A stretch of DNA of 64,000 bases from Klenkia taihuensis (lineage in GTDB: Bacteria > Actinomycetota > Actinomycetes > Mycobacteriales > Geodermatophilaceae), in assembly GCF_900112525.1 (NCBI RefSeq), contig NZ_FOMD01000001.1, positions 248,001 to 312,000 of the forward strand, written 5' to 3'. Positions 1-64,000 of the stretch are shown here, piece after piece. The notes beneath the pieces are model-generated. The model was not told the origin of the DNA, ran no database searches, and saw nothing but the letters and a program-made list of their open reading frames with translations. The translations under genes were made by a program, and so were the position numbers. Every line of letters starts with the position of its first letter. The first letter of the stretch is position 1.

Positions 1-207
1 GACGACGACCGCGACGTCCCGCCGGTCGGCGAGCGCGGCCTGCACGGCCCGGGTCAGCTCGAGCAGCTCGCGCCGGGAGGCGGTCTTGTCCCGCACCTGG
101 ACGGCGGTGACCCCGCCGGCGACCGCGGCCGCCACGACCTCGGGCACCGAGCGCGGGGCGCAGAGGGCGGTGTCGGTGACCAGGTACAGCGTCGGGTCGA
201 ACCTCAC
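1..207 (-). CDS. thiE: thiamine phosphate synthase, 5' part (ThiE)
   Basis: First 69 codons of a gene running off the left edge. The N-terminus reads [11 protein letters not shown], followed by a VTAVQVRDK segment. These are the first two beta strands and the diphosphate-binding Q-x-R-x-K motif of the ThiE TIM barrel, which joins the thiazole phosphate and HMP-diphosphate moieties to make thiamine phosphate. The GTG start overlaps the thiM stop in a GTGA tetranucleotide, so translation is coupled to thiM. Both genes lie under the upstream TPP riboswitch. Product assignment is firm; the C-terminal two thirds is not in the window. Confidence 0.9.
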
Positions 208-1010
208 GCCTGGTCCCGGACGTCGGCGTCGGCCAGCTCGTCGGGGCCGATGGCGTCGAGGGCGTCCAGCCAGGCGGTCGCGAAGGACCCCGGGCCGCCG
301 CAGACCGCCGCCGCGCGCTCGGCGGCCCGGGCCGTGTGCGCGTGGGCGGCGACGGCGCCCCACAGGCCGGACCCCGTCGCGGCCACGTACGCGGCGGTCA
401 GCGCGCCCAGGGCGCAGCCGGCCCCCGTGGTGCGGGTCAGCAGGACGTGGCCGCCGCCGACCCGGAGGGTGCGCTCGCCGTCGGTGAACAGGTCGACCTC
501 GCCGCTCACCGCGACGACGCCACCGGTGCGGCGGGCCAGGTCGGTGGCCGCCGCCGCGGCGCTGTCGACCCCCGCGGTGCTGTCGGTGCCCCGCCCGCCG
601 GCCCCGGCGCCGGCCAGCGCGATGACCTCGGAGGCGTTGCCGCGGACGACGTCGGGCCGGTGATCGAGCAGCTCGGCGGCCAGCCGGGTGCGGAACCCGA
701 GCGCGCCCACCGCGACCGGGTCGAGCACCCAGGGCTTCGCGTCGTCGGCGGCCCGCGCAGCGGCGGCCCGCATGGCCTCGGCCGTGCGGGCGTTGAGCGT
801 GCCGACGTTGACCAGCACGGCCGAGGCGAGGCCGGCGAACTCCGCGGCCTCCTCGGGGGCGTCCACCATGGCCGGCGAGGCGCCGACGGCGAGCAGGGCG
901 TTCGCGGTGAAGGCCTGCACGACGGTGTTGGTCAGGCAGTGCACCAGGGGGCGCACCTCGGTGAGGGCGGCCCGGGCCGCCATCAGCGACGCGGTCGTGG
1001 AACGGCTCAT
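204..1010 (-). CDS. thiM: hydroxyethylthiazole kinase (ThiM)
   Basis: 268 aa, the normal length for ThiM, which phosphorylates hydroxyethylthiazole during thiamine salvage. Visible family features are the N-terminal [11 protein letters not shown] segment, the ASPAMV loop, [10 protein letters not shown] in the middle and the catalytic anion-hole [11 protein letters not shown] with Cys199. The ATG follows directly after the riboswitch. Pairing with thiE (4-base overlap) indicates a salvage rather than de novo thiazole role. No HMP kinase (thiD) is visible here and one may lie beyond the left edge. An Ala/Gly-rich insertion around residues 133-156 is longer than usual but does not touch the active site. 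Confidence 0.95.
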
Positions 1011-1013
1011 GTC

Positions 1014-1090
1014 GACATCCCTTCGCCAGTACGAGCTGGAGCAGGTTCGACGGGTGTCATCTCAGCCCCCAGGCGGGGCACCCCGTGTCG
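1014..1090 (-). promoter_or_regulatory. TPP riboswitch (THI element) upstream of thiM-thiE
   Basis: Read on the minus strand the segment contains the hallmark blocks of the THI box in order: GGGGTGCC, GGCTGAGATGACACCC, GAACCTGCTC and, close to the start codon, GCGAAGGGA. The CTGAGA and GAACCTG blocks are the pyrimidine- and pyrophosphate-sensing core. The aptamer ends a few bases before the thiM ATG, so translational sequestration of the start site is the likely mechanism. No separate U-tract terminator is seen. Confidence 0.93.
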
Positions 1091-1220
1091 TCACCGATCC
1101 TGGCACCCCGTCACGGGGCCTCGTCCACAGGGGTGAGGTCCGTCCCCAGATCCTGCACGCGACTTGATCGGAACCGGCCCGGCTGTGAGGCTGGCCGCTC
1201 GCCCGCCGGAGAGGAGCACG

Positions 1221-1766
1221 TTGGACGCCACCGCGATCGTCTTCCTCGCCGTGGGCGGTGTCGGCGTCCTGGTCCTGCTGGTCGCGCTGCTGGGTGGGGA
1301 GATGGCCGACCTCGGCCACCCCGACGCCGACGGCCCGTTCTCGCTGCCGGCCATCGCCGCCTTCGTGGGTGGCGTGGGCTTCGGCGGCGCGGCCGCCTCG
1401 GCGCTGCTGCCGGCGCTGCCCGGCGTCGTCACCGTGCTGCTGTGCCTGCTGGTCGGCGTCGTCGTGGCGCTGCCGCTGGCCGCCGGCGCGGTCAAGCTCG
1501 CCTCCTCGCTGCGCGGCATGGCCACCACCCCGACGCTCACCAGCGGCGACGTCCTCGGCGCGCAGGGCGTGGTGGTCTCCGCCGTCCCGGCCGGCGGGTT
1601 CGGCGAGGTGCGGCTGTCGCTGCACGGCCAGCAGCTGAAGTACGCGGCGCGCAGCGAGGTCCCGCTGCCCACCGGCACGCCCGTCTACGTCGTCGACACC
1701 CCGTCGCCGACCTCGGTGGAGGTCGTCTCGACCGCACCGGATGAGTCTGGAGGCAGCACCCCGTGA
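1221..1766 (+). CDS. NfeD/YqiJ-like membrane protein with C-terminal OB fold
   Basis: 181 aa from a TTG start at 1221. This start is preferred because GGAGAGGAG lies 4 bases upstream; an in-frame upstream extension has no such site. The N-terminal half has two strongly hydrophobic segments (residues about 5-24 and 40-80) separated by a short Asp-rich loop. The C-terminal half (GDVLGAQGVVVSAVPAGGFGEVRL) looks like the beta-rich OB domain of NfeD-type partners of flotillins. The stop overlaps the flotillin start by 4 bases, the usual NfeD-flotillin arrangement. Likely role: membrane partner for the flotillin scaffold. The family call rests on pattern and context. Confidence 0.75.
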   Translation: MDATAIVFLAVGGVGVLVLLVALLGGEMADLGHPDADGPFSLPAIAAFVGGVGFGGAAASALLPALPGVVTVLLCLLVGVVVALPLAAGAVKLASSLRGMATTPTLTSGDVLGAQGVVVSAVPAGGFGEVRLSLHGQQLKYAARSEVPLPTGTPVYVVDTPSPTSVEVVSTAPDESGGSTP

Positions 1767-3295
1767 CCCTGCTCTACGCGATCGGCGGCATCGCCGTCCT
1801 GGTGATCCTGCTCGTGCTGCTGGTGCTCTCCCGCATCAAGGTGGCCGGGCCCAACCAGGCGTTCCTGGTCACCGGCCGGCAGGGCCGGTCGGTCACCGGC
1901 GCCGACGGCACGGTCAGCCGCGACATGAGCGGCCAGAAGGTCGTCATGGGCGCCAGCGTCTTCGTGCTCCCGGTCGTGCAGAAGCTGCACACCCTGGACC
2001 TGTCCAGCCGGCGCATCCCGGTCGGCATCCGCGGCGCGGTGAGCAAGCAGGGCGTCAAGTGCGACCTCGAGGGCGTGGCCATCGTCAAGGTCGGCGGCAA
2101 CGAGTCCTCGATCCGGGCCGCCGCGCAGCGGTTCCTGCAGCAGCAGCAGGGCATCGACACCTTCACCTCGGAGGTGCTCGCCGGTGCGCTGCGCTCCATC
2201 GTGGGCCGGCTGACGATCGAGGAGATCATCCGCGACCGCGCCGCGTTCGCCTCCGCCGTCGCCGAGGAGGCCGAGTCCTCCCTGACCGGCCAGGGCCTGG
2301 TGCTGGACACCTTCCAGCTGCAGGACATCCAGGCCGAGGGCACCTACCTGGCCGACCTGGGCCGTCCCGAGGCCGCCCGCGTGCTCAAGGAGGCCTCCAT
2401 CGCCGAGGCCCGCGCCCGCCAGGCCGCCCAGCAGGAGCAGCTGCTCGCCGACGAGGCCATCGCGGTCTCCCAGCGGCAGCTGGCGCTCAAGCAGGCCGAG
2501 ATCAACGCCGAGATCGACGCCGCCAAGGCCAAGGCCGCCGCGGCCGGTCCGCTGGCCCAGGCCGCGCAGGACCAGCAGGTGCTCGCCGAGCAGGAGAAGG
2601 TCGCCGCGCGCAACGCCTCGCTGACCCAGGCCCAGCTGGACACCCAGGTCCGCCGCCCCGCCGACGCCGAGCGCTACCGGGTGGAGCAGGAGGCCGAGGG
2701 CCGCAAGAACTCCGCCATCCTCGCCGCCGAGGCCGACCGGCAGGCCACCATCGCTGCCGCCCAGGCCGCGGCCGAGCAGGCCAAGCTCTCCGGTGAGGGC
2801 GAGCGGGCCCGCCGGTCGGCGCTGGCCGAGGCCGAGGCCATCGAGGGCGCCAAGCGCGGTGAGGCCGAGAAGCTGCGCCGCCAGGCCGTCGCCGACGCCG
2901 TGGAGCGCGAGGGTGCCGCCGAGGCCGCCGCGATCCTGGCCAAGGGCAAGGCCGAGGCCGAGTCGATGGACGCCCGCTCGCAGGCCTTCAGCACCTACGG
3001 CGAGGCCGCGATCCTGGACCTGCTGGTCAAGGTGCTGCCCGAGGTCGTCGCCGCGGCGGCCGCCCCGCTGTCCAGCGTGGACAAGATGACCGTGATCAGT
3101 GCCGACGGCCCGGGGTCGCTGTCGAAGTCGGTGGCCTCCAACGTCGCGCAGGGCCTGCAGCTGTCCGGCGACCTGACCGGCCTGGACGTCACCGCGCTGC
3201 TCAAGCGGCTCTCCGGTGCCGCCGCGGACAGCATGGGTGCCGGGCCCGCCGTCGAGCGCGTCGCCGTGGACGGCGACGGGCACCGTCCTGCGTGA
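1763..3295 (+). CDS. flotillin-like SPFH-domain protein
   Basis: 510 aa. One N-terminal transmembrane helix (residues about 3-22, LLYAIGGIAVLVILLVLLVL) is followed by SRIKVAGPNQAFLVTGR, typical of the flotillin membrane entry. An SPFH/PHB domain covers roughly residues 25-200. A long Ala/Glu-rich coiled coil follows (about 205-400) with many A-E-A repeats, the oligomerisation region, and the tail is less charged. Flotillins organise ordered membrane microdomains. GTG start within a GTGA overlap with the NfeD-like gene; the downstream GNAT gene overlaps the stop in the same way, giving a three-gene translationally coupled unit. Confidence 0.92.
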   Translation: MTLLYAIGGIAVLVILLVLLVLSRIKVAGPNQAFLVTGRQGRSVTGADGTVSRDMSGQKVVMGASVFVLPVVQKLHTLDLSSRRIPVGIRGAVSKQGVKCDLEGVAIVKVGGNESSIRAAAQRFLQQQQGIDTFTSEVLAGALRSIVGRLTIEEIIRDRAAFASAVAEEAESSLTGQGLVLDTFQLQDIQAEGTYLADLGRPEAARVLKEASIAEARARQAAQQEQLLADEAIAVSQRQLALKQAEINAEIDAAKAKAAAAGPLAQAAQDQQVLAEQEKVAARNASLTQAQLDTQVRRPADAERYRVEQEAEGRKNSAILAAEADRQATIAAAQAAAEQAKLSGEGERARRSALAEAEAIEGAKRGEAEKLRRQAVADAVEREGAAEAAAILAKGKAEAESMDARSQAFSTYGEAAILDLLVKVLPEVVAAAAAPLSSVDKMTVISADGPGSLSKSVASNVAQGLQLSGDLTGLDVTALLKRLSGAAADSMGAGPAVERVAVDGDGHRPA

Positions 3296-3729
3296 TCGTC
3301 GAGAAGCGGTTCGCCGACCTGACCACCACCGAGCTGTACGGCCTGCTCCGGCTGCGGGTCGACGTGTTCGTGGTGGAGCAGACCTGCCCGTACCCCGAGC
3401 TCGACGGGCGGGACGCCGAACCGGGCACGCTGCACGTCTGGGTCCCCGGTGCGGACGGCGAGGTGCTGTCCTGCATCCGGGTGCTGGAGAACGGCGAGGA
3501 CCGGGCCGTCGGCCGGGTGGCGACGGCGGCGTCCGCGCGTGGCCGCGGCCTGTCGGCGCAGCTGGTCCGGCGCGGGCTGGAGCTCTGCGCCGGCCGCACC
3601 GTGGACATCGGCGCCCAGGCCTACCTGGAGGGCTGGTACGCCCGGTTCGGCTTCCAGCGGTCGGGCGAGGACTACCTAGAGGACGGCATCCCGCACCTGC
3701 CCATGCGGATGGTCGCGCCCACGACCTGA
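3292..3729 (+). CDS. ElaA-type GNAT N-acetyltransferase
   Basis: 145 aa. The N-terminal LYGLLRLRVDVFVVEQTCPYPELDGRD block is characteristic of the ElaA branch of GNAT acetyltransferases. The acetyl-CoA binding motif follows as RVATAASARGRGLSAQLV near residues 75-95. The C-terminal Y-x-x-x-GFQRSGEDYLEDGIPH matches the family end. GTG start overlaps the flotillin stop by 4 bases. Substrate unknown. The stop is only 4 bases from the stop of the convergent helicase gene (TGA-GCCC-TCA). Confidence 0.88.
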   Translation: MIVEKRFADLTTTELYGLLRLRVDVFVVEQTCPYPELDGRDAEPGTLHVWVPGADGEVLSCIRVLENGEDRAVGRVATAASARGRGLSAQLVRRGLELCAGRTVDIGAQAYLEGWYARFGFQRSGEDYLEDGIPHLPMRMVAPTT

Positions 3730-3733
3730 GCCC

Positions 3734-5452
3734 TCAGTCCGAGCCGGTGAGCGAGGCCTGGGGCAGCCAGTCGGCGTCCAGGAGCTCGGCGATCTGCTGC
3801 AGACCGGCGGTGTCGCCGCCGGCGGTCGATCCGGTGACCGCCAGCCGCTCGACCATCACCTTCGCCACCTGCTCCTCGACGGTGTCCTCGGCGTAGGCGA
3901 TCCGCCACGGCGAGACCTGGTGGTCGCGGTGGGTGCGTCCGGTGACCTGGCGGGCGGCGATGCCGGAGAACCGCGGCTGGTGGAACAGGCCGACCCGCGG
4001 CGAGCTGGAGGCGGCGGCGCCGGGCAACTGCTCGCCGGCGTGCAGGCTGATCGAGGCGGTCACGGTGAACACGCAGACCCGCGACTCCCCGCGCTGGAAC
4101 CGCAGCCGCTCGGCCTCCACGTCGAAGCGGTCCCGGCCGTAGATGCCCGACACCGGCACCCCGGCGGCCAGCAGCGCCTCGCGGATCGGGTCGGCCGCAG
4201 TCTCGACGAACTCCACCGACACCGCCACCTGCCGGTCGGCCTCGACCTGCGCCCTCACCCAGTCCACCGTGGCGGGCACCCGGATCAGGCCGGCCTTCTG
4301 CCGGAACCGCAGCAGCGCGGCCCGGCCGCGGGCGGTCTGCCGCGACCTCCTGGCCAGCTGCATCTCGCTCCGGAACTCCTGCCAGTCGCTGTCGTACTGC
4401 GCGCGCTCGGCGGGGGTCAGCGCGACCGGGGTGCCGGTGACCTGCACGTCCCCCCAGGGAGCCGCGCGGTGCAGCGTGGTGGGCGGGTCGGTGTCGGTGA
4501 GCCAGGCCCGCAGCCGGGCCAGGTCCGCGCGCCGCTCGTCGGGGTCCTCGGTCCAGGTGCTGCCGTAGCGACCACGTTCCACGTGGAACCCGTGCTCGGT
4601 CAGCCGGGCCGGCAGGTCCGACCAGGCCCGCAGCGGCTCGCCGTGCAGGGTCGCGAAGTGCGGGGCGAGGTAGGGCAGCTCGAGCGGGGAGTGCGCCGGG
4701 GTCGCCGTGGTGAGCAGGACGAACGGGGCGTCCTTGACCCGTCCGCCGCCGGAGACGGCCTTCCAGTGCTTCCACCGCTGGGTGGTGGTGTGCCGGACCA
4801 TGTGCGCCTCGTCGGCCACCACGACGTCGAACCGCAGGTCGCGGACCTTGCCCAGCCGGTCCCAGGTGGTGACGCACCAGCGCAGGTCGCCGGTGCCGAA
4901 GGCGCTGATGGACCGGGTCCAGTGCGGGATGGTGATGGCCGCCGGGCGGTCGGCGACGACGAGCACGGTCCGCGCGCCGCGGCGGGCGGCGATCTGCTGC
5001 ACGGCGAGGACGGCGGTGCCGGTCTTGCCGACGCCGGGGTCGTCGCCGAGCAGGAACATCCGGGCGCCGGCGGCCTCGGCGGCGGCGACCGCGGCGGCCC
5101 CGCTGACCTGCTCGGCGCGCGGGGTCATCCGGTCACCGGCGGGCACCGGCCGGGGGTCGGCGTTGAGCTCGTCCTCGAGGAAGCGCTCGACGGTGTGCGG
5201 GCCGGGGACGTAGGGCGCCAGCTCGGGCGGCGGGGTCGTGCCGACCCAGACGTGGGCCTGCAGGTCCTTGTCCCAGGAGGCACCGGGCGCCGGGGCGCGG
5301 AAGGGGACGGCGAGCACCCACACCCGCTCCCCCGGCCCGGCCACCGGTCGCGCCGGTGCCTTCGTGGGCGCCTTCCGCGCCGCGGCCGTGCGCGCCGTCG
5401 TCCGGGCGGTGGTCGGGCTGGCCTTGCGGGTGGTCCTGCGGCGTCCGGGCAC
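3734..5452 (-). CDS. DEAH-type superfamily 2 helicase with basic Ala/Lys/Arg-rich N-terminal tail
   Basis: 572 aa. Residues 1-36 form a low-complexity tail of Arg, Lys, Thr, Ala and Pro resembling nonspecific DNA-binding tails. The helicase core shows Walker A GDDPGVGKTG (136-145), DEAH (214-217), TTATPAH (about 248-254) and a C-terminal motif VI QVTGRTHRDHQ, as in SNF2-related helicases. The order and spacing resemble helicases found in actinobacterial genomes and phages. No nuclease, methylase or phage gene flanks it. It lies 37 bases downstream of the glutamine amidotransferase gene on the same strand and may be co-transcribed. Function beyond DNA translocation is unknown. A parS-like palindrome lies inside it at 4576-4589. 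Confidence 0.8.
   Translation of the reverse strand: MPGRRRTTRKASPTTARTTARTAAARKAPTKAPARPVAGPGERVWVLAVPFRAPAPGASWDKDLQAHVWVGTTPPPELAPYVPGPHTVERFLEDELNADPRPVPAGDRMTPRAEQVSGAAAVAAAEAAGARMFLLGDDPGVGKTGTAVLAVQQIAARRGARTVLVVADRPAAITIPHWTRSISAFGTGDLRWCVTTWDRLGKVRDLRFDVVVADEAHMVRHTTTQRWKHWKAVSGGGRVKDAPFVLLTTATPAHSPLELPYLAPHFATLHGEPLRAWSDLPARLTEHGFHVERGRYGSTWTEDPDERRADLARLRAWLTDTDPPTTLHRAAPWGDVQVTGTPVALTPAERAQYDSDWQEFRSEMQLARRSRQTARGRAALLRFRQKAGLIRVPATVDWVRAQVEADRQVAVSVEFVETAADPIREALLAAGVPVSGIYGRDRFDVEAERLRFQRGESRVCVFTVTASISLHAGEQLPGAAASSSPRVGLFHQPRFSGIAARQVTGRTHRDHQVSPWRIAYAEDTVEEQVAKVMVERLAVTGSTAGGDTAGLQQIAELLDADWLPQASLTGSD
4576..4589. other. parS-like palindrome, copy 1
   Basis: Perfect 14-base palindrome GTTCCACGTGGAAC inside the helicase gene, where it encodes F-H-V-E. 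It differs from the classical ParB site core GTTTCACGTGAAAC by one symmetric substitution pair. Three further copies of the core lie at 23030, 40904 and 53457. The ParB assignment is inference. Confidence 0.5.
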
Positions 5453-5489
5453 GGCGTCCGACGCTACGTGCCGGCGGGCCGGCGGCGGG

Positions 5490-6248
5490 TCAGGCGGCGA
5501 GCGCGCCGACCCGGCGGTGCGCGCCGGCGGCGGCGAGCACGGTCGACAGGCTGGCGGCCGGGTCGACGACGCCGGTGGCGGGCGGTGCGTCGGGGACGTC
5601 CAGCAGTGACCGGAAGGACGCCGCGGCCCAGCGCGCCTCGGGCGCGGTGAGCTCCGGGTGGAACTGCACGCCGACGGCGGCGCGGCCGACGGCGAAGCCC
5701 TGCACGGTGCTGACCGCGTTGCTCCAGAGCAGCCGGACGTCGGGCCGCTGCAGCACGGAGGCGGGCACCTCCTGCACGTGCGCGGTGGGCACGGTCAGGT
5801 CGGGGACGCCGTGCCCGTGCACGGTGGTGGTCCCGACCTCGCCGCCCGCGGCGACCGGCTGGGGGGCCACGCCGGTGGTGACGGCGGCGATCATCTGGGC
5901 GCCCAGGCAGACCCCGAGCACGGCGGCGCGGCCCTCGTCGGCCACGGCCAGCGCGGACCGGACGGCGTCCAGCCGCTCGGCCATCGCCGCGGTCCGGGAC
6001 CCGACGGCCTCGAGGCCGCCGCTGAACACGTGCAGCACGTCGGCGCGGCCGCGGTGCTCGTCGGCCGGGTCGCCCCACGGGACCAGCGAGACCCGCCAGC
6101 CGAGCGCGGCCAGCTGCTCGGCCAGCGGTTCTCCCCAACCCGTGCCGGGCCACAGGGTGCCGCTGCCTGCCCACACCACTGCCTCGCCCGTGACCACGGC
6201 GACCACCTTGGCGGGCGCGCCGACCACCGCCGGGCGACGACACGGCAC
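5490..6248 (-). CDS. class I glutamine amidotransferase domain protein
   Basis: 252 aa from a GTG at 6248, chosen because GGAGG (6257-6261) sits 8 bases upstream. The triad of a class I amidotransferase is visible: nucleophile Cys114 in LGVCLGAQ, and His197 and Glu199 in GVQFHPE. The N-terminal GEAVVWAGSGTLWP and LVPWGD segments resemble stand-alone GuaA-like amidotransferases. No synthetase domain is attached, so the ammonia acceptor is unknown. It is divergent from the esterase gene with 88 bases between starts. Confidence 0.8.
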   Translation of the reverse strand: MPCRRPAVVGAPAKVVAVVTGEAVVWAGSGTLWPGTGWGEPLAEQLAALGWRVSLVPWGDPADEHRGRADVLHVFSGGLEAVGSRTAAMAERLDAVRSALAVADEGRAAVLGVCLGAQMIAAVTTGVAPQPVAAGGEVGTTTVHGHGVPDLTVPTAHVQEVPASVLQRPDVRLLWSNAVSTVQGFAVGRAAVGVQFHPELTAPEARWAAASFRSLLDVPDAPPATGVVDPAASLSTVLAAAGAHRRVGALAA

Positions 6249-6336
6249 CGGCTGCGCCTCCGTGGTCACACCGGTCACGCCGTCCCCGGGGGTGGCTCCT
6301 GCCCCGCCGGTCGCCGCCGTCTGGTCGGATGTCGGG

Positions 6337-7193
6337 GTGAGCGCGGACCTCGAGCTGGCCACCCGGACCCTCGGCGACGACGGCCCCCGGGTCGTCTTCG
6401 TGCACGGCCTGTTCGGGCAGGGCCGCAACTGGACGACGGTCGGCAAGCAGCTGGCCGAGGACAGGCACCGGGTCACGCTGGTCGACCTGCCCAACCACGG
6501 GCACTCGCCGTGGACCGAGCGGCTGGACTACGTGGAGATGGCCGAGCTGGTCGCCGGTCTGCTCGCCGGGTTCGGCGAGCCGGTGACGCTGGTCGGGCAC
6601 TCGATGGGCGGCAAGGTGGCGATGCAGCTGGCGCTGCGGCACCCCGAGCTGCTGCGCGGGCTGGTCGTCGTCGACATCTCCCCGTCGGTCTACCCGCTGG
6701 CCGGTGGCCGGACCGACGACCCGGACGAGGAGGCCTCCCCGTTCGCGGAGTTCATCGAGGCCATGCAGGCCGTGGACCTGACCTCGCTGTCCCGGCGGGA
6801 GGAGGCCGACGCCGCCCTGGCCGCGGCGGTGCCCAGCGACATGGTCCGCGGGTTCCTGCTGCAGTCGCTGGTGCGCGACGGGGTAGCCGGGGGTGGCGGG
6901 GCGGGTGGACGACCAGCGTGGCGGTGGCGGCTCAACCTGCCGGTGCTGGCGCGTGACCTGGCGGTGCTGCGCGAGTTCCCCGACCCGCCCACCGGCGCGG
7001 TGTTCGGCGGCCCGGTGCTGTGGGTGGCCGGCGCGGATTCCACCTACGTGCTGGACGCCGACCGGCCGCGGATGGAGGAGCTGTTCCCGCGGGTCCGGCT
7101 GGTGCGGGTGAAGAACGCCGGGCACTGGGTGCACTCCGAGGCCCCCGAGGTCTTCACCGAGACCGTGCGGCGCTTCCTGGCCCAGGTCGAGCG

Positions 7194-7197
<4 letters not shown>
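6337..7197 (+). CDS. alpha/beta hydrolase (YbfF-like esterase)
   Basis: 286 aa from GTG 6337. Shows the oxyanion-hole [10 protein letters not shown] (residues 23-32), nucleophile elbow GHSMGGK with Ser89, and catalytic His263 in NAGHWVH. The DLPNHGHS segment and the position of the catalytic His are typical of the YbfF acyl-thioester/esterase group. A Gly-rich insertion [11 protein letters not shown] lies in the cap region. Cytoplasmic, with no signal peptide. Its stop overlaps the stop of the convergent SNF2 helicase gene in a CTAG tetranucleotide. Confidence 0.88.
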
Positions 7198-10508
<3,311 letters not shown>

Positions 10509-10598
10509 CCCGGGCGCGTCGCCACGATCTGTGGACGACGCCACCAGCTGTGGACGACGACTCGCGGGCGGGGGGCGGCACGGGCGAGGATCACCGGC

Positions 10599-12233
<1,635 letters not shown>

Positions 12234-12248
12234 CTCCCTGCACCGGAG

Positions 12249-12286
12249 TCCGGCCTCCTGCACCAGATCTGGTGCAGGAGGCCGGA
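12249..12286. terminator. 38-base perfect palindrome between convergent pgm and glpK
   Basis: Arms of 19 bases meet at AGATCT with no loop base left over. The right arm reads TCTGGTGCAGGAGGCCGGA. It lies between the pgm stop and the glpK stop, so a bidirectional terminator is likely, but no U-tract follows on either side. The tetrad TGATCAACGCC/CGATCAACGCC is repeated just to the right (12289-12312). Confidence 0.65.
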
Positions 12287-12327
12287 GTTCGATCAACGCC
12301 CCTGATCAACGCCGGGGCGCGCGGGGG

Positions 12328-13848
12328 TCAGGAGACGTCGTCGTCGACCCAGTCCAGGGTCTTGGTGACGGCCTTCTGCCAGTTGCGGTACTGCCGGTCG
12401 CGCTCGCCCGCGTCCATCGCCGGCTCCCAGCGCTTGTCCTCGGCCCACTTGGCGGTGAGCTCGTCCAGGTCGGACCAGAACCCGACCGCGAGGCCCGCCG
12501 CGTAGGCAGCGCCCAGCGCGGTGGTCTCCACGATCTCCGGCCGGATCACCGGGACGTCGAGCACGTCGGCCTGGAACTGCATGAGCAGCTCGTTGCCGAC
12601 CATGCCGCCGTCCACCCGCAGCTCGGTGAGGTCCACGCCGGAGTCGGCGTTCATCGCGTCGAGCACCTCCCGGGTCTGGAAGGCGGTGGCCTCCAGCACG
12701 GCGCGGGCGATGTGGCCCTTGTTGACGTAGCGGGTCAGGCCGACCAGCGCACCGCGGGCGTCGGAGCGCCAGTGCGGGGCGAACAGGCCGGAGAACGCCG
12801 GGACGATGTAGGCCCCGCCGTTGTCCTCGACGCCCGCGGCGAGGGTCTCGATCTCCGGGGCGTCCTTGATCATGCCCAGGTTGTCGCGCAGCCACTGCAC
12901 CAGCGACCCGGTGACGGCGATCGAGCCCTCCAGCGCGTACACCGGCTTCGCGTCGCCCAGCTTGTAGCAGAGCGTGGTGAGCAGGCCGTTCTCCGACGGG
13001 ACGGCCTCCTCGCCGGTGTTGAGCAGCATGAAGTTGCCGGTGCCGTAGGTGTTCTTGGCCATGCCGCGCTCGAAGCAGACCTGCCCGAAGGTGGCCGCCT
13101 GCTGATCGCCCAGCGAGCCCGAGATCGGCACGCCGGCCAGGAAGCCGGCCGCCCGGCCCTCGCCGTAGACCTCGGAGTTCGAGCGGATCTCCGGGAGCAT
13201 GGACATCGGGATGCCCATCTCCTCGGCGATGTCGGGCAGCCACTCCAGGGTGCGGTAGTCCATGAGCATGGTGCGGCTGGCGTTGGAGACGTCGGTGAGG
13301 TGCTTGCCGCCGTCGGTGCCGCCGGTCATGTTCCAGATCAGCCAGGAGTCGATGGTGCCCATGAGCAGGTCACCGGCCTCGGCCCTCTCGCGGGCGCCGT
13401 CGACGTTGTCCAGGATCCAGCGGACCTTGGGCCCGGCGAAGTAGGTCGCCAGCGGCAGGCCGACCCGGTCCTTGTACCGCTCGTCCCCGCCGCCGAGCGC
13501 GGCGAGGGAGTCGCAGATCTTCCCGGTGCGGGTGTCCTGCCAGACGATCGCGTTGTAGACCGGCTGCCCGGTCGTCCTGTCCCACACGACGGTGGTCTCG
13601 CGCTGGTTGGTGATGCCGACCGCGACGATGTCCGACGTCGAGGCGTTGCCGCGGGCCAGGGCCTGGCCGACGACCTCGCGGGTGTTGCCCCAGATCTCCA
13701 TCGGGTCGTGCTCGACCCAGCCCGCGCGCGGGAAGATCTGCTCGTGCTCCTTCTGCCCGGTCGCGACGATCTTGCCGTCGTGGTCGAAGAGGATGCAGCG
13801 GGTGCTGGTGGTGCCCTGGTCGATCGCGGCGACGTACTTCCCTGCCAT
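12328..13848 (-). CDS. glpK: glycerol kinase 1 (GlpK)
   Basis: 506 aa FGGY-family kinase making glycerol 3-phosphate. N-terminal ATP site [34 protein letters not shown], glycerol-binding [10 protein letters not shown] and [20 protein letters not shown], and C-terminal [15 protein letters not shown] with [11 protein letters not shown] are all present. ATG with GAGGAG 8 bases upstream (13857-13862). It follows glpF by 35 bases on the same strand, forming a glpF-glpK operon. A second intact glycerol kinase lies 1.7 kb away on the other strand (15526-17031). Confidence 0.96.
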
Positions 13849-13883
13849 GGGGTGGTCTCCTCAGCTCTGAGTAGGTGGGTGGG

Positions 13884-14624
13884 TCAGACGGACACGTGCG
13901 CGAACAGGCCGGCGAGCAGGCCACCGATGATCGGCCCGACCACCGGCACCCAGGCGTAGCCCCAGTTGCTGCCGCCCTTGTTCTTGATGGGCAGGATGGC
14001 GTGCACGATGCGCGGGCCGAGGTCGCGGGCCGGGTTGATGGCGTAGCCGGTGGGCCCGCCCAGCGAAGCACCGATGCCGACGACGAGCAGGGCGACGGCC
14101 AGCGGGCCGATCTGGGTCGGGGTGTCGCCGAAGCGCAGCACGATGTAGACCAGCACGAACGTGCCGATCAGCTCGGTGATGACGTTGTCGGCGTGGCTCT
14201 TGATGGCCGGGCTGGTGGAGAAGGTGCCCAGGATGGTGCCGGGGTCGGTCTCGGCCTCGTAGTGCTTGCGGAAGGCCAGCCAGGCCAGCACGGCGCCGAT
14301 CATCGCGCCGACGAGCTCGCCGGCGAAGTAGGTCAGCGTCGAGGCGACGGTGATGGGCACGCCGGGGGCGTAGGTGTCCCCCGGGCCCACGAGCAGGCCG
14401 ACCGTGACCGCCGGGTTCAGGTGCGCGCCGGACTTCGCCGCGGCGTAGACGCCGGCGAAGACCGCCAGGCCCCAGCCGAAGATGATCACGATGTAGCCGC
14501 CGCCGAGGGCGCCGGACTTGGCCAGCAGGACGTTGGCGACGACGCCGACGCCGAGCAGGATGAGGATGGCCGTTCCGGTCACCTCGCTGCCGAACACGGT
14601 CAGCAGACTGGTGGTCTGGTCCAA
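13884..14624 (-). CDS. glpF: glycerol uptake facilitator, aquaporin family (GlpF)
   Basis: 246 aa MIP channel. Both half-helix motifs are intact: AHLNPAVTVG in the first half and AINPARDLGPR in the second. The Asp-Leu-Gly-Pro-Arg after the second NPA motif is the glyceroporin signature (Asp rather than a small residue), favouring glycerol over water. Six hydrophobic helices are visible. TTG start with AGGAG 7 bases upstream. Divergent from the IclR regulator; the 189-base intergenic region contains a dyad operator at 14760. Confidence 0.94.
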   Translation of the reverse strand: MDQTTSLLTVFGSEVTGTAILILLGVGVVANVLLAKSGALGGGYIVIIFGWGLAVFAGVYAAAKSGAHLNPAVTVGLLVGPGDTYAPGVPITVASTLTYFAGELVGAMIGAVLAWLAFRKHYEAETDPGTILGTFSTSPAIKSHADNVITELIGTFVLVYIVLRFGDTPTQIGPLAVALLVVGIGASLGGPTGYAINPARDLGPRIVHAILPIKNKGGSNWGYAWVPVVGPIIGGLLAGLFAHVSV

Positions 14625-14759
14625 GGTCGTTCTCCTGTCACGTGGCCCGCGGCGGTGCGGGCCGGTCCACGCCGAGGGGTACCGCCTGTGTCCCCGATCA
14701 CCCCCCGGCGCTGTCGGGGGGACGCTAGGTGGGCCCGATCACCTCGCGGAAGCGCCGGA

Positions 14760-14776
14760 GTGCGACATGGTCGGAC
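14760..14776. promoter_or_regulatory. candidate IclR/GylR operator, copy 1
   Basis: Seventeen bases fitting GT-N-CGAC-N3-GTCG-N-AC, a dyad of 6 matched positions per arm. It lies in the divergent glpF/iclR region just upstream of the iclR -10 element. The same dyad recurs upstream of glpD at 17041. Assignment to the adjacent IclR protein is inferred from this pairing. Confidence 0.6.
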
Positions 14777-14800
14777 AGGACCGGAGGGTGCCGGATGCCC

Positions 14801-14813
14801 TAGGTTCCGCGGT
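14801..14813 (+). promoter_or_regulatory. -10 element of a leaderless iclR transcript
   Basis: TAGGTT at 14801-14806 is followed by 7 bases and then the GTG start of iclR at 14814. There is no Shine-Dalgarno sequence. This spacing places transcription initiation at the start codon. No clear -35 is seen, and the dyad at 14760-14776 occupies that area. Confidence 0.55.
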
Positions 14814-15533
14814 GTGCCCGGATCCGTGCAGTCCCTCGAGCGGGCGGCCGCGATCCTGCAGGTGGTCGCCGGCAGCGGCGGCACGCTCGGGGTCACCGAC
14901 ATCGCCGCGGCCGTCGGGCTGCCCAAGACCACCGCGCACAGCCTGCTCCGCACGCTGCTCGGCGTCCGGTTCGTCGAGCAGGACCGCGAGGGCCGCTACG
15001 CGCTGGGCCCGGGCCTGCTCCGCCTGGGCGCGGCCCACCTCGACGTGAACGAGCTGCGCTCCCGCGGGTCGAACTGGACCGACGCGCTGGCCTCCCGCAG
15101 CGGCCACGCCGTCCGGCTGGCCACCCTGGACCGCGAGCAGGTCCGCGTGGTGCACCACGTCTTCCGCCCCGACGACTCCGTCCAGGTGCTCGACGTCGGC
15201 GCGGTGCTGCCCGCCGACCGGACGGCGCTGGGCACGGTGCTGCTCGCCTTCGCCCCGCACCGCTCGGTGCGCGGCGCCGTCGACGCCCGCCGGGCCGACG
15301 TCGCCGCCGTCCGCGCCCGCGGCTGGGCGGTCGAGGACGGCGGCCACGAACCGGGGACGGCGGGGCTGGCCGCACCGGTGCGCGGCTCCACCGGGCTGGT
15401 GGTCGCGGCGCTGGGCATCAGCGGGCCGGCCGAGTCGGTGCTGGACCGGCAGCACCAGGCGCGGCCCCTGCTGGTGTCGATGGTGGTCGAGTCGGCGCAG
15501 GCCATCTCCCGCGAGCTGGGCTGGCATGGCTGA
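14814..15533 (+). CDS. IclR-family regulator of the glycerol locus (GylR-like)
   Basis: 239 aa. N-terminal winged helix-turn-helix: VQSLERAAAILQVVAGSG, then TDIAAAVGLPKTTAHSLLRTL (about residues 25-45) and the wing YALGPGLLRLG. The C-terminal effector domain (about 75-235) has DVGAVLPADRTALGTVLLAF and the AAPVRGSTGLVVAALGISGP block typical of IclR proteins. Its position between glpF-glpK and glpK2-glpD matches Streptomyces GylR, the glycerol repressor. Probably leaderless. It overlaps glpK2 by 8 bases, so the second kinase is translationally coupled to the regulator. Confidence 0.9.
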   Translation: MPGSVQSLERAAAILQVVAGSGGTLGVTDIAAAVGLPKTTAHSLLRTLLGVRFVEQDREGRYALGPGLLRLGAAHLDVNELRSRGSNWTDALASRSGHAVRLATLDREQVRVVHHVFRPDDSVQVLDVGAVLPADRTALGTVLLAFAPHRSVRGAVDARRADVAAVRARGWAVEDGGHEPGTAGLAAPVRGSTGLVVAALGISGPAESVLDRQHQARPLLVSMVVESAQAISRELGWHG

Positions 15534-17031
15534 CCGCGTCGTCCTCGCCGTGGACCAGGGCACCACGTCCACCCGCTCCATCGTGTTCGACCGCGGCGGC
15601 CGGCTGGTCTCGGTGCGCCAGCGCGAGCACCGGCAGTACTTCCCCCGACCGGGCTGGGTCGAGCACGACCCGATGGAGATCTGGGCGAACACCCAGCGGA
15701 CCGCGGCCCAGGCGCTGCGCGACGCGGCGTCCTCGGCCGGCGAGGTGGTGGCCCTCGGCATCGCCAACCAGCGCGAGACCACCGTGGTGTGGGACCGCGC
15801 CACCGGCCGGCCGGTCACCCGGGCCATCGTCTGGCAGGACACCCGCACCGCGGACCTGGTGAGCCGGCTGGCGGCCCGGCCCGACGCAGCCGTCGTCCGG
15901 GAGCGCAGCGGCATGGACATCGCCGGCTACTTCGCCGGGCCCCGCCTGCGCTGGGTGCTCGACCACGTGCCCCGTGCCCGCGAGCGGGCCGAGGCCGGCG
16001 AGCTGCTGTTCGGCACGATGGAGACCTGGCTGGTCTGGAACCTCACCGGCGGCCCGGACGGCGGCGTGCACGTCACCGACGTGACCAACGCCAGCCGGAC
16101 GTCGCTGATGGACTGCCGCAGCTGCACCTGGGACCCCGTCCTGCTGGACTTCTTCGGCATCCCCGCCGCGCTGCTGCCCGAGATCCGGCCGTCGGTCGGC
16201 GAGCTGGGGACCGCGACCGCGCTGGGCTCGCCGATCCCGATCACCGGCACCCTCGGCGACCAGCAGGCGGCGCTGTTCGGGCAGGCCTGCTTCGCCCCGG
16301 GCGAGGCCAAGTGCACCTACGGGACCGGCAGCTTCCTGCTGCAGAACACCGGCACCGAGCTGGTGCGGACCCGCTCCGGGTCGATCTCCACGGTGGCCTA
16401 CCAGCTGGCCGGGGAGCCGGTGCACTACGCGCTGGAGGGGTCGGTCGCCGTCGCCGGCGCCCTGGTGCAGTGGCTGCGCGACGGGCTGGGCCTGATCGGC
16501 ACCGCCCCCGAGATCGAGACGCTGGCCCGCACGGTGGAGGACAACGGCGGCTGCTACGTCGTCCCCGCGTTCTCCGGGCTGCTCGCCCCGCACTGGCGCG
16601 GCGAGGCCCGCGGGCTGGTCGCCGGGCTGACCTCCTACGTCACCAAGGGCCACCTGGCGCGGGCGGTGCTGGAGGCGACCGGCTGGCAGACCCGCGACGT
16701 CGTCCTGGCGATGGCCGCGGACTCCGGGCTGCAGCTGCCGTCCCTGCGGGTGGACGGCGGGATGACCACCAACAACCTGCTCATGCAGTTCGTCGCCGAC
16801 GTGCTGGACACCCCCGTCGTCCGGCCGATGGTCGGCGAGACCGTCTCCCTCGGTGCGGCCTACGCCGCGGGCCTGGCCGTGGGGCTGTGGGCCGACGTCG
16901 AGGCGTTGCGCCGCAACTGGCACCGCTCGGCCCAGTGGAGCCCGGTCCCGGCGCGGGCCGCGCAGCTGGCCGCCGAGCACCCGACCTGGGAGAAGGCGGT
17001 CCGGCTGTCCATCGCGTGGGGCGCCGACTAG
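15526..17031 (+). CDS. glpK2: glycerol kinase 2, regulator-coupled paralogue
   Basis: 501 aa FGGY kinase, intact. Shows [68 protein letters not shown] and LRVDGGMTTNNLLMQF. All substrate-contact motifs shared with the first kinase are retained, so it is a true second glycerol kinase or a kinase for a close analogue. Differences cluster at the TRTADLV/RTGKIC region and the C-terminus (IAWGAD). The ATG at 15526 lies within the last codons of iclR. The gene symbol is a working label. Confidence 0.9.
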   Translation: MADRVVLAVDQGTTSTRSIVFDRGGRLVSVRQREHRQYFPRPGWVEHDPMEIWANTQRTAAQALRDAASSAGEVVALGIANQRETTVVWDRATGRPVTRAIVWQDTRTADLVSRLAARPDAAVVRERSGMDIAGYFAGPRLRWVLDHVPRARERAEAGELLFGTMETWLVWNLTGGPDGGVHVTDVTNASRTSLMDCRSCTWDPVLLDFFGIPAALLPEIRPSVGELGTATALGSPIPITGTLGDQQAALFGQACFAPGEAKCTYGTGSFLLQNTGTELVRTRSGSISTVAYQLAGEPVHYALEGSVAVAGALVQWLRDGLGLIGTAPEIETLARTVEDNGGCYVVPAFSGLLAPHWRGEARGLVAGLTSYVTKGHLARAVLEATGWQTRDVVLAMAADSGLQLPSLRVDGGMTTNNLLMQFVADVLDTPVVRPMVGETVSLGAAYAAGLAVGLWADVEALRRNWHRSAQWSPVPARAAQLAAEHPTWEKAVRLSIAWGAD

Positions 17032-17040
17032 CCACCAGGT

Positions 17041-17057
17041 GTGCGACATCGTCGTAC
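17041..17057. promoter_or_regulatory. candidate IclR/GylR operator, copy 2
   Basis: GTGCGACATCGTCGTAC, a dyad with arms GT-G-CGAC and GTCG-T-AC around ATC. It shares the pattern GT-N-CGAC-N3-GTCG-N-AC with the copy at 14760; the first nine bases GTGCGACAT are identical. It lies 10 bases after the glpK2 stop and 94 bases before glpD, suggesting that glpD has its own regulated promoter. Confidence 0.6.
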
Positions 17058-17151
17058 GGCTCGCGTCGCAGGGGCGGTGCGCCGGTCCTACCGTGGCGGT
17101 CGAGCGTCCGGAGCAGAGCCGCGCCGGACTCGACGTCGCGAGGAGTTCGCC

Positions 17152-18882
17152 ATGTCCGCCGTCCCGTCCCTGGGTCCCGAGCAGCGCGCCGCCGCGTGGG
17201 CCGCGCTGGCCGCGGAGGAGTACGAGGTCCTCGTCGTCGGCGGCGGTGTCACCGGCGCCGGCGTCGCCCTGGACGCCGCCACCCGCGGACTGAAGACCGC
17301 CCTGGTCGAGGCCCGCGACTTCGCGTCGGGCACCTCGTCGCGGTCCTCCAAGCTCTTCCACGGCGGCCTGCGCTACCTGGAGCAGTTCGACTTCGGCCTG
17401 GTCCGCGAGGCGCTGCACGAGCGCGACCTCGCGGTCAACCGGATCAGCCCGCACCTGGTCAAGCCGCTGCAGTTCCTCTACCCGCTCACCCACCGCGTGT
17501 GGGAGCGGCCCTACGTCACCGCGGGCCTGGCCCTCTACGACGGCCTGGCCCGGTTCGGCGCGCTCAGCGAGCCGATGCCCGCGCAGAAGCACCTGACCCG
17601 CACCGGCGCCCGCAAGCTCTTCCCGGCGCTGCGGCCCGACGCGCTGGTCGGCGCCGTCCGCTACTACGACGCGCAGGCCGACGACGCCCGGCACACCCTC
17701 ACCGTCGCCCTCACCGCGGCCAGGTACGGCGCCACCGTGCTCAACTCCGCCGAGGTCGTCTCCTTCACCCGCGTGGGCGGCCGCGTCGTCGGCGCCCGGG
17801 TGCGCGACGTGGAGACCGGCCAGGAGGTCGACGTCAGGAGCGAGGTCGTGGTCAACGCGACCGGCGTGTGGACCGACGACCTGCAGACCCTGGTGGGCGG
17901 CCGCGGCCGGTTCCACGTGCGCGCCTCCAAGGGCGTGCACATCGTCGTCCCGCGCGACCGGATCAACGGCGAGACCGGGCTGATCCTCAAGACCGAGAAG
18001 TCGGTCCTGTTCGTCATCCCGTGGGGCTCGCACTGGATCGTCGGCACCACCGACACCGACTGGGACCTGGACAAGGCCCACCCGGCCGCGTCCAAGGCCG
18101 ACATCGACTACATCCTCGAGCACGTCAACCAGGTGCTCACCACGCCGCTGTCGCACGAGGACATCTCCGGCGTCTACGCCGGCCTGCGCCCGCTGCTGTC
18201 CGGGGAGTCCGAGGACACCAGCCAGCTCTCCCGCGAGCACGCCGTCGCCCGCCCCTCGCCCGGCGTCATCTCCGTCGCCGGCGGCAAGTACACGACCTAC
18301 CGGCCGATGGCCGCCGACGCCGTGGACGCCGTCGCCGAGGACGTCACCCGGACCGTCCCGGCCAGCGTCACCGAGGACATCCCGCTGCTGGGCGCCGAGG
18401 GCTACCACGCGATGGTCAACTCCCTCGACCGGCTGGCCGAGCAGTGGGGCATCGGCCGCTACCGGGCCGAGCACCTGCTCAACCGGTTCGGCTCGATGAC
18501 CCCCGATGTGCTCGCGCTGGCCGCCGAGGACCGCGACCTCCTCCAGCCCGTGCCCGGCGCGGAGGAGTACCTCATGGTCGAGATGGTCTGGGGCGCCGCG
18601 CACGAGGGCGCCCTGCACCTGGACGACCTGCTCGCCCGCCGCACCCGCATCTCCATCGAGACCCCGCACCGCGGCACCGAGTCCGCCGAGCCGGTGGCCC
18701 GCGCCGTCGCCGGCGTCCTCGGGTGGGACGAGGAGCGGATCGGCAACGAGGTGGCCTCCTACGCCGCCCGGGTCGAGGCCGAGCGCCGCTCGCAGACCGA
18801 GGCCGACGACCAGGCGGCCGACGCCGTCCGGGTCGCCGCCCCGGACACCCGCGCCGTCGCCGTGGGCCGCGCCCTGGTGTGA
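17152..18882 (+). CDS. glpD: aerobic glycerol-3-phosphate dehydrogenase (GlpD)
   Basis: 576 aa, the typical length. FAD-binding Rossmann motif LVVGGGVTGAGVALDAATRG (about residues 25-44) is followed by FASGTSSRSSKLFHGGLRYLEQ, the signature of GlpD/GlpA. The central WIVGTTDTDWD and SVAGGKYTTYRPMA segments and the C-terminal helical domain are present. It oxidises glycerol 3-phosphate to DHAP, passing electrons to quinone at the membrane. ATG 17152 has AGGAG 6 bases upstream. It completes the glpFK-glpD pathway in this locus. Confidence 0.96.
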   Translation: MSAVPSLGPEQRAAAWAALAAEEYEVLVVGGGVTGAGVALDAATRGLKTALVEARDFASGTSSRSSKLFHGGLRYLEQFDFGLVREALHERDLAVNRISPHLVKPLQFLYPLTHRVWERPYVTAGLALYDGLARFGALSEPMPAQKHLTRTGARKLFPALRPDALVGAVRYYDAQADDARHTLTVALTAARYGATVLNSAEVVSFTRVGGRVVGARVRDVETGQEVDVRSEVVVNATGVWTDDLQTLVGGRGRFHVRASKGVHIVVPRDRINGETGLILKTEKSVLFVIPWGSHWIVGTTDTDWDLDKAHPAASKADIDYILEHVNQVLTTPLSHEDISGVYAGLRPLLSGESEDTSQLSREHAVARPSPGVISVAGGKYTTYRPMAADAVDAVAEDVTRTVPASVTEDIPLLGAEGYHAMVNSLDRLAEQWGIGRYRAEHLLNRFGSMTPDVLALAAEDRDLLQPVPGAEEYLMVEMVWGAAHEGALHLDDLLARRTRISIETPHRGTESAEPVARAVAGVLGWDEERIGNEVASYAARVEAERRSQTEADDQAADAVRVAAPDTRAVAVGRALV

Positions 18883-18888
18883 GCACGT

Positions 18889-18912
18889 GCCGCCGGGGGC
18901 AACCCCGGCGGC
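18889..18912 (+). terminator. 10-bp hairpin with GCAA tetraloop between glpD and the SRPBCC gene
   Basis: Stem GCCGCCGGGG / CCCCGGCGGC closed by GCAA, a GNRA-type tetraloop. It begins 6 bases after the glpD stop and ends exactly at the base before the ATG at 18913. It could end the glpD transcript or, in read-through RNA, hide the ribosome entry site of the next gene. No U-tract. Confidence 0.55.
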
Positions 18913-19347
18913 ATGCCGACCGTCGAGCGCACCTTCGTCGTCCCCGCCCCCCTCGAGAAGGTGGGGCCCTACCTCGCCGACTTCGCCAACGCCGAGGCCT
19001 GGGACCCGGGCACGAAGACCTGCACCCCGCTCGACGGCCAGCCGGTCCAGGTCGGCTCCCGCTGGCACAACGTCAGCGAGTTCATGGGCCGGGAGACCGA
19101 GCTGGAGTACCGGCTGGAGGTCTGGGAGCCCGACCACGTCCGGCTGGTCGGTGACAACAAGACGGTGACGTCGCACGACGACATCACCCTGCGCGCCGTC
19201 GACGCGGGCTCCACCGAGGTCACCTACCACGCCGAGTTCGACTTCCACGGCGTCGCGGCCCTCGCCGGCCCGCTGCTCAAGCCCGCCCTGGAGAAGCTGG
19301 GCGACGACGTCGTCGAGCAGATGACCGAGGCGGTCCGCCGGCTCTGA
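18913..19347 (+). CDS. SRPBCC-family protein (polyketide cyclase/lipid-binding fold)
   Basis: 144 aa. PTVERTFVVPAPLEKVGPYLADFANAEAWDPG is the classical opening of START/Bet v1-like SRPBCC proteins, followed by GSRWHNVSEFMGRETELEYRL and a C-terminal amphipathic helix (LLKPALEKLGDDVVEQMTEAV). These proteins bind hydrophobic ligands in an internal cavity; no catalytic residues can be assigned. No ribosome binding site is available because a GC hairpin ends directly at the ATG. Upstream of the TetR-MMPL pair but separated from it by the TetR operator. Confidence 0.85.
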   Translation: MPTVERTFVVPAPLEKVGPYLADFANAEAWDPGTKTCTPLDGQPVQVGSRWHNVSEFMGRETELEYRLEVWEPDHVRLVGDNKTVTSHDDITLRAVDAGSTEVTYHAEFDFHGVAALAGPLLKPALEKLGDDVVEQMTEAVRRL

Positions 19348-19357
19348 CCGCCCGCGC

Positions 19358-19390
19358 GATGCAGGGCTGTACCCAATACAGTCCTGCATC
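19358..19390 (+). promoter_or_regulatory. TetR operator overlapping a leaderless promoter
   Basis: Inverted repeat with 14-base arms (GATGCAGGGCTGTA and TACAGTCCTGCATC, 13 of 14 paired) around CCCAA. TACAGT at 19377-19382 in the right arm is a good -10 element, 8 bases before the GTG start of tetR. Repressor binding would cover the core promoter, so autoregulation is strongly suggested by layout. Confidence 0.7.
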
Positions 19391-19999
19391 GTGAGTGCCC
19401 CGACGACCCGCCGCCGGGCGGTCACCGTCGAGCGCCTGCTCGACGCGGCGCTGGAGACCTTCGCCGAGACCGGTTTCGCCGCGGCCAGCGTGGAGGACAT
19501 CTGCCGCCGCGGCGGCTTCACCCGCGGTGCCTTCTACTCCAGCTTCAGCACCAAGCACGAGCTGTTCGCCGCGCTGATGACCCGCGAGACCGCCCGCGAG
19601 CTGGCCGCCGCGGAGCAGCTGGTCGCCGCGGTGTCCGGCGCCGCCGACCCGCTGGTCGCCGCCGTCGACCGGGTGGCCGACCTGCTCGCCGCCGGCCGCA
19701 CCTGGACCCTGGTGCTCACCGAGTACCAGCTGCTGGCCGCCCGCGACGCCGACGCCGCCGCCCTGCTCGACCGGTTCGCAGCCGGCATGACCACCCAGGT
19801 CGCCGAGGTGCTCACCCGCGCCGCGGAGACCCTCGGCACCACCCTCACCGCGCCCGCGGCCGACGTCGCCCAGGCCTTCCTCGCCCTGCACCACGGCCTC
19901 GCCCTGGCCTCGGCCAGCACGCCCGGCACCCCCGTGGGCGCGCTCGAGCGCACCGCCTTCCTCGCCCTCGTCCGGGGCGTCACCGCCCCCACCCCGTAG
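19391..19999 (+). CDS. TetR-family repressor of the adjacent MMPL exporter
   Basis: 202 aa. N-terminal HTH: RRRAVTVERLLDAALETFAETGFAAASVEDICRRGGFTRGAFYSSFSTKHELFAALM (about residues 7-62), the standard TetR DNA-binding domain. The C-terminal ligand domain is Ala/Leu-rich and unspecific. The GTG start directly follows its operator. The AGGAG for the MMPL gene overlaps the tetR stop codon (19997-20002), so the two form a coupled operon. Likely senses a substrate of the exporter. Confidence 0.9.
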   Translation: MSAPTTRRRAVTVERLLDAALETFAETGFAAASVEDICRRGGFTRGAFYSSFSTKHELFAALMTRETARELAAAEQLVAAVSGAADPLVAAVDRVADLLAAGRTWTLVLTEYQLLAARDADAAALLDRFAAGMTTQVAEVLTRAAETLGTTLTAPAADVAQAFLALHHGLALASASTPGTPVGALERTAFLALVRGVTAPTP

Positions 20000-20007
20000 G
20001 AGCCCCC

Positions 20008-22290
20008 GTGTCCACCTTGCTGCAGCGGCTCGGCCGCGCCTCCTTCCGCAACCGGTGGGTCGTCGTCGCCGTCTGGGTGCTGGTCCTCGCCGGCGTCGCG
20101 GCCGCCGTGCTGGTGCGCGGGCTGTCCTTCGACGACCGGTTCACCATCCCCGGTTCGGAGTCCCAGCAGGCCCTCGACCGGCTCACCGAGGTCTCCCCGG
20201 CCGCGGCCGGCGCCAGCGCCCAGGTCGTGTTCATCGCCCCCGACGGGTCCGGCGTGGCCGACCCGGCCTACCAGCAGGCCATCGAGTCCACCGTGCAGGC
20301 GATGGGCCAGGTCGCCGACGTCGGCGCCGTCGTCGACCCCTTCCAGTCCCAGGCCATCAGCCTCGACGGCCGCGCGGCCCTGGCCAACGTGCAGTACACG
20401 GTCAACAACACCCTGCTGGCCGACGACGCCCTCGAGCAGCTGCAGGAGGCCACCACGGCCGCCTCGGACGCCGGGCTCACCGTCGACGTCGGCGGCAACG
20501 CCTTCCAGACCACGGCGGTGACCGTGGGGCCGCTGGAGTTCGTCGGCGTCGCGGTGGCCGTCGCCGTCCTCGCGATCGCCCTGGGCTCGCTGCTGGCCGC
20601 CGGGATGAACCTGCTGACCGCGCTGGTCGGCGTCGCGGTCGGGCTGCTCGGGTTCCTGGCCATCGGCAGCTTCACCACGCTGTCCTCGTCGGCCCCGACG
20701 CTGGCGCTGATGATCGGCCTGGCGGTCGGCATCGACTACACGCTGTTCATCCTGTCCCGGCACCGCACCCAGCTGGCCGCGGGCGCCGACCCCGAGCAGT
20801 CGGCGGGCCGGGCCGTGGGCACCGCCGGGTCGGCGGTGGTGTTCGCCGGGCTCACCGTGGTGGTCGCCCTCGCCGGGCTCTCGGTGGTCGGCATCCCCTT
20901 CCTGACCGTGATGGGCCTGGGCGCCGCGGGCACCGTGCTGGTCGCCGTCGCCGTCGCGCTGACCCTGGTCCCGGCGCTGATGGGCTTCGCCGGCGCCCGG
21001 CTGACGCCGAAGCCGGGCAGCCGCACCGCCCGCCTGGAGGCGGCCAGCGCGTCGGGCGGCCGGTCGCTCGGCGTCCGCTGGGCCGCGCTGGTCACCCGCC
21101 TGCCGTGGCTGACCGCGCTGCTGGTGGTCGCCGGGCTGCTGGTGGTCGCGCTGCCGACCACCAAGCTGGAGCTCGCGCTGCCGGACAACGGCACCGCCGC
21201 CGAGGGCAGCTCCCAGCGGGCCACCTACGAGGCCGTCGCGGAGTACTTCGGCCCGGGCCTGAACGGCCCGCTGGTCGTGCTGCTCGACGGCGTCGACGCC
21301 GCGGACGGCCAGGCCGGTGCGCAGGCCGTCGCGCAGGCCGTCGGCGGCACGCCCGGGCTGCTGCCCGGCACCTCCACCGGCGGGCTGGACGACGTCCTGG
21401 CCGCCGTCCCCCAGCAGCTCGGCGAGACCACCTGGCTGATCCAGGTCATCCCCGAGAGCGGCCCGCAGGACGAGGCCACCACCCGGCTGGTCGGCGACAT
21501 CCGCGACCTGGCCCCGCAGCTGGAGCAGCAGACCGGCGGCACGATCGCCGTCACCGGGCAGACCGCGGTGGCCATCGACGTCTCCAGCACCCTGGGTGCC
21601 GCGCTGGTGCCCTTCGCCCTGGTGGTCGTGGGCCTGTCGGTGGTCCTGCTGCTGCTGGTCTTCCGCTCGGTGCTGGTGCCGGTCAAGGCCGCGCTGGGGT
21701 TCCTGCTGTCGGTGGTCGCCTCCTTCGGCGCCGTGGTCGCGGTGTTCCAGTGGGGCTGGCTGATCGACCTGTTCGGGGTGGCCAGCGCCGGGCCGGTGGT
21801 CAGCCTGATGCCGATCATCCTCATCGCGGTGCTGTTCGGGCTGGCGATGGACTACGAGGTCTTCCTGGTCTCCCGCATGCGCGAGGCCTACGTGCACGGC
21901 GCCTCCCCGCGCGAGGCCGTGCTCGAGGGCATGCGGCACGCGGCCAGGGTCGTCACCGCCGCGGCGCTGATCATGTTCTCCGTGTTCGCCAGCTTCCTCA
22001 CCATCGACGAGCCGGTGGTGAAGTCCATCGCCTTCGGCCTGGCGGTGGGCGTGCTGATCGACGCCTTCCTGGTGCGGATGACGCTGGTGCCCGCCGTCCT
22101 CGTGCTCATGGGCCGGTCGGCCTGGTGGCTGCCGCGCTGGGCGGAGAAGGTGCTGCCCGACCTCGACGTCGAGGGGGCGAAGCTGGACGCACCGACCCGC
22201 CACGGCGCGCACGAGGCCCCCGAGGACGGGCCCCGCGAGCCCGCCGCGGCGGCCGGTGGGCGCGGGCGGCACGAGGCACCCGGCGACTGA
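20008..22290 (+). CDS. MMPL-family RND transporter 1
   Basis: 760 aa. RND topology: helix at residues about 18-38, a large extracytoplasmic domain, helices 2-6 (about 170-330), a second loop, and helices 8-12 (about 525-700). Conserved MMPL signatures are visible: GIDYTLFILSRHR after helix 4 and LAMDYEVFLVSRMREAY in the second half, with the proton-relay Asp-Tyr pairs. Fusion-free, with a charged Ala/Glu/His C-terminal tail. GTG start with AGGAG overlapping the tetR stop. Probable export of lipids or amphipathic drugs. Confidence 0.92.
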   Translation: MSTLLQRLGRASFRNRWVVVAVWVLVLAGVAAAVLVRGLSFDDRFTIPGSESQQALDRLTEVSPAAAGASAQVVFIAPDGSGVADPAYQQAIESTVQAMGQVADVGAVVDPFQSQAISLDGRAALANVQYTVNNTLLADDALEQLQEATTAASDAGLTVDVGGNAFQTTAVTVGPLEFVGVAVAVAVLAIALGSLLAAGMNLLTALVGVAVGLLGFLAIGSFTTLSSSAPTLALMIGLAVGIDYTLFILSRHRTQLAAGADPEQSAGRAVGTAGSAVVFAGLTVVVALAGLSVVGIPFLTVMGLGAAGTVLVAVAVALTLVPALMGFAGARLTPKPGSRTARLEAASASGGRSLGVRWAALVTRLPWLTALLVVAGLLVVALPTTKLELALPDNGTAAEGSSQRATYEAVAEYFGPGLNGPLVVLLDGVDAADGQAGAQAVAQAVGGTPGLLPGTSTGGLDDVLAAVPQQLGETTWLIQVIPESGPQDEATTRLVGDIRDLAPQLEQQTGGTIAVTGQTAVAIDVSSTLGAALVPFALVVVGLSVVLLLLVFRSVLVPVKAALGFLLSVVASFGAVVAVFQWGWLIDLFGVASAGPVVSLMPIILIAVLFGLAMDYEVFLVSRMREAYVHGASPREAVLEGMRHAARVVTAAALIMFSVFASFLTIDEPVVKSIAFGLAVGVLIDAFLVRMTLVPAVLVLMGRSAWWLPRWAEKVLPDLDVEGAKLDAPTRHGAHEAPEDGPREPAAAAGGRGRHEAPGD

Positions 22291-22330
22291 CCTGACCGGG
22301 AGCGGCGGCCGGGTCGGCCACACTGCAGGG

Positions 22331-23020
22331 GTGAGCGCACCCCGGGACGGCGCGGACGCGCCCGAGCACGAGCCCTACGACGGCCCGCCGCCGTCGCAGC
22401 CGTGGGCCGGCGGGCCGGCCGACCCGTTCCCGCCCTACCCGCCGCAGCAGCCCTGGGGCGCCCCGGCGCCGTGGGGCCAGCAGCCGTGGAGCGCGCAGGC
22501 CGGGCCGCAGCCGTGGGGCCGCTCCTGGGGCTGGACGCCGCCTCCCCCGCCCCCGCCGGCCTGGCCGCGCGGACCCGGCCGGCCGACGCAGGCCACGACG
22601 TCGGCCTCGCTGGGCTTCGTCGCCGGGGGCATCGCCCTGCTCTGGGGCCTGGTCGCGATCGTGCTGCTGGCCGGCTCGGACGGCGGCGCCAGCAGCTGGC
22701 TGGGCATCGCGGTCGGCATCCCCTCCGGTGCCGCCCTGCTGTACGGCGGCACCCGGCTGCTGGCCGGCCGGGACCGCTGGGTGGTCGTGGGCGGCGGGGC
22801 CGCGCTGGCGCTGGCCGTGCTGGTGCAGGCGGTGGTGAGCGCGGCGTCGTCCTACGGGTCGTCGTTCGGCCAGGCGCTGCTTGTGGTCTTCCTGCTGCCC
22901 GTCCCGGCCGTGGCCGCCGTCCTCGCCGCGCTGCCGGTGGTCGGCGGCTGGGTGGACCACGTCCGCGACGGCGGCGCCCCGCCGCCGACCCAGCCGCAGG
23001 CGGCCCCGCCCGCCTGGTGA
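22331..23020 (+). CDS. Pro/Trp-rich four-helix membrane protein of unknown function
   Basis: 229 aa from GTG 22331. Residues about 15-90 are rich in Pro, Trp, Gln and Gly with repeats of QPW and PWG. Four hydrophobic helices follow (about 97-115, 122-140, 150-180, 185-205) and the C-terminus is again Pro-rich. Such Pro-rich cytoplasmic tails are common in actinobacterial membrane proteins, but I recognise no named family. CACACT, 6 bases before the start, could be a weak -10 for a leaderless mRNA. The downstream gene is 38 bases away across a 24-base palindrome. Confidence 0.72.
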   Translation: MSAPRDGADAPEHEPYDGPPPSQPWAGGPADPFPPYPPQQPWGAPAPWGQQPWSAQAGPQPWGRSWGWTPPPPPPPAWPRGPGRPTQATTSASLGFVAGGIALLWGLVAIVLLAGSDGGASSWLGIAVGIPSGAALLYGGTRLLAGRDRWVVVGGGAALALAVLVQAVVSAASSYGSSFGQALLVVFLLPVPAVAAVLAALPVVGGWVDHVRDGGAPPPTQPQAAPPAW

Positions 23021-23024
23021 GGCG

Positions 23025-23048
23025 TGCCGGTTCCACGTGGAACCGGCA
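23025..23048. other. parS-like palindrome, copy 2 (24-base perfect palindrome)
   Basis: A perfect palindrome centred on CACGTG with the core GTTCCACGTGGAAC at 23030-23043, extended to arms TGCCGGTTCCAC and GTGGAACCGGCA. It is intergenic, 10 bases before the M20 peptidase ATG. It is the longest of four copies of this core. It could also work as a hairpin in RNA or as an operator for a different dimeric protein. Confidence 0.55.
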
Positions 23049-23058
23049 GGGTGGGGGC

Positions 23059-24135
23059 ATGGCCCTCGACCCGGTCGACCTCGTCCGCGAGCTGGTGCGC
23101 CGGCCCACGGTGTCCGGCGACCCCCGCCCCCAGCGCGACCTCATCGGCGTCGTCGGCGAGGTGGTCGGCGCGCAGGCCCCGCACCTGCAGCGCCGGGACG
23201 GCGACGACCCCGACCACCCGTGGACGCTGCTGACCACGCCCACCGACCCCGGGCGGCCACGGCTGCTGTTCGCCTGCCACGTCGACACGGTGCCGGCCGC
23301 CGACGCCGCGCAGTGGCAGCGCGACCCGTTCGGCGCCGACGCCGAGGACGGCCGGGTCTGGGGCCGCGGCGGCTCGGACATGAAGGCCGGCCTGGTGGCC
23401 GCGGCCGCCGCGGTGGCCGCCGCCGACCCCGAGGTCCCGGTCGGGCTGCTGCTGACCAGCGACGAGGAGATCGGCTCGCACGGCGCCGCCGTCGCCGCGC
23501 AGGCACTGGCCGGCACACCCACCGGCGCGGTCGTCGTCCCCGAGGCCACCGGGAACGAGGTGGTGCTCGGCCACCGCGGCGCGCTGTGGCTGGCCGTCCG
23601 GGCGGCGGGACGGGCCGCGCACGGCAGCACGCCGCACCTGGGCCACAACGCCGTCCTCGACCTGGTCGCGGTGCTCGCCCGGGCCGGCGCGGACCTGCCC
23701 CTGGCCACCGAGCCGTTCCTGGGCACCGAGACCTGGAACCCCGGGGTGATCACCGGTGGCACCGTGCCCAACGTGGTGCCCGACGCCGCCGAGGTCGTCG
23801 TGGACATGCGCACCGTGGGGGACGGCGCCGCGCTGCAGGCCTGGTGGCGGGCCCAGCCCGAGGTGGCCGAGGTCGACGTCCGGGTCGACCTGCCGCCGCT
23901 GCGCACCGACGCCGACGACGCCTGGGTGCGGGCGCTGCCGGCGCGCGTCCGCCCCGAGCCGGCCACCTACTTCACCGACGGCTCCGTGCTCGGCCCGCTG
24001 GCCGCCGGCGCGCCCGTGGTCGTGTGGGGCCCGGGCACCCCGGCGGTCATGCACGCCCGCGACGAGTACGTCGAGGTCGCCGAGCTCGAGCAGGCGGTGC
24101 GGGTGTTCGGCGAGGTGGTCAGCCGCTGGCGCTGA
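23059..24135 (+). CDS. M20-family metallopeptidase (DapE/ArgE-like)
   Basis: 358 aa. Zn-ligand motifs of the M20 family are complete: CHVDTVPAAD (about residue 74), GRGGSDMKAGLVA (Asp near 107), DEEIGSHGA (Glu-Glu near 135) and EATGNEVVLGHRGALW, plus GRAAHGSTPHLGHNA in the lid domain. Length and motifs fit succinyl-diaminopimelate desuccinylase or acetylornithine deacetylase. No lysine or arginine gene is adjacent, so the substrate is not assigned. Convergent with the LacI gene, with a 17-base overlap of the 3' ends. Confidence 0.85.
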   Translation: MALDPVDLVRELVRRPTVSGDPRPQRDLIGVVGEVVGAQAPHLQRRDGDDPDHPWTLLTTPTDPGRPRLLFACHVDTVPAADAAQWQRDPFGADAEDGRVWGRGGSDMKAGLVAAAAAVAAADPEVPVGLLLTSDEEIGSHGAAVAAQALAGTPTGAVVVPEATGNEVVLGHRGALWLAVRAAGRAAHGSTPHLGHNAVLDLVAVLARAGADLPLATEPFLGTETWNPGVITGGTVPNVVPDAAEVVVDMRTVGDGAALQAWWRAQPEVAEVDVRVDLPPLRTDADDAWVRALPARVRPEPATYFTDGSVLGPLAAGAPVVVWGPGTPAVMHARDEYVEVAELEQAVRVFGEVVSRWR

Positions 24136-25129
24136 CGCCGGTGCTGGCCCGCACGACCAGCGACGGCGCGAGCGCGGACCGGGCCGGCGGCGCCCGGTGC
24201 GGGCCGAGCGCCGCCGACAGCAGCCGGACCGCCTCCTCGGCGATGTCGTCCTGGGGCTGGCGGACGGTGGTCAGCGGGGGGTCGGACAGCGCGGCGTAGG
24301 GGATGTCGTCGAACCCGGTCACCAGCACGTCCGCGGGGACGGCGACGCCCGCCGCCGCGCAGGCCTGCAGCACACCCAGTGCGATCAGGTCGTCGGCGCA
24401 GACGACGGCGTCGGGGAGCGGGCCGGCGGCCACCAGGCGCTGCATGGCCTCGCGGCCCCAGGCGATGGAGTACTCGCCGAGCAGCACGTCCCGGACCGCG
24501 ATGCCGCGGCGGGCCGTGTGCTCGGTGAACCCGGCGACGCGCAGCTCGGTGGAGGAGTTGGTCAGCGTCGAGCTGATGAAGGCCGCGCTGGTCACCCCGC
24601 TGTCGGCCAGGTGGTCGACGACCAGCCGCAGGGCCAGGTCGTCGTCCACCCCGACCCAGTCGCTGTCGACCCCGGCGACGTAGCGGTCGACCTGCACCAG
24701 CGGCAGCTGGCCGGTGGCCCAGGCCAGGGCCTCCCGGCTGCGGATGCCGTGCACCGGACTGATCACGATGCCGTCGACCTGCCGGGCGACCAGGCTGCGC
24801 AGCCGCTGCGCCTCCAGGTCGGGGTCCGAGCGCGACGAGCACAGGAACAGCTGCCGGCCCGCCTGCTGCAGGGCGTGCTCGACGCCCTCGACCAGGGCGG
24901 TGAAGAACGGGTTGGCGATGCTGGGCACGACCATGCCGACGGTGTCGGTGCGGCTGCGGCGCAGCGCGCTGGCGATGCCGTTGCCGGAGTAGCCCAGGTC
25001 GTCGGCGGCACGGGTGACGGTCTCGAGCACCGACGGCGACACCGGCCGGGCTCCGGACAGCGCACGCGAGACGGTGGCGGTGGAGACGCCGGCGCGCTCG
25101 GCGACGTCCCGGATGGTCACCCGGCCCAC
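24119..25129 (-). CDS. LacI-family repressor of the downstream sugar-catabolic island
   Basis: 336 aa from GTG 25129. HTH and hinge: VTIRDVAERAGVSTATVSRALSGARPVSPSVLETV, the standard LacI opening. The ligand domain has TVGMVVPSIANPFFTALVEGVE and VTGFDDIPYAALSDPPLTTV, as in sugar-binding repressors. A nearby start at 25120 is possible. It is divergent from btpA; the 185-base intergenic region holds two matching LacI-type half-palindromes (25239 and 25298) that bracket the promoter, so it probably represses the btpA operon. Confidence 0.9.
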   Translation of the reverse strand: MGRVTIRDVAERAGVSTATVSRALSGARPVSPSVLETVTRAADDLGYSGNGIASALRRSRTDTVGMVVPSIANPFFTALVEGVEHALQQAGRQLFLCSSRSDPDLEAQRLRSLVARQVDGIVISPVHGIRSREALAWATGQLPLVQVDRYVAGVDSDWVGVDDDLALRLVVDHLADSGVTSAAFISSTLTNSSTELRVAGFTEHTARRGIAVRDVLLGEYSIAWGREAMQRLVAAGPLPDAVVCADDLIALGVLQACAAAGVAVPADVLVTGFDDIPYAALSDPPLTTVRQPQDDIAEEAVRLLSAALGPHRAPPARSALAPSLVVRASTGVSASG

Positions 25130-25238
25130 GGCCCCCCCGTCCCGACCCCGGAAGCGGGGGCCGTCCCATCCTGCACGACCGCGTCCGGTTCTGCCCGTGA
25201 CGATCACGTGTCACCGCGCTGACCAGCCGCAACACGAA

Positions 25239-25252
25239 TGTAAACGATTGCC
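25239..25252. promoter_or_regulatory. LacI operator O1
   Basis: TGTAAACGATTGCC. Its reverse complement, GGCAATCGTTTACA, matches O2 (25298) at 13 of 14 positions. The CG centre and TGTAA/TTACA ends are typical of LacI-GalR operators. It sits immediately upstream of the -35 box. Confidence 0.72.
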
Positions 25253-25254
25253 TC

Positions 25255-25285
25255 TTGACGCCGGCCAGGGAGCTCGCTGTAGCGT
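25255..25285 (+). promoter_or_regulatory. promoter of the btpA operon
   Basis: TTGACG at 25255-25260, then TGTAGCGT at 25278-25285. TGTAGC gives a 17-base spacer; TAGCGT gives 19. The promoter lies between the two LacI-type operators, an arrangement expected for strong repression. Confidence 0.62.
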
Positions 25286-25297
25286 CGGTCACGCCTT

Positions 25298-25311
25298 GGC
25301 AATCGATTACA
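25298..25311. promoter_or_regulatory. LacI operator O2
   Basis: GGCAATCGATTACA, lying between the promoter and the btpA start. The centre-to-centre distance from O1 is 59 bases, compatible with looping or with a double block of the promoter. Confidence 0.72.
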
Positions 25312-25314
25312 CGG

Positions 25315-26166
25315 ATGGTGACGACGGTGTCCGCACCCCTCGGGGTCTACCCCCGCAAGCCCTCGGCGGTGGCCGAGCTGTTCGGGGAGGGCACCGCCCT
25401 GATCGGGGCCGTGCACCTGCCCGCCCTGCCCGGCAGCCCGGCCTACCGGGGCCAGCCGGTCGCCGAGATCGTGCGCTTCGCCGTCGAGGAGGCCCGGGCC
25501 TACACCGGCAACGGGTTCGACTCGGTGATCGTGGAGAACCACTGGGACCTGCCCTTCCTCAAGCCCGGCGAGCACGGCTACGAGGTGGCCGCGTCGATGG
25601 GCGTCATCACCGCCGCGGTGGTCGCCGAGCTGGGCCCCAGGGTCGGGGTGAGCGTGCTGTCCAACGCCGGTGAGTGCTCCGTCGCCAGCGCCTGGGCCGC
25701 CGGTGCCGGCTGGGTCCGGGTCAACCAGTGGGTCAACGCCTACGTTGCCAACGAGGGCTTCATCGAGGGCCAGGCGGCCCGCACCACCCGCTACCGGCAC
25801 GGCATCGGTGCCGACCCGGTGAAGGTCTTCGCCGACGTGCACGTCAAGCACGGGGCGCACGCGATCGTGGCCGACCGCACGCTGGCCGAGCAGACCGAGG
25901 ACGCCGAGTTCTTCGACGCCGACGTGCTCATCGCCACCGGCTCGCGCACCGGCCACGCCACCAGCGTCTCCGAGGTCGTCGGCATCCGGGACCACACCCA
26001 GCTGCCGGTGATCATCGGCAGCGGGGTCGACCCGACCAACGCCGCGGCCCTGCTCGCCGAGTGCGACGGCGCGATCGTGGCGTCGGCGGCCAAGGAGAAC
26101 GGCCGCTGGTGGGGCCGGGTCGACCCGGGGAAGGTGCGCGACGTGGCCCGGGCGGCCGGCCGGTGA
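25315..26166 (+). CDS. BtpA/SgcQ-family protein (predicted TIM-barrel enzyme)
   Basis: 283 aa. The family blocks are visible: LIGAVHLPALPGSP (residues about 27-40), FDSVIVENHWDLPF, AGECSVASAWAAGAGWVRVNQWVNAYV, VFADVHVKHGAHAI, DVLIATGSRTGHAT and VIIGSGVDPTNAA. The repeating beta-x-G pattern and terminal GSGV phosphate-binding loop indicate a TIM barrel. Cyanobacterial BtpA affects photosystem I, and E. coli SgcQ sits in a sugar locus; the reaction is not established for either. Here it is the first gene of a LacI-controlled sugar operon, so a role as lyase or aldolase is inferred. ATG 25315; GTG 25318 is an alternative. Ends in a GTGA overlap with pfkB. Confidence 0.88.
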   Translation: MVTTVSAPLGVYPRKPSAVAELFGEGTALIGAVHLPALPGSPAYRGQPVAEIVRFAVEEARAYTGNGFDSVIVENHWDLPFLKPGEHGYEVAASMGVITAAVVAELGPRVGVSVLSNAGECSVASAWAAGAGWVRVNQWVNAYVANEGFIEGQAARTTRYRHGIGADPVKVFADVHVKHGAHAIVADRTLAEQTEDAEFFDADVLIATGSRTGHATSVSEVVGIRDHTQLPVIIGSGVDPTNAAALLAECDGAIVASAAKENGRWWGRVDPGKVRDVARAAGR

Positions 26167-27044
26167 CGCCCGGCGCGCCGGTGGTCTTCTGCGGCTACGC
26201 CAACCTCGACGTGGTGGGCCGGGTCCCCCGCTTCCCCGCCCCCGACGAGCGGGTGCACGCCACCGCCATCGACCAGCTGCCCGGCGGCATGGGGGCCAAC
26301 GCCGCGGTCGCCGCCGCCCGGGCCGGCGCCCGCGCCGCGTTCGCCGGCGTGGTGGGGTCGGACCTGCCCAGCGACCTGTTCCTCGCCCAGCTGGACGCCG
26401 AGGGCGTCGACACCGCCTGGACGGACCGGTCCGGCTACCTGTCCACCGCCATCGTGCTGGTGGACGGCGACGGCCGGCGGTCGGTCGTGAGCCAGGACGA
26501 CGCCCTGGGGGCCGCGCACGTGGCCCGGGTCGCCGACCGGCTGGCCGGGGCGGGCGGCGGGGTGCTCTACCTGGACGGCTACCGCGCCGCGCAGCTGCCG
26601 GCCGCCGTCCGCCCGGGCGTGGTGCTGGCCGTCGACCTGGACGGCTGCGAGGACACCGGGGTGGCCCGGGCGGCGCTCGCCGCCGCCGACCACGTCGTCG
26701 TGGGCCGCACCCGGCTGACCGGTCTGCTCGGGCTGTCCACCGCCGACCGCGGCCCGCGCACCACGCTCGTCGTCACCGACGGCGCGGCCGGCTGGGAGCT
26801 CGCCGGTCCCGACGGGGCGGCGTCCGGACCGGCCCTGCCCGTGGACGTCGTGGACGACACCGGCGCCGGGGACTGCTTCGTCGGCACCCACCTCGCGGGC
26901 CTGGCCGCCGGTCTCCCCCCGGTCGCCGCCGCCACCCGGGCCGGGGTCGCCGCGAGCCTGTCCTGCACCCGGGAGGGTGCCCGCGCCGCTCCGGCTCCCG
27001 ACCAGGTCACCGCCGCCCTGGACCAGCTCGCCCGCACCGCCTGA
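26163..27044 (+). CDS. PfkB-family carbohydrate kinase
   Basis: 293 aa. Signature 1 region: LPGGMGANAAVAAARAGARAAFAGVVGSDLPSD. The catalytic signature 2 is DTGAGDCFVGTHLAGLAAG, with the base Asp in GAGD. The FCGYANLDVVGRVPRFP start is normal for ribokinase-like enzymes. It probably phosphorylates the sugar imported by the adjacent ABC system. GTG start overlaps btpA by 4 bases. The 57-base gap to the next gene (27045-27101) is almost pure C/G (C-rich on the + strand) with GAGGAG at its end; I see no other element in it. Confidence 0.9.
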   Translation: MTPGAPVVFCGYANLDVVGRVPRFPAPDERVHATAIDQLPGGMGANAAVAAARAGARAAFAGVVGSDLPSDLFLAQLDAEGVDTAWTDRSGYLSTAIVLVDGDGRRSVVSQDDALGAAHVARVADRLAGAGGGVLYLDGYRAAQLPAAVRPGVVLAVDLDGCEDTGVARAALAAADHVVVGRTRLTGLLGLSTADRGPRTTLVVTDGAAGWELAGPDGAASGPALPVDVVDDTGAGDCFVGTHLAGLAAGLPPVAAATRAGVAASLSCTREGARAAPAPDQVTAALDQLARTA

Positions 27045-27101
27045 CCACCCCCGCCCCGCACCGCCCGCCCCGTCCCGCCCGCCCCGCCCCGAGGAGAACC
27101 C

Positions 27102-28118
27102 GTGAAGCGCCGCCCCCTCGCCCTCGCCGCAGGCGCCTGCCTGCTGGCCCTCGCCGCGTGCGACAGCGGCTCCCCCGCCGCCGACTCCGCCGCGCCCGGC
27201 AGCCAGGCGCCGTCCTCGCTGCCGGCCTCCAGCGTGCAGCCCGCCGGCTGCGAGCAGCCCGCCGACGGCCCCTTCAGGGTCGGGCTGGTCACCATCAACC
27301 TGCAGGCGCTGTTCTTCAACCAGATCAACGCCGCCGCCCAGGCGATGGCCGACGACCAGGGCGTGGAGCTGCAGATCATCAGCGGCAACGACGACTCGGT
27401 GACCCAGGCCAACGCCATCGACACCCTGGTCGCCGGCGGGGTGGACGCGATCATCGTCGACGCCATCGACACCGAGGGCATCAAGCCCTCCGTGCAGGCC
27501 GCCGACGCCGCCGGCATCCCGGTGGTGGCGGTCGACGCCATCGTCGACGACCCCACCGTCGACGCCCAGGTCGGCACCGCCAACTCCGAGGGCGGCGCGC
27601 AGATGGGCGAGGCGCTGCTCGACCAGTCCGGCGGCGAGGGCGAGGTCGGCATCGTCGGCGCGCTCAACTCCACCATCCAGCTCGAGCGCCAGCAGGGCTT
27701 CACCGACGCCGTCACCGCCGGGGGGATGACCGTGGGCACCGTGGTGGACGGCAAGAACGTGCAGGAGACGGCCCAGTCGGCCGCGGAGAACCTGCTCACC
27801 GGCAACCCCGACCTGCAGTACGTGTACGCCACGGGCGAGCCCGCGCTGATCGGCGTCGCCGCCGCGGTGCGCGGCCAGGGCGCCCAGGACCGGGTCGACG
27901 TCGTGGGCTGGGACCTCTCCGACCCGGCCGTCGACGGCCTGCGCGAGGGCTGGATCACCGGCGTCGTGCAGCAGCAGACCTTCGAGTTCGGCTACCGCGC
28001 GATGGCCGCGGCGATCGACCTGGCGTGCGGCAACCCGGTCGAGCGCGACCAGCCCGTGCCCACCGAGATCGTCACGCCGGACAACGTGGACGACTACACC
28101 TTCTACCTGGAGGACTGA
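27102..28118 (+). CDS. sugar ABC transporter substrate-binding lipoprotein
   Basis: 338 aa. N-terminal KRRPLALAAGACLLALAAC is a lipoprotein signal peptide with lipobox LAAC (Cys20). A Ser/Pro/Ala linker is followed by a periplasmic-binding-protein type 1 fold of the RbsB kind: RVGLVTINLQALFFNQINAAAQAMA, then VAGGVDAIIVDAIDTEGIKPSV and a C-terminal GWDLSDPAVDGLREGWITGVVQQQ. GTG start with GAGGAG upstream. Anchored to the outer face of the membrane, it delivers a sugar or nucleoside-like ligand to the permease. Confidence 0.93.
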   Translation: MKRRPLALAAGACLLALAACDSGSPAADSAAPGSQAPSSLPASSVQPAGCEQPADGPFRVGLVTINLQALFFNQINAAAQAMADDQGVELQIISGNDDSVTQANAIDTLVAGGVDAIIVDAIDTEGIKPSVQAADAAGIPVVAVDAIVDDPTVDAQVGTANSEGGAQMGEALLDQSGGEGEVGIVGALNSTIQLERQQGFTDAVTAGGMTVGTVVDGKNVQETAQSAAENLLTGNPDLQYVYATGEPALIGVAAAVRGQGAQDRVDVVGWDLSDPAVDGLREGWITGVVQQQTFEFGYRAMAAAIDLACGNPVERDQPVPTEIVTPDNVDDYTFYLED

Positions 28119-28121
28119 CCG

Positions 28122-28910
28122 ATGGCCCCCACGGGATCGACCACGACCGCCCCCGGTGACCTGCTCGTCGAGCTGTCCGGGATCACCAAGTCCTACGGGC
28201 CGGTGAAGTCGCTGCGCGGCGTCGACCTGACCCTGCGCCGCGGCGAGGTCCTCGGTCTCGTGGGGGACAACGGCGCCGGCAAGTCCACCCTCATGAAGGT
28301 GCTGGCCGGCGCCGTGCAGCACGACGACGGCGAGATCCGGGTGCACGGCAGGCCGGTGCGCTTCAGCACCCCCTCCGAGGCCCAGGCGGAGAAGATCGGC
28401 ATCGTCTACCAGGACCTCGCGCTGTGCGACACCCTCGACGTGGCCAGCAACCTGTTCCTGGGTCGCGAGCCCAAGCGCGGCCCGTTCATCGACCGGAAGG
28501 CCATGCACGAGCAGGCCGCCCGCATCCTGGCCGACCTGCACGTCAAGGTCACCAGCACCCACCAGGAGATCGGCACGCTGTCCGGCGGGCAGCGGCAGAC
28601 GGTCGCCATCGCCCGCGCCGTCTCCTTCGCGCCCGACGTCCTCATCCTCGACGAGCCGACCGCCGCGCTCGCCGTCGCCGAGGTGGAGTCGGTGCTGCGG
28701 CTGATCGGCGAGGTGGCCGCGCAGGGCGTCGGCGTCATCCTCATCACCCACCGTCTGCAGGACCTGTTCCGGGTCTGCGACCGGATCACCGTGATGTACG
28801 AGGGCCAGAGCGTCGACGACGCCGCCATCGCCGACCTCGACATCGAGAAGCTCGTCGGCCTCATCACCCGCACCCCGCAGCCGACCCGCACCGAAGGGAG
28901 CCGGGCATGA
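28122..28910 (+). CDS. sugar ABC transporter ATP-binding protein, single-domain RbsA-like
   Basis: 262 aa. Complete single nucleotide-binding domain: Walker A GDNGAGKST, Q-loop YQDLALCDTLDVASNLFLGRE, signature LSGGQRQ, Walker B LILDEPTAAL and the H-loop THRLQD. Classical RbsA proteins have two such domains in tandem; this one has only one, so it must form a homodimer, as in the FrcA-type subgroup. It starts 3 bases after the binding-protein gene and overlaps the permease by 4 bases. Confidence 0.93.
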   Translation: MAPTGSTTTAPGDLLVELSGITKSYGPVKSLRGVDLTLRRGEVLGLVGDNGAGKSTLMKVLAGAVQHDDGEIRVHGRPVRFSTPSEAQAEKIGIVYQDLALCDTLDVASNLFLGREPKRGPFIDRKAMHEQAARILADLHVKVTSTHQEIGTLSGGQRQTVAIARAVSFAPDVLILDEPTAALAVAEVESVLRLIGEVAAQGVGVILITHRLQDLFRVCDRITVMYEGQSVDDAAIADLDIEKLVGLITRTPQPTRTEGSRA

Positions 28911-29944
28911 GCACCACCCAGACCCCGCCGGAGGCGCCGGCCGGGCCGAGCGTGCAGCGGCTGGCCCGGCAGCGGTCGCTGTGGGAGCGCACCAACAAGG
29001 CCACCCTGGTCATGGCCGGGGTCACCCTGGCGGTGTTCGTCTTCTTCGCCCTCGCCGACAGCGCCTTCCTGACCTTCGCCAACCTGTCCAACCTGGCCAC
29101 CCAGGTGGGGCCGGTGCTCATCGTCGGCGTGGCCATGACCTTCGTGATCACGGCCGGGCAGATCGACCTGTCGGTGGGCTCGATCGTCGCCTTCGTCGCG
29201 GCGATCTCCGCCCAGCTGCTGGTCTCGGGCTGGGACTCCTCGCTGGTCATGGTCGCCGCGCTGCTCATGGGCCTGGGCTGGGGCCTGGTCAACGGCTGGT
29301 TCACCGCTTACCAGGGCATCCCGGCCTTCATCGTCACGCTGGCCACGCTGTCGGTGGTCCGGGGCCTGGCGCTGTTCCAGACCGAGGGCTTCTCCGTCCC
29401 GATCGCCTCCACCACCTTCGTGGCGAAGCTGGGGACGGCGCGCTGGTTGGGCTTCTCCGCCACCGCGTGGATCGCGCTGGCCGTCGTCGTCCTCGGGCTG
29501 GTGCTGCTGCACGCCACCCGGTTCGGCCAGTACGTGATCGGCATCGGTGCCGCGGCGGAGTCCGTCCGCCGGGCCGGGGTGAACGTGAAGCTGGTGACGA
29601 TGGCCGCCCTCGGGTTCTCCGGCCTGGCCGCGGGCCTGGCCGGCCTGCTCATCGCCGCCCGGCTGGGGTCGGGGTCGGCCAACAGCGCGCAGGGCTTCGA
29701 GCTCACCGTCATCGCCGCCGTCGTGCTGGGCGGCACGAGCCTGCTCGGCGGCCGCGGCACGATCGTCGGCACCCTGATCGGTGCGCTGCTGACCCAGATC
29801 ATCGCCAACGGGCTCACCCTGCTGTCGGTCAGCCCGTACCTGACGCCGATCATCACCGGCGCCGTGCTGGTGCTGGTCGTGTGGGTCAACCTGCGCGGGC
29901 GTGACCTGGCCTGGTTCGTGCAACGCCTGACCCGGCGCCCGTGA
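28907..29944 (+). CDS. sugar ABC transporter permease, RbsC-like
   Basis: 345 aa. After a hydrophilic N-terminus (about 35 residues), 8-10 hydrophobic helices carry the RbsC-family signature ITAGQIDLSVGSIVAFVAA and, later, ELTVIAAVVLGGTSLLGGRGTIVGTLIGAL. Forms a homodimeric pore for the import system. ATGA overlap with the ATPase gene and GTGA overlap with the phosphotriesterase-like gene. Confidence 0.93.
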   Translation: MSTTQTPPEAPAGPSVQRLARQRSLWERTNKATLVMAGVTLAVFVFFALADSAFLTFANLSNLATQVGPVLIVGVAMTFVITAGQIDLSVGSIVAFVAAISAQLLVSGWDSSLVMVAALLMGLGWGLVNGWFTAYQGIPAFIVTLATLSVVRGLALFQTEGFSVPIASTTFVAKLGTARWLGFSATAWIALAVVVLGLVLLHATRFGQYVIGIGAAAESVRRAGVNVKLVTMAALGFSGLAAGLAGLLIAARLGSGSANSAQGFELTVIAAVVLGGTSLLGGRGTIVGTLIGALLTQIIANGLTLLSVSPYLTPIITGAVLVLVVWVNLRGRDLAWFVQRLTRRP

Positions 29945-30975
29945 CCGCCGTCCGCACGGTCACCGGCCACGTCGACTCCGCCGACCTGGGCCTGGTGCTG
30001 CCCCACGAGCACCTGGTCAACGACAACCGGTCGGCCTTCCGGCCCTCCCCCGACCCGCGGCTGCGCGAGCTGCTGGACGCACCGGTCAGCGCCGACCTGG
30101 CCTGGCTGCTGGCCGACCACCCCTACGAGAACGCCGACAACTGCCGGCTGGACGACGACCCCGCGATGGCCGTCGACCTGCAGGGGTTCGCCGCCGTCGG
30201 CGGCCGCACGGTGGTCGACCTGACCCCGCCCGGCATCGGCCGGGCCCCGAGCCGGCTGCGGGCGCTGTCCGAGGCGACGGGGGTGCAGGTGGTGATGGGC
30301 TCGGGGTGGTACCTGCAGGCCACCCACCCGCCGCACCTGGCCTCCGCCACGGCCGACCGGCTGGCCGCCGAGCTGGTCGCCGAGTTCACCTCCGGCCACG
30401 ACGTCCGCCCCGGCGTCATCGGCGAGATCGGGGTCTCCCCCGCGTTCACCGACGACGAGCGGACCGCGCTGCGGGCGGCCTGCCGGGCCCAGCGGGAGGT
30501 CGGCGTCCCGCTGTTCGTGCACCTGCCCGGCTGGCAGCGCCGGGCGCACGAGGTGCTCGACGTCGTGGTGGGCTCCGAGGGCGTGGACCCCGGCGCGGTC
30601 GTGCTCTGCCACATGGACCCCTCCGGTGCCGACCGCGAGTACCAGCTCGCGGTCGCCGACCGCGGGGCGGTGCTCGAGTTCGACATGGTCGGGATGCCCT
30701 TCGACTACCCCGGGGAGGGCCAGTCGCCCTCGCCCACCGAGACCGCCGCGGCGGTCGCTGCCCTGGTCGGCGCCGGCCACGGCGACCGGCTGCTGCTCTC
30801 CCACGACCTGTTCCTCAAGGCCATGCTCACCCGCCACGGCGGCAACGGGCTGGCCTACGTCCCCGTCGTCTTCGCCGACCGGCTGCGCCGCAGCGGGCTG
30901 GACGACGACACGGTGACCGACCTGATGACCGCCAACCCCCGCGCGCTGTTCGAGCGCGCGACGAGAGGACGCTGA
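29941..30975 (+). CDS. phosphotriesterase-family metal hydrolase
   Basis: 344 aa amidohydrolase-fold protein. Metal ligands visible: H-x-H in VLPHEHL (residues about 20-26), Glu in VIGEIGVS as the bridging ligand where phosphotriesterase itself has a carboxylated Lys, His in LFVHLPGW, His in VLCHMDPSG and Asp in LLSHDLF. The Glu variant matches the phosphotriesterase-homology and lactonase-like branch, so hydrolysis of a sugar lactone or phosphate-type ester is more likely than pesticide hydrolysis. GTG start overlaps the permease stop, tying it to the sugar uptake operon. Confidence 0.88.
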   Translation: MTAVRTVTGHVDSADLGLVLPHEHLVNDNRSAFRPSPDPRLRELLDAPVSADLAWLLADHPYENADNCRLDDDPAMAVDLQGFAAVGGRTVVDLTPPGIGRAPSRLRALSEATGVQVVMGSGWYLQATHPPHLASATADRLAAELVAEFTSGHDVRPGVIGEIGVSPAFTDDERTALRAACRAQREVGVPLFVHLPGWQRRAHEVLDVVVGSEGVDPGAVVLCHMDPSGADREYQLAVADRGAVLEFDMVGMPFDYPGEGQSPSPTETAAAVAALVGAGHGDRLLLSHDLFLKAMLTRHGGNGLAYVPVVFADRLRRSGLDDDTVTDLMTANPRALFERATRGR

Positions 30976-30976
30976 C

Positions 30977-31726
30977 GTGGCCCGGATCCTGATCGCCGGC
31001 GAGAGCTGGATGACCACCTCGACGCACGTCAAGGGGGTGGACGAGTTCTCGGTGCACTCCTACGTGGAGGGCGTGGGGCCGTTGCGCGACGCCCTCACCG
31101 CCCGCGGGCACGAGGTCGTGCACCTGCCCGCGCACCTGGTGCCGACGGGGTTCCCGGACGACGCCGCGGCGCTGGACGCCTACGACCTGGTGGTGCTGTC
31201 GGACATCGGCGCCAACTCCATCCAGCTCGCACCGGGGGTCTTCGAGCGGTTCACCCCCGGTGCCGACCGGCTGGCCGCCCTCCGCGACTGGGTGGGGGCC
31301 GGCGGCGCGCTGCTGATGGTCGGCGGTTACCTCTCCTTCTCCGGGTTCCAGGCCCGGGCGGCGTTCCGGCAGACCGCGATCGCCGAGGTGCTGCCGGTGG
31401 AGATGCTGCCCGAGGACGACCGGGTCGAGGCGCCGGCGGGCATCGCCCCCGTGGTCACCGACGCCGGCCACCCCGCCCTCGGCGGCGCCGGCGAGGAGTG
31501 GCCGCTGCTGCTGGGCTACAACCGGGTGGTCGCCCGGCCGGGTGCCGCCGTCCCCGCGCTGGTCGGTGCGGACCCGCTGGTGGCCGTGGACGAGTACGGG
31601 TCGGGCCGGGCCGGGGTCTTCACGTCCGACTGCTCGCCGCACTGGGCGCCGCCGGAGTTCTGCGAGCAGTGGCCCGGCTACGCCGACCTGTGGGACGGAC
31701 TGGTCCGTTGGCTGACCCGCTCCTGA
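30977..31726 (+). CDS. glutamine-amidotransferase-like protein
   Basis: 249 aa. ARILIAGESWMTTSTHVKGVDEFSVHSY opens the family of stand-alone GATase1-like proteins often found beside sugar operons. VVLSDIGANSIQL, GGALLMVGGYLSFSG and the C-terminal RAGVFTSDCSPHW follow. The position equivalent to the amidotransferase Cys is occupied by Gly-Gly-Tyr, so ordinary glutaminase activity is unlikely; a sugar-binding or hydrolytic role is possible. GTG start one base after the preceding stop. It overlaps the TenA-like gene. Confidence 0.78.
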   Translation: MARILIAGESWMTTSTHVKGVDEFSVHSYVEGVGPLRDALTARGHEVVHLPAHLVPTGFPDDAAALDAYDLVVLSDIGANSIQLAPGVFERFTPGADRLAALRDWVGAGGALLMVGGYLSFSGFQARAAFRQTAIAEVLPVEMLPEDDRVEAPAGIAPVVTDAGHPALGGAGEEWPLLLGYNRVVARPGAAVPALVGADPLVAVDEYGSGRAGVFTSDCSPHWAPPEFCEQWPGYADLWDGLVRWLTRS

Positions 31727-32355
31727 GCCGGTCGGCCGGGCTGCTGGCGCGGCAGGCCGGGGCGCTGGACGACGCCTGCGCGATCCCCTTCGTGCAGCAG
31801 GTGACCGACGGGACCCTGACCGACGGCGCGCTGGCCCGCTACCTGCTGGTCGAGGAGGCCTTCGTGCTCACCGCCTCCCGGGTGCTCGGCCGGGTGGTGT
31901 GGGACTCCCCGACCTGGGACGAGCTGCTGCCGCACGCCCGGTCGCTGACCAACCTGGTCACCGACCAGCGCGACTACTTCGCCGGGTTGCGCGGCCGGTA
32001 CCCGGTCGACCCGGCGCAGGCCCCGGCGGTCCTCGACCGGGCGCGGGTGCTGACCGACGTCGTGCTGGCCCAGGTCACCGAGGGTGGCCGGTCCGCAGCG
32101 GTGGTCGGCATGTACGCCGCGGAGACGATGTACGCCCGGTGGTGCACCGCAGCGGCTGCCGTCGACGCGCCCCGGCAGCCGGACCTGCAGGTCTGGGTGC
32201 AGCTGCACGCCGAGCCCGCCTTCCTCGCCCAGGTCGACGCCCTGCGCGACGACGTCGACCTGATCGGCTCCGAGGTGCCCGACGCCGACCTGGACCGCTG
32301 GTACGCGGCGGTGCTGGCCGCCGAGGTCGAGTTCCACGCCGTGGCCGTGGGCTGA
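31708..32355 (+). CDS. TenA/PqqC-family protein lacking the thiaminase Cys motif
   Basis: 215 aa from TTG 31708 (GTG 31690 is an alternative; neither has a clear ribosome site). All-helical TenA-like features: FVQQVTDGTLTDGALARYLLVEEAFV, LVTDQRDYFAGLRGRY and a C-terminal LDRWYAAVLAAEVEFHAVAVG. The P-C-x-W-x-Y segment of thiaminase II is replaced by MYAAETMYARWC, so the catalytic Cys is not in place and a Glu is nearby, as in the Cys-less TenA_E group. The operon context suggests a role outside thiamine salvage. Overlaps the upstream gene by 19 bases. The last codons and stop lie in a 46-base inverted repeat shared with the convergent isomerase gene. Confidence 0.78.
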   Translation: MADPLLSRSAGLLARQAGALDDACAIPFVQQVTDGTLTDGALARYLLVEEAFVLTASRVLGRVVWDSPTWDELLPHARSLTNLVTDQRDYFAGLRGRYPVDPAQAPAVLDRARVLTDVVLAQVTEGGRSAAVVGMYAAETMYARWCTAAAAVDAPRQPDLQVWVQLHAEPAFLAQVDALRDDVDLIGSEVPDADLDRWYAAVLAAEVEFHAVAVG

Positions 32356-32388
32356 CCCGTTCCGCGCGGAGCGGGTCAGCCCACGGCC
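32343..32388. terminator. 46-base inverted repeat spanning both convergent stop codons
   Basis: Two 23-base arms, paired except for one position (32360/32371), meet at GCGC with no loop bases spare. It contains the stop of the TenA-like gene and the stop of the isomerase gene, so both proteins end in Ala-Val-Gly. Likely bidirectional intrinsic terminator without a U-tract. Confidence 0.72.
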
Positions 32389-33563
32389 CGGACGACGGAC
32401 TCCGCCACGCTGCTGGTCACCGGCAGCCGGGGCAGCAGCAGGGCCTGGGCCACGTGGTAGGCGTCGGGCTGGCCGGTCCAGGTGGTGTGCCCGAGCTGGC
32501 CGTCGGGGGTGAGCTCGTGGTGCCAGTTCCCCGTCCGCGGGTCGCGGACCAGCAGCTCCACCAGGTTCGACCACCGCTCGTGGTCCGCGCCGTGGCGTGG
32601 GTCGCCGGTGAGCGGGCCGAGGACGGCGGCCGCGGCCAGCGCCTCGGCCATCACCCAGTGCATGCGGGCGGGGACGACGGGCCGGTCGTCCCAGTCGAGG
32701 GTGTAGACGAAGCCGGGGTGCCCGTCGGGGCTCTCGCCGCGCTCGACGGCCACCCGGTACAGCTCGCCCGGCGCGTCGGCGAGGCCGGCCGGGAGGTCGA
32801 CGACGGTGCCGAGCTGGGCGACCAGCCGGGCCCACTCGAACTGGTGCCCGACGGTGACGCCGTAGGGCCGGAACGGGTCGGCCGGCCGCTCGCGGTTGTA
32901 CTCCGGCTGCGGGGTCCAGAAGGCGTCGAAGTGCTCGGGCAGCCGCCAGTCCCGCGCCCGGGCCTCCCCCACCAGCCGTTCCGCGGTGCGCAGGCAGCGC
33001 CGCCGCAGCTGCGCGGCCCGGGCGTCGTCCCCCCGCGCGGCGAGCGCGTCGGCGGCGGCCAGCTGCGCCTCGACGCCGTGCATGTTCGCGTTGGCGCCCC
33101 GGTAGTCGGCGCAGCTGGTCCAGCCGGCGTCCCACTCCTCCACGGCGGCGCCGGCGTCGTCGTCCCAGAAGTGCCCGTCCCACACCGCGAGCGCGTCGTC
33201 GAGCAGGTCGTCGCCCCCGGGCAGCCCGACCCGGCTGAGGGTCGACCCGGCCAGGACGACGAAGGCGTGCACGTAGGCCTGCTTGGTGCCCCCGCCGCGG
33301 GCGTCGGGCCACCAGCCGCCGTGGACGTCGTCGTGCAGCAGCCCGGTCAGCGCCCGCCGGCCGTGCTCGGCCAGCTCCACCGCCCCCGGCCGGCCCCACG
33401 CCGCGGCGAGGCCGAACACGTGGGTCATCCGGGCGCCGATCCAGGTCTCGGGGACCTTCCCGGGCGTGCGGGCGCCGTGCTCGTCGAGGTAGCCGAACCC
33501 GCCGGCCGGGTCGGCCGCGCCGGCCGCGGTGGTGAGCAGCTGGTCCAGCTCCGCGCTGTTCAT
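32376..33563 (-). CDS. AGE/YihS-type sugar isomerase or epimerase
   Basis: 395 aa, the usual length of N-acylglucosamine 2-epimerase-fold enzymes. Visible motifs: catalytic-site GHQFEWARLV (about residue 240), RMHWVMAEALAAAAVL, and the C-terminal GNWHHELTPDGQ followed by GQPDAYHVAQALLLP, which resembles the mannose isomerase/YihS sulfoquinovose isomerase clade more than GlcNAc epimerases. It converges on the LacI-controlled operon and shares its terminator. It may isomerise the imported sugar before PfkB phosphorylation. ATG 33563, with a leaderless promoter. Confidence 0.87.
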   Translation of the reverse strand: MNSAELDQLLTTAAGAADPAGGFGYLDEHGARTPGKVPETWIGARMTHVFGLAAAWGRPGAVELAEHGRRALTGLLHDDVHGGWWPDARGGGTKQAYVHAFVVLAGSTLSRVGLPGGDDLLDDALAVWDGHFWDDDAGAAVEEWDAGWTSCADYRGANANMHGVEAQLAAADALAARGDDARAAQLRRRCLRTAERLVGEARARDWRLPEHFDAFWTPQPEYNRERPADPFRPYGVTVGHQFEWARLVAQLGTVVDLPAGLADAPGELYRVAVERGESPDGHPGFVYTLDWDDRPVVPARMHWVMAEALAAAAVLGPLTGDPRHGADHERWSNLVELLVRDPRTGNWHHELTPDGQLGHTTWTGQPDAYHVAQALLLPRLPVTSSVAESVVRAVG

Positions 33564-33575
33564 CCACCGACCGTA
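33564..33575 (-). promoter_or_regulatory. -10 element of a leaderless isomerase transcript
   Basis: On the minus strand TACGGT (33575-33570) is followed by 6 bases and the ATG at 33563, with no ribosome binding site. The same TACGGT-N6-ATG arrangement precedes the YgiD-like gene at 53315. Confidence 0.55.
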
Positions 33576-33640
33576 GCCACGCCGCCCCCGGACCCGACAT
33601 CATGGCCGCGGCAGGCACCCCGGAGCAGCAGGAGAGCACG

Positions 33641-34387
33641 ATGCGCAGCGAGTTGTTCGCCCCCGAGTACGCCGAGCAGCAGGCGGTCGGCATCCAGAAG
33701 CAGGGCGGCAAGATGTGCCGCGTCGGGCTGAACGGGGAGGTGCTCGCCCGGGCCGGCTCGATGGTGGCCTACCAGGGGAACCTGCAGTTCGACGCGATGG
33801 GCTCCGGCGGCATCGGCGGGTTCCTCAAGCAGAAGCTCACCGGCGAGGGCGTGCCGCTGATGAAGGTCCGCGGCCAGGGCGACCTGTTCCTCGCCGACGC
33901 CGCGCAGGACGTGCACCTCATCGACCTCGACGGCTCCGACGGGCTCACGATCAACGGCGCCAACGTGCTGGCCTTCGACCCCACGCTGTCCTACGACATC
34001 CGCCGTGTCTCCGGCGCCGGCATGGGCGGCAACGCCGGCCTGTTCAACTGCGTGTTCACCGGCGTCGGGCGCATCGCCATCACCACCAAGGGCCAGCCGG
34101 TCGTGCTGGCGGTCAACCAGCCCACCTACGCCGACCCGCAGGCCGCCGTCGCCTGGTCCTCCTCGCTGCAGACCGGCCTGCAGTCCAACGACTCCTTCGG
34201 CCTGGGCACGCTCATCGGCCGCACCACCGGCGAGCGGTTCACCCTCTCCTTCCACGGCCAGGGCTTCGTCGTCGTCCAGGCCTCCGAGGAGCCGCCGGTC
34301 AGCGCGATCGCCGGCCAGGGCGCCGGCCAGCAGTCCGGCGAGGGCGGGTTCGGCGGCGCGCTGGGCCAGTTCCTCGGCGGGCGATGA
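33641..34387 (+). CDS. AIM24-family beta-sandwich protein
   Basis: 248 aa from ATG 33641, with GGAG upstream. Gly-rich beta-strand protein: GGKMCRVGLNGEVLARAGSMVAYQGNLQF, GQGDLFLADAAQDVHLIDLDG, ANVLAFDPTLSYDIRRVSGAG and a Gly/Gln-rich tail. This is the AIM24/TIGR00266 fold, named for a yeast mitochondrial protein; its bacterial function is not known. No signal or membrane segment. Divergent from the isomerase gene with a 77-base region between. ATGA overlap if the next gene uses its upstream start. Confidence 0.85.
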   Translation: MRSELFAPEYAEQQAVGIQKQGGKMCRVGLNGEVLARAGSMVAYQGNLQFDAMGSGGIGGFLKQKLTGEGVPLMKVRGQGDLFLADAAQDVHLIDLDGSDGLTINGANVLAFDPTLSYDIRRVSGAGMGGNAGLFNCVFTGVGRIAITTKGQPVVLAVNQPTYADPQAAVAWSSSLQTGLQSNDSFGLGTLIGRTTGERFTLSFHGQGFVVVQASEEPPVSAIAGQGAGQQSGEGGFGGALGQFLGGR

Positions 34388-34416
34388 GTTCCGGCGACCC
34401 CGGCCGTCCTGCAGGC

Positions 34417-34824
34417 ATGACCGCGAACCTCTGCCCCTACCTGTCCTTCGACGGCACCGCCCGGGAGGCGATGGAGACCTACCAGCGCATCCTCGGCGGC
34501 ACCCTGACCATCAACACCTTCGGGGAGTTCGGCATGGACGGCCCCGACGCCGACAAGGTGATGCACGGCCAGCTGGAGACCCCCGACGGCATCCTGCTCA
34601 TGGGCTCGGACACCGGGCCGGGGATGGGCTTCGAGAAGCCGGCCGGCACGGTGGTGTGCCTCAGCGGCACCGACACCGAGAAGCTGCGCGGCTGGTGGGC
34701 CCAGCTCTCCGACGGCGCCGAGGTGCAGACGCCGCTGGCGGTGCAGATGTGGGGCGACGAGTACGGCGCCTGCACCGACCGCTTCGGCACCCCGTGGATG
34801 TTCAACATCGGCGGCCAGGGGTGA
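34417..34824 (+). CDS. PhnB-like VOC-superfamily protein
   Basis: 135 aa from ATG 34417; an in-frame ATG at 34384, overlapping the previous stop, would add 11 residues. NLCPYLSFDGTAREAMETYQRILGGTL is the classical PhnB-like opening, and DRFGTPWMFNIGG is the usual close, with LLMGSDTGPGMGF between. Small glyoxalase-fold protein of unknown substrate; the PhnB name does not imply phosphonate metabolism. Confidence 0.85.
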   Translation: MTANLCPYLSFDGTAREAMETYQRILGGTLTINTFGEFGMDGPDADKVMHGQLETPDGILLMGSDTGPGMGFEKPAGTVVCLSGTDTEKLRGWWAQLSDGAEVQTPLAVQMWGDEYGACTDRFGTPWMFNIGGQG

Positions 34825-34843
34825 GGCGAGGCAAGATCAACGC

Positions 34844-35356
34844 ATGACCGAGCCGCAGGAGATCGTCGACCCCCGCGTGATGCGGGACGTGCTGGGCCAC
34901 TTCGCCTCCGGCATCACCGTGGTGACGGCCGTGGAGGAGTCCGGCCCGATCGGGTTCACCTGCCAGTCGTTCAGCTCCCTGTCGCTGGACCCGCCGCTGG
35001 TCAGCTTCGCCCCGGCCCGCAGCTCGACCACCTGGCCGCGGCTGCGGGCCATCGGCCGGTTCTGCGTCAACGTGCTGGCCGACGACCAGGACGGGCTGTC
35101 CACGCAGTTCTCCCGGTCGGGCACCGACAAGTTCGCCGGGGTGGGGTGGTCGCCCAGCGCGCACGGCTCACCGGTGCTGGACGGCGTGGTGGCCTGGATC
35201 GACTGCGAGCTGCACGCCGAGCACGACGGCGGCGACCACACCATCGTGGTCGGCCGGGTGCTCGACCTGGGCGCCACCGCCGAGCGGACCCCGCTGGTCT
35301 TCCACCGCGGCGCGTACGGCCTCCAGGCCGCCGTGGTCCCGCCCCCCGGCGCGTAG
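34844..35356 (+). CDS. flavin reductase-like FMN-binding protein
   Basis: 170 aa. RDVLGHFASGITVVTA, then GFTCQSFSSLSLDPPLVSFAPARSSTTWPRL and GRFCVNVLADDQ are hallmarks of the short-chain flavin reductase (HpaC/RutF) family, which supply reduced FMN/FAD to monooxygenases. FHRGAYG near the C-terminus is the NADH-side motif. No monooxygenase partner is next to it. CAAGAT 6 bases before the ATG could serve as a weak -10. Confidence 0.9.
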   Translation: MTEPQEIVDPRVMRDVLGHFASGITVVTAVEESGPIGFTCQSFSSLSLDPPLVSFAPARSSTTWPRLRAIGRFCVNVLADDQDGLSTQFSRSGTDKFAGVGWSPSAHGSPVLDGVVAWIDCELHAEHDGGDHTIVVGRVLDLGATAERTPLVFHRGAYGLQAAVVPPPGA

Positions 35357-35358
35357 CA

Positions 35359-35383
35359 GCGCCCCCGTGGGGGACGCAGGGGC
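35359..35383. terminator. hairpin between convergent flavin reductase and LOV-phosphatase genes
   Basis: CCCCC-GT-GGGGG flanked by GCG/CGC, with a second possible pairing to GGGGCG. It fills most of the 30-base gap. No U-tract. Confidence 0.5.
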
Positions 35384-35386
35384 GGA

Positions 35387-37693
35387 CTAGCCGAAGCAGA
35401 CGGCGATGAGGGCGACGTCGTCGCGGCGGTCGAGGTCGGTCGCCACGGCGTGCGCGATGAGGTCGGCCGGGCCGGCGCCCACCGGGGCGGCGCCCAGCCG
35501 TCGCACCAGCGCGGCGATGCCGTCGTCGAGGTCCGCGCCGGGGTGCTCGACCAGGCCGTCGGTGTAGCCCACCAGCACGGCGCCGGCCGGCACCTCCACC
35601 TCGACCGTGGAGCGCCGGGTGTCGGCGTCCACGCCGACCAGCAGGCCGGCGGCCTCGTCGAGCACCCGCACCCCGCCGTCGGGCAGGCGCAGCAGCAGCG
35701 GCGGGTGGCCGGCGCTGGCCACCAGCAGCCGCCACGGCCGGCCCTCGCCCGTCGGCGGCTCGGCCCGCACGTAGGCCATGGTCGCCATCGACGCCACGTG
35801 CAGGCCCTGCACCAGCCGGTCGACCCGGCCCAGCACCGAGCCCGGGTCGGGGTCGGGCGCGTCCCACATGCAGGCCCGCAGCAGCCCGCGCAGGTGGCCC
35901 ATCGCGGCGGCGGCGGCGACGTCGTGGCCGACGACGTCGCCGATGGCCACGCCGACCGCGCCGTCGGGCAGCTGCAGCAGGTCGTAGAAGTCCCCGCCCA
36001 CGTCGGCGGCGGTGGAGGCGCTGACGTAGTGCGCCGCCGCGGCCACCCCCGGGATCTCGGGCAGGGCCGGCAGGAGGGACCGCTGCAGGGTCTCCGCGAC
36101 CTGGTGCTCGGCCTGGTAGAGCCGCACGTTGTCCAGGGCCAGCGCGGCCCGGCGGGCGAGGTCCTGCACCAGGTCGACGTCGTGGTCGTCGAAGGGGCGG
36201 TCCTCGGACTGCCGCACCAGCGCCACGGCGCCCAGCACCCGGCGGCGGGCGATCATGGGCACCGCGAGGGCCGAGCGCCCGCCGAGGCGGTGGAAGGCCT
36301 GGCGGGTGCTCTCGCGGGCGAACACGTCGTCCAGCACCTCGTCGGTGACCTCGGCCATCAGCACCGGCTGCCGGGTCTCCATCGCCTGCCGGCTGGGCGA
36401 GCCCGGCGTCAGGTGCAGGGCGTGCTCGGTGCTGATGGCGCGCAGCTCGTCGGACAGGCCCCGGCGGTGCCGTGCCGCGGTCTCCTGCACGTCGCCGTGC
36501 GGGTCGACGACGGTGACGAAGACCCAGTCGGCCAGCAGCGGCACGCACAGGTCGGCCAGCCGGTCCAGCAGCTCGGTCATGTCCAGCGTCGCGCTCAGCG
36601 AGCTGGTCGTCTCGGCCATCAGGCCCAGCCGCTCCTGGGCGAGCTCGGCCTCCTCGCGGGCCTCCTCGGCGTCGGCGCGGGCCTGCTCGGCCACGGCCTG
36701 GGCGACCTCGGCCTCGCGGCGGGCCGCCTGCTCGGCGGCGAAGGCGGCCTCGCGCTCGCGCTCGACCCGCACCCGCTCGGTGACGTCGGTCTGCACGCCG
36801 ACGAAGCTGACCAGCTCACCGGCGCCGTCGAGGACGGGGCTGATCGAGACCTGGTTCCAGAAGGCCGTGCCGTCCTTGCGGAAGTTCAGCAGCGTCTCGG
36901 TGACCGGACGGCGCGCGTCCAGGCCGGCCCGGATGCGGGCAACGACGGCGCGGTCGGTGGCCGGCCCCTGCAGGAACCGGCAGTTGCGGCCGACGGACTC
37001 CTCGTAGGTGTAGCCGGTCACCCGGGTGAAGGAGGGGTTGACCCAGACCAGCGGGTCGTCCTCGCGGCGGGGGTCGGTGATGGTGAAGCAGATGTCGGTG
37101 GCCAGCACCGCGCGCTCCCGCAGCGCCTGCAGCTGCGCCTCGTCGTCGACGCGGTCGGCGTCGATCTGCAGGAACACCACCAGCGCCAGCTGCTCGGCGT
37201 CGGGCACCGGGGACAGCGGGAACCCGGTGACCCACAGCGTGCGCCCGGGCGACCCGTCGGCGGGGCGCAGCCGCACCGCCTCGCCCGACACCGGGGTGCC
37301 CTCGGCGACCAGCGACAGCGGGCTGCCCGAGCTGGCCAGCGGCTGCCCGCCCAGGTCGGTCAGCCCGGCGCTGGTGCCCCATTCGTCGATGGGCAGCGGC
37401 AGCCGGACGTCACCGGCCAGCTCGATGGCGGCGGAGTTGGCGTAGACCACCGTGCCGGCGTTCTGGTCGATGACCAGGACGGCGACCGGGACGTCGGCGA
37501 GCACCCCGGGCAGCGCCGACCGGGCGCCGTCACCGGACTGCGACACCACGGCGGCCGCGGCACCCACGGCGCCGGCCTGGTGCTCCCGTCCGCGGTCGGG
37601 CGCGGCGCCGGCGGCGGCGTCCGCGACGACGGCTGCGGCCTCGGGTGGTACGTCCGCGGCGTCGGGGCCGGCGGGCTCGGGGGCCGGTGGCAC
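35387..37693 (-). CDS. blue-light sensor phosphatase: PAS-LOV-coiled coil-GAF-PP2C
   Basis: 768 aa from GTG 37693. Pro/Ala-rich start, then PAS (about residues 60-190) with VLVIDQNAGTVVYANSAAIEL. Next is a LOV domain (about 197-305) with the flavin-Cys motif GRNCRFLQGPATD (Cys238), FWNQVSISPV and LVSFVGVQTDVTERV. A Glu/Ala-rich coiled coil (about 305-365) and a GAF domain (about 370-515) follow. The C-terminal SpoIIE/PP2C phosphatase (about 540-768) keeps its metal Asp residues in DVGGDFYD, GDVVGHD, YTDGLVE and RDDVALI. It probably dephosphorylates an anti-sigma antagonist in response to light. No STAS or anti-sigma gene is adjacent. Confidence 0.9.
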   Translation of the reverse strand: MPPAPEPAGPDAADVPPEAAAVVADAAAGAAPDRGREHQAGAVGAAAAVVSQSGDGARSALPGVLADVPVAVLVIDQNAGTVVYANSAAIELAGDVRLPLPIDEWGTSAGLTDLGGQPLASSGSPLSLVAEGTPVSGEAVRLRPADGSPGRTLWVTGFPLSPVPDAEQLALVVFLQIDADRVDDEAQLQALRERAVLATDICFTITDPRREDDPLVWVNPSFTRVTGYTYEESVGRNCRFLQGPATDRAVVARIRAGLDARRPVTETLLNFRKDGTAFWNQVSISPVLDGAGELVSFVGVQTDVTERVRVEREREAAFAAEQAARREAEVAQAVAEQARADAEEAREEAELAQERLGLMAETTSSLSATLDMTELLDRLADLCVPLLADWVFVTVVDPHGDVQETAARHRRGLSDELRAISTEHALHLTPGSPSRQAMETRQPVLMAEVTDEVLDDVFARESTRQAFHRLGGRSALAVPMIARRRVLGAVALVRQSEDRPFDDHDVDLVQDLARRAALALDNVRLYQAEHQVAETLQRSLLPALPEIPGVAAAAHYVSASTAADVGGDFYDLLQLPDGAVGVAIGDVVGHDVAAAAAMGHLRGLLRACMWDAPDPDPGSVLGRVDRLVQGLHVASMATMAYVRAEPPTGEGRPWRLLVASAGHPPLLLRLPDGGVRVLDEAAGLLVGVDADTRRSTVEVEVPAGAVLVGYTDGLVEHPGADLDDGIAALVRRLGAAPVGAGPADLIAHAVATDLDRRDDVALIAVCFG

Positions 37694-37706
37694 GCCGGGG
37701 ATGGTA
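37694..37706 (-). promoter_or_regulatory. -10 element of a leaderless LOV-phosphatase transcript
   Basis: TACCAT (37706-37701, minus strand) followed by 7 bases and the GTG at 37693. No ribosome binding site. Confidence 0.55.
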
Positions 37707-37804
37707 CCGGGGGTGCAGCGGACCGACCGGTCCGCCGATCGGGGGAACGGATGGCCCGCGCCGGTCGTGAGCGGGGTGCAGCTCCCGACGAGAGGACGAC
37801 GACG

Positions 37805-38413
37805 ATGGGCTTCCTGGACCGGCTCCTGGGACGCGACCCCGCCCCGCGACCCACCGCACCCCCCGCCGCACCGCAGGTCGGCCCACCGCGGTCGGCCGAC
37901 GAGCAGGCCGTCGAGCGCTACCGCTACCTGCTGCGCACCGCGCCGCCGGACCAGGTCGAGGCCGCGCACGCCGAGGCCTTCGCCAAGCTCACCCCGGAGC
38001 AGCGCCAGCAGGTGCTCACCCAGCTCGGCGACGCCGTCCCGCCGGGCGAACGGCCCACCTCCGACGACCCGCAGCAGCTGGCCCGCGCGGCCACCCGCGC
38101 CGAGGTGCGGCAGCCGGGCACGCTGGAGCGCTCGTTCGGCGGCGGCGGGATGGGCGGTCGCGGCGGCCCGGGCTTCGGGTCGATGGTCGGCGCCTCGCTG
38201 CTGGGCACCGTGGCCGGCGTCGTCGTCGGCACCGCGGTGGCTGACGCGCTGTTCGACACCGGGATGGGCGACGGCGGCCTGTTCGGCGGCGGCGACGAGG
38301 AGGCCTACGCCCAGGGCTACGAGGACGGCGCCGGGGGCGACCCGGGTGCCGACGCCGGCGGTGACTTCGGCGGCGGGGACTTCGGAGACTTCGGCGGTGG
38401 CGGCGACTTCTGA
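37805..38413 (+). CDS. conserved hypothetical protein with Gly/Asp/Phe-rich tail
   Basis: 202 aa from ATG 37805, with GAGAGGA upstream. FLDRLLGRDPAPRP start, then a helical segment AVERYRYLLRTAPPDQVEAAHAEAFAKLTPEQRQQVLTQL that pairs with LTPEQR-type small domains. A hydrophobic Gly-rich stretch GASLLGTVAGVVVGTAVADALF (about residues 134-155) could be a single membrane helix. The tail is Gly/Asp/Phe repeats (GGDFGGGDFGDFGGGGDF). Function not recognised. The last 97 bases overlap the 3' end of the opposing gene. Confidence 0.72.
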   Translation: MGFLDRLLGRDPAPRPTAPPAAPQVGPPRSADEQAVERYRYLLRTAPPDQVEAAHAEAFAKLTPEQRQQVLTQLGDAVPPGERPTSDDPQQLARAATRAEVRQPGTLERSFGGGGMGGRGGPGFGSMVGASLLGTVAGVVVGTAVADALFDTGMGDGGLFGGGDEEAYAQGYEDGAGGDPGADAGGDFGGGDFGDFGGGGDF

Positions 38414-38856
38414 TCCGCCTCCTCCCGCTCCACCTCGCCGAGGTGGCGCAGCCAGAGCAGGCCGAGGACGGGCAGGGCGAGCGGGATGAACCCGTAGCCC
38501 TGCCCGTACACCGACCACACGGTCGCGTCGGGGAAGGCCGCCCGGTCGGCCAGCGACAGCGTGCCCACCACCAGCACGCCCACCAGCTCGACCAGGCACG
38601 CCACCACGGCGGTGCGCCGTCCGCCGCGGCCGCCGCGGGCCAGGCCGACGGTGGCCACGAGGTAGACCACCGCGGAGAAGGCCGACAGCAGGTAGGCCAC
38701 CGGCGCCTCGTCGAACTGGGTGGCCAGCTGGACGGCGGCCCGGGCGCCCGCGGCGAGGGCGAAGGTGCCGTAGACGGCGACGAGCACCCGGCCCGGGCCG
38801 CGGGCGGTGCTGGCGTCGCCGGGCTCCGCCGCGGGCGCGCCGAGGCGGTCAGCCAC
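38317..38856 (-). CDS. four-helix membrane protein, Lys-Ser-Pro-rich C-terminus
   Basis: 179 aa. Four hydrophobic segments (about residues 25-45, 52-72, 83-104, 120-138) end with LWLRHLGEVEREEADQ. The C-terminus KSPPPPKSPKSPPPKSPP is encoded antisense to the Gly/Asp/Phe repeats of the gene on the other strand, so this tail is a by-product of the overlap or at least constrained by it. Second gene of a two-gene unit: its ATG overlaps the preceding stop by 8 bases. No named family recognised. Confidence 0.7.
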   Translation of the reverse strand: MADRLGAPAAEPGDASTARGPGRVLVAVYGTFALAAGARAAVQLATQFDEAPVAYLLSAFSAVVYLVATVGLARGGRGGRRTAVVACLVELVGVLVVGTLSLADRAAFPDATVWSVYGQGYGFIPLALPVLGLLWLRHLGEVEREEADQKSPPPPKSPKSPPPKSPPASAPGSPPAPSS

Positions 38857-39214
38857 CGGTGGCCTCCCACAGCTGCAGCAGCCGCCAGACCATGACGGCC
38901 ACGACGAGGCCGGCGACGGCGAGCACGGTGCCGGCCCAGCGGGTGGGCTCGCTGCGCGCCCAGAGCACCCCGGCGACCGGCACCAGCACGACGCTGACCA
39001 GGTAGGCCAGGAAGGTCGCGGTCTCCGGCGGGCGCTGGCCGCCGGCCATCGCGACGACGACGAGGACCAGCTGGACCAGCAGCACGGCCTGCAGCGCGCC
39101 GGCGGCGACCAGGTGCGCCAGGCCGGTGCGCCGGCGCAGCGCCGTGGACAGCCCGCCGAGGGCGGCCAGCACCAGCGCGACCGCGCTGGCCAGGGCCACG
39201 AGGGGGGTGCTCAC
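38849..39214 (-). CDS. small four-helix membrane protein
   Basis: 121 aa from GTG 39214, with GGAGG (39225-39229) upstream. Almost entirely hydrophobic: helices at about residues 3-20, 32-55, 67-83 and 92-110. Ends WRLLQLWEATGG. Together with the overlapping downstream gene it may form a small two-component membrane complex. No motif identifies the function. Confidence 0.72.
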   Translation of the reverse strand: MSTPLVALASAVALVLAALGGLSTALRRRTGLAHLVAAGALQAVLLVQLVLVVVAMAGGQRPPETATFLAYLVSVVLVPVAGVLWARSEPTRWAGTVLAVAGLVVAVMVWRLLQLWEATGG

Positions 39215-39373
39215 GGGGCCATCCTCCCAGCGCGGCCGCGGCGGCCGGCGGGGGGCGACACGCCGGTAGGTGTGTCCGGGGGTAACCCATTCGGGTGGCC
39301 CTCGTTGTCCCGGCACAGCGCACGCACAGCGGCGCGACACCGTCGTCGCGCCCCCTGCCGTCGAGGAGAGCCC

Positions 39374-40855
39374 GTGCACAGGTACCGCCGCACCGTCGGA
39401 CTGGTGGGGGGTGCCGCGCTCGTCGCCGGCGTCCTCGCCACCAGCAGCCCCGCCGCCGCCAAACCCGCGAGCACAGCCGCCGCCCCGGTCCAGGCCTTCC
39501 TGGCCGACCAGCTCGGCACCCTCGCCGCCGGGCTGCCCACCACCGTGCTGGTGCACGGCACCGACGCCGCGGCCGCCCGTGCCGCCGTCGCCGCGACCGG
39601 CATGGACACCGTCACCGAGTTCGAGCGGATCGGCGTGGTCGTCGCCCGCGGCACCGGCGACCAGGTCGAGGCCGCCCGCACGCAGCCCGGTGTCACCTAC
39701 CTCGAGGGCAACGCCCCGATCGAGTTCGCCGACTCCACCTCCAACCTCGCCACCCGCGGCGCCGAGGCGGTCGACACCCTCAGGGGGGCGGACGGCCTGG
39801 CGCTGGACGGCAGCGGGGTCTCCATCGCCGTCATCGACTCCGGCGTCGACCCGACCCACCCCTACCTGCAGGACGCCGACGGCACCGACGCGGTGGTGGC
39901 GAGCCTGAAGAGCATCTGCCTGGACGAGTCCACGACCACCACCGACTGCGTGGTCCCGGTGCCGAACCTCGTCGACACCGACACCCTCTCCGTCGGCGGC
40001 CACGGCACCCACGTCAACGGCATCGTCGCCGGCCGGCCCACCACGCTGGCCGACGGCACCCAGCTGCAGGGTGCCGCGCCGGGTGCCTCGCTGGTGTCGA
40101 TCTCCACCGGCGCCGCACTGCTCATCGTCGGCGCCGACTCCGCGCTGAACTGGGTGCTGGAGAACCACGACGCGCCCTGCGGGCCCGGCGTCAGCGCCGA
40201 GGTCTGCCCGCCGATCAAGGTCACCAACAACTCCTACGGCCCCTCCGGCGGCGGCGCCTTCGACCCCAACTCGGCCACGGTGAAGCTGCAGCGTGCCCTC
40301 GTGGAGGAGGGCGTGGTCACCGTGTGGGCGGCCGGCAACGACGGCGGCGACGGCTCGACCTCGCTGACCAACCCGCCCGGCCAGGACCCGACCGGCGGCA
40401 TCCTCTCCGTCGCCTCCTACTACGACGAGGCGACCGGCACCCGGGACGGCGTGGTCAGCGAGTTCTCCTCGCGGGGCGCCGCGGCCGACTCGTCGACCTG
40501 GCCCGACCTGTCGGCGCCCGGTGAGGACATCACCTCCTCCTGCCGGCTGTACCTGCCGATCTGCGCCACCGGTCTGGCGCCGCAGAACGGACCGGGCCTG
40601 CTCGACGTGGGCACGTTCAACACCATCAGCGGCACGTCGATGGCGGCGCCGCACATCGCCGGGATCGTCGCGCAGCTGTTCCAGGCCGACCCGACCGCGA
40701 CCCCGGCCGAGGTCGAGGCGGCCCTGGTGGGCACCGCGCACCGGTACACCGACGGCGCGGCCTACCAGACCGTCGGCGACCGGACGACGTCCTACGACAA
40801 GGGTGCCGGACTGGTCGACGTCGTCGCCGCGGTCGAGGCGCTGCGCGCCGGGTGA
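39374..40855 (+). CDS. secreted subtilisin-like serine protease (S8)
   Basis: 493 aa from GTG 39374, with GAGGAG upstream. Signal peptide residues 1-29 (VGLVGGAALVAGVLATSSPAAA). An I9-like propeptide (about 40-115) carries TVTEFERIGVVVARG. The peptidase S8 domain has Asp155 in VIDSGVDPTHP, His210 in GGHGTHV, oxyanion Asn in AAGNDGGDGS and Ser422 in SGTSMAAPHIAG. One cysteine pair each lies in loops CLDESTTTTDC and CGPGVSAEVC. No C-terminal anchor. The 159-base upstream region holds a small ACCC-ATTC-GGGT hairpin and no clear promoter. Confidence 0.94.
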   Translation: MHRYRRTVGLVGGAALVAGVLATSSPAAAKPASTAAAPVQAFLADQLGTLAAGLPTTVLVHGTDAAAARAAVAATGMDTVTEFERIGVVVARGTGDQVEAARTQPGVTYLEGNAPIEFADSTSNLATRGAEAVDTLRGADGLALDGSGVSIAVIDSGVDPTHPYLQDADGTDAVVASLKSICLDESTTTTDCVVPVPNLVDTDTLSVGGHGTHVNGIVAGRPTTLADGTQLQGAAPGASLVSISTGAALLIVGADSALNWVLENHDAPCGPGVSAEVCPPIKVTNNSYGPSGGGAFDPNSATVKLQRALVEEGVVTVWAAGNDGGDGSTSLTNPPGQDPTGGILSVASYYDEATGTRDGVVSEFSSRGAAADSSTWPDLSAPGEDITSSCRLYLPICATGLAPQNGPGLLDVGTFNTISGTSMAAPHIAGIVAQLFQADPTATPAEVEAALVGTAHRYTDGAAYQTVGDRTTSYDKGAGLVDVVAAVEALRAG

Positions 40856-40903
40856 CCTCCCGCTCCCCCACCCGGCCACGGGGCGGGTGGGGGAGCCCCC
40901 GGT

Positions 40904-40917
40904 GTTCCACGTGGACC
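40904..40917. other. parS-like site, copy 3
   Basis: GTTCCACGTGGACC: 13 of 14 positions of the palindrome GTTCCACGTGGAAC. Intergenic, between the protease stop and the bcp start. Confidence 0.45.
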
Positions 40918-40971
40918 ATCTGCCGGACCGTCCGCGTGAACCGCCCGGCCCACCCGGGACGAAGGAGTGGC

Positions 40972-41421
40972 ATGAAGACCGGTGACGTCGCACCCGATTT
41001 CGAGCTGCCCGACCAGGACGGCCGCCCCCGCCGGCTGTCGACGATGCTGCAGGACGGCCCCGTGGTGCTGTTCTTCTACCCGCTGGCCTCCTCCGGCGGC
41101 TGCACCACCGAGATGTGCACCGTCCGCGACGAGGCCGCCCGCTTCGCCGCCGTCGGTGCCCAGCGCGTGGGCATCAGCCAGGACAGCGTCGAGAAGCAGA
41201 AGGCCTTCGCCGACGGCAACGGCTTCGACTACCCGCTGCTGTCCGACGCCGACGGCGCGGTCTGCACCGCCTACGGCACGAACCGGGGCTGGAAGGCCGC
41301 CCCGGTCAAGCGGCACACGGTCGTGATCGGCACCGACGGGCGGGTGCGCGACGTCATCAAGAGCGAGTTCAAGTTCGCCAAGCACGCCGACAAGGCGCTC
41401 TCCGCGCTGAGCCCGTCCTGA
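40972..41421 (+). CDS. bcp: Bcp/PrxQ-type peroxiredoxin
   Basis: 149 aa. The peroxidatic motif is FFYPLASSGGCTTEMCTVRDEA, with a Cys-x4-Cys pair typical of atypical two-Cys PrxQ enzymes; the usual Pro-Gly before the first Cys is Gly-Gly here. VGISQDSVEKQKAFA and FDYPLLSDADGAV follow. Reduces hydroperoxides using thioredoxin. ATG 40972 with GGAG upstream. Stand-alone gene bounded downstream by a strong hairpin. Confidence 0.93.
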   Translation: MKTGDVAPDFELPDQDGRPRRLSTMLQDGPVVLFFYPLASSGGCTTEMCTVRDEAARFAAVGAQRVGISQDSVEKQKAFADGNGFDYPLLSDADGAVCTAYGTNRGWKAAPVKRHTVVIGTDGRVRDVIKSEFKFAKHADKALSALSPS

Positions 41422-41439
41422 GGCGCCGGCCCTGATCCT

Positions 41440-41474
41440 CCGGCCGGGCGGTGGCCACTCCCCCGCCCGGCCGG
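41440..41474. terminator. bidirectional hairpin between convergent bcp and racemase genes
   Basis: Perfect 12-bp stem CCGGCCGGGCGG / CCGCCCGGCCGG with an 11-base loop. It ends 2 bases before the racemase stop codon. No U-tract. Confidence 0.75.
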
Positions 41475-41476
41475 TG

Positions 41477-42577
41477 CTACAGGCCGAGCTCGGCCCTGAT
41501 CTCCGCGTCGTGCTCGCCGACGGCCGGCACCCGGCCGACGGCGCCCGGGGTGGCCGAGAACCGCGGGGCGACGCCGGGCTGCACCACGCCGTCCACCTCG
41601 ACGAAGACCCCGCGCTCCCGGTTGTGCTCGTCGGTGGTGGCCTCGAGCAGTGACCAGGCCGGCGCCACGCAGGCGTCGGTGCCGGCGAAGACCTGCCACC
41701 ACTCCGCCCGGGTGCGGCTCGCGAAGACCTCGGTGAACCGCTCCCGCAGCGCGGGCCAGGCCGAGCGGTCGCGGCGGTCGGGCAGCGCCGGGTCGTCGGC
41801 CAGGCCCAGGCCCTCCAGCAGCGCGGCGTAGAACTGCTCCTCCAGCGCGCCCACGGCCAGGAAGGTGCCGTCGGCGCAGGCGTAGACGTCGTAGAACGGC
41901 GCGCCGGTGTCGAGCAGGTTGACCCCGCGCTCGTCGGTCCAGGCGCCCGCGTCGAGCATCCCGTGGATCATCGTGGTGAGGACGGCGGTGCCGTCGACGA
42001 TCGCCGCGTCGACCACCTGGCCCTCCCCGGTGGTGCGGGCGTGCAGCAGGCCGGCCACCACGCCCAGGGCCAGGAACACCCCGCCGCCGCCGAAGTCACC
42101 GAGCAGGTTCAGCGGCGGCGCCGGGCGCTCGCCCGGCCGCCCGGTGGCCCCCAGTGCGCCGGTGAGCGCGACGTAGCCGATGTCGTGGCCGGCGCTGTGC
42201 GCCAGCGGTCCGGTCTGGCCCCACCCGGTCATCCGGCCGTAGACCAGCGCCGGGTTGGCCGCGTGCGCCTGCTCCGGGCCCAGGCCCAGGCGTTCCATCA
42301 CCCCGGGCCGGAAGCCCTCCAGCAGCACGTCGGCCCGGCCCACCAGCGCCCGGACGACGGCGAGGTCGGCGTCGTCCTTGAGGTCGAGGGCGATGGAGCG
42401 CTTGCCGCGGTCCAGCAGCGACGTCGCGCCCAGCGAGCCGACCAGCCCGCCCGCGCGGGAACGGCGGTCGACCCGCACGACGTCCGCGCCCAGGTCGGCC
42501 AGGAGCATGCCGCAGAACGGCCCCGGACCCAGCCCCGCGAACTCCACCACCCGCACGCCCTGCAAAGGTCCGGCCAC
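41477..42577 (-). CDS. CaiB/BaiF-family CoA protein, alpha-methylacyl-CoA racemase-like
   Basis: 366 aa from GTG 42577, chosen because GAGGAGAGG precedes it. Opening LQGVRVVEFAGLGPGPFCGMLLADLGADVVRVDR is classical class III CoA transferase. The racemase-type residues are in place: His in SAGHDIGYVALTGAL, Asp in NLLGDFGGGG and Glu in VGALEEQF, with TDACVAPAWSL later. This set fits alpha-methylacyl-CoA racemase (branched fatty acid and sterol side-chain breakdown) better than a transferase. Divergent from crcB. Confidence 0.88.
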   Translation of the reverse strand: MAGPLQGVRVVEFAGLGPGPFCGMLLADLGADVVRVDRRSRAGGLVGSLGATSLLDRGKRSIALDLKDDADLAVVRALVGRADVLLEGFRPGVMERLGLGPEQAHAANPALVYGRMTGWGQTGPLAHSAGHDIGYVALTGALGATGRPGERPAPPLNLLGDFGGGGVFLALGVVAGLLHARTTGEGQVVDAAIVDGTAVLTTMIHGMLDAGAWTDERGVNLLDTGAPFYDVYACADGTFLAVGALEEQFYAALLEGLGLADDPALPDRRDRSAWPALRERFTEVFASRTRAEWWQVFAGTDACVAPAWSLLEATTDEHNRERGVFVEVDGVVQPGVAPRFSATPGAVGRVPAVGEHDAEIRAELGL

Positions 42578-42618
42578 GCTGCCGCCTCTCCTCGTCGTCG
42601 GTGGCATGCTGCCGCACC

Positions 42619-42996
42619 GTGCGGACCTACCTCGTGGTGGCCCTCGGCGGGGTGCTGGGGGCGCTGGGCCGCTGGGGCGTCTCGCTCGGGCTGCCGCACG
42701 CGCCCGGCAGCTGGCCGTGGGCGACGGTGACGGTCAACCTGACCGGCTGCCTGGCCATCGGGGTGCTGCTGGCCGTCCTGCTCGCCCGGTGGCCCGGGCA
42801 CCCCTGGCTGCGGCCGTTCCTGGCCACCGGGGTGCTCGGCGGGTACACCACGTTCTCCACCTTCGCCGTCGACGCCGTCCAGCTGGTCGAGGCCGGCCGG
42901 GCCGGGACGGCCGCGGCGTACGTGCTGGTCAGCGCGCTGGGCGGGCTGCTGGCCGTGGTCGTGGGCCTGACCGCGGGACGACGGGTGGCCCGGTGA
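42619..42996 (+). CDS. crcB: CrcB/Fluc fluoride channel subunit 1
   Basis: 125 aa from GTG 42619. Fluc features: LGGVLGALGRW at helix 1, VTVNLTGCLAIGVLL with the pore Asn, and GVLGGYTTFSTFAVDAVQL with the Phe-box. Four helices. Two adjacent, non-identical crcB genes normally give a heterodimeric channel exporting fluoride. CATGCT 8 bases before the start is a possible -10. No fluoride riboswitch fits in the 41-base upstream gap. Confidence 0.93.
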   Translation: MRTYLVVALGGVLGALGRWGVSLGLPHAPGSWPWATVTVNLTGCLAIGVLLAVLLARWPGHPWLRPFLATGVLGGYTTFSTFAVDAVQLVEAGRAGTAAAYVLVSALGGLLAVVVGLTAGRRVAR

Positions 42997-43346
42997 CCGC
43001 GCTGTGGGTGGCCCTGGGCGCCGCGGTGGGTGCCTCGGCCCGGCTCGCGGCCGACCGGGCCGCGGTGCGGTGGCGGGGTTCGGGCAGCGTCGTCGGCATC
43101 CTCGCGGTGAACGTGCTGGGCAGCCTGGTGCTGGGTGCGCTGCTCGGCGCGCGGGACCTCGCCCCGGCCGTGGTGGCCCTGGTCGGCACCGGGTTCTGCG
43201 GCACCCTGACCACCTTCTCCACCTTCGGGGCCGACGTCGTCCGGCTGGTCGAGGAGCGCCGGGTGGGCCGCGCGCTGGCCTACCTGGCCGGGTCGCTGGT
43301 GCTGGGGCTCGCGGCCGCGGCGACCGGGTACGCCGCCGTCCGCTGA
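42993..43346 (+). CDS. crcB: CrcB/Fluc fluoride channel subunit 2
   Basis: 117 aa. [16 protein letters not shown], then [17 protein letters not shown] with the conserved Asn and [21 protein letters not shown] with the Thr-Thr-Phe-Ser-Thr-Phe track. GTG start overlaps the first subunit stop by 4 bases, as expected for equimolar heterodimer synthesis. The first subunit has the GGYTTFSTF variant and this one GTLTTFSTF, consistent with divergence after duplication. Confidence 0.93.
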
Positions 43347-43386
43347 CCTGCGGGCGGCACCGGCCCTCAGTAGGGTCGGGGCCGGT

Positions 43387-44793
43387 ATGGCTGACAAGCA
43401 GAGGTCCGAGAGCCCCGTCGTCGTGGTCGCCAACCGGCTGCCGGTGGACCAGGTGGTCGCCGCCGACGGGTCGGTCAGCTGGACCCGCAGCCCCGGCGGC
43501 CTGGTCACCGCGCTGGAGCCGTTCGTGGCCGGCCGCGGCGGCGCCTGGGTGGGCTGGTCGGGCAAGGCCGGTGAGGCCCCCGAACCCTTCGAGTCCGGCG
43601 GCATGCACCTGGTGCCGGTCGGCCTGTCCGACGACGACGTCGACCTCTACTACGAGGGCTTCTCCAACGCCTCGCTGTGGCCGCTGTACCACGACGTCGT
43701 CGAGAAGCCCGAGTACCACCGCACCTGGTGGAACACCTACGTGCAGGTCAACCGCCGGTTCGCCGAGAAGGCCGCCGAGGTCGCGGCCGAGGACGCCATC
43801 GTCTGGGTGCACGACTACCAGCTGCAGCTGGTCCCGGCCATGCTCCGCCAGCTGCGCCCCGACCTGACCATCGGGTTCTTCCTGCACATCCCGTTCCCGC
43901 CCTACGAGCTGTTCACCCAGCTGCCGTGGCGCAACGCCATCGTGGAGGGCCTGCTCGGCGCCGACCTGATCGGCTTCCAGATGCCGGCCGGGGCGGCGAA
44001 CTTCGTGCAGCTGGCCCGCCGGCTGCACGACCTGCCCGCCAAGGGCAGCACGATCTCCTACGACGGGCGCACCGTCACCGCCAAGGCGTTCCCGATCTCC
44101 ATCGACGTCGCCGACTTCGAGTCCCTGGCCCGCCGGCCCGAGGTCGAGGCCCGCGCCGCGGAGATCCGGCAGGAGCTGGGCAACCCGGAGAAGGTCATCC
44201 TCGGCGTCGACCGGCTGGACTACACCAAGGGCATCGCCGTCCGGCTCGAGGTCTTCCTGGAGCTGCTGGAGGACGAGCTGGTCGAGGCGCCGTCCACCGT
44301 GTTCGTGCAGGTCGCCACGCCCTCGCGCGAGCGGGTCGAGCACTACGTGACCATGCGCGAGACCATCGAGCAGCAGGTCGGCCACATCAACGGCGTCTTC
44401 GGCTCCACCTCGGGGCCCGCGGTGCACTACTTCAACCAGTCGATGCCGCGCGAGGAGCTCGCCGCCCTCTACCGCGCCGCCGACGTCATGCTCGTGACGC
44501 CCTACCGCGACGGGATGAACCTGGTCGCCAAGGAGTACGTCGCCGCCCGCAGCGACAACGGCGGCACGCTGGTGCTCAGCGAGTTCGCCGGTGCCGCCGC
44601 CGAGCTCAAGCAGGCCTACCTGGTCAACCCGCACGACAAGGACGGCGTCAAGAAGCAGCTCATGCGGGCGCTGCGGGCCGACCCCGCCGAGGCGGCCAAG
44701 GCCATGAAGGCGATGCGCCGCTACCTGGCCAGGCACGACCTCGAGCACTGGGCCGGGTCCTTCTTCGCCGCGCTCCAGGCGGAGGCGCAGTGA
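43387..44793 (+). CDS. otsA: trehalose-6-phosphate synthase (OtsA)
   Basis: 468 aa GT20 enzyme making trehalose 6-phosphate from a nucleotide-glucose donor and glucose 6-phosphate. Visible: [10 protein letters not shown] start, [39 protein letters not shown] (substrate loop) and the donor site [16 protein letters not shown] lies 10 bases before the ATG (43371-43376) and could give a very short leader. otsB overlaps by 4 bases. The pathway draws glucose 6-phosphate, which Pgm (10.6 kb) interconverts with glucose 1-phosphate. Confidence 0.96.
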
Positions 44794-45524
44794 CCGCCCA
44801 CGCCGGGGCGGTGGCCCGGCTGGCCGCCCGCCGGCCGCTGCTGGTCGCCACCGACTACGACGGCGTGCTGGCCAGGCTGCGCGACGTGCCCGGCGAGGCC
44901 GTGCCCGAGGAGTGGGCCCCGGGCCTGCTGCGCCGCCTCGCCTCGGCCGACGGCGTCGTCGTCGCCCTGGTCAGCGGCCGCGGCGTCGCCGACCTGCGGG
45001 CGACGTCGGGCCTGGCCGAGCCGTTCCGGTTCGTCGGCAGCCACGGCGCCGAGCACGACGACGGGCTCGACCCCGCCGTCGCCGCCGAGCGCGACCTGCT
45101 GGTCGACGCGCTCACCCCGCTGGTCGACGCGGTCGAGGGCGCGCGGCTGGAGGTCAAGCCGGCCGCGGTCGCGGTGCACGTGCGCACCGTCGCCGACCGG
45201 GCCGCCGCGACCGCCCTGCTCGAGCGCGCCGCCGCGGCCGCCGGCCCGCACCACACCGCCAAGCCCGGCAAGGACGTGCTCGAGCTCGCCGTCACCGACG
45301 CGGACAAGGGGACGGCGGTGCGCCGGCTGGCCGAGCAGCTCGGCGCCGACGGCGTGCTCTACCTCGGCGACGACGTCACCGACGAGGACGCCTTCCGGGC
45401 CCTCGCCGGCGACGGCACCACGGTGAAGGTCGGGGACGGCGAGACCGCCGCGCAGCTGCGGGTGGCCGACCTGGACGGCGTCCGCGAGCTGCTGGAGGAG
45501 CTGGCGCAGGCGCTCGGGGTCTGA
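44790..45524 (+). CDS. otsB: trehalose-6-phosphate phosphatase (OtsB)
   Basis: 244 aa HAD-family phosphatase. Motif I is VATDYDGVL (nucleophile Asp and acid Asp), motif II LVSGRG, Lys in the [13 protein letters not shown] cap region, and motif [17 protein letters not shown]. Completes the OtsAB route, giving trehalose as osmolyte and desiccation protectant. GTG within a GTGA overlap with otsA. The downstream 92 bases hold the tctC promoter. Confidence 0.94.
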
Positions 45525-45551
45525 CCCCACCGTTTCGTACACAACGAACAC

Positions 45552-45626
45552 GTGACGCACAGCGCACCCTCACCTACGTTCCTGGGTGTGATCGGCAACC
45601 ATCCCGGGCGGCCCCGGTGCCGCTGA
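45552..45626 (+). promoter_or_regulatory. promoter and 12-codon upstream reading frame before tctC
   Basis: GTGACG (45552-45557), 17-base spacer, TACGTT (45575-45580), then 7 bases to GTG at 45588. That GTG opens a frame of 12 codons ([12 protein letters not shown]) ending at TGA 45624-45626, which overlaps the tctC start at 45617. With this promoter the RNA would begin at the small frame, and tctC itself has no ribosome site. Confidence 0.5.
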
Positions 45627-46600
45627 CCCGCCGCGGCTTCCTGGCCGGCGCGCTCGCCCTCCCGGCCGTGTCCACCCTCGCCGCCTGCGCCGGCACCGTC
45701 GTGCAGCCCGGTGACCTGTCCCGGCTGCGGATGATGGTCCCGGCCAGCCCGGGCGGCGGGTGGGACACCACCGCCCGCACCCTGCAGCGGGTCATCCAGC
45801 AGACCGGTCTGGCCCGCAACGTGCAGGTGTTCAACGTCGAGGGCGCCGGCGGCACGATCGGCATCGGCCAGCTCGCCCGCGAGGACGACGACGCGCTGCT
45901 GATGATGATGGGCCTGGTCATGGTGGGCGCGATCGACACCAACGACTCCACCACCCGGCTCGACGACGTCACCCCGATCGCCCAGCTCATCGCGGAGACC
46001 GAGCTGATCGTGGTCCCGGCCGACTCGCCCTACGACACCCTCGAGGACTTCGTCGCCGGCTGGGCCGCCGACCCGCGCGGCACCCCGATCGCCGGTGGGT
46101 CGGCGGGTGGTACCGACCAGATCCTGGCCGGCCTGCTGGCCCAGGCCGTGGGCATCGACCCGGTCGAGGTCAACTACATCGCCTACTCCGGCGGCGGGGA
46201 GTCCCTCGCCGCGCTGCTGGGCAACCAGGTGGCCGCCGGGATCTCCGGCACCGCCGACTACGGGCCGCAGGTGCAGTCCGGGGACCTCAAGGGCATCGCG
46301 GTGTCCACCGCCGACCGGTCGAGCCAGGTCCCCGACGTCCCCACGATCATCGAGAGCGGCTACGACGTCGAGGTGACCAACTGGCGGGGGCTCATGGCCC
46401 GGCCGGGGATGTCCGACGGCGCCCGCGAGGACCTGATCGGGCTGGTCACCGAGGCGCACGACACCGACGAGTGGGCCGAGGCGCTGGACGCCAACGGGTG
46501 GCTGGACACCTTCCAGACCGGCGACGAGTACGGCGAGTTCCTCGCCGAGGAGGAGACCCGCGTGCGCCAGGTGCTGACCGAGATCGGGTTGATCCAGTGA
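45617..46600 (+). CDS. tctC: tripartite tricarboxylate transporter binding protein (TctC), Tat lipoprotein
   Basis: 327 aa from GTG 45617, the only start in this frame downstream of the promoter. [22 protein letters not shown] is a twin-arginine signal with lipobox LAAC, so the folded protein is exported by Tat and lipid-anchored. The Bug/TctC fold shows [47 protein letters not shown] and the ligand loop [10 protein letters not shown]. Probably binds citrate or another di/tricarboxylate. Coupled to tctB by a GTGA overlap. Confidence 0.92.
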
Positions 46601-47130
46601 GCACGTCGACGACCGAGCCGACCCGGAAGGGGTTCAGCGGCGAGCTGGTCGGGGCGGTGCTGCTGGCCGCGCTCGGGGTCTACCTGCTGGTCGACGCCGG
46701 GGCGATCGCGATCCCGGGCTCGAGCAACACGGTCGGGCCCCGGTTCTTCCCCTACGCGGTGGGCGGGCTGACGCTGGCCACCGGGGCGCTGCTGGCGCTG
46801 CGGGTGCTGCGCGGCGACCGCGGCCCGGCCGACGACGGCGAGGACGTCGACCCCGACGCCCCCACCGACTGGCGGGCGGTGGCGGTCATCGTGGTCGCCT
46901 TCGTCGCGCACGCCCTGCTGATCAACGTGGTGGGCTGGCCGCTGGCGGTGGCGCTGATGTTCGCCGCGGTGGCCACCACGCTGCAGGGGCGGATGACCCC
47001 GCGGGCCGCCGTCCGGCCGTTCCTGGTCGGGCTGACCGTCGGCTGCGTGGTGTGGATCGTCTTCGTCAAGGCGCTGAACGTGGCGCTGCCCGGCGGGACG
47101 GTCCTCGAGTTCCTGACGAGCTGGTTCTGA
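46597..47130 (+). CDS. tctB: tripartite tricarboxylate transporter small subunit (TctB)
   Basis: 177 aa. Four hydrophobic helices (about residues 15-35, 50-68, 90-112, 138-158), with [26 protein letters not shown] typical of TctB. An Asp/Glu-rich loop ([13 protein letters not shown]) follows helix 2. Membrane subunit without known catalysis, needed for uptake with TctA. GTG start; the last base of its stop is the first base of the tctA ATG. Confidence 0.92.
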
Positions 47131-48689
47131 TGGGCATCTCCGACCTGCTCGGCGGGTTCGCCGACGCGATCACGCCGGTCAACCTGCTGTTCGCCCTGCT
47201 CGGGGTCGTGCTGGGGACGGCGGTCGGCGTGCTGCCCGGCATCGGCCCGGCCATGACGGTCGCGCTGCTGCTGCCGGCCACCTACGTGCTGGAGCCGACC
47301 AGCGCGCTGATCATGTTCGCCGGCATCTACTACGGCGGCATGTACGGCGGGTCCACCACGTCGATCCTGCTCAACACCCCGGGCGAGTCCGCGTCGATCA
47401 TGACCGCGCTCGAGGGCAACAAGATGGCCAAGGCCGGCCGGGGCTCCGCGGCCCTGGCCACCGCCGCGATCGGCTCGTTCGTGGCCGGCACGATCGCCAC
47501 GCTGCTGCTCGCGCTGGTCGCCCCCGCCCTGGTGCAGGTGGCGATCAACGTGACGACGGCGGACTACTTCGCCCTGGCCGTGCTGGCCTTCGTGGCGGTG
47601 GCCAGCGTGCTGGGGTCCTCCCCGCTGCGCGGCCTGGCGTCGCTGTGCCTCGGGCTCTACCTGGGCCTGGTCGGCACCGACGTGCTCACCGGCCAGGAGC
47701 GCTTCACCCTCGGCATCCCGCAGCTGTCCGACGGCATCGACGTCGTCGTGGTCGCCGTGGCGCTGTTCGCGGTCGGGGAGTCCCTGTACGTGGCCAGCCG
47801 GCTGCGCAAGGGGTCGGTGCAGGTCATCGACCACAAGGGCAGCTGGATGACCCGCAACGACCTCCGGCGGTCCTGGGGGCCGTGGCTGCGCGGCACGGCG
47901 TTCGGCTTCCCGTTCGGCGTCATGCCCGCCGGCGGCGCCGAGATCCCGACCTTCCTCTCCTACGCGACGGAGAAGAAGCTCACCAAGCACCCCGAGGAGT
48001 TCGGCCACGGCGCGATCGAGGGCGTCGCCGGGCCCGAGGCGGCCAACAACGCCTCGGCCGCCGGCGTGCTGGTGCCGCTGCTGACCCTGGGCATCCCGAC
48101 CTCGGCGACCGCGGCGATCATCCTGGCCGCGTTCCAGGGCTACGGCATCCAGCCCGGCCCGACGCTGCTGACCACCGAGGGTCCGCTGGTCTGGGCGCTG
48201 ATCGCCTCGCTGTTCATCGGCAACGCGATGCTGCTGGTGCTCAACCTGCCGCTGGTCGGGCTCTGGGTGAAGCTGCTGCGGATCCCGCGCCCGTACCTCT
48301 ACGCCGGCATCCTGACCTTCGCCTCCCTGGGCTCCTTCGCGGTGAACGCCGACCCGCTCGACCTGGTCATCCTCATGGGCCTGGGCCTGCTCGGGTTCGC
48401 GATGCGCCGGTTCGGCTGGCCGGTGGCGCCGGCGGTCATCGGGCTGATCCTGGGCCCGATCGCCGAGACCAACCTGCGCCGGGCGCTGGCGATCAGTGAC
48501 GGCGACCTCTCGGTGCTGGTGGACAGCTGGTTCAGCCGGGTCGTGCTGCTCCTGGCGCTGCTGGCCCTGGTCGGACCGGTGGTGCTGCGCGCGGTCCGGG
48601 GACGCCGGGCCACCCCCGAGGAGAGCGCCCAGCAGCAGGAGGACCGCGAGGTGCAGAAGGCCGGGAACCGGGAAGGGTGGGGCGCATGA
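47130..48689 (+). CDS. tctA: tripartite tricarboxylate transporter large permease (TctA)
   Basis: 519 aa. Conserved TctA blocks: [42 protein letters not shown] and [24 protein letters not shown], then [29 protein letters not shown]. Roughly ten to twelve helices. It is the ion-coupled permease fed by TctC. The C-terminus is hydrophilic ([13 protein letters not shown]). ATGA overlap with the following universal stress protein gene. Confidence 0.94.
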
Positions 48690-49093
48690 GCGTCGTCGTC
48701 GTGGGCTACGTGCCCAACCCCCGGGGCCGGGCCGCGCTGGAGCACGCGATCGCCGAGGCGCACCGCCGCGACGCGCTGCTGGTGGTGGTCAACTCCTCCC
48801 GCGGCGACGCGCTCGTCGACGAGGAGTTCCTCCGGGGTGACCAGCTGCGCGCGCTGCACGACGAGCTGGCCGCCAGCGGGCTGCGCACCGAGGTCCGCCA
48901 GCCCGTGCGGGGGCGGGACGTCGCCGAGGAGCTGTCGGCCGTCTGCACCGAGACCGGCGCAGAACTGCTGGTCATCGGCCTGAAGCGGCGCTCCGCGGTG
49001 GGCAAGCTGCTCATGGGGTCGGCCGCCCAGCGCATCCTGCTCGACGTCGAGTGCCCGGTGCTGGGGGTCAAGAGCCCGCCCCGGGAGGGCTGA
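48686..49093 (+). CDS. universal stress protein coupled to TctABC
   Basis: 135 aa UspA-fold protein: [19 protein letters not shown] start, [27 protein letters not shown] with the G-x2-R-x-S-x-V-G-K-x2-M-G-S ATP-binding pattern, and CPVLGVKSP close. The overlap with tctA means it is made together with the transporter. The layout resembles TeaD, the USP that regulates the TRAP transporter TeaABC, so ATP-dependent control of carboxylate uptake is a reasonable inference. Confidence 0.88.
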
Positions 49094-49173
49094 GGTCGCC
49101 GTCGACGTGTCGACCGCCGCGGGGCGGTGACCCGCAGGTCGGGACGCGGTTCGGTGACATCGCCACCGGGCGG

Positions 49174-49201
49174 CTCAAGCTGTGACGCGCGGGGCCGTTG
49201 T
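49174..49201 (+). promoter_or_regulatory. candidate FliA-type promoter of the chemoreceptor pair
   Basis: CTCAAG at 49174-49179 and GCCGTTGT at 49194-49201; TCAA to GCCG has 15 bases between, the same geometry as TAAA-N15-GCCGATAA of flagellar sigma factors. It is 47 bases upstream of the first receptor gene. Two positions of the -10 differ from consensus. Confidence 0.45.
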
Positions 49202-49248
49202 GACGCGTGTGACCGGCGCCCGGCCGGCACGTCGCCCTGGAGTCCGCC

Positions 49249-50826
49249 GTGCGCTGGTTCACCGACCGGTCCGTGTCCGTCAAGATCGGCGCGATCGTCG
49301 CCGTCGTCTGCCTGATGGCGGCTGCCCTGAGCGGGCTGGCCCTCTCGCGGTTGTCCTACCTTCGGGCCGAGGCCAACGACCTCTACCACGGCCACGTCGT
49401 GCAGCTGGTCGCCCTCGGTGAGCTGCAGCGCGCCTACCAGGGCGACCGCGCCCGCTACGCCGGCTACGCGCTGCTCAGCGACGCCGACCGGGTGGACATG
49501 AAGGCCGAGCTGGCCGAGCGGCGCACCGACATCGACGCCAAGATCGAGGACTACGGCCGGTACGCCATCGACCCGTCGGCGTGGGCCCAGTTCCGCTCGG
49601 ACCTGCAGACCTACTACACGATCGCCGACCAGCAGCTGGTCGGCGCCGCTGACGCGGGCAACGACACCGGCGTCGCCATCGTGCTCACCGGCTCGCTGCA
49701 GTCGGCCGTGGACTCGGTCATGGACGACTTCTCCGCCGAGTCCGACCGGTCCAGCGACGAGGCCGCCACCCAGATCGTGGAGACCGACGCGGCAGCCGCC
49801 CGCGCGGTGTGGCTGCTGGTCGGCGGGCTGGTGCTCATGGTCGCCCTCGGCTCGGCCCTCGCCTGGGTGGTCGTCCGCGGCATCCGGCGCTCGGTCCGCT
49901 CGGTGCAGGGGTCGCTGGAGGCGCTCGAGCGCGGTGACCTCACCGTCGCGCCGACCGTCCACTCCGGCGACGAGCTGGGCCGGATGGCCGGCGCGCTGGC
50001 GACCGCGCAGACCAACCTGCGCTCGCTGATGGCCTCGGTGGTCGGGTCCGCCGACGCCGTCGCCGCCTCCAGCGAGGAGCTGTCCGCCTCCGCCGCCCAG
50101 ATCGCCGCCTCGGCCGAGCAGACCAGCGCGCAGTCCGGCGTCGTCTCCGGCTCGGCCGACGAGGTCTCCCGGTCCGTCGCCACGGTGGCCGCCGGCGCGG
50201 AGGAGATGAGCGCGTCGATCCGGGAGATCGCGCAGAACGCCAACCAGGCCGCCCGGGTCGCCGCCGAGGCGGTCACCGAGGCCGAGGAGACCAACCAGAC
50301 GATCCAGAAGCTGGGGCTGTCCTCGAAGGAGATCGGCGACGTGGTCAAGGTGATCACCTCGATCGCGGAGCAGACGAACCTGCTGGCGCTGAACGCGACC
50401 ATCGAGGCGGCGCGGGCCGGTGAGGCGGGGAAGGGCTTCGCGGTGGTGGCGAACGAGGTCAAGGAGCTGGCGCAGGAGACCGCGCGGGCGACGGAGGACA
50501 TCGCGCGGCGGGTGGAGGCGATCCAGGCCGACACCGGTGGTGCGGTGGCCGCGATCGGGCGGATCGGCGAGGTGATCGGGCAGATCAACGACTACCAGCT
50601 GACCATCGCCAGCGCGGTCGAGGAGCAGACGGCGACCACCAACGAGATGTCGCGCAGCGTGGCCGAGGCCGCGGGCGGGACGACGGAGATCGCCGCCACC
50701 ATCACCGGCGTCTCGGCGGCGGCCGGGACGACGACGCAGGCGCTGGGGCAGACCCGGGTGGCCGTCGACGAGCTGGCCCGGATGGCCGGGGAGCTGCGGA
50801 CGACGGTGGGCACCTTCACGTGGTGA
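49249..50826 (+). CDS. methyl-accepting chemotaxis protein 1
   Basis: 525 aa from GTG 49249, with GGAG upstream. TM1 at residues about 12-32, extracellular four-helix-bundle sensor (about 35-185), TM2 (about 188-208), HAMP, then the signalling domain with the hairpin tip [43 protein letters not shown]. Several Glu/Gln-rich heptads are possible methylation sites. Senses an unknown ligand and acts on CheA/CheW encoded elsewhere. The second receptor gene begins inside its stop region. Confidence 0.95.
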
Positions 50827-52433
50827 CCGAGACGGTGGTCGAGGGTGGCCGGCAGGTCCGGCGCAAGCGGGGGCTCGCCTACCGGTCGCTCCGGTTCAAG
50901 GGCCTGTTCCTGGGCGGGGTGGTGCTCGCCGCCGTCGGCGGGCTGCTCGCCGCGCTGGTGGTCGGGAACGCGGCCATCGCGGCGTCGTCGGCCCGGCTCG
51001 AGGCGCTGACGGCGGCCCGGACCGCGGTCCTGGAGCTGGGCAACCGGACCAGCGAGCTGCAGGTCGAGGCCTACGAGGCGCTGGTCCGCGCCGACCCGCA
51101 GAGCCAGCGCGACCAGGTGGCCGGGCTCTCGGCCCAGGTCGACGAGCTGGTGGCGCAGCTGACCGCCGTCCCCGGCGACTCCGCCGCCCGGTCGCTGGTC
51201 GAGGGCCTGTCCGGCACCGTTGCCGAGTACGCGCGCACCGCGGTGGCCTTCGTCGACGACGCCGTCGCCGACCAGGACGCCGCCCGCCCGCGGTGGACCG
51301 AGGTGCAGGCCGCCGAGGACACCGCCGGGAAGGCGGTCGCCGAGGCCGCCGACGCGCTCGACGCCGACCAGGCCGCGGCGCAGGCCGCGCTGGACCGCAC
51401 CCTGCTGGTCACCACGTGGGTGGGCCCGCTGGTGGCGCTGCTCGGCCTGGCGGTCGTCGCCCGGGTGGGCAAGGCGACCTACCTGTCGGTGGTGCGCCCG
51501 GTGGGCCGGCTCAAGCGTGGCCTGGAGGCCCTCGCCGACGGCGACCTCACCGCCGACCTGGGCGTGCGCGGCACCGACGAGATCGGCCAGATGGGCCGCA
51601 CCCTGCAGCGGGCGCAGACCTCGCTGCGGGAGGTCATCGGGTCGGTGGTCACCTCGGCCGCGGCGGTCGCCGCGGCGAGCACCGAGCTGGCCGCCTCGGC
51701 CGCGCAGATCTCCGCGTCCGCGGAGCAGACGTCGGGGCAGTCCGGCGCGGCGAGCACCGCCGCGGAGGAGGTGTCCCGGTCGGTGGCCACCGTGTCCGCC
51801 GGCGCCGAGCAGATGGGCGCCTCCATCAAGGAGATCGCGCAGAACGCCAACGAGGCCGCGCGGGTCGCCGCGGGGGCGGTCAGCGAGGCCGCCGCCACCA
51901 ACGAGACGATCGCCCGGCTGGGCGCGTCGTCCCAGGAGATCGGCGACGTGGTCAAGCTGATCTCGACCATCGCCGGGCAGACCAACCTGCTCGCGCTCAA
52001 CGCGACCATCGAGGCCGCGCGGGCCGGGGAGGCCGGCAAGGGCTTCGCCGTCGTCGCCGACGAGGTCAAGCAGCTGGCGCAGGAGACGGCCCGGGCCACC
52101 GAGGAGATCACCCGCCGGGTCGAGGCCATCCAGTCCGACACCGGGGGCGCGGTCGAGGCGATCGGCCGGATCGGCGCGGTCATCGAGCAGATCAACGACT
52201 ACCAGCTGACCATCGCCAGCGCGGTGGAGCAGCAGACCGCGACCACCGCAGAGATGACCCGCTCGGTCTCCGGCGCCGCGGCAGGCACCGCACAGATCAC
52301 CGCCAACATCGACGGCGTCGCCGGTGCCGCGCGCTCCACGACGCAGGCGCTCGGGCAGAGCCAGGTCGCCGTCGACGAGCTGGCCCGGATGGCCGGGGAG
52401 CTGCGGGCGACCGTGGCGACCTTCCGGACCTGA
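50823..52433 (+). CDS. methyl-accepting chemotaxis protein 2
   Basis: 536 aa from GTG 50823 (GTGA overlap; GTG 50820 is an equal alternative). A basic N-terminus [14 protein letters not shown] precedes TM1 (about residues 30-52). The sensor region is Ala/Asp/Glu-rich (about 55-195), TM2 follows (about 197-215), then HAMP and a signalling domain nearly identical to receptor 1 at the tip ([22 protein letters not shown]). The signalling halves are clearly paralogous while the sensor halves are not, so the pair arose by duplication with sensor change. Confidence 0.95.
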
Positions 52434-52436
52434 CCC

Positions 52437-53315
52437 TCAGACCTGGAAGGAGCGGCGGGACAGGCCCATCATCCAGCCCTCGACCGTGGTGGTGGCCGGC
52501 GTCCCGGGGTCGTCGGCGGCACCGAGGGTGACGAACAGCGGGCTCAGGTGCTCCACCGTGGGGTGGGCGTAGGGCAGCCCCGGGGCGTCGGCGGCGTAGC
52601 GGGCCAGGCCCTCGACGTCGCCGGCGGCCAGCAGCTCGGCGGCCCAGGCGTCGAAGTCGCGCGACCAGCCCGGCACGGTGCCCGACGCGATCGACTCGCG
52701 GGTCAGGAACGGCAGGCCGTGGGTCATGAAGCCCGAGCCGATGACCAGGGTGCCCTCGCTGCGCAGCTCGCGGATGCGCCGGCCCAGGTCCAGCAGCCGG
52801 TGCGGGTCGTGGGTGGGCAGGCTCAGCTGCAGCACCGGGACGTCGCCGAGGGGGTACATGACCTTCAGCGGCACCCACGCGCCGTGGTCCAGGCCGCGGC
52901 TGCGGTGCTCGTGCACCGTCTCGCGGTCGGGCATCGCCGCGGCGACCCGGCGGGCGAGGTCGGAGGCGTCCGGGGTCTCGTAGGTCATCTCGTAGTACCG
53001 GCGGGCGAACCCGCCGAAGTCGTAGACCAGCGGGGTGTGCGCGGCCGACGAGGAGATCGACAGCGGGGCGGACTCCCAGTGCGCGCTGACGACGAGCACG
53101 TCCTTGGGCTTGGGCATCGACAGCGCCCAGGTGTGCAGCTCGCGCATCCACGGGCCGTCGTCGAACAGCGGGGGTGCGCCGTGGCTGAGGTACAGGCTGG
53201 GCAGGGCCCCGTCGCCGTCGCTCCAGGTGCGCTGCTCCCGGGCGGCGGGGAGCGCGTCGACGAGGAACTCGTCGAAGGCGCCGGCCGGCACCTGGGGGTC
53301 GAAGATCGAGGTCAT
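52437..53315 (-). CDS. ygiD: DODA/YgiD-type extradiol dioxygenase (LigB family)
   Basis: 292 aa. Active-site pattern of class III extradiol dioxygenases: LYLSHGAPPLFDDGPWM with a metal His, VLVVSAHWES with a second His, GLDHGAWVPLKVMYP with the acid/base His, and IGSGFMTHGLPF. This is the 4,5-DOPA dioxygenase/YgiD branch that opens catecholic rings; the physiological substrate is unknown. The 3' end is 3 bases from the stop of the convergent receptor gene. Leaderless from a good sigma-A-type promoter. Confidence 0.9.
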   Translation of the reverse strand: MTSIFDPQVPAGAFDEFLVDALPAAREQRTWSDGDGALPSLYLSHGAPPLFDDGPWMRELHTWALSMPKPKDVLVVSAHWESAPLSISSSAAHTPLVYDFGGFARRYYEMTYETPDASDLARRVAAAMPDRETVHEHRSRGLDHGAWVPLKVMYPLGDVPVLQLSLPTHDPHRLLDLGRRIRELRSEGTLVIGSGFMTHGLPFLTRESIASGTVPGWSRDFDAWAAELLAAGDVEGLARYAADAPGLPYAHPTVEHLSPLFVTLGAADDPGTPATTTVEGWMMGLSRRSFQV

Positions 53316-53321
53316 GCGCCG

Positions 53322-53350
53322 ACCGTACGCGCATGTGTTTGAGACTTCAA
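53322..53350 (-). promoter_or_regulatory. leaderless promoter of ygiD with internal repeats
   Basis: Minus strand: TTGAAG (53350-53345), spacer of exactly 17, TACGGT (53327-53322), then 6 bases and ATG 53315. Between and around the boxes lie TTGA-AGTC-TCAA and the pair GTTTG/CAAAC, possible repressor half-sites. Confidence 0.68.
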
Positions 53351-53454
53351 GCAAACTTCCCGACCCGTTCAGGTGACCGGGACCCGGTAGGACGCAACTC
53401 ATCGCGCCGGCTGCCGAACATCGAGGTGGACCCACCGTGGGTCCGGAGCGGGGG

Positions 53455-56400
53455 ATGTTCCACGTGGAGCGAGAGCGGGTCGTGCGCCGGTGGGCGCGCG
53501 GCGTCCTGTTGCTGGTCCTCGCCGCCGGCGCGCTCGCCGTCCTGGCGCCCGACGTGTCGGCACCCCTCGGCCGGCCCGCCCTCGTCGCGGCCAGCGACGC
53601 CGACCCGCTGCCCCCGACCAACGTGGTCATCACCCCCGGGAACGGGGAGTTCACCCGGGTCAGCTGGACGCCCTCGACCGAGCCGAACCGCAGCGGCTAC
53701 GTGGTCCGGTTGGGCTCGTACTCGACCACCGTGTTCGGGGCCAACGCCACCTCGACCACCGCGGCCATCACCGGTCTGACCAACGGCACCGACTACACCG
53801 TCGAGGTCTACACCCGCACCAGCTACAACCTGCTGGGCCTGCAGACCGGCACCGGCACCGTCCCGGCGACGGCGACCAGCTACCCCCGGGACGGCGTGGC
53901 GCCGGCGCGCCCGACCGGCGTGACGGTGGTCCGCGGCGACGGCCAGGTCACCGTGTCCTGGGCGGCGAACACCGAGCCCGACCTGGCCGGCTACCGGGTG
54001 CTGCGCGACGGCGCCGTGGTCAGCGGCACCCTGACCGCCCGCACCTTCGTCGACACCGGGCTGGTCAACGACACCACCTACCGCTACGCGGTGGAGGCGG
54101 TCGACGTCTCCCGGCAGTGGTCCAACCCCTCCGTGCCGCAGGTGTCGGCCACGCCCACCGACCTCACCCCGCCGGGCACGCCCACGATGCTGCTCGCCGA
54201 ACGCGGGGACGGCCAGGTGACGCTGTCCTGGGCCGCGAACCCCGAGCCCGACGTGGCCTCCTACCGGCTGCTGCGGGACGGCGTCGAGGTGGCCACCATC
54301 CCGGTGAGCTCCCGGGGGTACACCGACACCGGCCTGGTCAACGACCGCACCTACCGCTACTCGCTGGTCGCCGTCGACACGCACGGCAACCGGTCGACCC
54401 CCACGGCCCAGATCAACGCCACCCCCACCGACCTGACCCCGCCCGCGGTGCCCACCGGGTTGAGCGCCGCACGCGGCGACGGGCGGGTCGACCTGACCTG
54501 GACGGCGAACGGCGAGCCCGACCTGGACACCTACCGGGTGCTGCGGGACGGCGTCGAGATCGCGACCGTCCCGCGTGGCACGACGTCCTACGCCGACACC
54601 GGTCTGGTCAACGACCGGACCTACGCCTACCGGTTGGTCGCGGTGGACACCCACGTCAACCGGTCGGCGCCGAGCGCCGCCGTGGACGCGACACCCACCG
54701 ACCTGACCCCGCCGGCCGCGCCGACCGGGCTGGTCGCCGTGCGCGGCGACGGGCGGGTCGACCTGAGCTGGACGGCGAACGGCGAGCCCGACCTGGCCGG
54801 CTACCGGGTGCTGCGCGACGGCGTCGAGGTGGGCGCCGCCACCGGCACGACCTACACCGACACCGGTCTGGTGAACGACCGCAGCTACGTCTACCGCGTC
54901 GTCGCGGTGGACACCCACGGCAACCGGTCCGCGCCGTCGGACCCGGTGGGCGCCACCCCGACCGACCTGACCCCGCCCGCGGCGCCGACCGGGCTGACCG
55001 CGGTGCGCGGCGACGGCCAGGTCGCCCTGAGCTGGCCGTCGAACCCGGAGACCGACGTCGCCGCCTACCGCGTGCTGCGCGACGACGTCGAGGTCGCGAC
55101 CGTGACGGGGGCGTCGTACACCGACACCGGGCTGGTGAACGACCGCACCTACGCCTACCGGCTGGTGGCGGTGGACACCCACGGCAACCGGTCGACCGCC
55201 TCCGACCCGGCGGTCCCGGCCACCCCCACCGACCTCACCCCCCCGGCCGCGCCGGCCGGGCTGGTCGCGACCCGCGGTGACGGCCAGGTGGTGCTGACCT
55301 GGACGGCGAACACCGAGCCCGACCTGGCGTCCTACCGGGTGCTGCGCGACGGCACCGAGATCGCCACGGTCACCGGCACGACCTACACCGTGACCGGGCT
55401 GCCCAACGACCAACCGACGTCGTTCTCCCTGGTCGCCGTGGACACGCACGGCAACCGGTCGACCGCGTCCGCACCCGCCGGCGCCACCCCGACGGACCTC
55501 ACCGCCCCCGCCGCACCCACCGGCGTCGCCACCGACCGCGGCGACGGCCAGGTGACCGTCAGCTGGGCGCCGGTGGCCGACCCCGACGTGGCCGGCTACC
55601 GGGTGCTGCGGGACGGCGTCGAGGTGGCCACCGTGACCGGGACGTCCTGGACCGACACCGGGCTCACCAACGACACCGTCTACCGGTACACCGTGGTGGC
55701 CGTCGACGGGCACGGCAACGTCTCGGGACCCTCGGCCGCCGTGGACGGCACGCCCACCGACCTCACCGCGCCCGGCGTCCCGGTCTCCCCCGCGGCCACC
55801 GCAGGCGAGCGCGAGGTCACCGTCAGCTGGACCGCGCCCGCGGATCCCGACGTCGTCGGCTACCGGGTGCTGCGCGACGGCGCCGTCGTCGCCGCGACCA
55901 CCGGCACCTCCGCCACGGTCACCGGCCTGGCACCCGGCACCGCCGTCGACCTGGTGGTCGTCGCGGTCGACGGGCACGGCAACGTCTCGGCCGTCTCGGC
56001 CACCGTGACCGCCACGCCGTACGACCGCACCGCCCCGGCCGCCCCCACCGGGCTCGCCGGGCGGCCGGCCAGCACCGTGGTCACCCTGACCTGGACCGCC
56101 CCCGCCGACGTCGACCCGCTCACCTACCGGGTCCTCCGGGACGGCGTCCAGGTGGCCACCACCGGCGCCACGACCGCGACGGTCACCGGGCTGACCAACG
56201 GCACCTCGTACTCCTTCACCGTCCAGGCGGTGGACCCCAGCGGCAACGTCTCCGTGGTCTCCGCGGCGGTCGTCGTCGTCCCCCTGGCCGGCACCGTGCC
56301 GGCGCAGGGGTCGGGCGAGACCGGTGCGCTGGCGGTCAGCTCGGACGGCCGCTACGTGGTCACCGGCACCCGCGCCCGGCTCGAGCCCTCCGACACCAAC

Positions 56401-57549
56401 AGCGCCTACGAGCTGTACCGCCTCGACCGGGTGGCCGGCACCGCCACCCGCATCGCCCCGCTGGCGGCCTCGGCGACCGCCGCCGACGCCACCAACTCCG
56501 CCGCCCCGGCGATCAGCGACGACGGCCGCTACGTCGCGCTGGCCACCACCGCGGCGCTGGTCGCCGCCGACACCAACGGCCGCGCCGACGTCTACCGGCT
56601 CGACACCCGCACCGGCACCTGGACGCTGGTCAGCGTGCCGGCGAACGGCCGGGTCAACGCCTCGGTGGCCGGTACGGTGCTGCAGACCTCGTCCTCGGTC
56701 TACGCCACCGGCCCGTCGGTGGTGATCAGCGGCGACGGCGACCTGGTGCTCTTCTACTCCGCCCGCAACGACCTCGGCCCCACCGACGGCAACGGCGTGG
56801 TCGACGTCTACGCCAAGCGGCTGTCCACCGGCGCGGTGACCCGGGTGTCGGCCACCGCCGCGGGCGGGGAGCTGACCCGCCAGGCCGCCGGCCCGGCGCT
56901 GGCCATCACCCCCGACGGCCGGTACGCCCTCTTCCCGGCCACCGGCTCCAGCGGTCCGGTGGTGCTCTACCGGACCACCCTGACCGGCGGGGCCGACCCG
57001 GTCGTGGTCAGCACCTTCGGCGCCACCCCGGTCGCGGTCGCCCGCGACCTCGGCGACGTGGACCTCTCCGACGACGGCCGGTACGTGGTGTTCGCGACGT
57101 CGGCGAAGCCCACCGCCCCGACGAGTTCCTGGTCGACCCAGCTGGCCTACCGCAAGGACACCGTCACCGGTGCGGTCGCCGCCCTCGGCGACGGCCAGAC
57201 CAGTGCGTGGGAGCACCAGCTCGGCCTGGACCCCACCGGCCGGTACGCCTTCTTCACCACCACCGCGGCGCTGACCCCGGGCGACACCAACGGGCACACC
57301 GACACCTTCCGGCGGGACCTGGCCACCGGCGTGCTCACCCTGGTCACCGCCGACGCCGACGGCCGCCCGGTCGGCGGACCGACCGGTGCGGTGGCGCCGG
57401 CGGAGTACGGCCGGGTCGTCCCGGTCACCGGCGACCTGGTCGTGCTGACCACGTCGCAGGCGCTGCTGCCGGCCGACACCAACCGGCTGCGCGACCTCTA
57501 CGTCAAGGACCTGGCCGGCGGGGCGGTGCAGTCGCCGGTGCCGGGGTGA
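53455..57549 (+). CDS. secreted ten-FN3 and beta-propeller surface protein
   Basis: 1364 aa from ATG 53455, with GGAG 6 bases upstream. The first codons (M-F-H-V-E) are spelled by the parS-like site. A signal peptide follows (VLLLVLAAGALAVLAPDVSA). A divergent FN3 domain (about residues 55-145) precedes nine highly similar FN3 repeats (146 to about 944), each opening DLTPPAAPTGL or close and containing EPDLAGYRVLRDG and VDTHGNRS. Residues about 950-1364 are propeller-like repeats with SDDGRYVVFAT, ADTNGRADVYRLD and TRVS elements. No sortase motif or anchor. Probable extracellular carbohydrate- or matrix-binding protein; no catalytic domain seen. Confidence 0.85.
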   Translation: MFHVERERVVRRWARGVLLLVLAAGALAVLAPDVSAPLGRPALVAASDADPLPPTNVVITPGNGEFTRVSWTPSTEPNRSGYVVRLGSYSTTVFGANATSTTAAITGLTNGTDYTVEVYTRTSYNLLGLQTGTGTVPATATSYPRDGVAPARPTGVTVVRGDGQVTVSWAANTEPDLAGYRVLRDGAVVSGTLTARTFVDTGLVNDTTYRYAVEAVDVSRQWSNPSVPQVSATPTDLTPPGTPTMLLAERGDGQVTLSWAANPEPDVASYRLLRDGVEVATIPVSSRGYTDTGLVNDRTYRYSLVAVDTHGNRSTPTAQINATPTDLTPPAVPTGLSAARGDGRVDLTWTANGEPDLDTYRVLRDGVEIATVPRGTTSYADTGLVNDRTYAYRLVAVDTHVNRSAPSAAVDATPTDLTPPAAPTGLVAVRGDGRVDLSWTANGEPDLAGYRVLRDGVEVGAATGTTYTDTGLVNDRSYVYRVVAVDTHGNRSAPSDPVGATPTDLTPPAAPTGLTAVRGDGQVALSWPSNPETDVAAYRVLRDDVEVATVTGASYTDTGLVNDRTYAYRLVAVDTHGNRSTASDPAVPATPTDLTPPAAPAGLVATRGDGQVVLTWTANTEPDLASYRVLRDGTEIATVTGTTYTVTGLPNDQPTSFSLVAVDTHGNRSTASAPAGATPTDLTAPAAPTGVATDRGDGQVTVSWAPVADPDVAGYRVLRDGVEVATVTGTSWTDTGLTNDTVYRYTVVAVDGHGNVSGPSAAVDGTPTDLTAPGVPVSPAATAGEREVTVSWTAPADPDVVGYRVLRDGAVVAATTGTSATVTGLAPGTAVDLVVVAVDGHGNVSAVSATVTATPYDRTAPAAPTGLAGRPASTVVTLTWTAPADVDPLTYRVLRDGVQVATTGATTATVTGLTNGTSYSFTVQAVDPSGNVSVVSAAVVVVPLAGTVPAQGSGETGALAVSSDGRYVVTGTRARLEPSDTNSAYELYRLDRVAGTATRIAPLAASATAADATNSAAPAISDDGRYVALATTAALVAADTNGRADVYRLDTRTGTWTLVSVPANGRVNASVAGTVLQTSSSVYATGPSVVISGDGDLVLFYSARNDLGPTDGNGVVDVYAKRLSTGAVTRVSATAAGGELTRQAAGPALAITPDGRYALFPATGSSGPVVLYRTTLTGGADPVVVSTFGATPVAVARDLGDVDLSDDGRYVVFATSAKPTAPTSSWSTQLAYRKDTVTGAVAALGDGQTSAWEHQLGLDPTGRYAFFTTTAALTPGDTNGHTDTFRRDLATGVLTLVTADADGRPVGGPTGAVAPAEYGRVVPVTGDLVVLTTSQALLPADTNRLRDLYVKDLAGGAVQSPVPG
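53457..53470. other. parS-like site, copy 4
   Basis: GTTCCACGTGGAGC: 13 of 14 positions of the palindrome. It overlaps the start codon region of the FN3 protein, so the site and the N-terminus are coupled. Confidence 0.45.
53890..56290 (+). repeat. nine tandem FN3-coding repeats
   Basis: Repeat starts at 53890, 54160, 54430, 54700, 54964, 55231, 55495, 55759 and 56023, that is units of 270, 270, 270, 264, 267, 264, 264 and 264 bases. DNA identity is high, for example between the units beginning 54430 and 54700, which favours unequal recombination and changes in copy number. Confidence 0.88.
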
Positions 57550-57553
57550 CCGC

Positions 57554-59419
57554 TCAGCGCAGCCAGACGGCCTGGTAGGGCGCCAGCTGCACCGCACCGT
57601 CGGCGATCCGCGGGCCGGCGCCGGTGAGGTGGTCGACCACGGCCGCCGGGTCCAGGCCCAGCTCGCGCAGCAGGTCCAGCGGCACGTGCCGGGGCTCGGG
57701 CGCGACGTTGTAGGCGCCCAGCACGGTGCCCAGCGGGTGGTGCCGGGCGACCAGCAGGACGGCGGGGTCGTGCGGGTCGAGCACCGTGGCCGGCACCGAG
57801 GCGTGCAGCTGGGGCAGGGACACCCGCGCCCGGACCAGCGCGGCGATGCCCTCGGCGATCGCCGGCGAGTCGGGCACCGGCCGGTCGTCGGGGCCCCAGG
57901 TCAGCCGCGGCCGGTGCGCCCACCGGTTGTCGTCGGCGTGCCCGGGCTCCTCCGCCCACCGCGGGTCGTTCTGCAGGCCCAGCTCGTCGCCGGACCACAG
58001 CACCGGGATGCCGCCGAACCCCATCACCACGGCGTGGGCGAGCAGCACCCGGGCGGCGGCCTGCGGGTCCCAGGCGCCCGCGCCGGCCAGCGACGCCGCC
58101 GTCCCCGAGATCCGCCGGTCGCCGGTGGCCTCGTTCTCCCCGAACACCAGGCCCTGCGCCCAGGACTGCCAGAAGTCGCCGGAGTACCAGTCGGACAGGA
58201 ACCGCCGGTGCTCGTGACCGCTGATGCCCACCGCCGCGGCGTCGCCGTCGTCGATGGCCCAGCCGATGTCGTCGTGGCAGCGGACGTAGGTGATCCACGC
58301 CGTCGTGGAGGGCGGGACCGGCAGCTGCTGCAGGGCGTGGGAGGCCAGCACGGCGTCCCGGCTGGCCAGCATCGACCAGACCTGCACCATGAGCCCGTTG
58401 TGGTAGGCCAGGTCGCTGACCTTGCCCCAGTGCTCGCCGGTGCCCAGGTAGGGCATGAGGTCGCGCGGGCCGACGATCGCCTCGGCCTTGAACAGCAGCG
58501 CCGGGCAGGCGATCCGGGCCACCGTGCGCAGCGCCTGGGTCAGCGCGTGCACCTCGGGCTGGTTCTGGCAGGTCGTGCCCAGCCGCTTCCAGGTGAAGGC
58601 GATCGCGTCCAGCCGGAGCACCTCGACCCCGCGGTTGGCCAGGTCCAGCACCACCTGCGCGTACTCGCACAGCACGTCGGGGTTCGCGAAGTCGACGTCC
58701 CACTGGTAGCTGTTGAACGTCGTCCAGACCCAGCCGTCCAGGTCGTCGTCCCAGGTGAAGTTGCCCGGCGCCAGGTCGGGGAAGACCTCGGGCAGGGTGG
58801 CCTCGTACGCGTCGGGCTGCGTGCGGTCGGCGAAGACGTGGAAGTAGGCCCGCTTCACCGGGTCGCCGGCCTTGGCCGCCAGCGCCCACGCGTGGGTGTC
58901 GGCGACGTGGTTGAGCACCAGGTCCAGGCACAGGCTCATGCCGCGCCCGCGCAGCTCCCGGGTGAGCGCCTCGAGGTCGTCCATCGTGCCGAGGTCCGGG
59001 CGCACCGAGCCGTAGTCGGCCACCGCGTAGCCGCCGTCGTTGGGCGGCGGGCCGGGGGTGAGCAGCGGCATCAGGTGCAGGTAGCGGACGCCGAGGGACT
59101 CCAGGTACGGGACGCGTGCGGCGACCGCGGCCAGGTCGCCGGCGAACCGGTCGGCGTAGGCGGCGTAGCCCACGACGTCCGGCCGCTGGAACCAGTCGGG
59201 GGCCAGCGACCGGCGCAGGTCCAGCGCGTGCAGCTCCTCGTCCCGGGCGGCGTAGGCGCGGGCCGCGGCGCCCAGCAGCCGGTCGGCGACCGCGGCGGGG
59301 TCGTCGTAGAGCGGGCTCAGCCCGGCCAGCAGGTCCGGCAGCCACCGCTCGACCCGGGCGTCGAAGAGCTCGCGACGGTGCGCGGGGAGGTCGGCGAGGA
59401 CGGCGTCGACGGGAGGCAC
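57554..59419 (-). CDS. amylosucrase-family glycoside hydrolase (GH13)
   Basis: 621 aa from GTG 59419. Long N-terminal helical domain, then the amylosucrase signature DWFQRPDVVGYAAYADRFAGDL, YLHLMPLLTPGPPPNDGGYAVADYGSV, CLDLVLNHVADTHAWA and GNFTWDDDLDGWVWTTFNSYQWDVDFANP. Catalytic nucleophile Asp in VLRLDAIAF, acid Glu in LLFKAEAIVGP, and third Asp in RCHDDIGWAI. Uses sucrose either to build alpha-glucan or to hydrolyse it. No signal peptide, so cytoplasmic. Convergent with the FN3 gene (stops 4 bases apart). Confidence 0.92.
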   Translation of the reverse strand: MPPVDAVLADLPAHRRELFDARVERWLPDLLAGLSPLYDDPAAVADRLLGAAARAYAARDEELHALDLRRSLAPDWFQRPDVVGYAAYADRFAGDLAAVAARVPYLESLGVRYLHLMPLLTPGPPPNDGGYAVADYGSVRPDLGTMDDLEALTRELRGRGMSLCLDLVLNHVADTHAWALAAKAGDPVKRAYFHVFADRTQPDAYEATLPEVFPDLAPGNFTWDDDLDGWVWTTFNSYQWDVDFANPDVLCEYAQVVLDLANRGVEVLRLDAIAFTWKRLGTTCQNQPEVHALTQALRTVARIACPALLFKAEAIVGPRDLMPYLGTGEHWGKVSDLAYHNGLMVQVWSMLASRDAVLASHALQQLPVPPSTTAWITYVRCHDDIGWAIDDGDAAAVGISGHEHRRFLSDWYSGDFWQSWAQGLVFGENEATGDRRISGTAASLAGAGAWDPQAAARVLLAHAVVMGFGGIPVLWSGDELGLQNDPRWAEEPGHADDNRWAHRPRLTWGPDDRPVPDSPAIAEGIAALVRARVSLPQLHASVPATVLDPHDPAVLLVARHHPLGTVLGAYNVAPEPRHVPLDLLRELGLDPAAVVDHLTGAGPRIADGAVQLAPYQAVWLR

Positions 59420-59441
59420 CGGTGCAGCATCGCAGCCCAGC

Positions 59442-59888
59442 TCAGGACGGGGGCGCCCAGCGACGGGCGGACAGCTCCTCGACCATCGTGGCGAGCTGGG
59501 CGCGCAGCCCCGGCAGGTCCTCGACCGCCTCGCCCAGGACCCGCTCGGCCGCGTCGTCGGCACCGGCCTCGGCCAGGGCGGTGCGGCCGGACTCGGTCGG
59601 CCGGACCTCGACCCGGCGGCGGTCGGTCGTCGAGCGCTCGCGGACGACGTGGCCCTGTCGTTCCAGCCGCTCGAGCATGCGGCTCATCGTCTGGTCCTCG
59701 ACCTGCATGGCGTGCGCGAGCTCCCGCTGCGAGCGGGGCGCGGCGGCGAGCAGGTGCAGGACGGCGAAGCTGGCGTGGTTGAGGTCCCAGCGCCCCAGGT
59801 GGCTGTCCCAGGCGTGCTCGGCCAGCCGGGCGGCGGTGGACAGCAGCCGGCCGGTGGCCCAGCCGGACAGGTCGGACGGCTGCGACAC
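59442..59888 (-). CDS. MarR-family repressor of the divergent MMPL exporter
   Basis: 148 aa. Winged helix: HASFAVLHLLAAAPRSQRELAHAMQVEDQTMSRMLERLERQGHVVRERSTTDRRRVEVRPTESG, the MarR core with the wing DRR. N- and C-terminal helices form the dimer. GTG start, divergent from MMPL2 with a 91-base region holding two copies of one operator-like repeat. The repressor probably responds to a substrate of the pump. Confidence 0.9.
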   Translation of the reverse strand: MSQPSDLSGWATGRLLSTAARLAEHAWDSHLGRWDLNHASFAVLHLLAAAPRSQRELAHAMQVEDQTMSRMLERLERQGHVVRERSTTDRRRVEVRPTESGRTALAEAGADDAAERVLGEAVEDLPGLRAQLATMVEELSARRWAPPS

Positions 59889-59911
59889 GCCTTACCTCCC
59901 CCGTCGAATGG

Positions 59912-59953
59912 TCAGCAGGCTGAGCATCGTCTACCGTTCGCTCAGCAGGCTGA
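59912..59953. promoter_or_regulatory. twin MarR operators flanking the MMPL2 -10 box
   Basis: TCAGCAGGCTGA occurs at 59912-59923 and again at 59942-59953, exactly 30 bases apart (about three helical turns). Each is a near-palindrome TCAGC-AG-GCTGA. TACCGT at 59932-59937 between them is a likely -10 for the exporter. Binding at both would cover the promoter on one face of the DNA. Confidence 0.75.
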
Positions 59954-59979
59954 CCATTGTGGCCCCCCAGGAGACCTCC

Positions 59980-62136
59980 GTGCCCGAGAACCCCCCTCCC
60001 CGCCGCCGGTTGCGGTGGCTGCTGCCCGCCCTCCTCGTGCTCGGCTGGCTGGCCCTGTCGGGGGTCGCCGGCCCGTACAGCGGCAAGCTGTCGGAGGTCC
60101 AGTCCAACGACCAGAGCGAGTTCCTGCCCGGCTCCGCGGAGTCCCAGCGGGTCGCCGAGCTCTCCGCCGGGTTCAGCGACTCCGACTCCTTCCCGGCCTT
60201 CCTGCTGGTGGAGTCCGACAGCGCGCTGACCCAGGAGCAGCTCGCCGCCTTCGGCGATTTCGCCCGGTCGGTGCCCGGCATCGAGGTCGCCGACGGCCGC
60301 ACGGTGGGCGACTTCCTGGTGCCCGGCCCGATCCCGGTCATCCCGAGCGAGGACGGCAGGGCCGCGCTGGCGCTGGTCTCCTTCGACGCCGGTGAGCTCT
60401 CCGCGCAGCTGCCCGACGGCGAGAGCCCGATCACGGTGGCCGTGCAGCAGATCCGCGACGCCGAGCCCGACCTGCCCGGGTCCACCGTCTACGTCGCCGG
60501 GCCCGCCGCCACCACCGCCGACCTGGTCACCGCCTTCGGCGGCATCGACGGCACCCTGCTGCTGGTCGCCGGCATCGCCGTCCTGGTCATCCTGCTGGTC
60601 GTCTACCGGTCCCCGGTGCTGCCGTTGTTCGTGCTGCTCACCGCCGGGTTCGCCCTCACCACCGCCAGCCTGGTGGTCTACCTGCTCGCCGACGCCGGCG
60701 TCGTCACCCTCGACGGCCAGGGCCAGGGCATCCTGTCGATCCTGGTGGTGGGTGCGGCCACCGACTACTCGCTGCTGCTGGTCGCCCGCTACCGCGAGGA
60801 GCTGCGCCGGCACGACGACCGCTACGACGCCATGCGCCGGGCCTGGCGGCAGACGCTGGAGCCGGTGCTGGCCAGCGCGGCCACCGTCGTCCTGGGCCTG
60901 CTGTGCCTGCTGCTCGCCGACATCGGCCCCACCCGCGGCCTCGGCCCGGTCACCGCGGTGGGCATCGTGGCCGCGGTGCTGGCCGCGCTCACCTTCCTGC
61001 CCGCACTGCTGGTGCTGCCCGGCCGGACGTCGGGGGGCGAGCACGGCCGCTGGGTGTTCTGGCCCGCGGTGCCGCACGTGGGCTCGCGGGGCCCGGAGTC
61101 CACCGGCGCGTGGGCCAGGGTCTCCCGGCTGGTCGGTCGCCGTCCGGTCGCCGTCGGCGTGCTCAGCGCGCTGTTCCTGCTGGTGCTGGCCGCCTTCTCC
61201 CCCACGCTGCCCAGCGACGGCGTCTCGCAGAGCGACACGTTCCTGGACCGGGTGGAGTCCGTGGTCGGCGGCGAGGCGCTGGCCCGGCACTTCCCGGCCG
61301 GCTCGGGCTCGCCGACGCTGGTGCTGGCACCCGAGGCCGACCTGGCCGCGGTGACCAGCGCGGTCGAGTCCGCCGACGGCGTCTCCGCCGTCGCGCCCAC
61401 CCCCGACCCGGCGACGGGCCAGCCGAGGGTGGTCGACGGCCTGGTGCAGCTGCAGGTCACCCTCGACGACCCGGCCGACTCCCCCGCCGCCGAGGACGCC
61501 GTCGCCGCGCTGCGCACCGACCTGGACGACGTCGGCCCCGACGTCCTGGTCGGCGGGACGACGGCGCAGGCGCTGGACGTCAAGGACATCTCCACCGCCG
61601 ACCGCGACCGGATCATCCCGGTGATCCTGCTGGTGGTCTTCGTGGTGCTGGCCCTGCTGCTGCGCTCGCTGGTGGCTCCGCTGCTGCTGCTGGTCTGCAA
61701 CGTGCTGTCCTTCGCGGCCACCCTGGGCGCGGCGGCGCTGGTCTTCGACCACGTCCTCGACCTGCCCGGCGGGGACCCGACGGTGCCGCTGTACGCCTTC
61801 GTCTTCCTGGTCGCGCTGGGGATCGACTACTCGATCTTCCTGATGACCCGGGTGCGCGAGGAGTCGCTGCACCAGGGCACCCGGGCCGGCGTGCTCACCG
61901 GTCTGTCGGTGACCGGCGGGGTCATCACCAGCGCCGGCATCGTGCTCGCTGCGACCTTCGCCGCCCTGGGTGTGCTGCCGATCCTGTTCCTGCTGCAGAT
62001 CGCCTTCCTGGTGGCCTTCGGCGTCCTGCTGGACACCTTCGTCGTCCGGTCGCTGCTGGTCCCGGCCGCGGTGCTGCTGCTGGGGAAGAAGGTCTGGTGG
62101 CCCAGCAGGCTGGCGAAGGCCGAGCCCGCCGCCTGA
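59980..62136 (+). CDS. MMPL-family RND transporter 2
   Basis: 718 aa from GTG 59980, with AGGAG 6 bases upstream. Twelve-helix RND layout: TM1 (LLPALLVLGWLALSGVAG), loop with SNDQSEFLPGSAESQRV, central helices with VVGAATDYSLLLVARYREEL, second loop, and C-terminal helices with VALGIDYSIFLMTRVREESL. The two Asp-Tyr motifs for proton relay are intact. Of a different subtype from the exporter at 20008. Likely efflux of lipophilic compounds under MarR control. Confidence 0.92.
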   Translation: MPENPPPRRRLRWLLPALLVLGWLALSGVAGPYSGKLSEVQSNDQSEFLPGSAESQRVAELSAGFSDSDSFPAFLLVESDSALTQEQLAAFGDFARSVPGIEVADGRTVGDFLVPGPIPVIPSEDGRAALALVSFDAGELSAQLPDGESPITVAVQQIRDAEPDLPGSTVYVAGPAATTADLVTAFGGIDGTLLLVAGIAVLVILLVVYRSPVLPLFVLLTAGFALTTASLVVYLLADAGVVTLDGQGQGILSILVVGAATDYSLLLVARYREELRRHDDRYDAMRRAWRQTLEPVLASAATVVLGLLCLLLADIGPTRGLGPVTAVGIVAAVLAALTFLPALLVLPGRTSGGEHGRWVFWPAVPHVGSRGPESTGAWARVSRLVGRRPVAVGVLSALFLLVLAAFSPTLPSDGVSQSDTFLDRVESVVGGEALARHFPAGSGSPTLVLAPEADLAAVTSAVESADGVSAVAPTPDPATGQPRVVDGLVQLQVTLDDPADSPAAEDAVAALRTDLDDVGPDVLVGGTTAQALDVKDISTADRDRIIPVILLVVFVVLALLLRSLVAPLLLLVCNVLSFAATLGAAALVFDHVLDLPGGDPTVPLYAFVFLVALGIDYSIFLMTRVREESLHQGTRAGVLTGLSVTGGVITSAGIVLAATFAALGVLPILFLLQIAFLVAFGVLLDTFVVRSLLVPAAVLLLGKKVWWPSRLAKAEPAA

Positions 62137-62161
62137 CCTGCCCGCCGGGAGGGGGTCAGGC
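62131..62161. terminator. inverted repeat spanning MMPL2 and response-regulator stops
   Basis: GCCTGACC (62131-62138) and GGTCAGGC (62154-62161) with a 15-base loop. Both convergent stop codons (TGA 62134 and its mirror at 62156) lie in the arms. Confidence 0.6.
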
Positions 62162-62833
62162 CTGCCAGCGGTACTCGAGCTCGGGGCGGCCGGCGCCGCC
62201 GTAGCGCGGCTGGCGGCTGACCAGGCCGTTGTCGGCCAGGTGCTCCAGGTAGCGCCGGGCGGTGATCCGGGAGGCGCCGATGGCCTCGGCGGCCTCCCCG
62301 GCGCTCACGCCGTCGCGCGCCCGGACCACGGCGACCACCGCGTCGAGGGTCTCCCGGCCCATGCCCTTGGGCAGCGGCGCCGGGCGGGCCGGGCGGACGT
62401 GGTCCAGTGCCCGGTCGACGGCGTCCTGGCCGGCCACGTCGCCCTCGGCCCGCAGCACGGCGCGGTGCTCGGCGTAGGCGGCCAGCCGGTCGCGCAGCGC
62501 CGAGCCGGTGAACGGCTTGAGCAGGTAGCCGACCACCCCGTGCGCGGCCGCGGCGCGGACGGTGGCGAGCTCCCGGGCCGACGTCACGGCCAGCACGTCG
62601 ACGTCGCGGCCGGCTGCGCGCAGCCGGCGCAGCAGCTCGGTGCCGTGGGTGTCGGGCAGGTTCATGTCCAGCAGCACCAGGTCGACCTCGGTGCGCCCGA
62701 GCGCGTCCCACGCGGCGCGGCCGGTGCCGGCGACGCCCACGCAGCGGAACCCGGGGGCGCGGTCGACGTGCGCGCGGTGCGCCTCCGCGGCGACCGGCTC
62801 GTCCTCGACCACCAGCACCGCCAGGTCGGTCAC
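62156..62833 (-). CDS. CitB/DcuR-type response regulator
   Basis: 225 aa from GTG 62833. Receiver domain: acidic pocket Glu-Asp-Glu in VVEDEP, phospho-acceptor Asp56 in VLLDMNLPDTHG, Thr in LAVTSA and Lys106 in YLLKPF. The C-terminal half carries a winged HTH (VSAGEAAEAIGASRITARRYLEHLADNGLVSRQPRYG) of the CitB/DctR type rather than OmpR or LuxR type. GTGA overlap with the kinase gene. Typically controls uptake of citrate, malate or fumarate. Confidence 0.92.
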   Translation of the reverse strand: MTDLAVLVVEDEPVAAEAHRAHVDRAPGFRCVGVAGTGRAAWDALGRTEVDLVLLDMNLPDTHGTELLRRLRAAGRDVDVLAVTSARELATVRAAAAHGVVGYLLKPFTGSALRDRLAAYAEHRAVLRAEGDVAGQDAVDRALDHVRPARPAPLPKGMGRETLDAVVAVVRARDGVSAGEAAEAIGASRITARRYLEHLADNGLVSRQPRYGGAGRPELEYRWQA

Positions 62834-64000
62834 GAGGGCACCGCGGTGCGGACGGGCAGCGAGACGGCGAACTCCGCGCCCGGTCCGGGCCGCACCGACA
62901 CCGTGCCGCCGTTGCGCTTCACCGCCTGCGCGACGAGCGCGAGGCCGAGACCCTGGCCGGTGGCCTTGGTGGTCCAGCCGCGGCGGAACACCTGGTCGGG
63001 GTCGTCGACGCCGGGCCCGGTGTCCTCGACCCGCAGCTCGAGGCGGCCGTCGGCCTGCCACAGGGACAGCTGCACCTCGCGGGGCGGGTCGCCGGCCAGC
63101 GCGGCGTCGATGGCGTTGTCCAGGAGGTTGCCGACGACGGTCACCAGGTCCCCGCCCGGGATGCCGGTGGCGCCGACCGAGGTGGCCGGGTCGATCTCCA
63201 GGGTCACGCCCCGCTCGTGCGCGGTGGCCGCCTTGCCCAGCAGCAGCGCGGCCAGCACCGGCTCCTCGACCGCCTCGACCACCCGGTCGGTGAGCCGCTG
63301 GGCCACCGCGAGCTCGGCGGTGGCGAACTCGACGGCCTCCTCGGTGCGGCCGAGCTCGACCAGCGACACCGTGGTGTGCAGCCGGTTGGCCGCCTCGTGG
63401 GCCTGCGAGCGCAGCGACTCGGCGAAGGCGCGCACGCTGTCCAGCTCACCGGTGAGGGCCTGCAGGTCGGTGTGGTCGCGCAGGGTCACCACCGCGCCGA
63501 CCGACCGGCCCTTGGGGGTGGCCGGCATCTGGCTGACCACCAGCACCCGGTCGCCGCTGACGTGCACCTCGTCGACGGCCAGCCGCTGCTGGGACAGGGT
63601 GCCGGCCAGCTCGGGGGACAGCCCCAGCTCGGTGACGTGCCGCCCGGCGACGTCGCCCTCGAGCCCGAGCAGCCGCCGGGCCTCGTCGTTGACCAGCTGC
63701 ACCCGCCGGTCGCCGTCCAGCAGCAGCAGGCCCTCGCGGACGGCGTGCAGCACCGCGTCGTAGTACTCGAGCATCCGGGCCAGCGGCTGCGCGCCCAGGC
63801 CGTGGGTCTGCCGGCGCAGCCGGCGGCTGATCAGCCAGCTGCCCAGCGCGCCGACGGCGAGGACGGCGACCGCGACCCCGAGGACGCCGGGCAGCGCGGC
63901 AGCGACGTCGTCCCCGATGGCGGTGACGGTGATGCCCACGCTGACCAGGGCGACGACGTCGCTGCTGCTGCCGACGGCGAAGATCGGGGCGACCGCGCGG
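62830..64000 (-). CDS. CitA/DcuS-type sensor histidine kinase, 5' end beyond the window
   Basis: About 390 codons of the C-terminal part. The frame is open to base 64000, where it reads R-A-V-A-P-I-F-A-V-G-S-S-S-D-V-V-A-L-V-S-V-G-I, matching the end of an extracytoplasmic sensor domain. Then TM2, a PAS domain (DGDRRVQLVNDEARRLLGLEG), phospho-His in LRSQAHEAANRLHTTVSLVELG, N box NLLDNAIDAAL, and G boxes DTGPGV and GQGLGLALV. This H-box is the CitA/DcuS type. A methionine at 63939 is internal and not the true start. Ligand probably a di- or tricarboxylate. Confidence 0.93.
   Translation of the reverse strand, partial: RAVAPIFAVGSSSDVVALVSVGITVTAIGDDVAAALPGVLGVAVAVLAVGALGSWLISRRLRRQTHGLGAQPLARMLEYYDAVLHAVREGLLLLDGDRRVQLVNDEARRLLGLEGDVAGRHVTELGLSPELAGTLSQQRLAVDEVHVSGDRVLVVSQMPATPKGRSVGAVVTLRDHTDLQALTGELDSVRAFAESLRSQAHEAANRLHTTVSLVELGRTEEAVEFATAELAVAQRLTDRVVEAVEEPVLAALLLGKAATAHERGVTLEIDPATSVGATGIPGGDLVTVVGNLLDNAIDAALAGDPPREVQLSLWQADGRLELRVEDTGPGVDDPDQVFRRGWTTKATGQGLGLALVAQAVKRNGGTVSVRPGPGAEFAVSLPVRTAVPS

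Follow-up and report, generated by a model that had tools for sequence, protein, structure and literature searches.

A candidate blue-light phosphatase of Klenkia taihuensis with a heptad-phased LOV-GAF linker and a probable role in partner switching

The pairing of a LOV sensor with a SpoIIE-type phosphatase is a known architecture, and SpoIIE-type phosphatases stand among the typical LOV effectors in a passage of a 2014 review (PMC4844311). The Klenkia taihuensis protein considered here shares this pairing with the LOV-SpoIIE (LOV-PP2C) proteins and adds an N-terminal PAS domain, a middle GAF domain and a proposed target set. An open-literature search showed, among the matches listed, neither a characterised LOV-PP2C protein nor a LOV-PP2C linker rule, and what is new here is evidence on the wiring, namely linker phase, linkage and fusion of partner genes, and a candidate target. 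Partner switching is likewise initiated by PP2C domains under PAS or other sensors in the Bacillus proteins RsbU and RsbP and in Mycobacterium tuberculosis Rv1364c; part of one paper describes linker-driven dimerisation for PPM phosphatases and, in the RsbU/RsbP type, a coiled-coil linker that activates phosphatase dimers (PMC12143880). In Rv1364c, PAS-PP2C is fused with kinase and STAS domains, an arrangement that some relatives of the Klenkia protein have in part (L225, L229 and L163, where L numbers denote homologous loci). The Klenkia protein differs from all three in its input, a LOV photosensor plus GAF, and in having a gene unlinked to its presumed partners. Blue light reaches a SigB-type output through YtvA (LOV-STAS) and the stressosome, as an excerpt of PMC7522486 has it; there, the LOV domain sits on a STAS protein within the stressosome, whereas in Klenkia it sits on the phosphatase, in which a Pfam scan detected no STAS domain. 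Finally, LOV diguanylate cyclases, YF1 and PadC depend, as the Klenkia family appears to, on heptad steps in the length of sensor-effector linkers, and passages of three papers extend such rules to LOV kinases and cyclases, phytochrome cyclases and several LOV families (PMC6798134, PMC10396304, PMC9587094). However, in Klenkia the effector belongs to the phosphatases, and the linker leads first into a GAF domain.

The window, that is, the whole stretch of DNA analysed, comprises 64,000 nucleotides of contig NZ_FOMD01000001.1 (assembly GCF_900112525.1, positions 248,001 to 312,000 of the forward strand), and its features are collected in Table 1 together with the candidate target genes, which lie on contig C5 of the same genome. 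The initial annotation had read the gene as PAS-LOV-GAF-PP2C, and this reading holds: translation of the 768-residue frame meets 0 internal stops, and Pfam places SpoIIE at residues 576-766 (129 bits against a cut-off of 25), GAF at 371-520 (53 bits), PAS_9 over the LOV domain at 211-306 (75 bits) and a weak PAS_8 near the N-terminus at 66-100 (33 bits against a cut-off of 22). NCBIfam LOV models (YtvA family, LOV histidine kinase) match partially and below cut-off inside residues 189-325. An AlphaFold2 model from a 30-sequence alignment (mean pLDDT 81) shows the elements expected of each domain at residues 71-176 (PAS), 201-303 (LOV), 390-494 (GAF) and 550-767 (PP2C), with helices at 305-337 and 342-367 and a long one at 503-540 after the GAF domain; the placement of the domains relative to one another is unsure because pTM is 0.48. 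The 50 Foldseek matches listed were mostly LOV- or PAS-containing proteins. The LOV part of the model matched LOV-derived flavin proteins at a target TM of about 0.95, and the PP2C part matched the RsbU domain of Rv1364c (3ke6_B) with an rmsd of 3.1 over 232 columns and a target TM of 0.55. At the top of that list, by domains, stood PAL of Nakamurella (6hmj, target TM 0.33), a PAS-ANTAR-LOV protein that binds RNA. PAL shares PAS and LOV in one protein, but it carries ANTAR, for which the Pfam scan found no match in the Klenkia phosphatase. The closest ortholog found, from K. brasiliensis, is 95% identical; Klenkia is a genus of the Geodermatophilaceae.

Table 1. Features of the locus in window positions, with the candidate target genes on contig C5
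Feature	Position	Strand	Remarks
Flavin reductase-like gene	34844..35356	+	convergent neighbour; PF01613, 155 bits; context only
PAS-LOV-GAF-PP2C (SpoIIE-type) phosphatase gene	35387..37693	-	GTG start; 768 aa
PP2C/SpoIIE phosphatase domain	35390..36013	-	residues 561-768; Asp568, Asp586, Asp712, Asp758, Asp759
GAF-to-PP2C helix	36074..36187	-	residues 503-540; near-fixed spacing; helix in model
GAF domain	36134..36583	-	residues 371-520; lowest conservation among folded domains
Jalpha and LOV-to-GAF linker	36593..36781	-	residues 305-367; heptad-quantised across homologs
LOV domain	36779..37102	-	residues 198-305; Pfam, NCBIfam, model and Foldseek
Photoactive Cys238 codon (GRNCRFLQG)	36980..36982	-	Cys retained in 88/89 aligned homologs
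N-terminal PAS domain	37154..37516	-	about residues 60-180; PAS_8 match and modelled strands/helices 71-176
TACCAT, -10-like box	37701..37706	-	7 nt before GTG start; probable leaderless promoter
Small membrane-type protein gene	38317..38856	-	usual upstream neighbour, 40/45 loci; context only
Small membrane-type protein gene (121 aa)	38849..39214	-	usual upstream neighbour, 43/45 loci; context only
Candidate STAS gene	C5:394064-394423		unlinked to phosphatase
Candidate RsbW-like gene	C5:391563-391994		adjoins sigma gene
Candidate sigma gene	C5:390613-391563		SigB/F/G-type

In Klenkia the TACCAT box, a spacer of 7 nt and the GTG at 37693 follow one another, and a TANNNT pattern stands 5-8 nt ahead of a candidate in-frame GTG at 38 of 45 orthologous loci, each locus offering 1 to 11 candidate in-frame starts. 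Counted per codon, the pattern occurs in this position at 0 of 1646 internal in-frame start codons and at 15 of 469 start codons that lie upstream in any frame. Given this recurrence and these controls, the annotated GTG start is well supported, and the phosphatase message is probably leaderless, to judge from promoter spacing.

The photoactive motif GRNCRFLQG, described as intact in the initial annotation, is indeed whole and spans residues 235-243, so its cysteine is C238 as stated there; the PP2C metal residues, claimed to be complete, are also all in place as Asp568, Asp586, Asp712, Asp758 and Asp759, which we take to be the metal ligands. Conservation was read from a 90-row alignment drawn from 120 phmmer matches, from which matches below 280 bits, the window's own copy (L001) and near-duplicates sharing the last 400 residues had been dropped; the Cys formed no part of the patterns that retrieved the loci. 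Cys238, within GxNCRFLQG, is kept in 88 of the 89 homologs with a letter there, while Asn270 (89/89), Asn280 (88/89) and Gln301 (89/90) presumably represent the flavin contacts (AsLOV2 N482, N492 and Q513), and the PP2C aspartates are nearly as constant (Asp568 and Asp586 in 90/90, Asp712 in 88/88, Asp759 in 88/89). The sequence of L199 ends before the Cys, and L208 retains it. In 53 close orthologs, mean identity to the Klenkia protein is 0.80 for LOV, 0.71 for PP2C, 0.68 for PAS and 0.59 for GAF, and it is 0.40 over the first 59 residues (52 rows). It may be argued that LOV serves here as a flavin module of structural or redox function, with PAS or GAF ligands controlling the enzyme and little or no effect of light in vivo. 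Redox roles of LOV domains exist, three domains of the protein are sensors, and not all of the family has the gene (an ortholog was found in 38 of 57 Geodermatophilaceae genomes), which in one genome has decayed. However, LOV is the best-conserved of the sensor domains and its Cys is almost never lost, and we consider such a reading improbable. On the preferred reading, the LOV domain would bind flavin and confer light control.

With linker length taken from LOV Gln301 to GAF Leu370, 89 of 90 lengths in the 90-row alignment equal 6 modulo 7. A second measurement, in which two separate profiles served as anchors and the linker itself was left unaligned, was made on 108 rows (rows sharing the last 300 residues merged; L173, which offered no anchor, measured by hand) and placed 107 of 108 in this phase, or 107 of 109 with L173 added. 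The in-phase lengths form eight classes (34, 41, 48, 55, 62, 69, 76 and 83), and the proteins out of phase in this first set are L124 (40 residues, Cys lost) and L173 (51 residues, Cys kept). On a tree of these 108 proteins, computed with the linker columns left out and not including L173, linker length must have changed at least 21 times; for twenty in-phase changes, each random modulo 7, the probability is near 1e-17, a figure that ignores slippage of 21-bp units. In a fresh sample from elsewhere in the class, for which L193 and L195 (repeats of L091 and L096) were excluded from 13 rows and four proteins were measured from sequence, 14 of 15 new proteins were again at 6 modulo 7, the exception being L228 (51 residues, Cys kept); every other row of that sample with both domains was retained. 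Both sets together have 121 of 124 proteins in heptad phase, whereas a passage of PMC9587094 gives 54% for PadCs. No such quantisation is seen in the PAS-LOV spacer of these proteins, where the commonest remainder accounts for 39 of 82. The GAF-PP2C spacing, counted between residues 520 and 568, amounts to 48 residues in 86 of 90 proteins and to 50 in the other 4.

The heptad phase is not absolute, because the Cys-bearing L173 and L228, both of 51 residues, fall outside it; as they keep the Cys, a tie between loss of the Cys and loss of phase, which L124 with both losses might suggest, is not established. The mean hydrophobic spectrum of 106 linkers, scanned from 80 to 120 degrees, has its maximum at 3.53 residues per turn (power 2.73), with 3.6 nearly equal (2.55); this periodicity speaks for a helix and not specifically for a coiled coil, and it was rejected as proof of the latter. 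Alternatively, the quantised lengths may stem from slippage of 21-bp repeat units instead of reflecting selection for coiled-coil phase. Ala/Glu-rich heptad repeats make up the longer linkers, where whole units could be gained or lost, and the two Cys-bearing proteins lie off phase. However, short linkers of non-repetitive appearance keep the phase in distant clades (41 residues in Pseudonocardia; 55 in L232, L234, L235 and L236), and an origin by slippage seems unlikely to us. Taken together, these points are most simply read as a dimeric coiled coil, which would carry the LOV signal towards the PP2C dimer.

Neighbouring genes were weighed as possible partners. The flavin reductase is present at 40 of 45 close orthologous loci, convergent at 39, and the membrane proteins lie directly upstream of the phosphatase in some loci (L046, L047, L048). 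The protein of 38317..38856 had no Pfam and no NCBIfam match, and a Gly-rich neighbour protein had no match in the domain scan. The 121-aa protein was matched in 11 of 12 phosphatase-less family genomes tested (the miss, G012, is 79% complete); outside the family it was matched in 3 of 4 genomes. At L186-L192 the reductase lies near the membrane pair, six of these loci being without a phosphatase match and the seventh (genome G052) holding decayed pieces only; the distance from pair to reductase, between match ends, is about 70 bp at L192, about 190 bp at L191 and about 0.9-1 kb at L187-L190. Since the conserved neighbours also occur together without the phosphatase, they are not specific partners, and both the reductase as a specific LOV partner and the membrane proteins as specific operon partners were rejected. 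By gene content, these neighbours look like a chromosomal frame and not like functional evidence.

Linkage of a partner-switch phosphatase to STAS and kinase genes is usual and not required. That no STAS or anti-sigma gene adjoins the Klenkia gene, as first noted, agrees with STAS and HATPase searches of the genome, and 0 STAS, HATPase or sigma genes were found near the 45 close orthologous loci, 9 of which have short flanks. Predicted genes around relatives of the phosphatase were compared with profiles for STAS, RsbW-like and sigma proteins, made from genes encountered in this analysis. The comparison covered 144 locus entries, some of them duplicates, and gave a partner match in 20 and none in 124. 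At L100, L105, L107 and L119 (Pseudonocardia) and L113 (a Pseudonocardiaceae MAG), genes for STAS, RsbW and a SigB/F-type sigma diverge from the adjoining phosphatase; these five loci represent four distinct phosphatases, that of L119 repeating that of L107. HATPase, STAS and phosphatase genes are consecutive at L156, and at L163 the PAS-LOV-GAF-PP2C protein bears a C-terminal STAS-like domain (STAS_2, 29.0 bits against a cut-off of 29.2) and is followed by a HATPase gene. A HATPase gene lies within 0.5 kb at L087, L089, L110, L161, L172 and L173, all of which keep the Cys, and 1.6 kb away at L162. The remaining matching entries are weak or distant (L096, L115, L160) or repeats (L158 of L156, L159 of L089, L171 of L087). 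Among 16 further loci, L225 and L229 encode LOV-GAF-PP2C-HATPase fusions with HATPase_c_2 over cut-off, L231 has an adjoining STAS gene and a SpoIIE-HATPase protein, and at L227 a HATPase gene lies at a distance of 2.6 kb; L224 repeats L096, and the other 11 gave no partner match.

It could be supposed that the PP2C domain acts on a phosphoprotein outside the STAS family, as the 45 close orthologous loci without a detected STAS gene would allow. Against this, STAS and RsbW-like partners recur beside the relatives, or fused to them, in several families, and we give such a substrate a very low probability. The link to partner switching that the initial annotation had proposed is thus supported by gene linkage and gene fusion in relatives, and partner switching for the phosphatase family is well supported.

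The initial annotation also called the target unknown; the best matches of relatives' partners now narrow it to a candidate set on contig C5, unlinked to the phosphatase gene. The genome-wide search for a STAS substrate that it had suggested returned 8 STAS matches, 7 over cut-off, besides 25 HATPase_c_2 matches and 14 SpoIIE matches (a single gene accounting for two of these), and STAS, RsbW-like kinase and SigB/F sigma are all present in the genome. With the first STAS of the four distinct Pseudonocardiaceae loci, C5:394079 was the best of the 8 (46-49% identity); with their RsbW, which was compared with 10 of the 25 HATPase genes, C5:391701 came first (43-48%); and their sigma factors are 62-64% identical to the C5 sigma. 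The C5 sigma and that of L105 both pass the SigBFG model. In a quick tree, whose root serves for drawing only, the Pseudonocardia sequences form a clade outside that of the Geodermatophilaceae. Within C5, about 2 kb separates the RsbW-like gene from the STAS gene upstream of it, and because an opposite-strand gene stands between them the set is not one operon. At the same threshold, the C5 STAS was found in 48 of 57 family genomes and 0 of 40 others, and all 38 ortholog-bearing family genomes carry it (Fisher p 1e-5 for co-occurrence, confounded by a few small-genome lineages). Ten of the 48 STAS-bearing family genomes are without the ortholog, one of them (G008) being 73% complete, and it is decayed in another; since it is absent or decayed in some STAS-bearing genomes, the phosphatase is dispensable. 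The other 13 SpoIIE matches in the Klenkia genome could act on the C5 STAS.

The same mechanism may, alternatively, act on a different STAS protein (e.g., C10:106071, C5:690128, C10:870645 or C7:800547), with another anti-sigma/sigma pair or a non-sigma partner as output. Two further LOV-GAF-PP2C paralogs (53% and 49% identity) are present in the genome, and paralogs are linked to such STAS/HATPase genes: the partners at L161 are closest to C10:110658 (85%) and C10:106071 (66%), those at L089 likewise to C10:106071 and C10:110658, and the STAS-like part of L163 is closest to C5:690128 (50%). The Ser of S-x-G, which we take to be the site phosphorylated in SpoIIAA, is kept in 5 of the 8 Klenkia STAS matches on alignment, and the 25 HATPase_c_2 matches speak for this reading as well. 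However, C5 is indicated by the only relatives found to have all of STAS, kinase and sigma, and the C5 sigma alone, among the 11 matches listed in the genome, exceeds the SigB/F/G cut-off. A different STAS substrate is accordingly a real but minority possibility in our estimate, and the C5 STAS, RsbW-like and sigma genes are the best candidate target set on sequence grounds. The apparent use of other STAS proteins by sister paralogs keeps confidence in this target moderate. Docking loops are described as a route to substrate choice in part of PMC11418112.

These observations can be assembled into a model by which Klenkia may couple blue light to transcription, a model we judge slightly more likely than not. 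It proposes that a soluble, dimeric photoreceptor phosphatase starts partner switching, most likely on the C5 STAS set. Upon absorption of blue light, a flavin-Cys238 adduct would form in the LOV domain, and the resulting change would pass through the coiled-coil linker to the GAF domain and on to the near-fixed helix, possibly moving the PP2C domains of the two chains into an active dimer, or out of it; light-on is the favoured sign of control, as we infer it. The PP2C domain would then dephosphorylate the STAS anti-anti-sigma protein, presumably that of C5, which could bind the RsbW-like kinase and so free the SigB/F-type sigma. The PAS and GAF domains may add further inputs. More broadly, we lean, with modest conviction, towards a family of light-gated partner-switch phosphatases in Actinomycetota that would connect blue light to a SigB/F-type sigma directly, without a stressosome, would hold a near-fixed LOV-GAF heptad phase and in places would unite the pathway in one chain, with an anti-sigma-type kinase (L225, L229) or a STAS-like domain (L163).

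Given the linker rule and the single candidate sigma, the pathway can be tested directly, and LOV-PP2C-kinase fusions might work as compact optogenetic switches. Geodermatophilaceae inhabit sun-exposed rock and soil. If the model is true, a one-protein route from blue light to a general-stress-type sigma would explain how these bacteria may anticipate sunlight stress.

A Pfam scan of the Gly-rich 202-aa protein encoded upstream of the phosphatase returned no match, and the two small membrane-type proteins matched neither Pfam nor NCBIfam; the pair occurs across the Geodermatophilaceae, whether the phosphatase is present or absent.

Coordinates of the upstream genes (window) and of related loci
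Feature	Position	Strand	Remark
Gly-rich 202-aa protein gene	37805-38413	+	Divergent from phosphatase; between it and the usual upstream membrane genes
Two small membrane-type protein genes	38317-39214	-	Adjacent pair; usual upstream neighbours of phosphatase
STAS-like fusion	L163:5944-8583	-	Klenkia-genus paralog
RsbW-like fusion	L225:5863-8397	-	
RsbW-like fusion	L229:6072-8693	+	
Decayed phosphatase remnant	L186:6821-7486		Related genome G052
Fourth LOV protein of the Klenkia genome	L141:2188-4419	-	744 aa
LOV-GAF-PP2C protein	L228:6108-8516	-	
LOV-GAF-PP2C protein	L173:6122-8356	+	

Elsewhere, the L163 paralog carries PAS-LOV-GAF-PP2C and a C-terminal STAS-like domain (Pfam score slightly below the cut-off) in a single chain, and a HATPase gene comes next after it. 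Two further proteins, in L225 and L229, join an RsbW-like HATPase domain to LOV-GAF-PP2C. The L186 remnant matches only phosphatase residues 57-112 and 590-767. The L141 protein contains EAL, DICT, PAS/LOV and GGDEF domains, with the GRNCRFLQ motif in its PAS/LOV domain. In the L228 and L173 proteins, the photoactive Cys is intact and the linkers between LOV and GAF are 51 residues long, outside the heptad phase (6 mod 7) of most homologs; these two proteins provide natural tests for the linker heptad rule.
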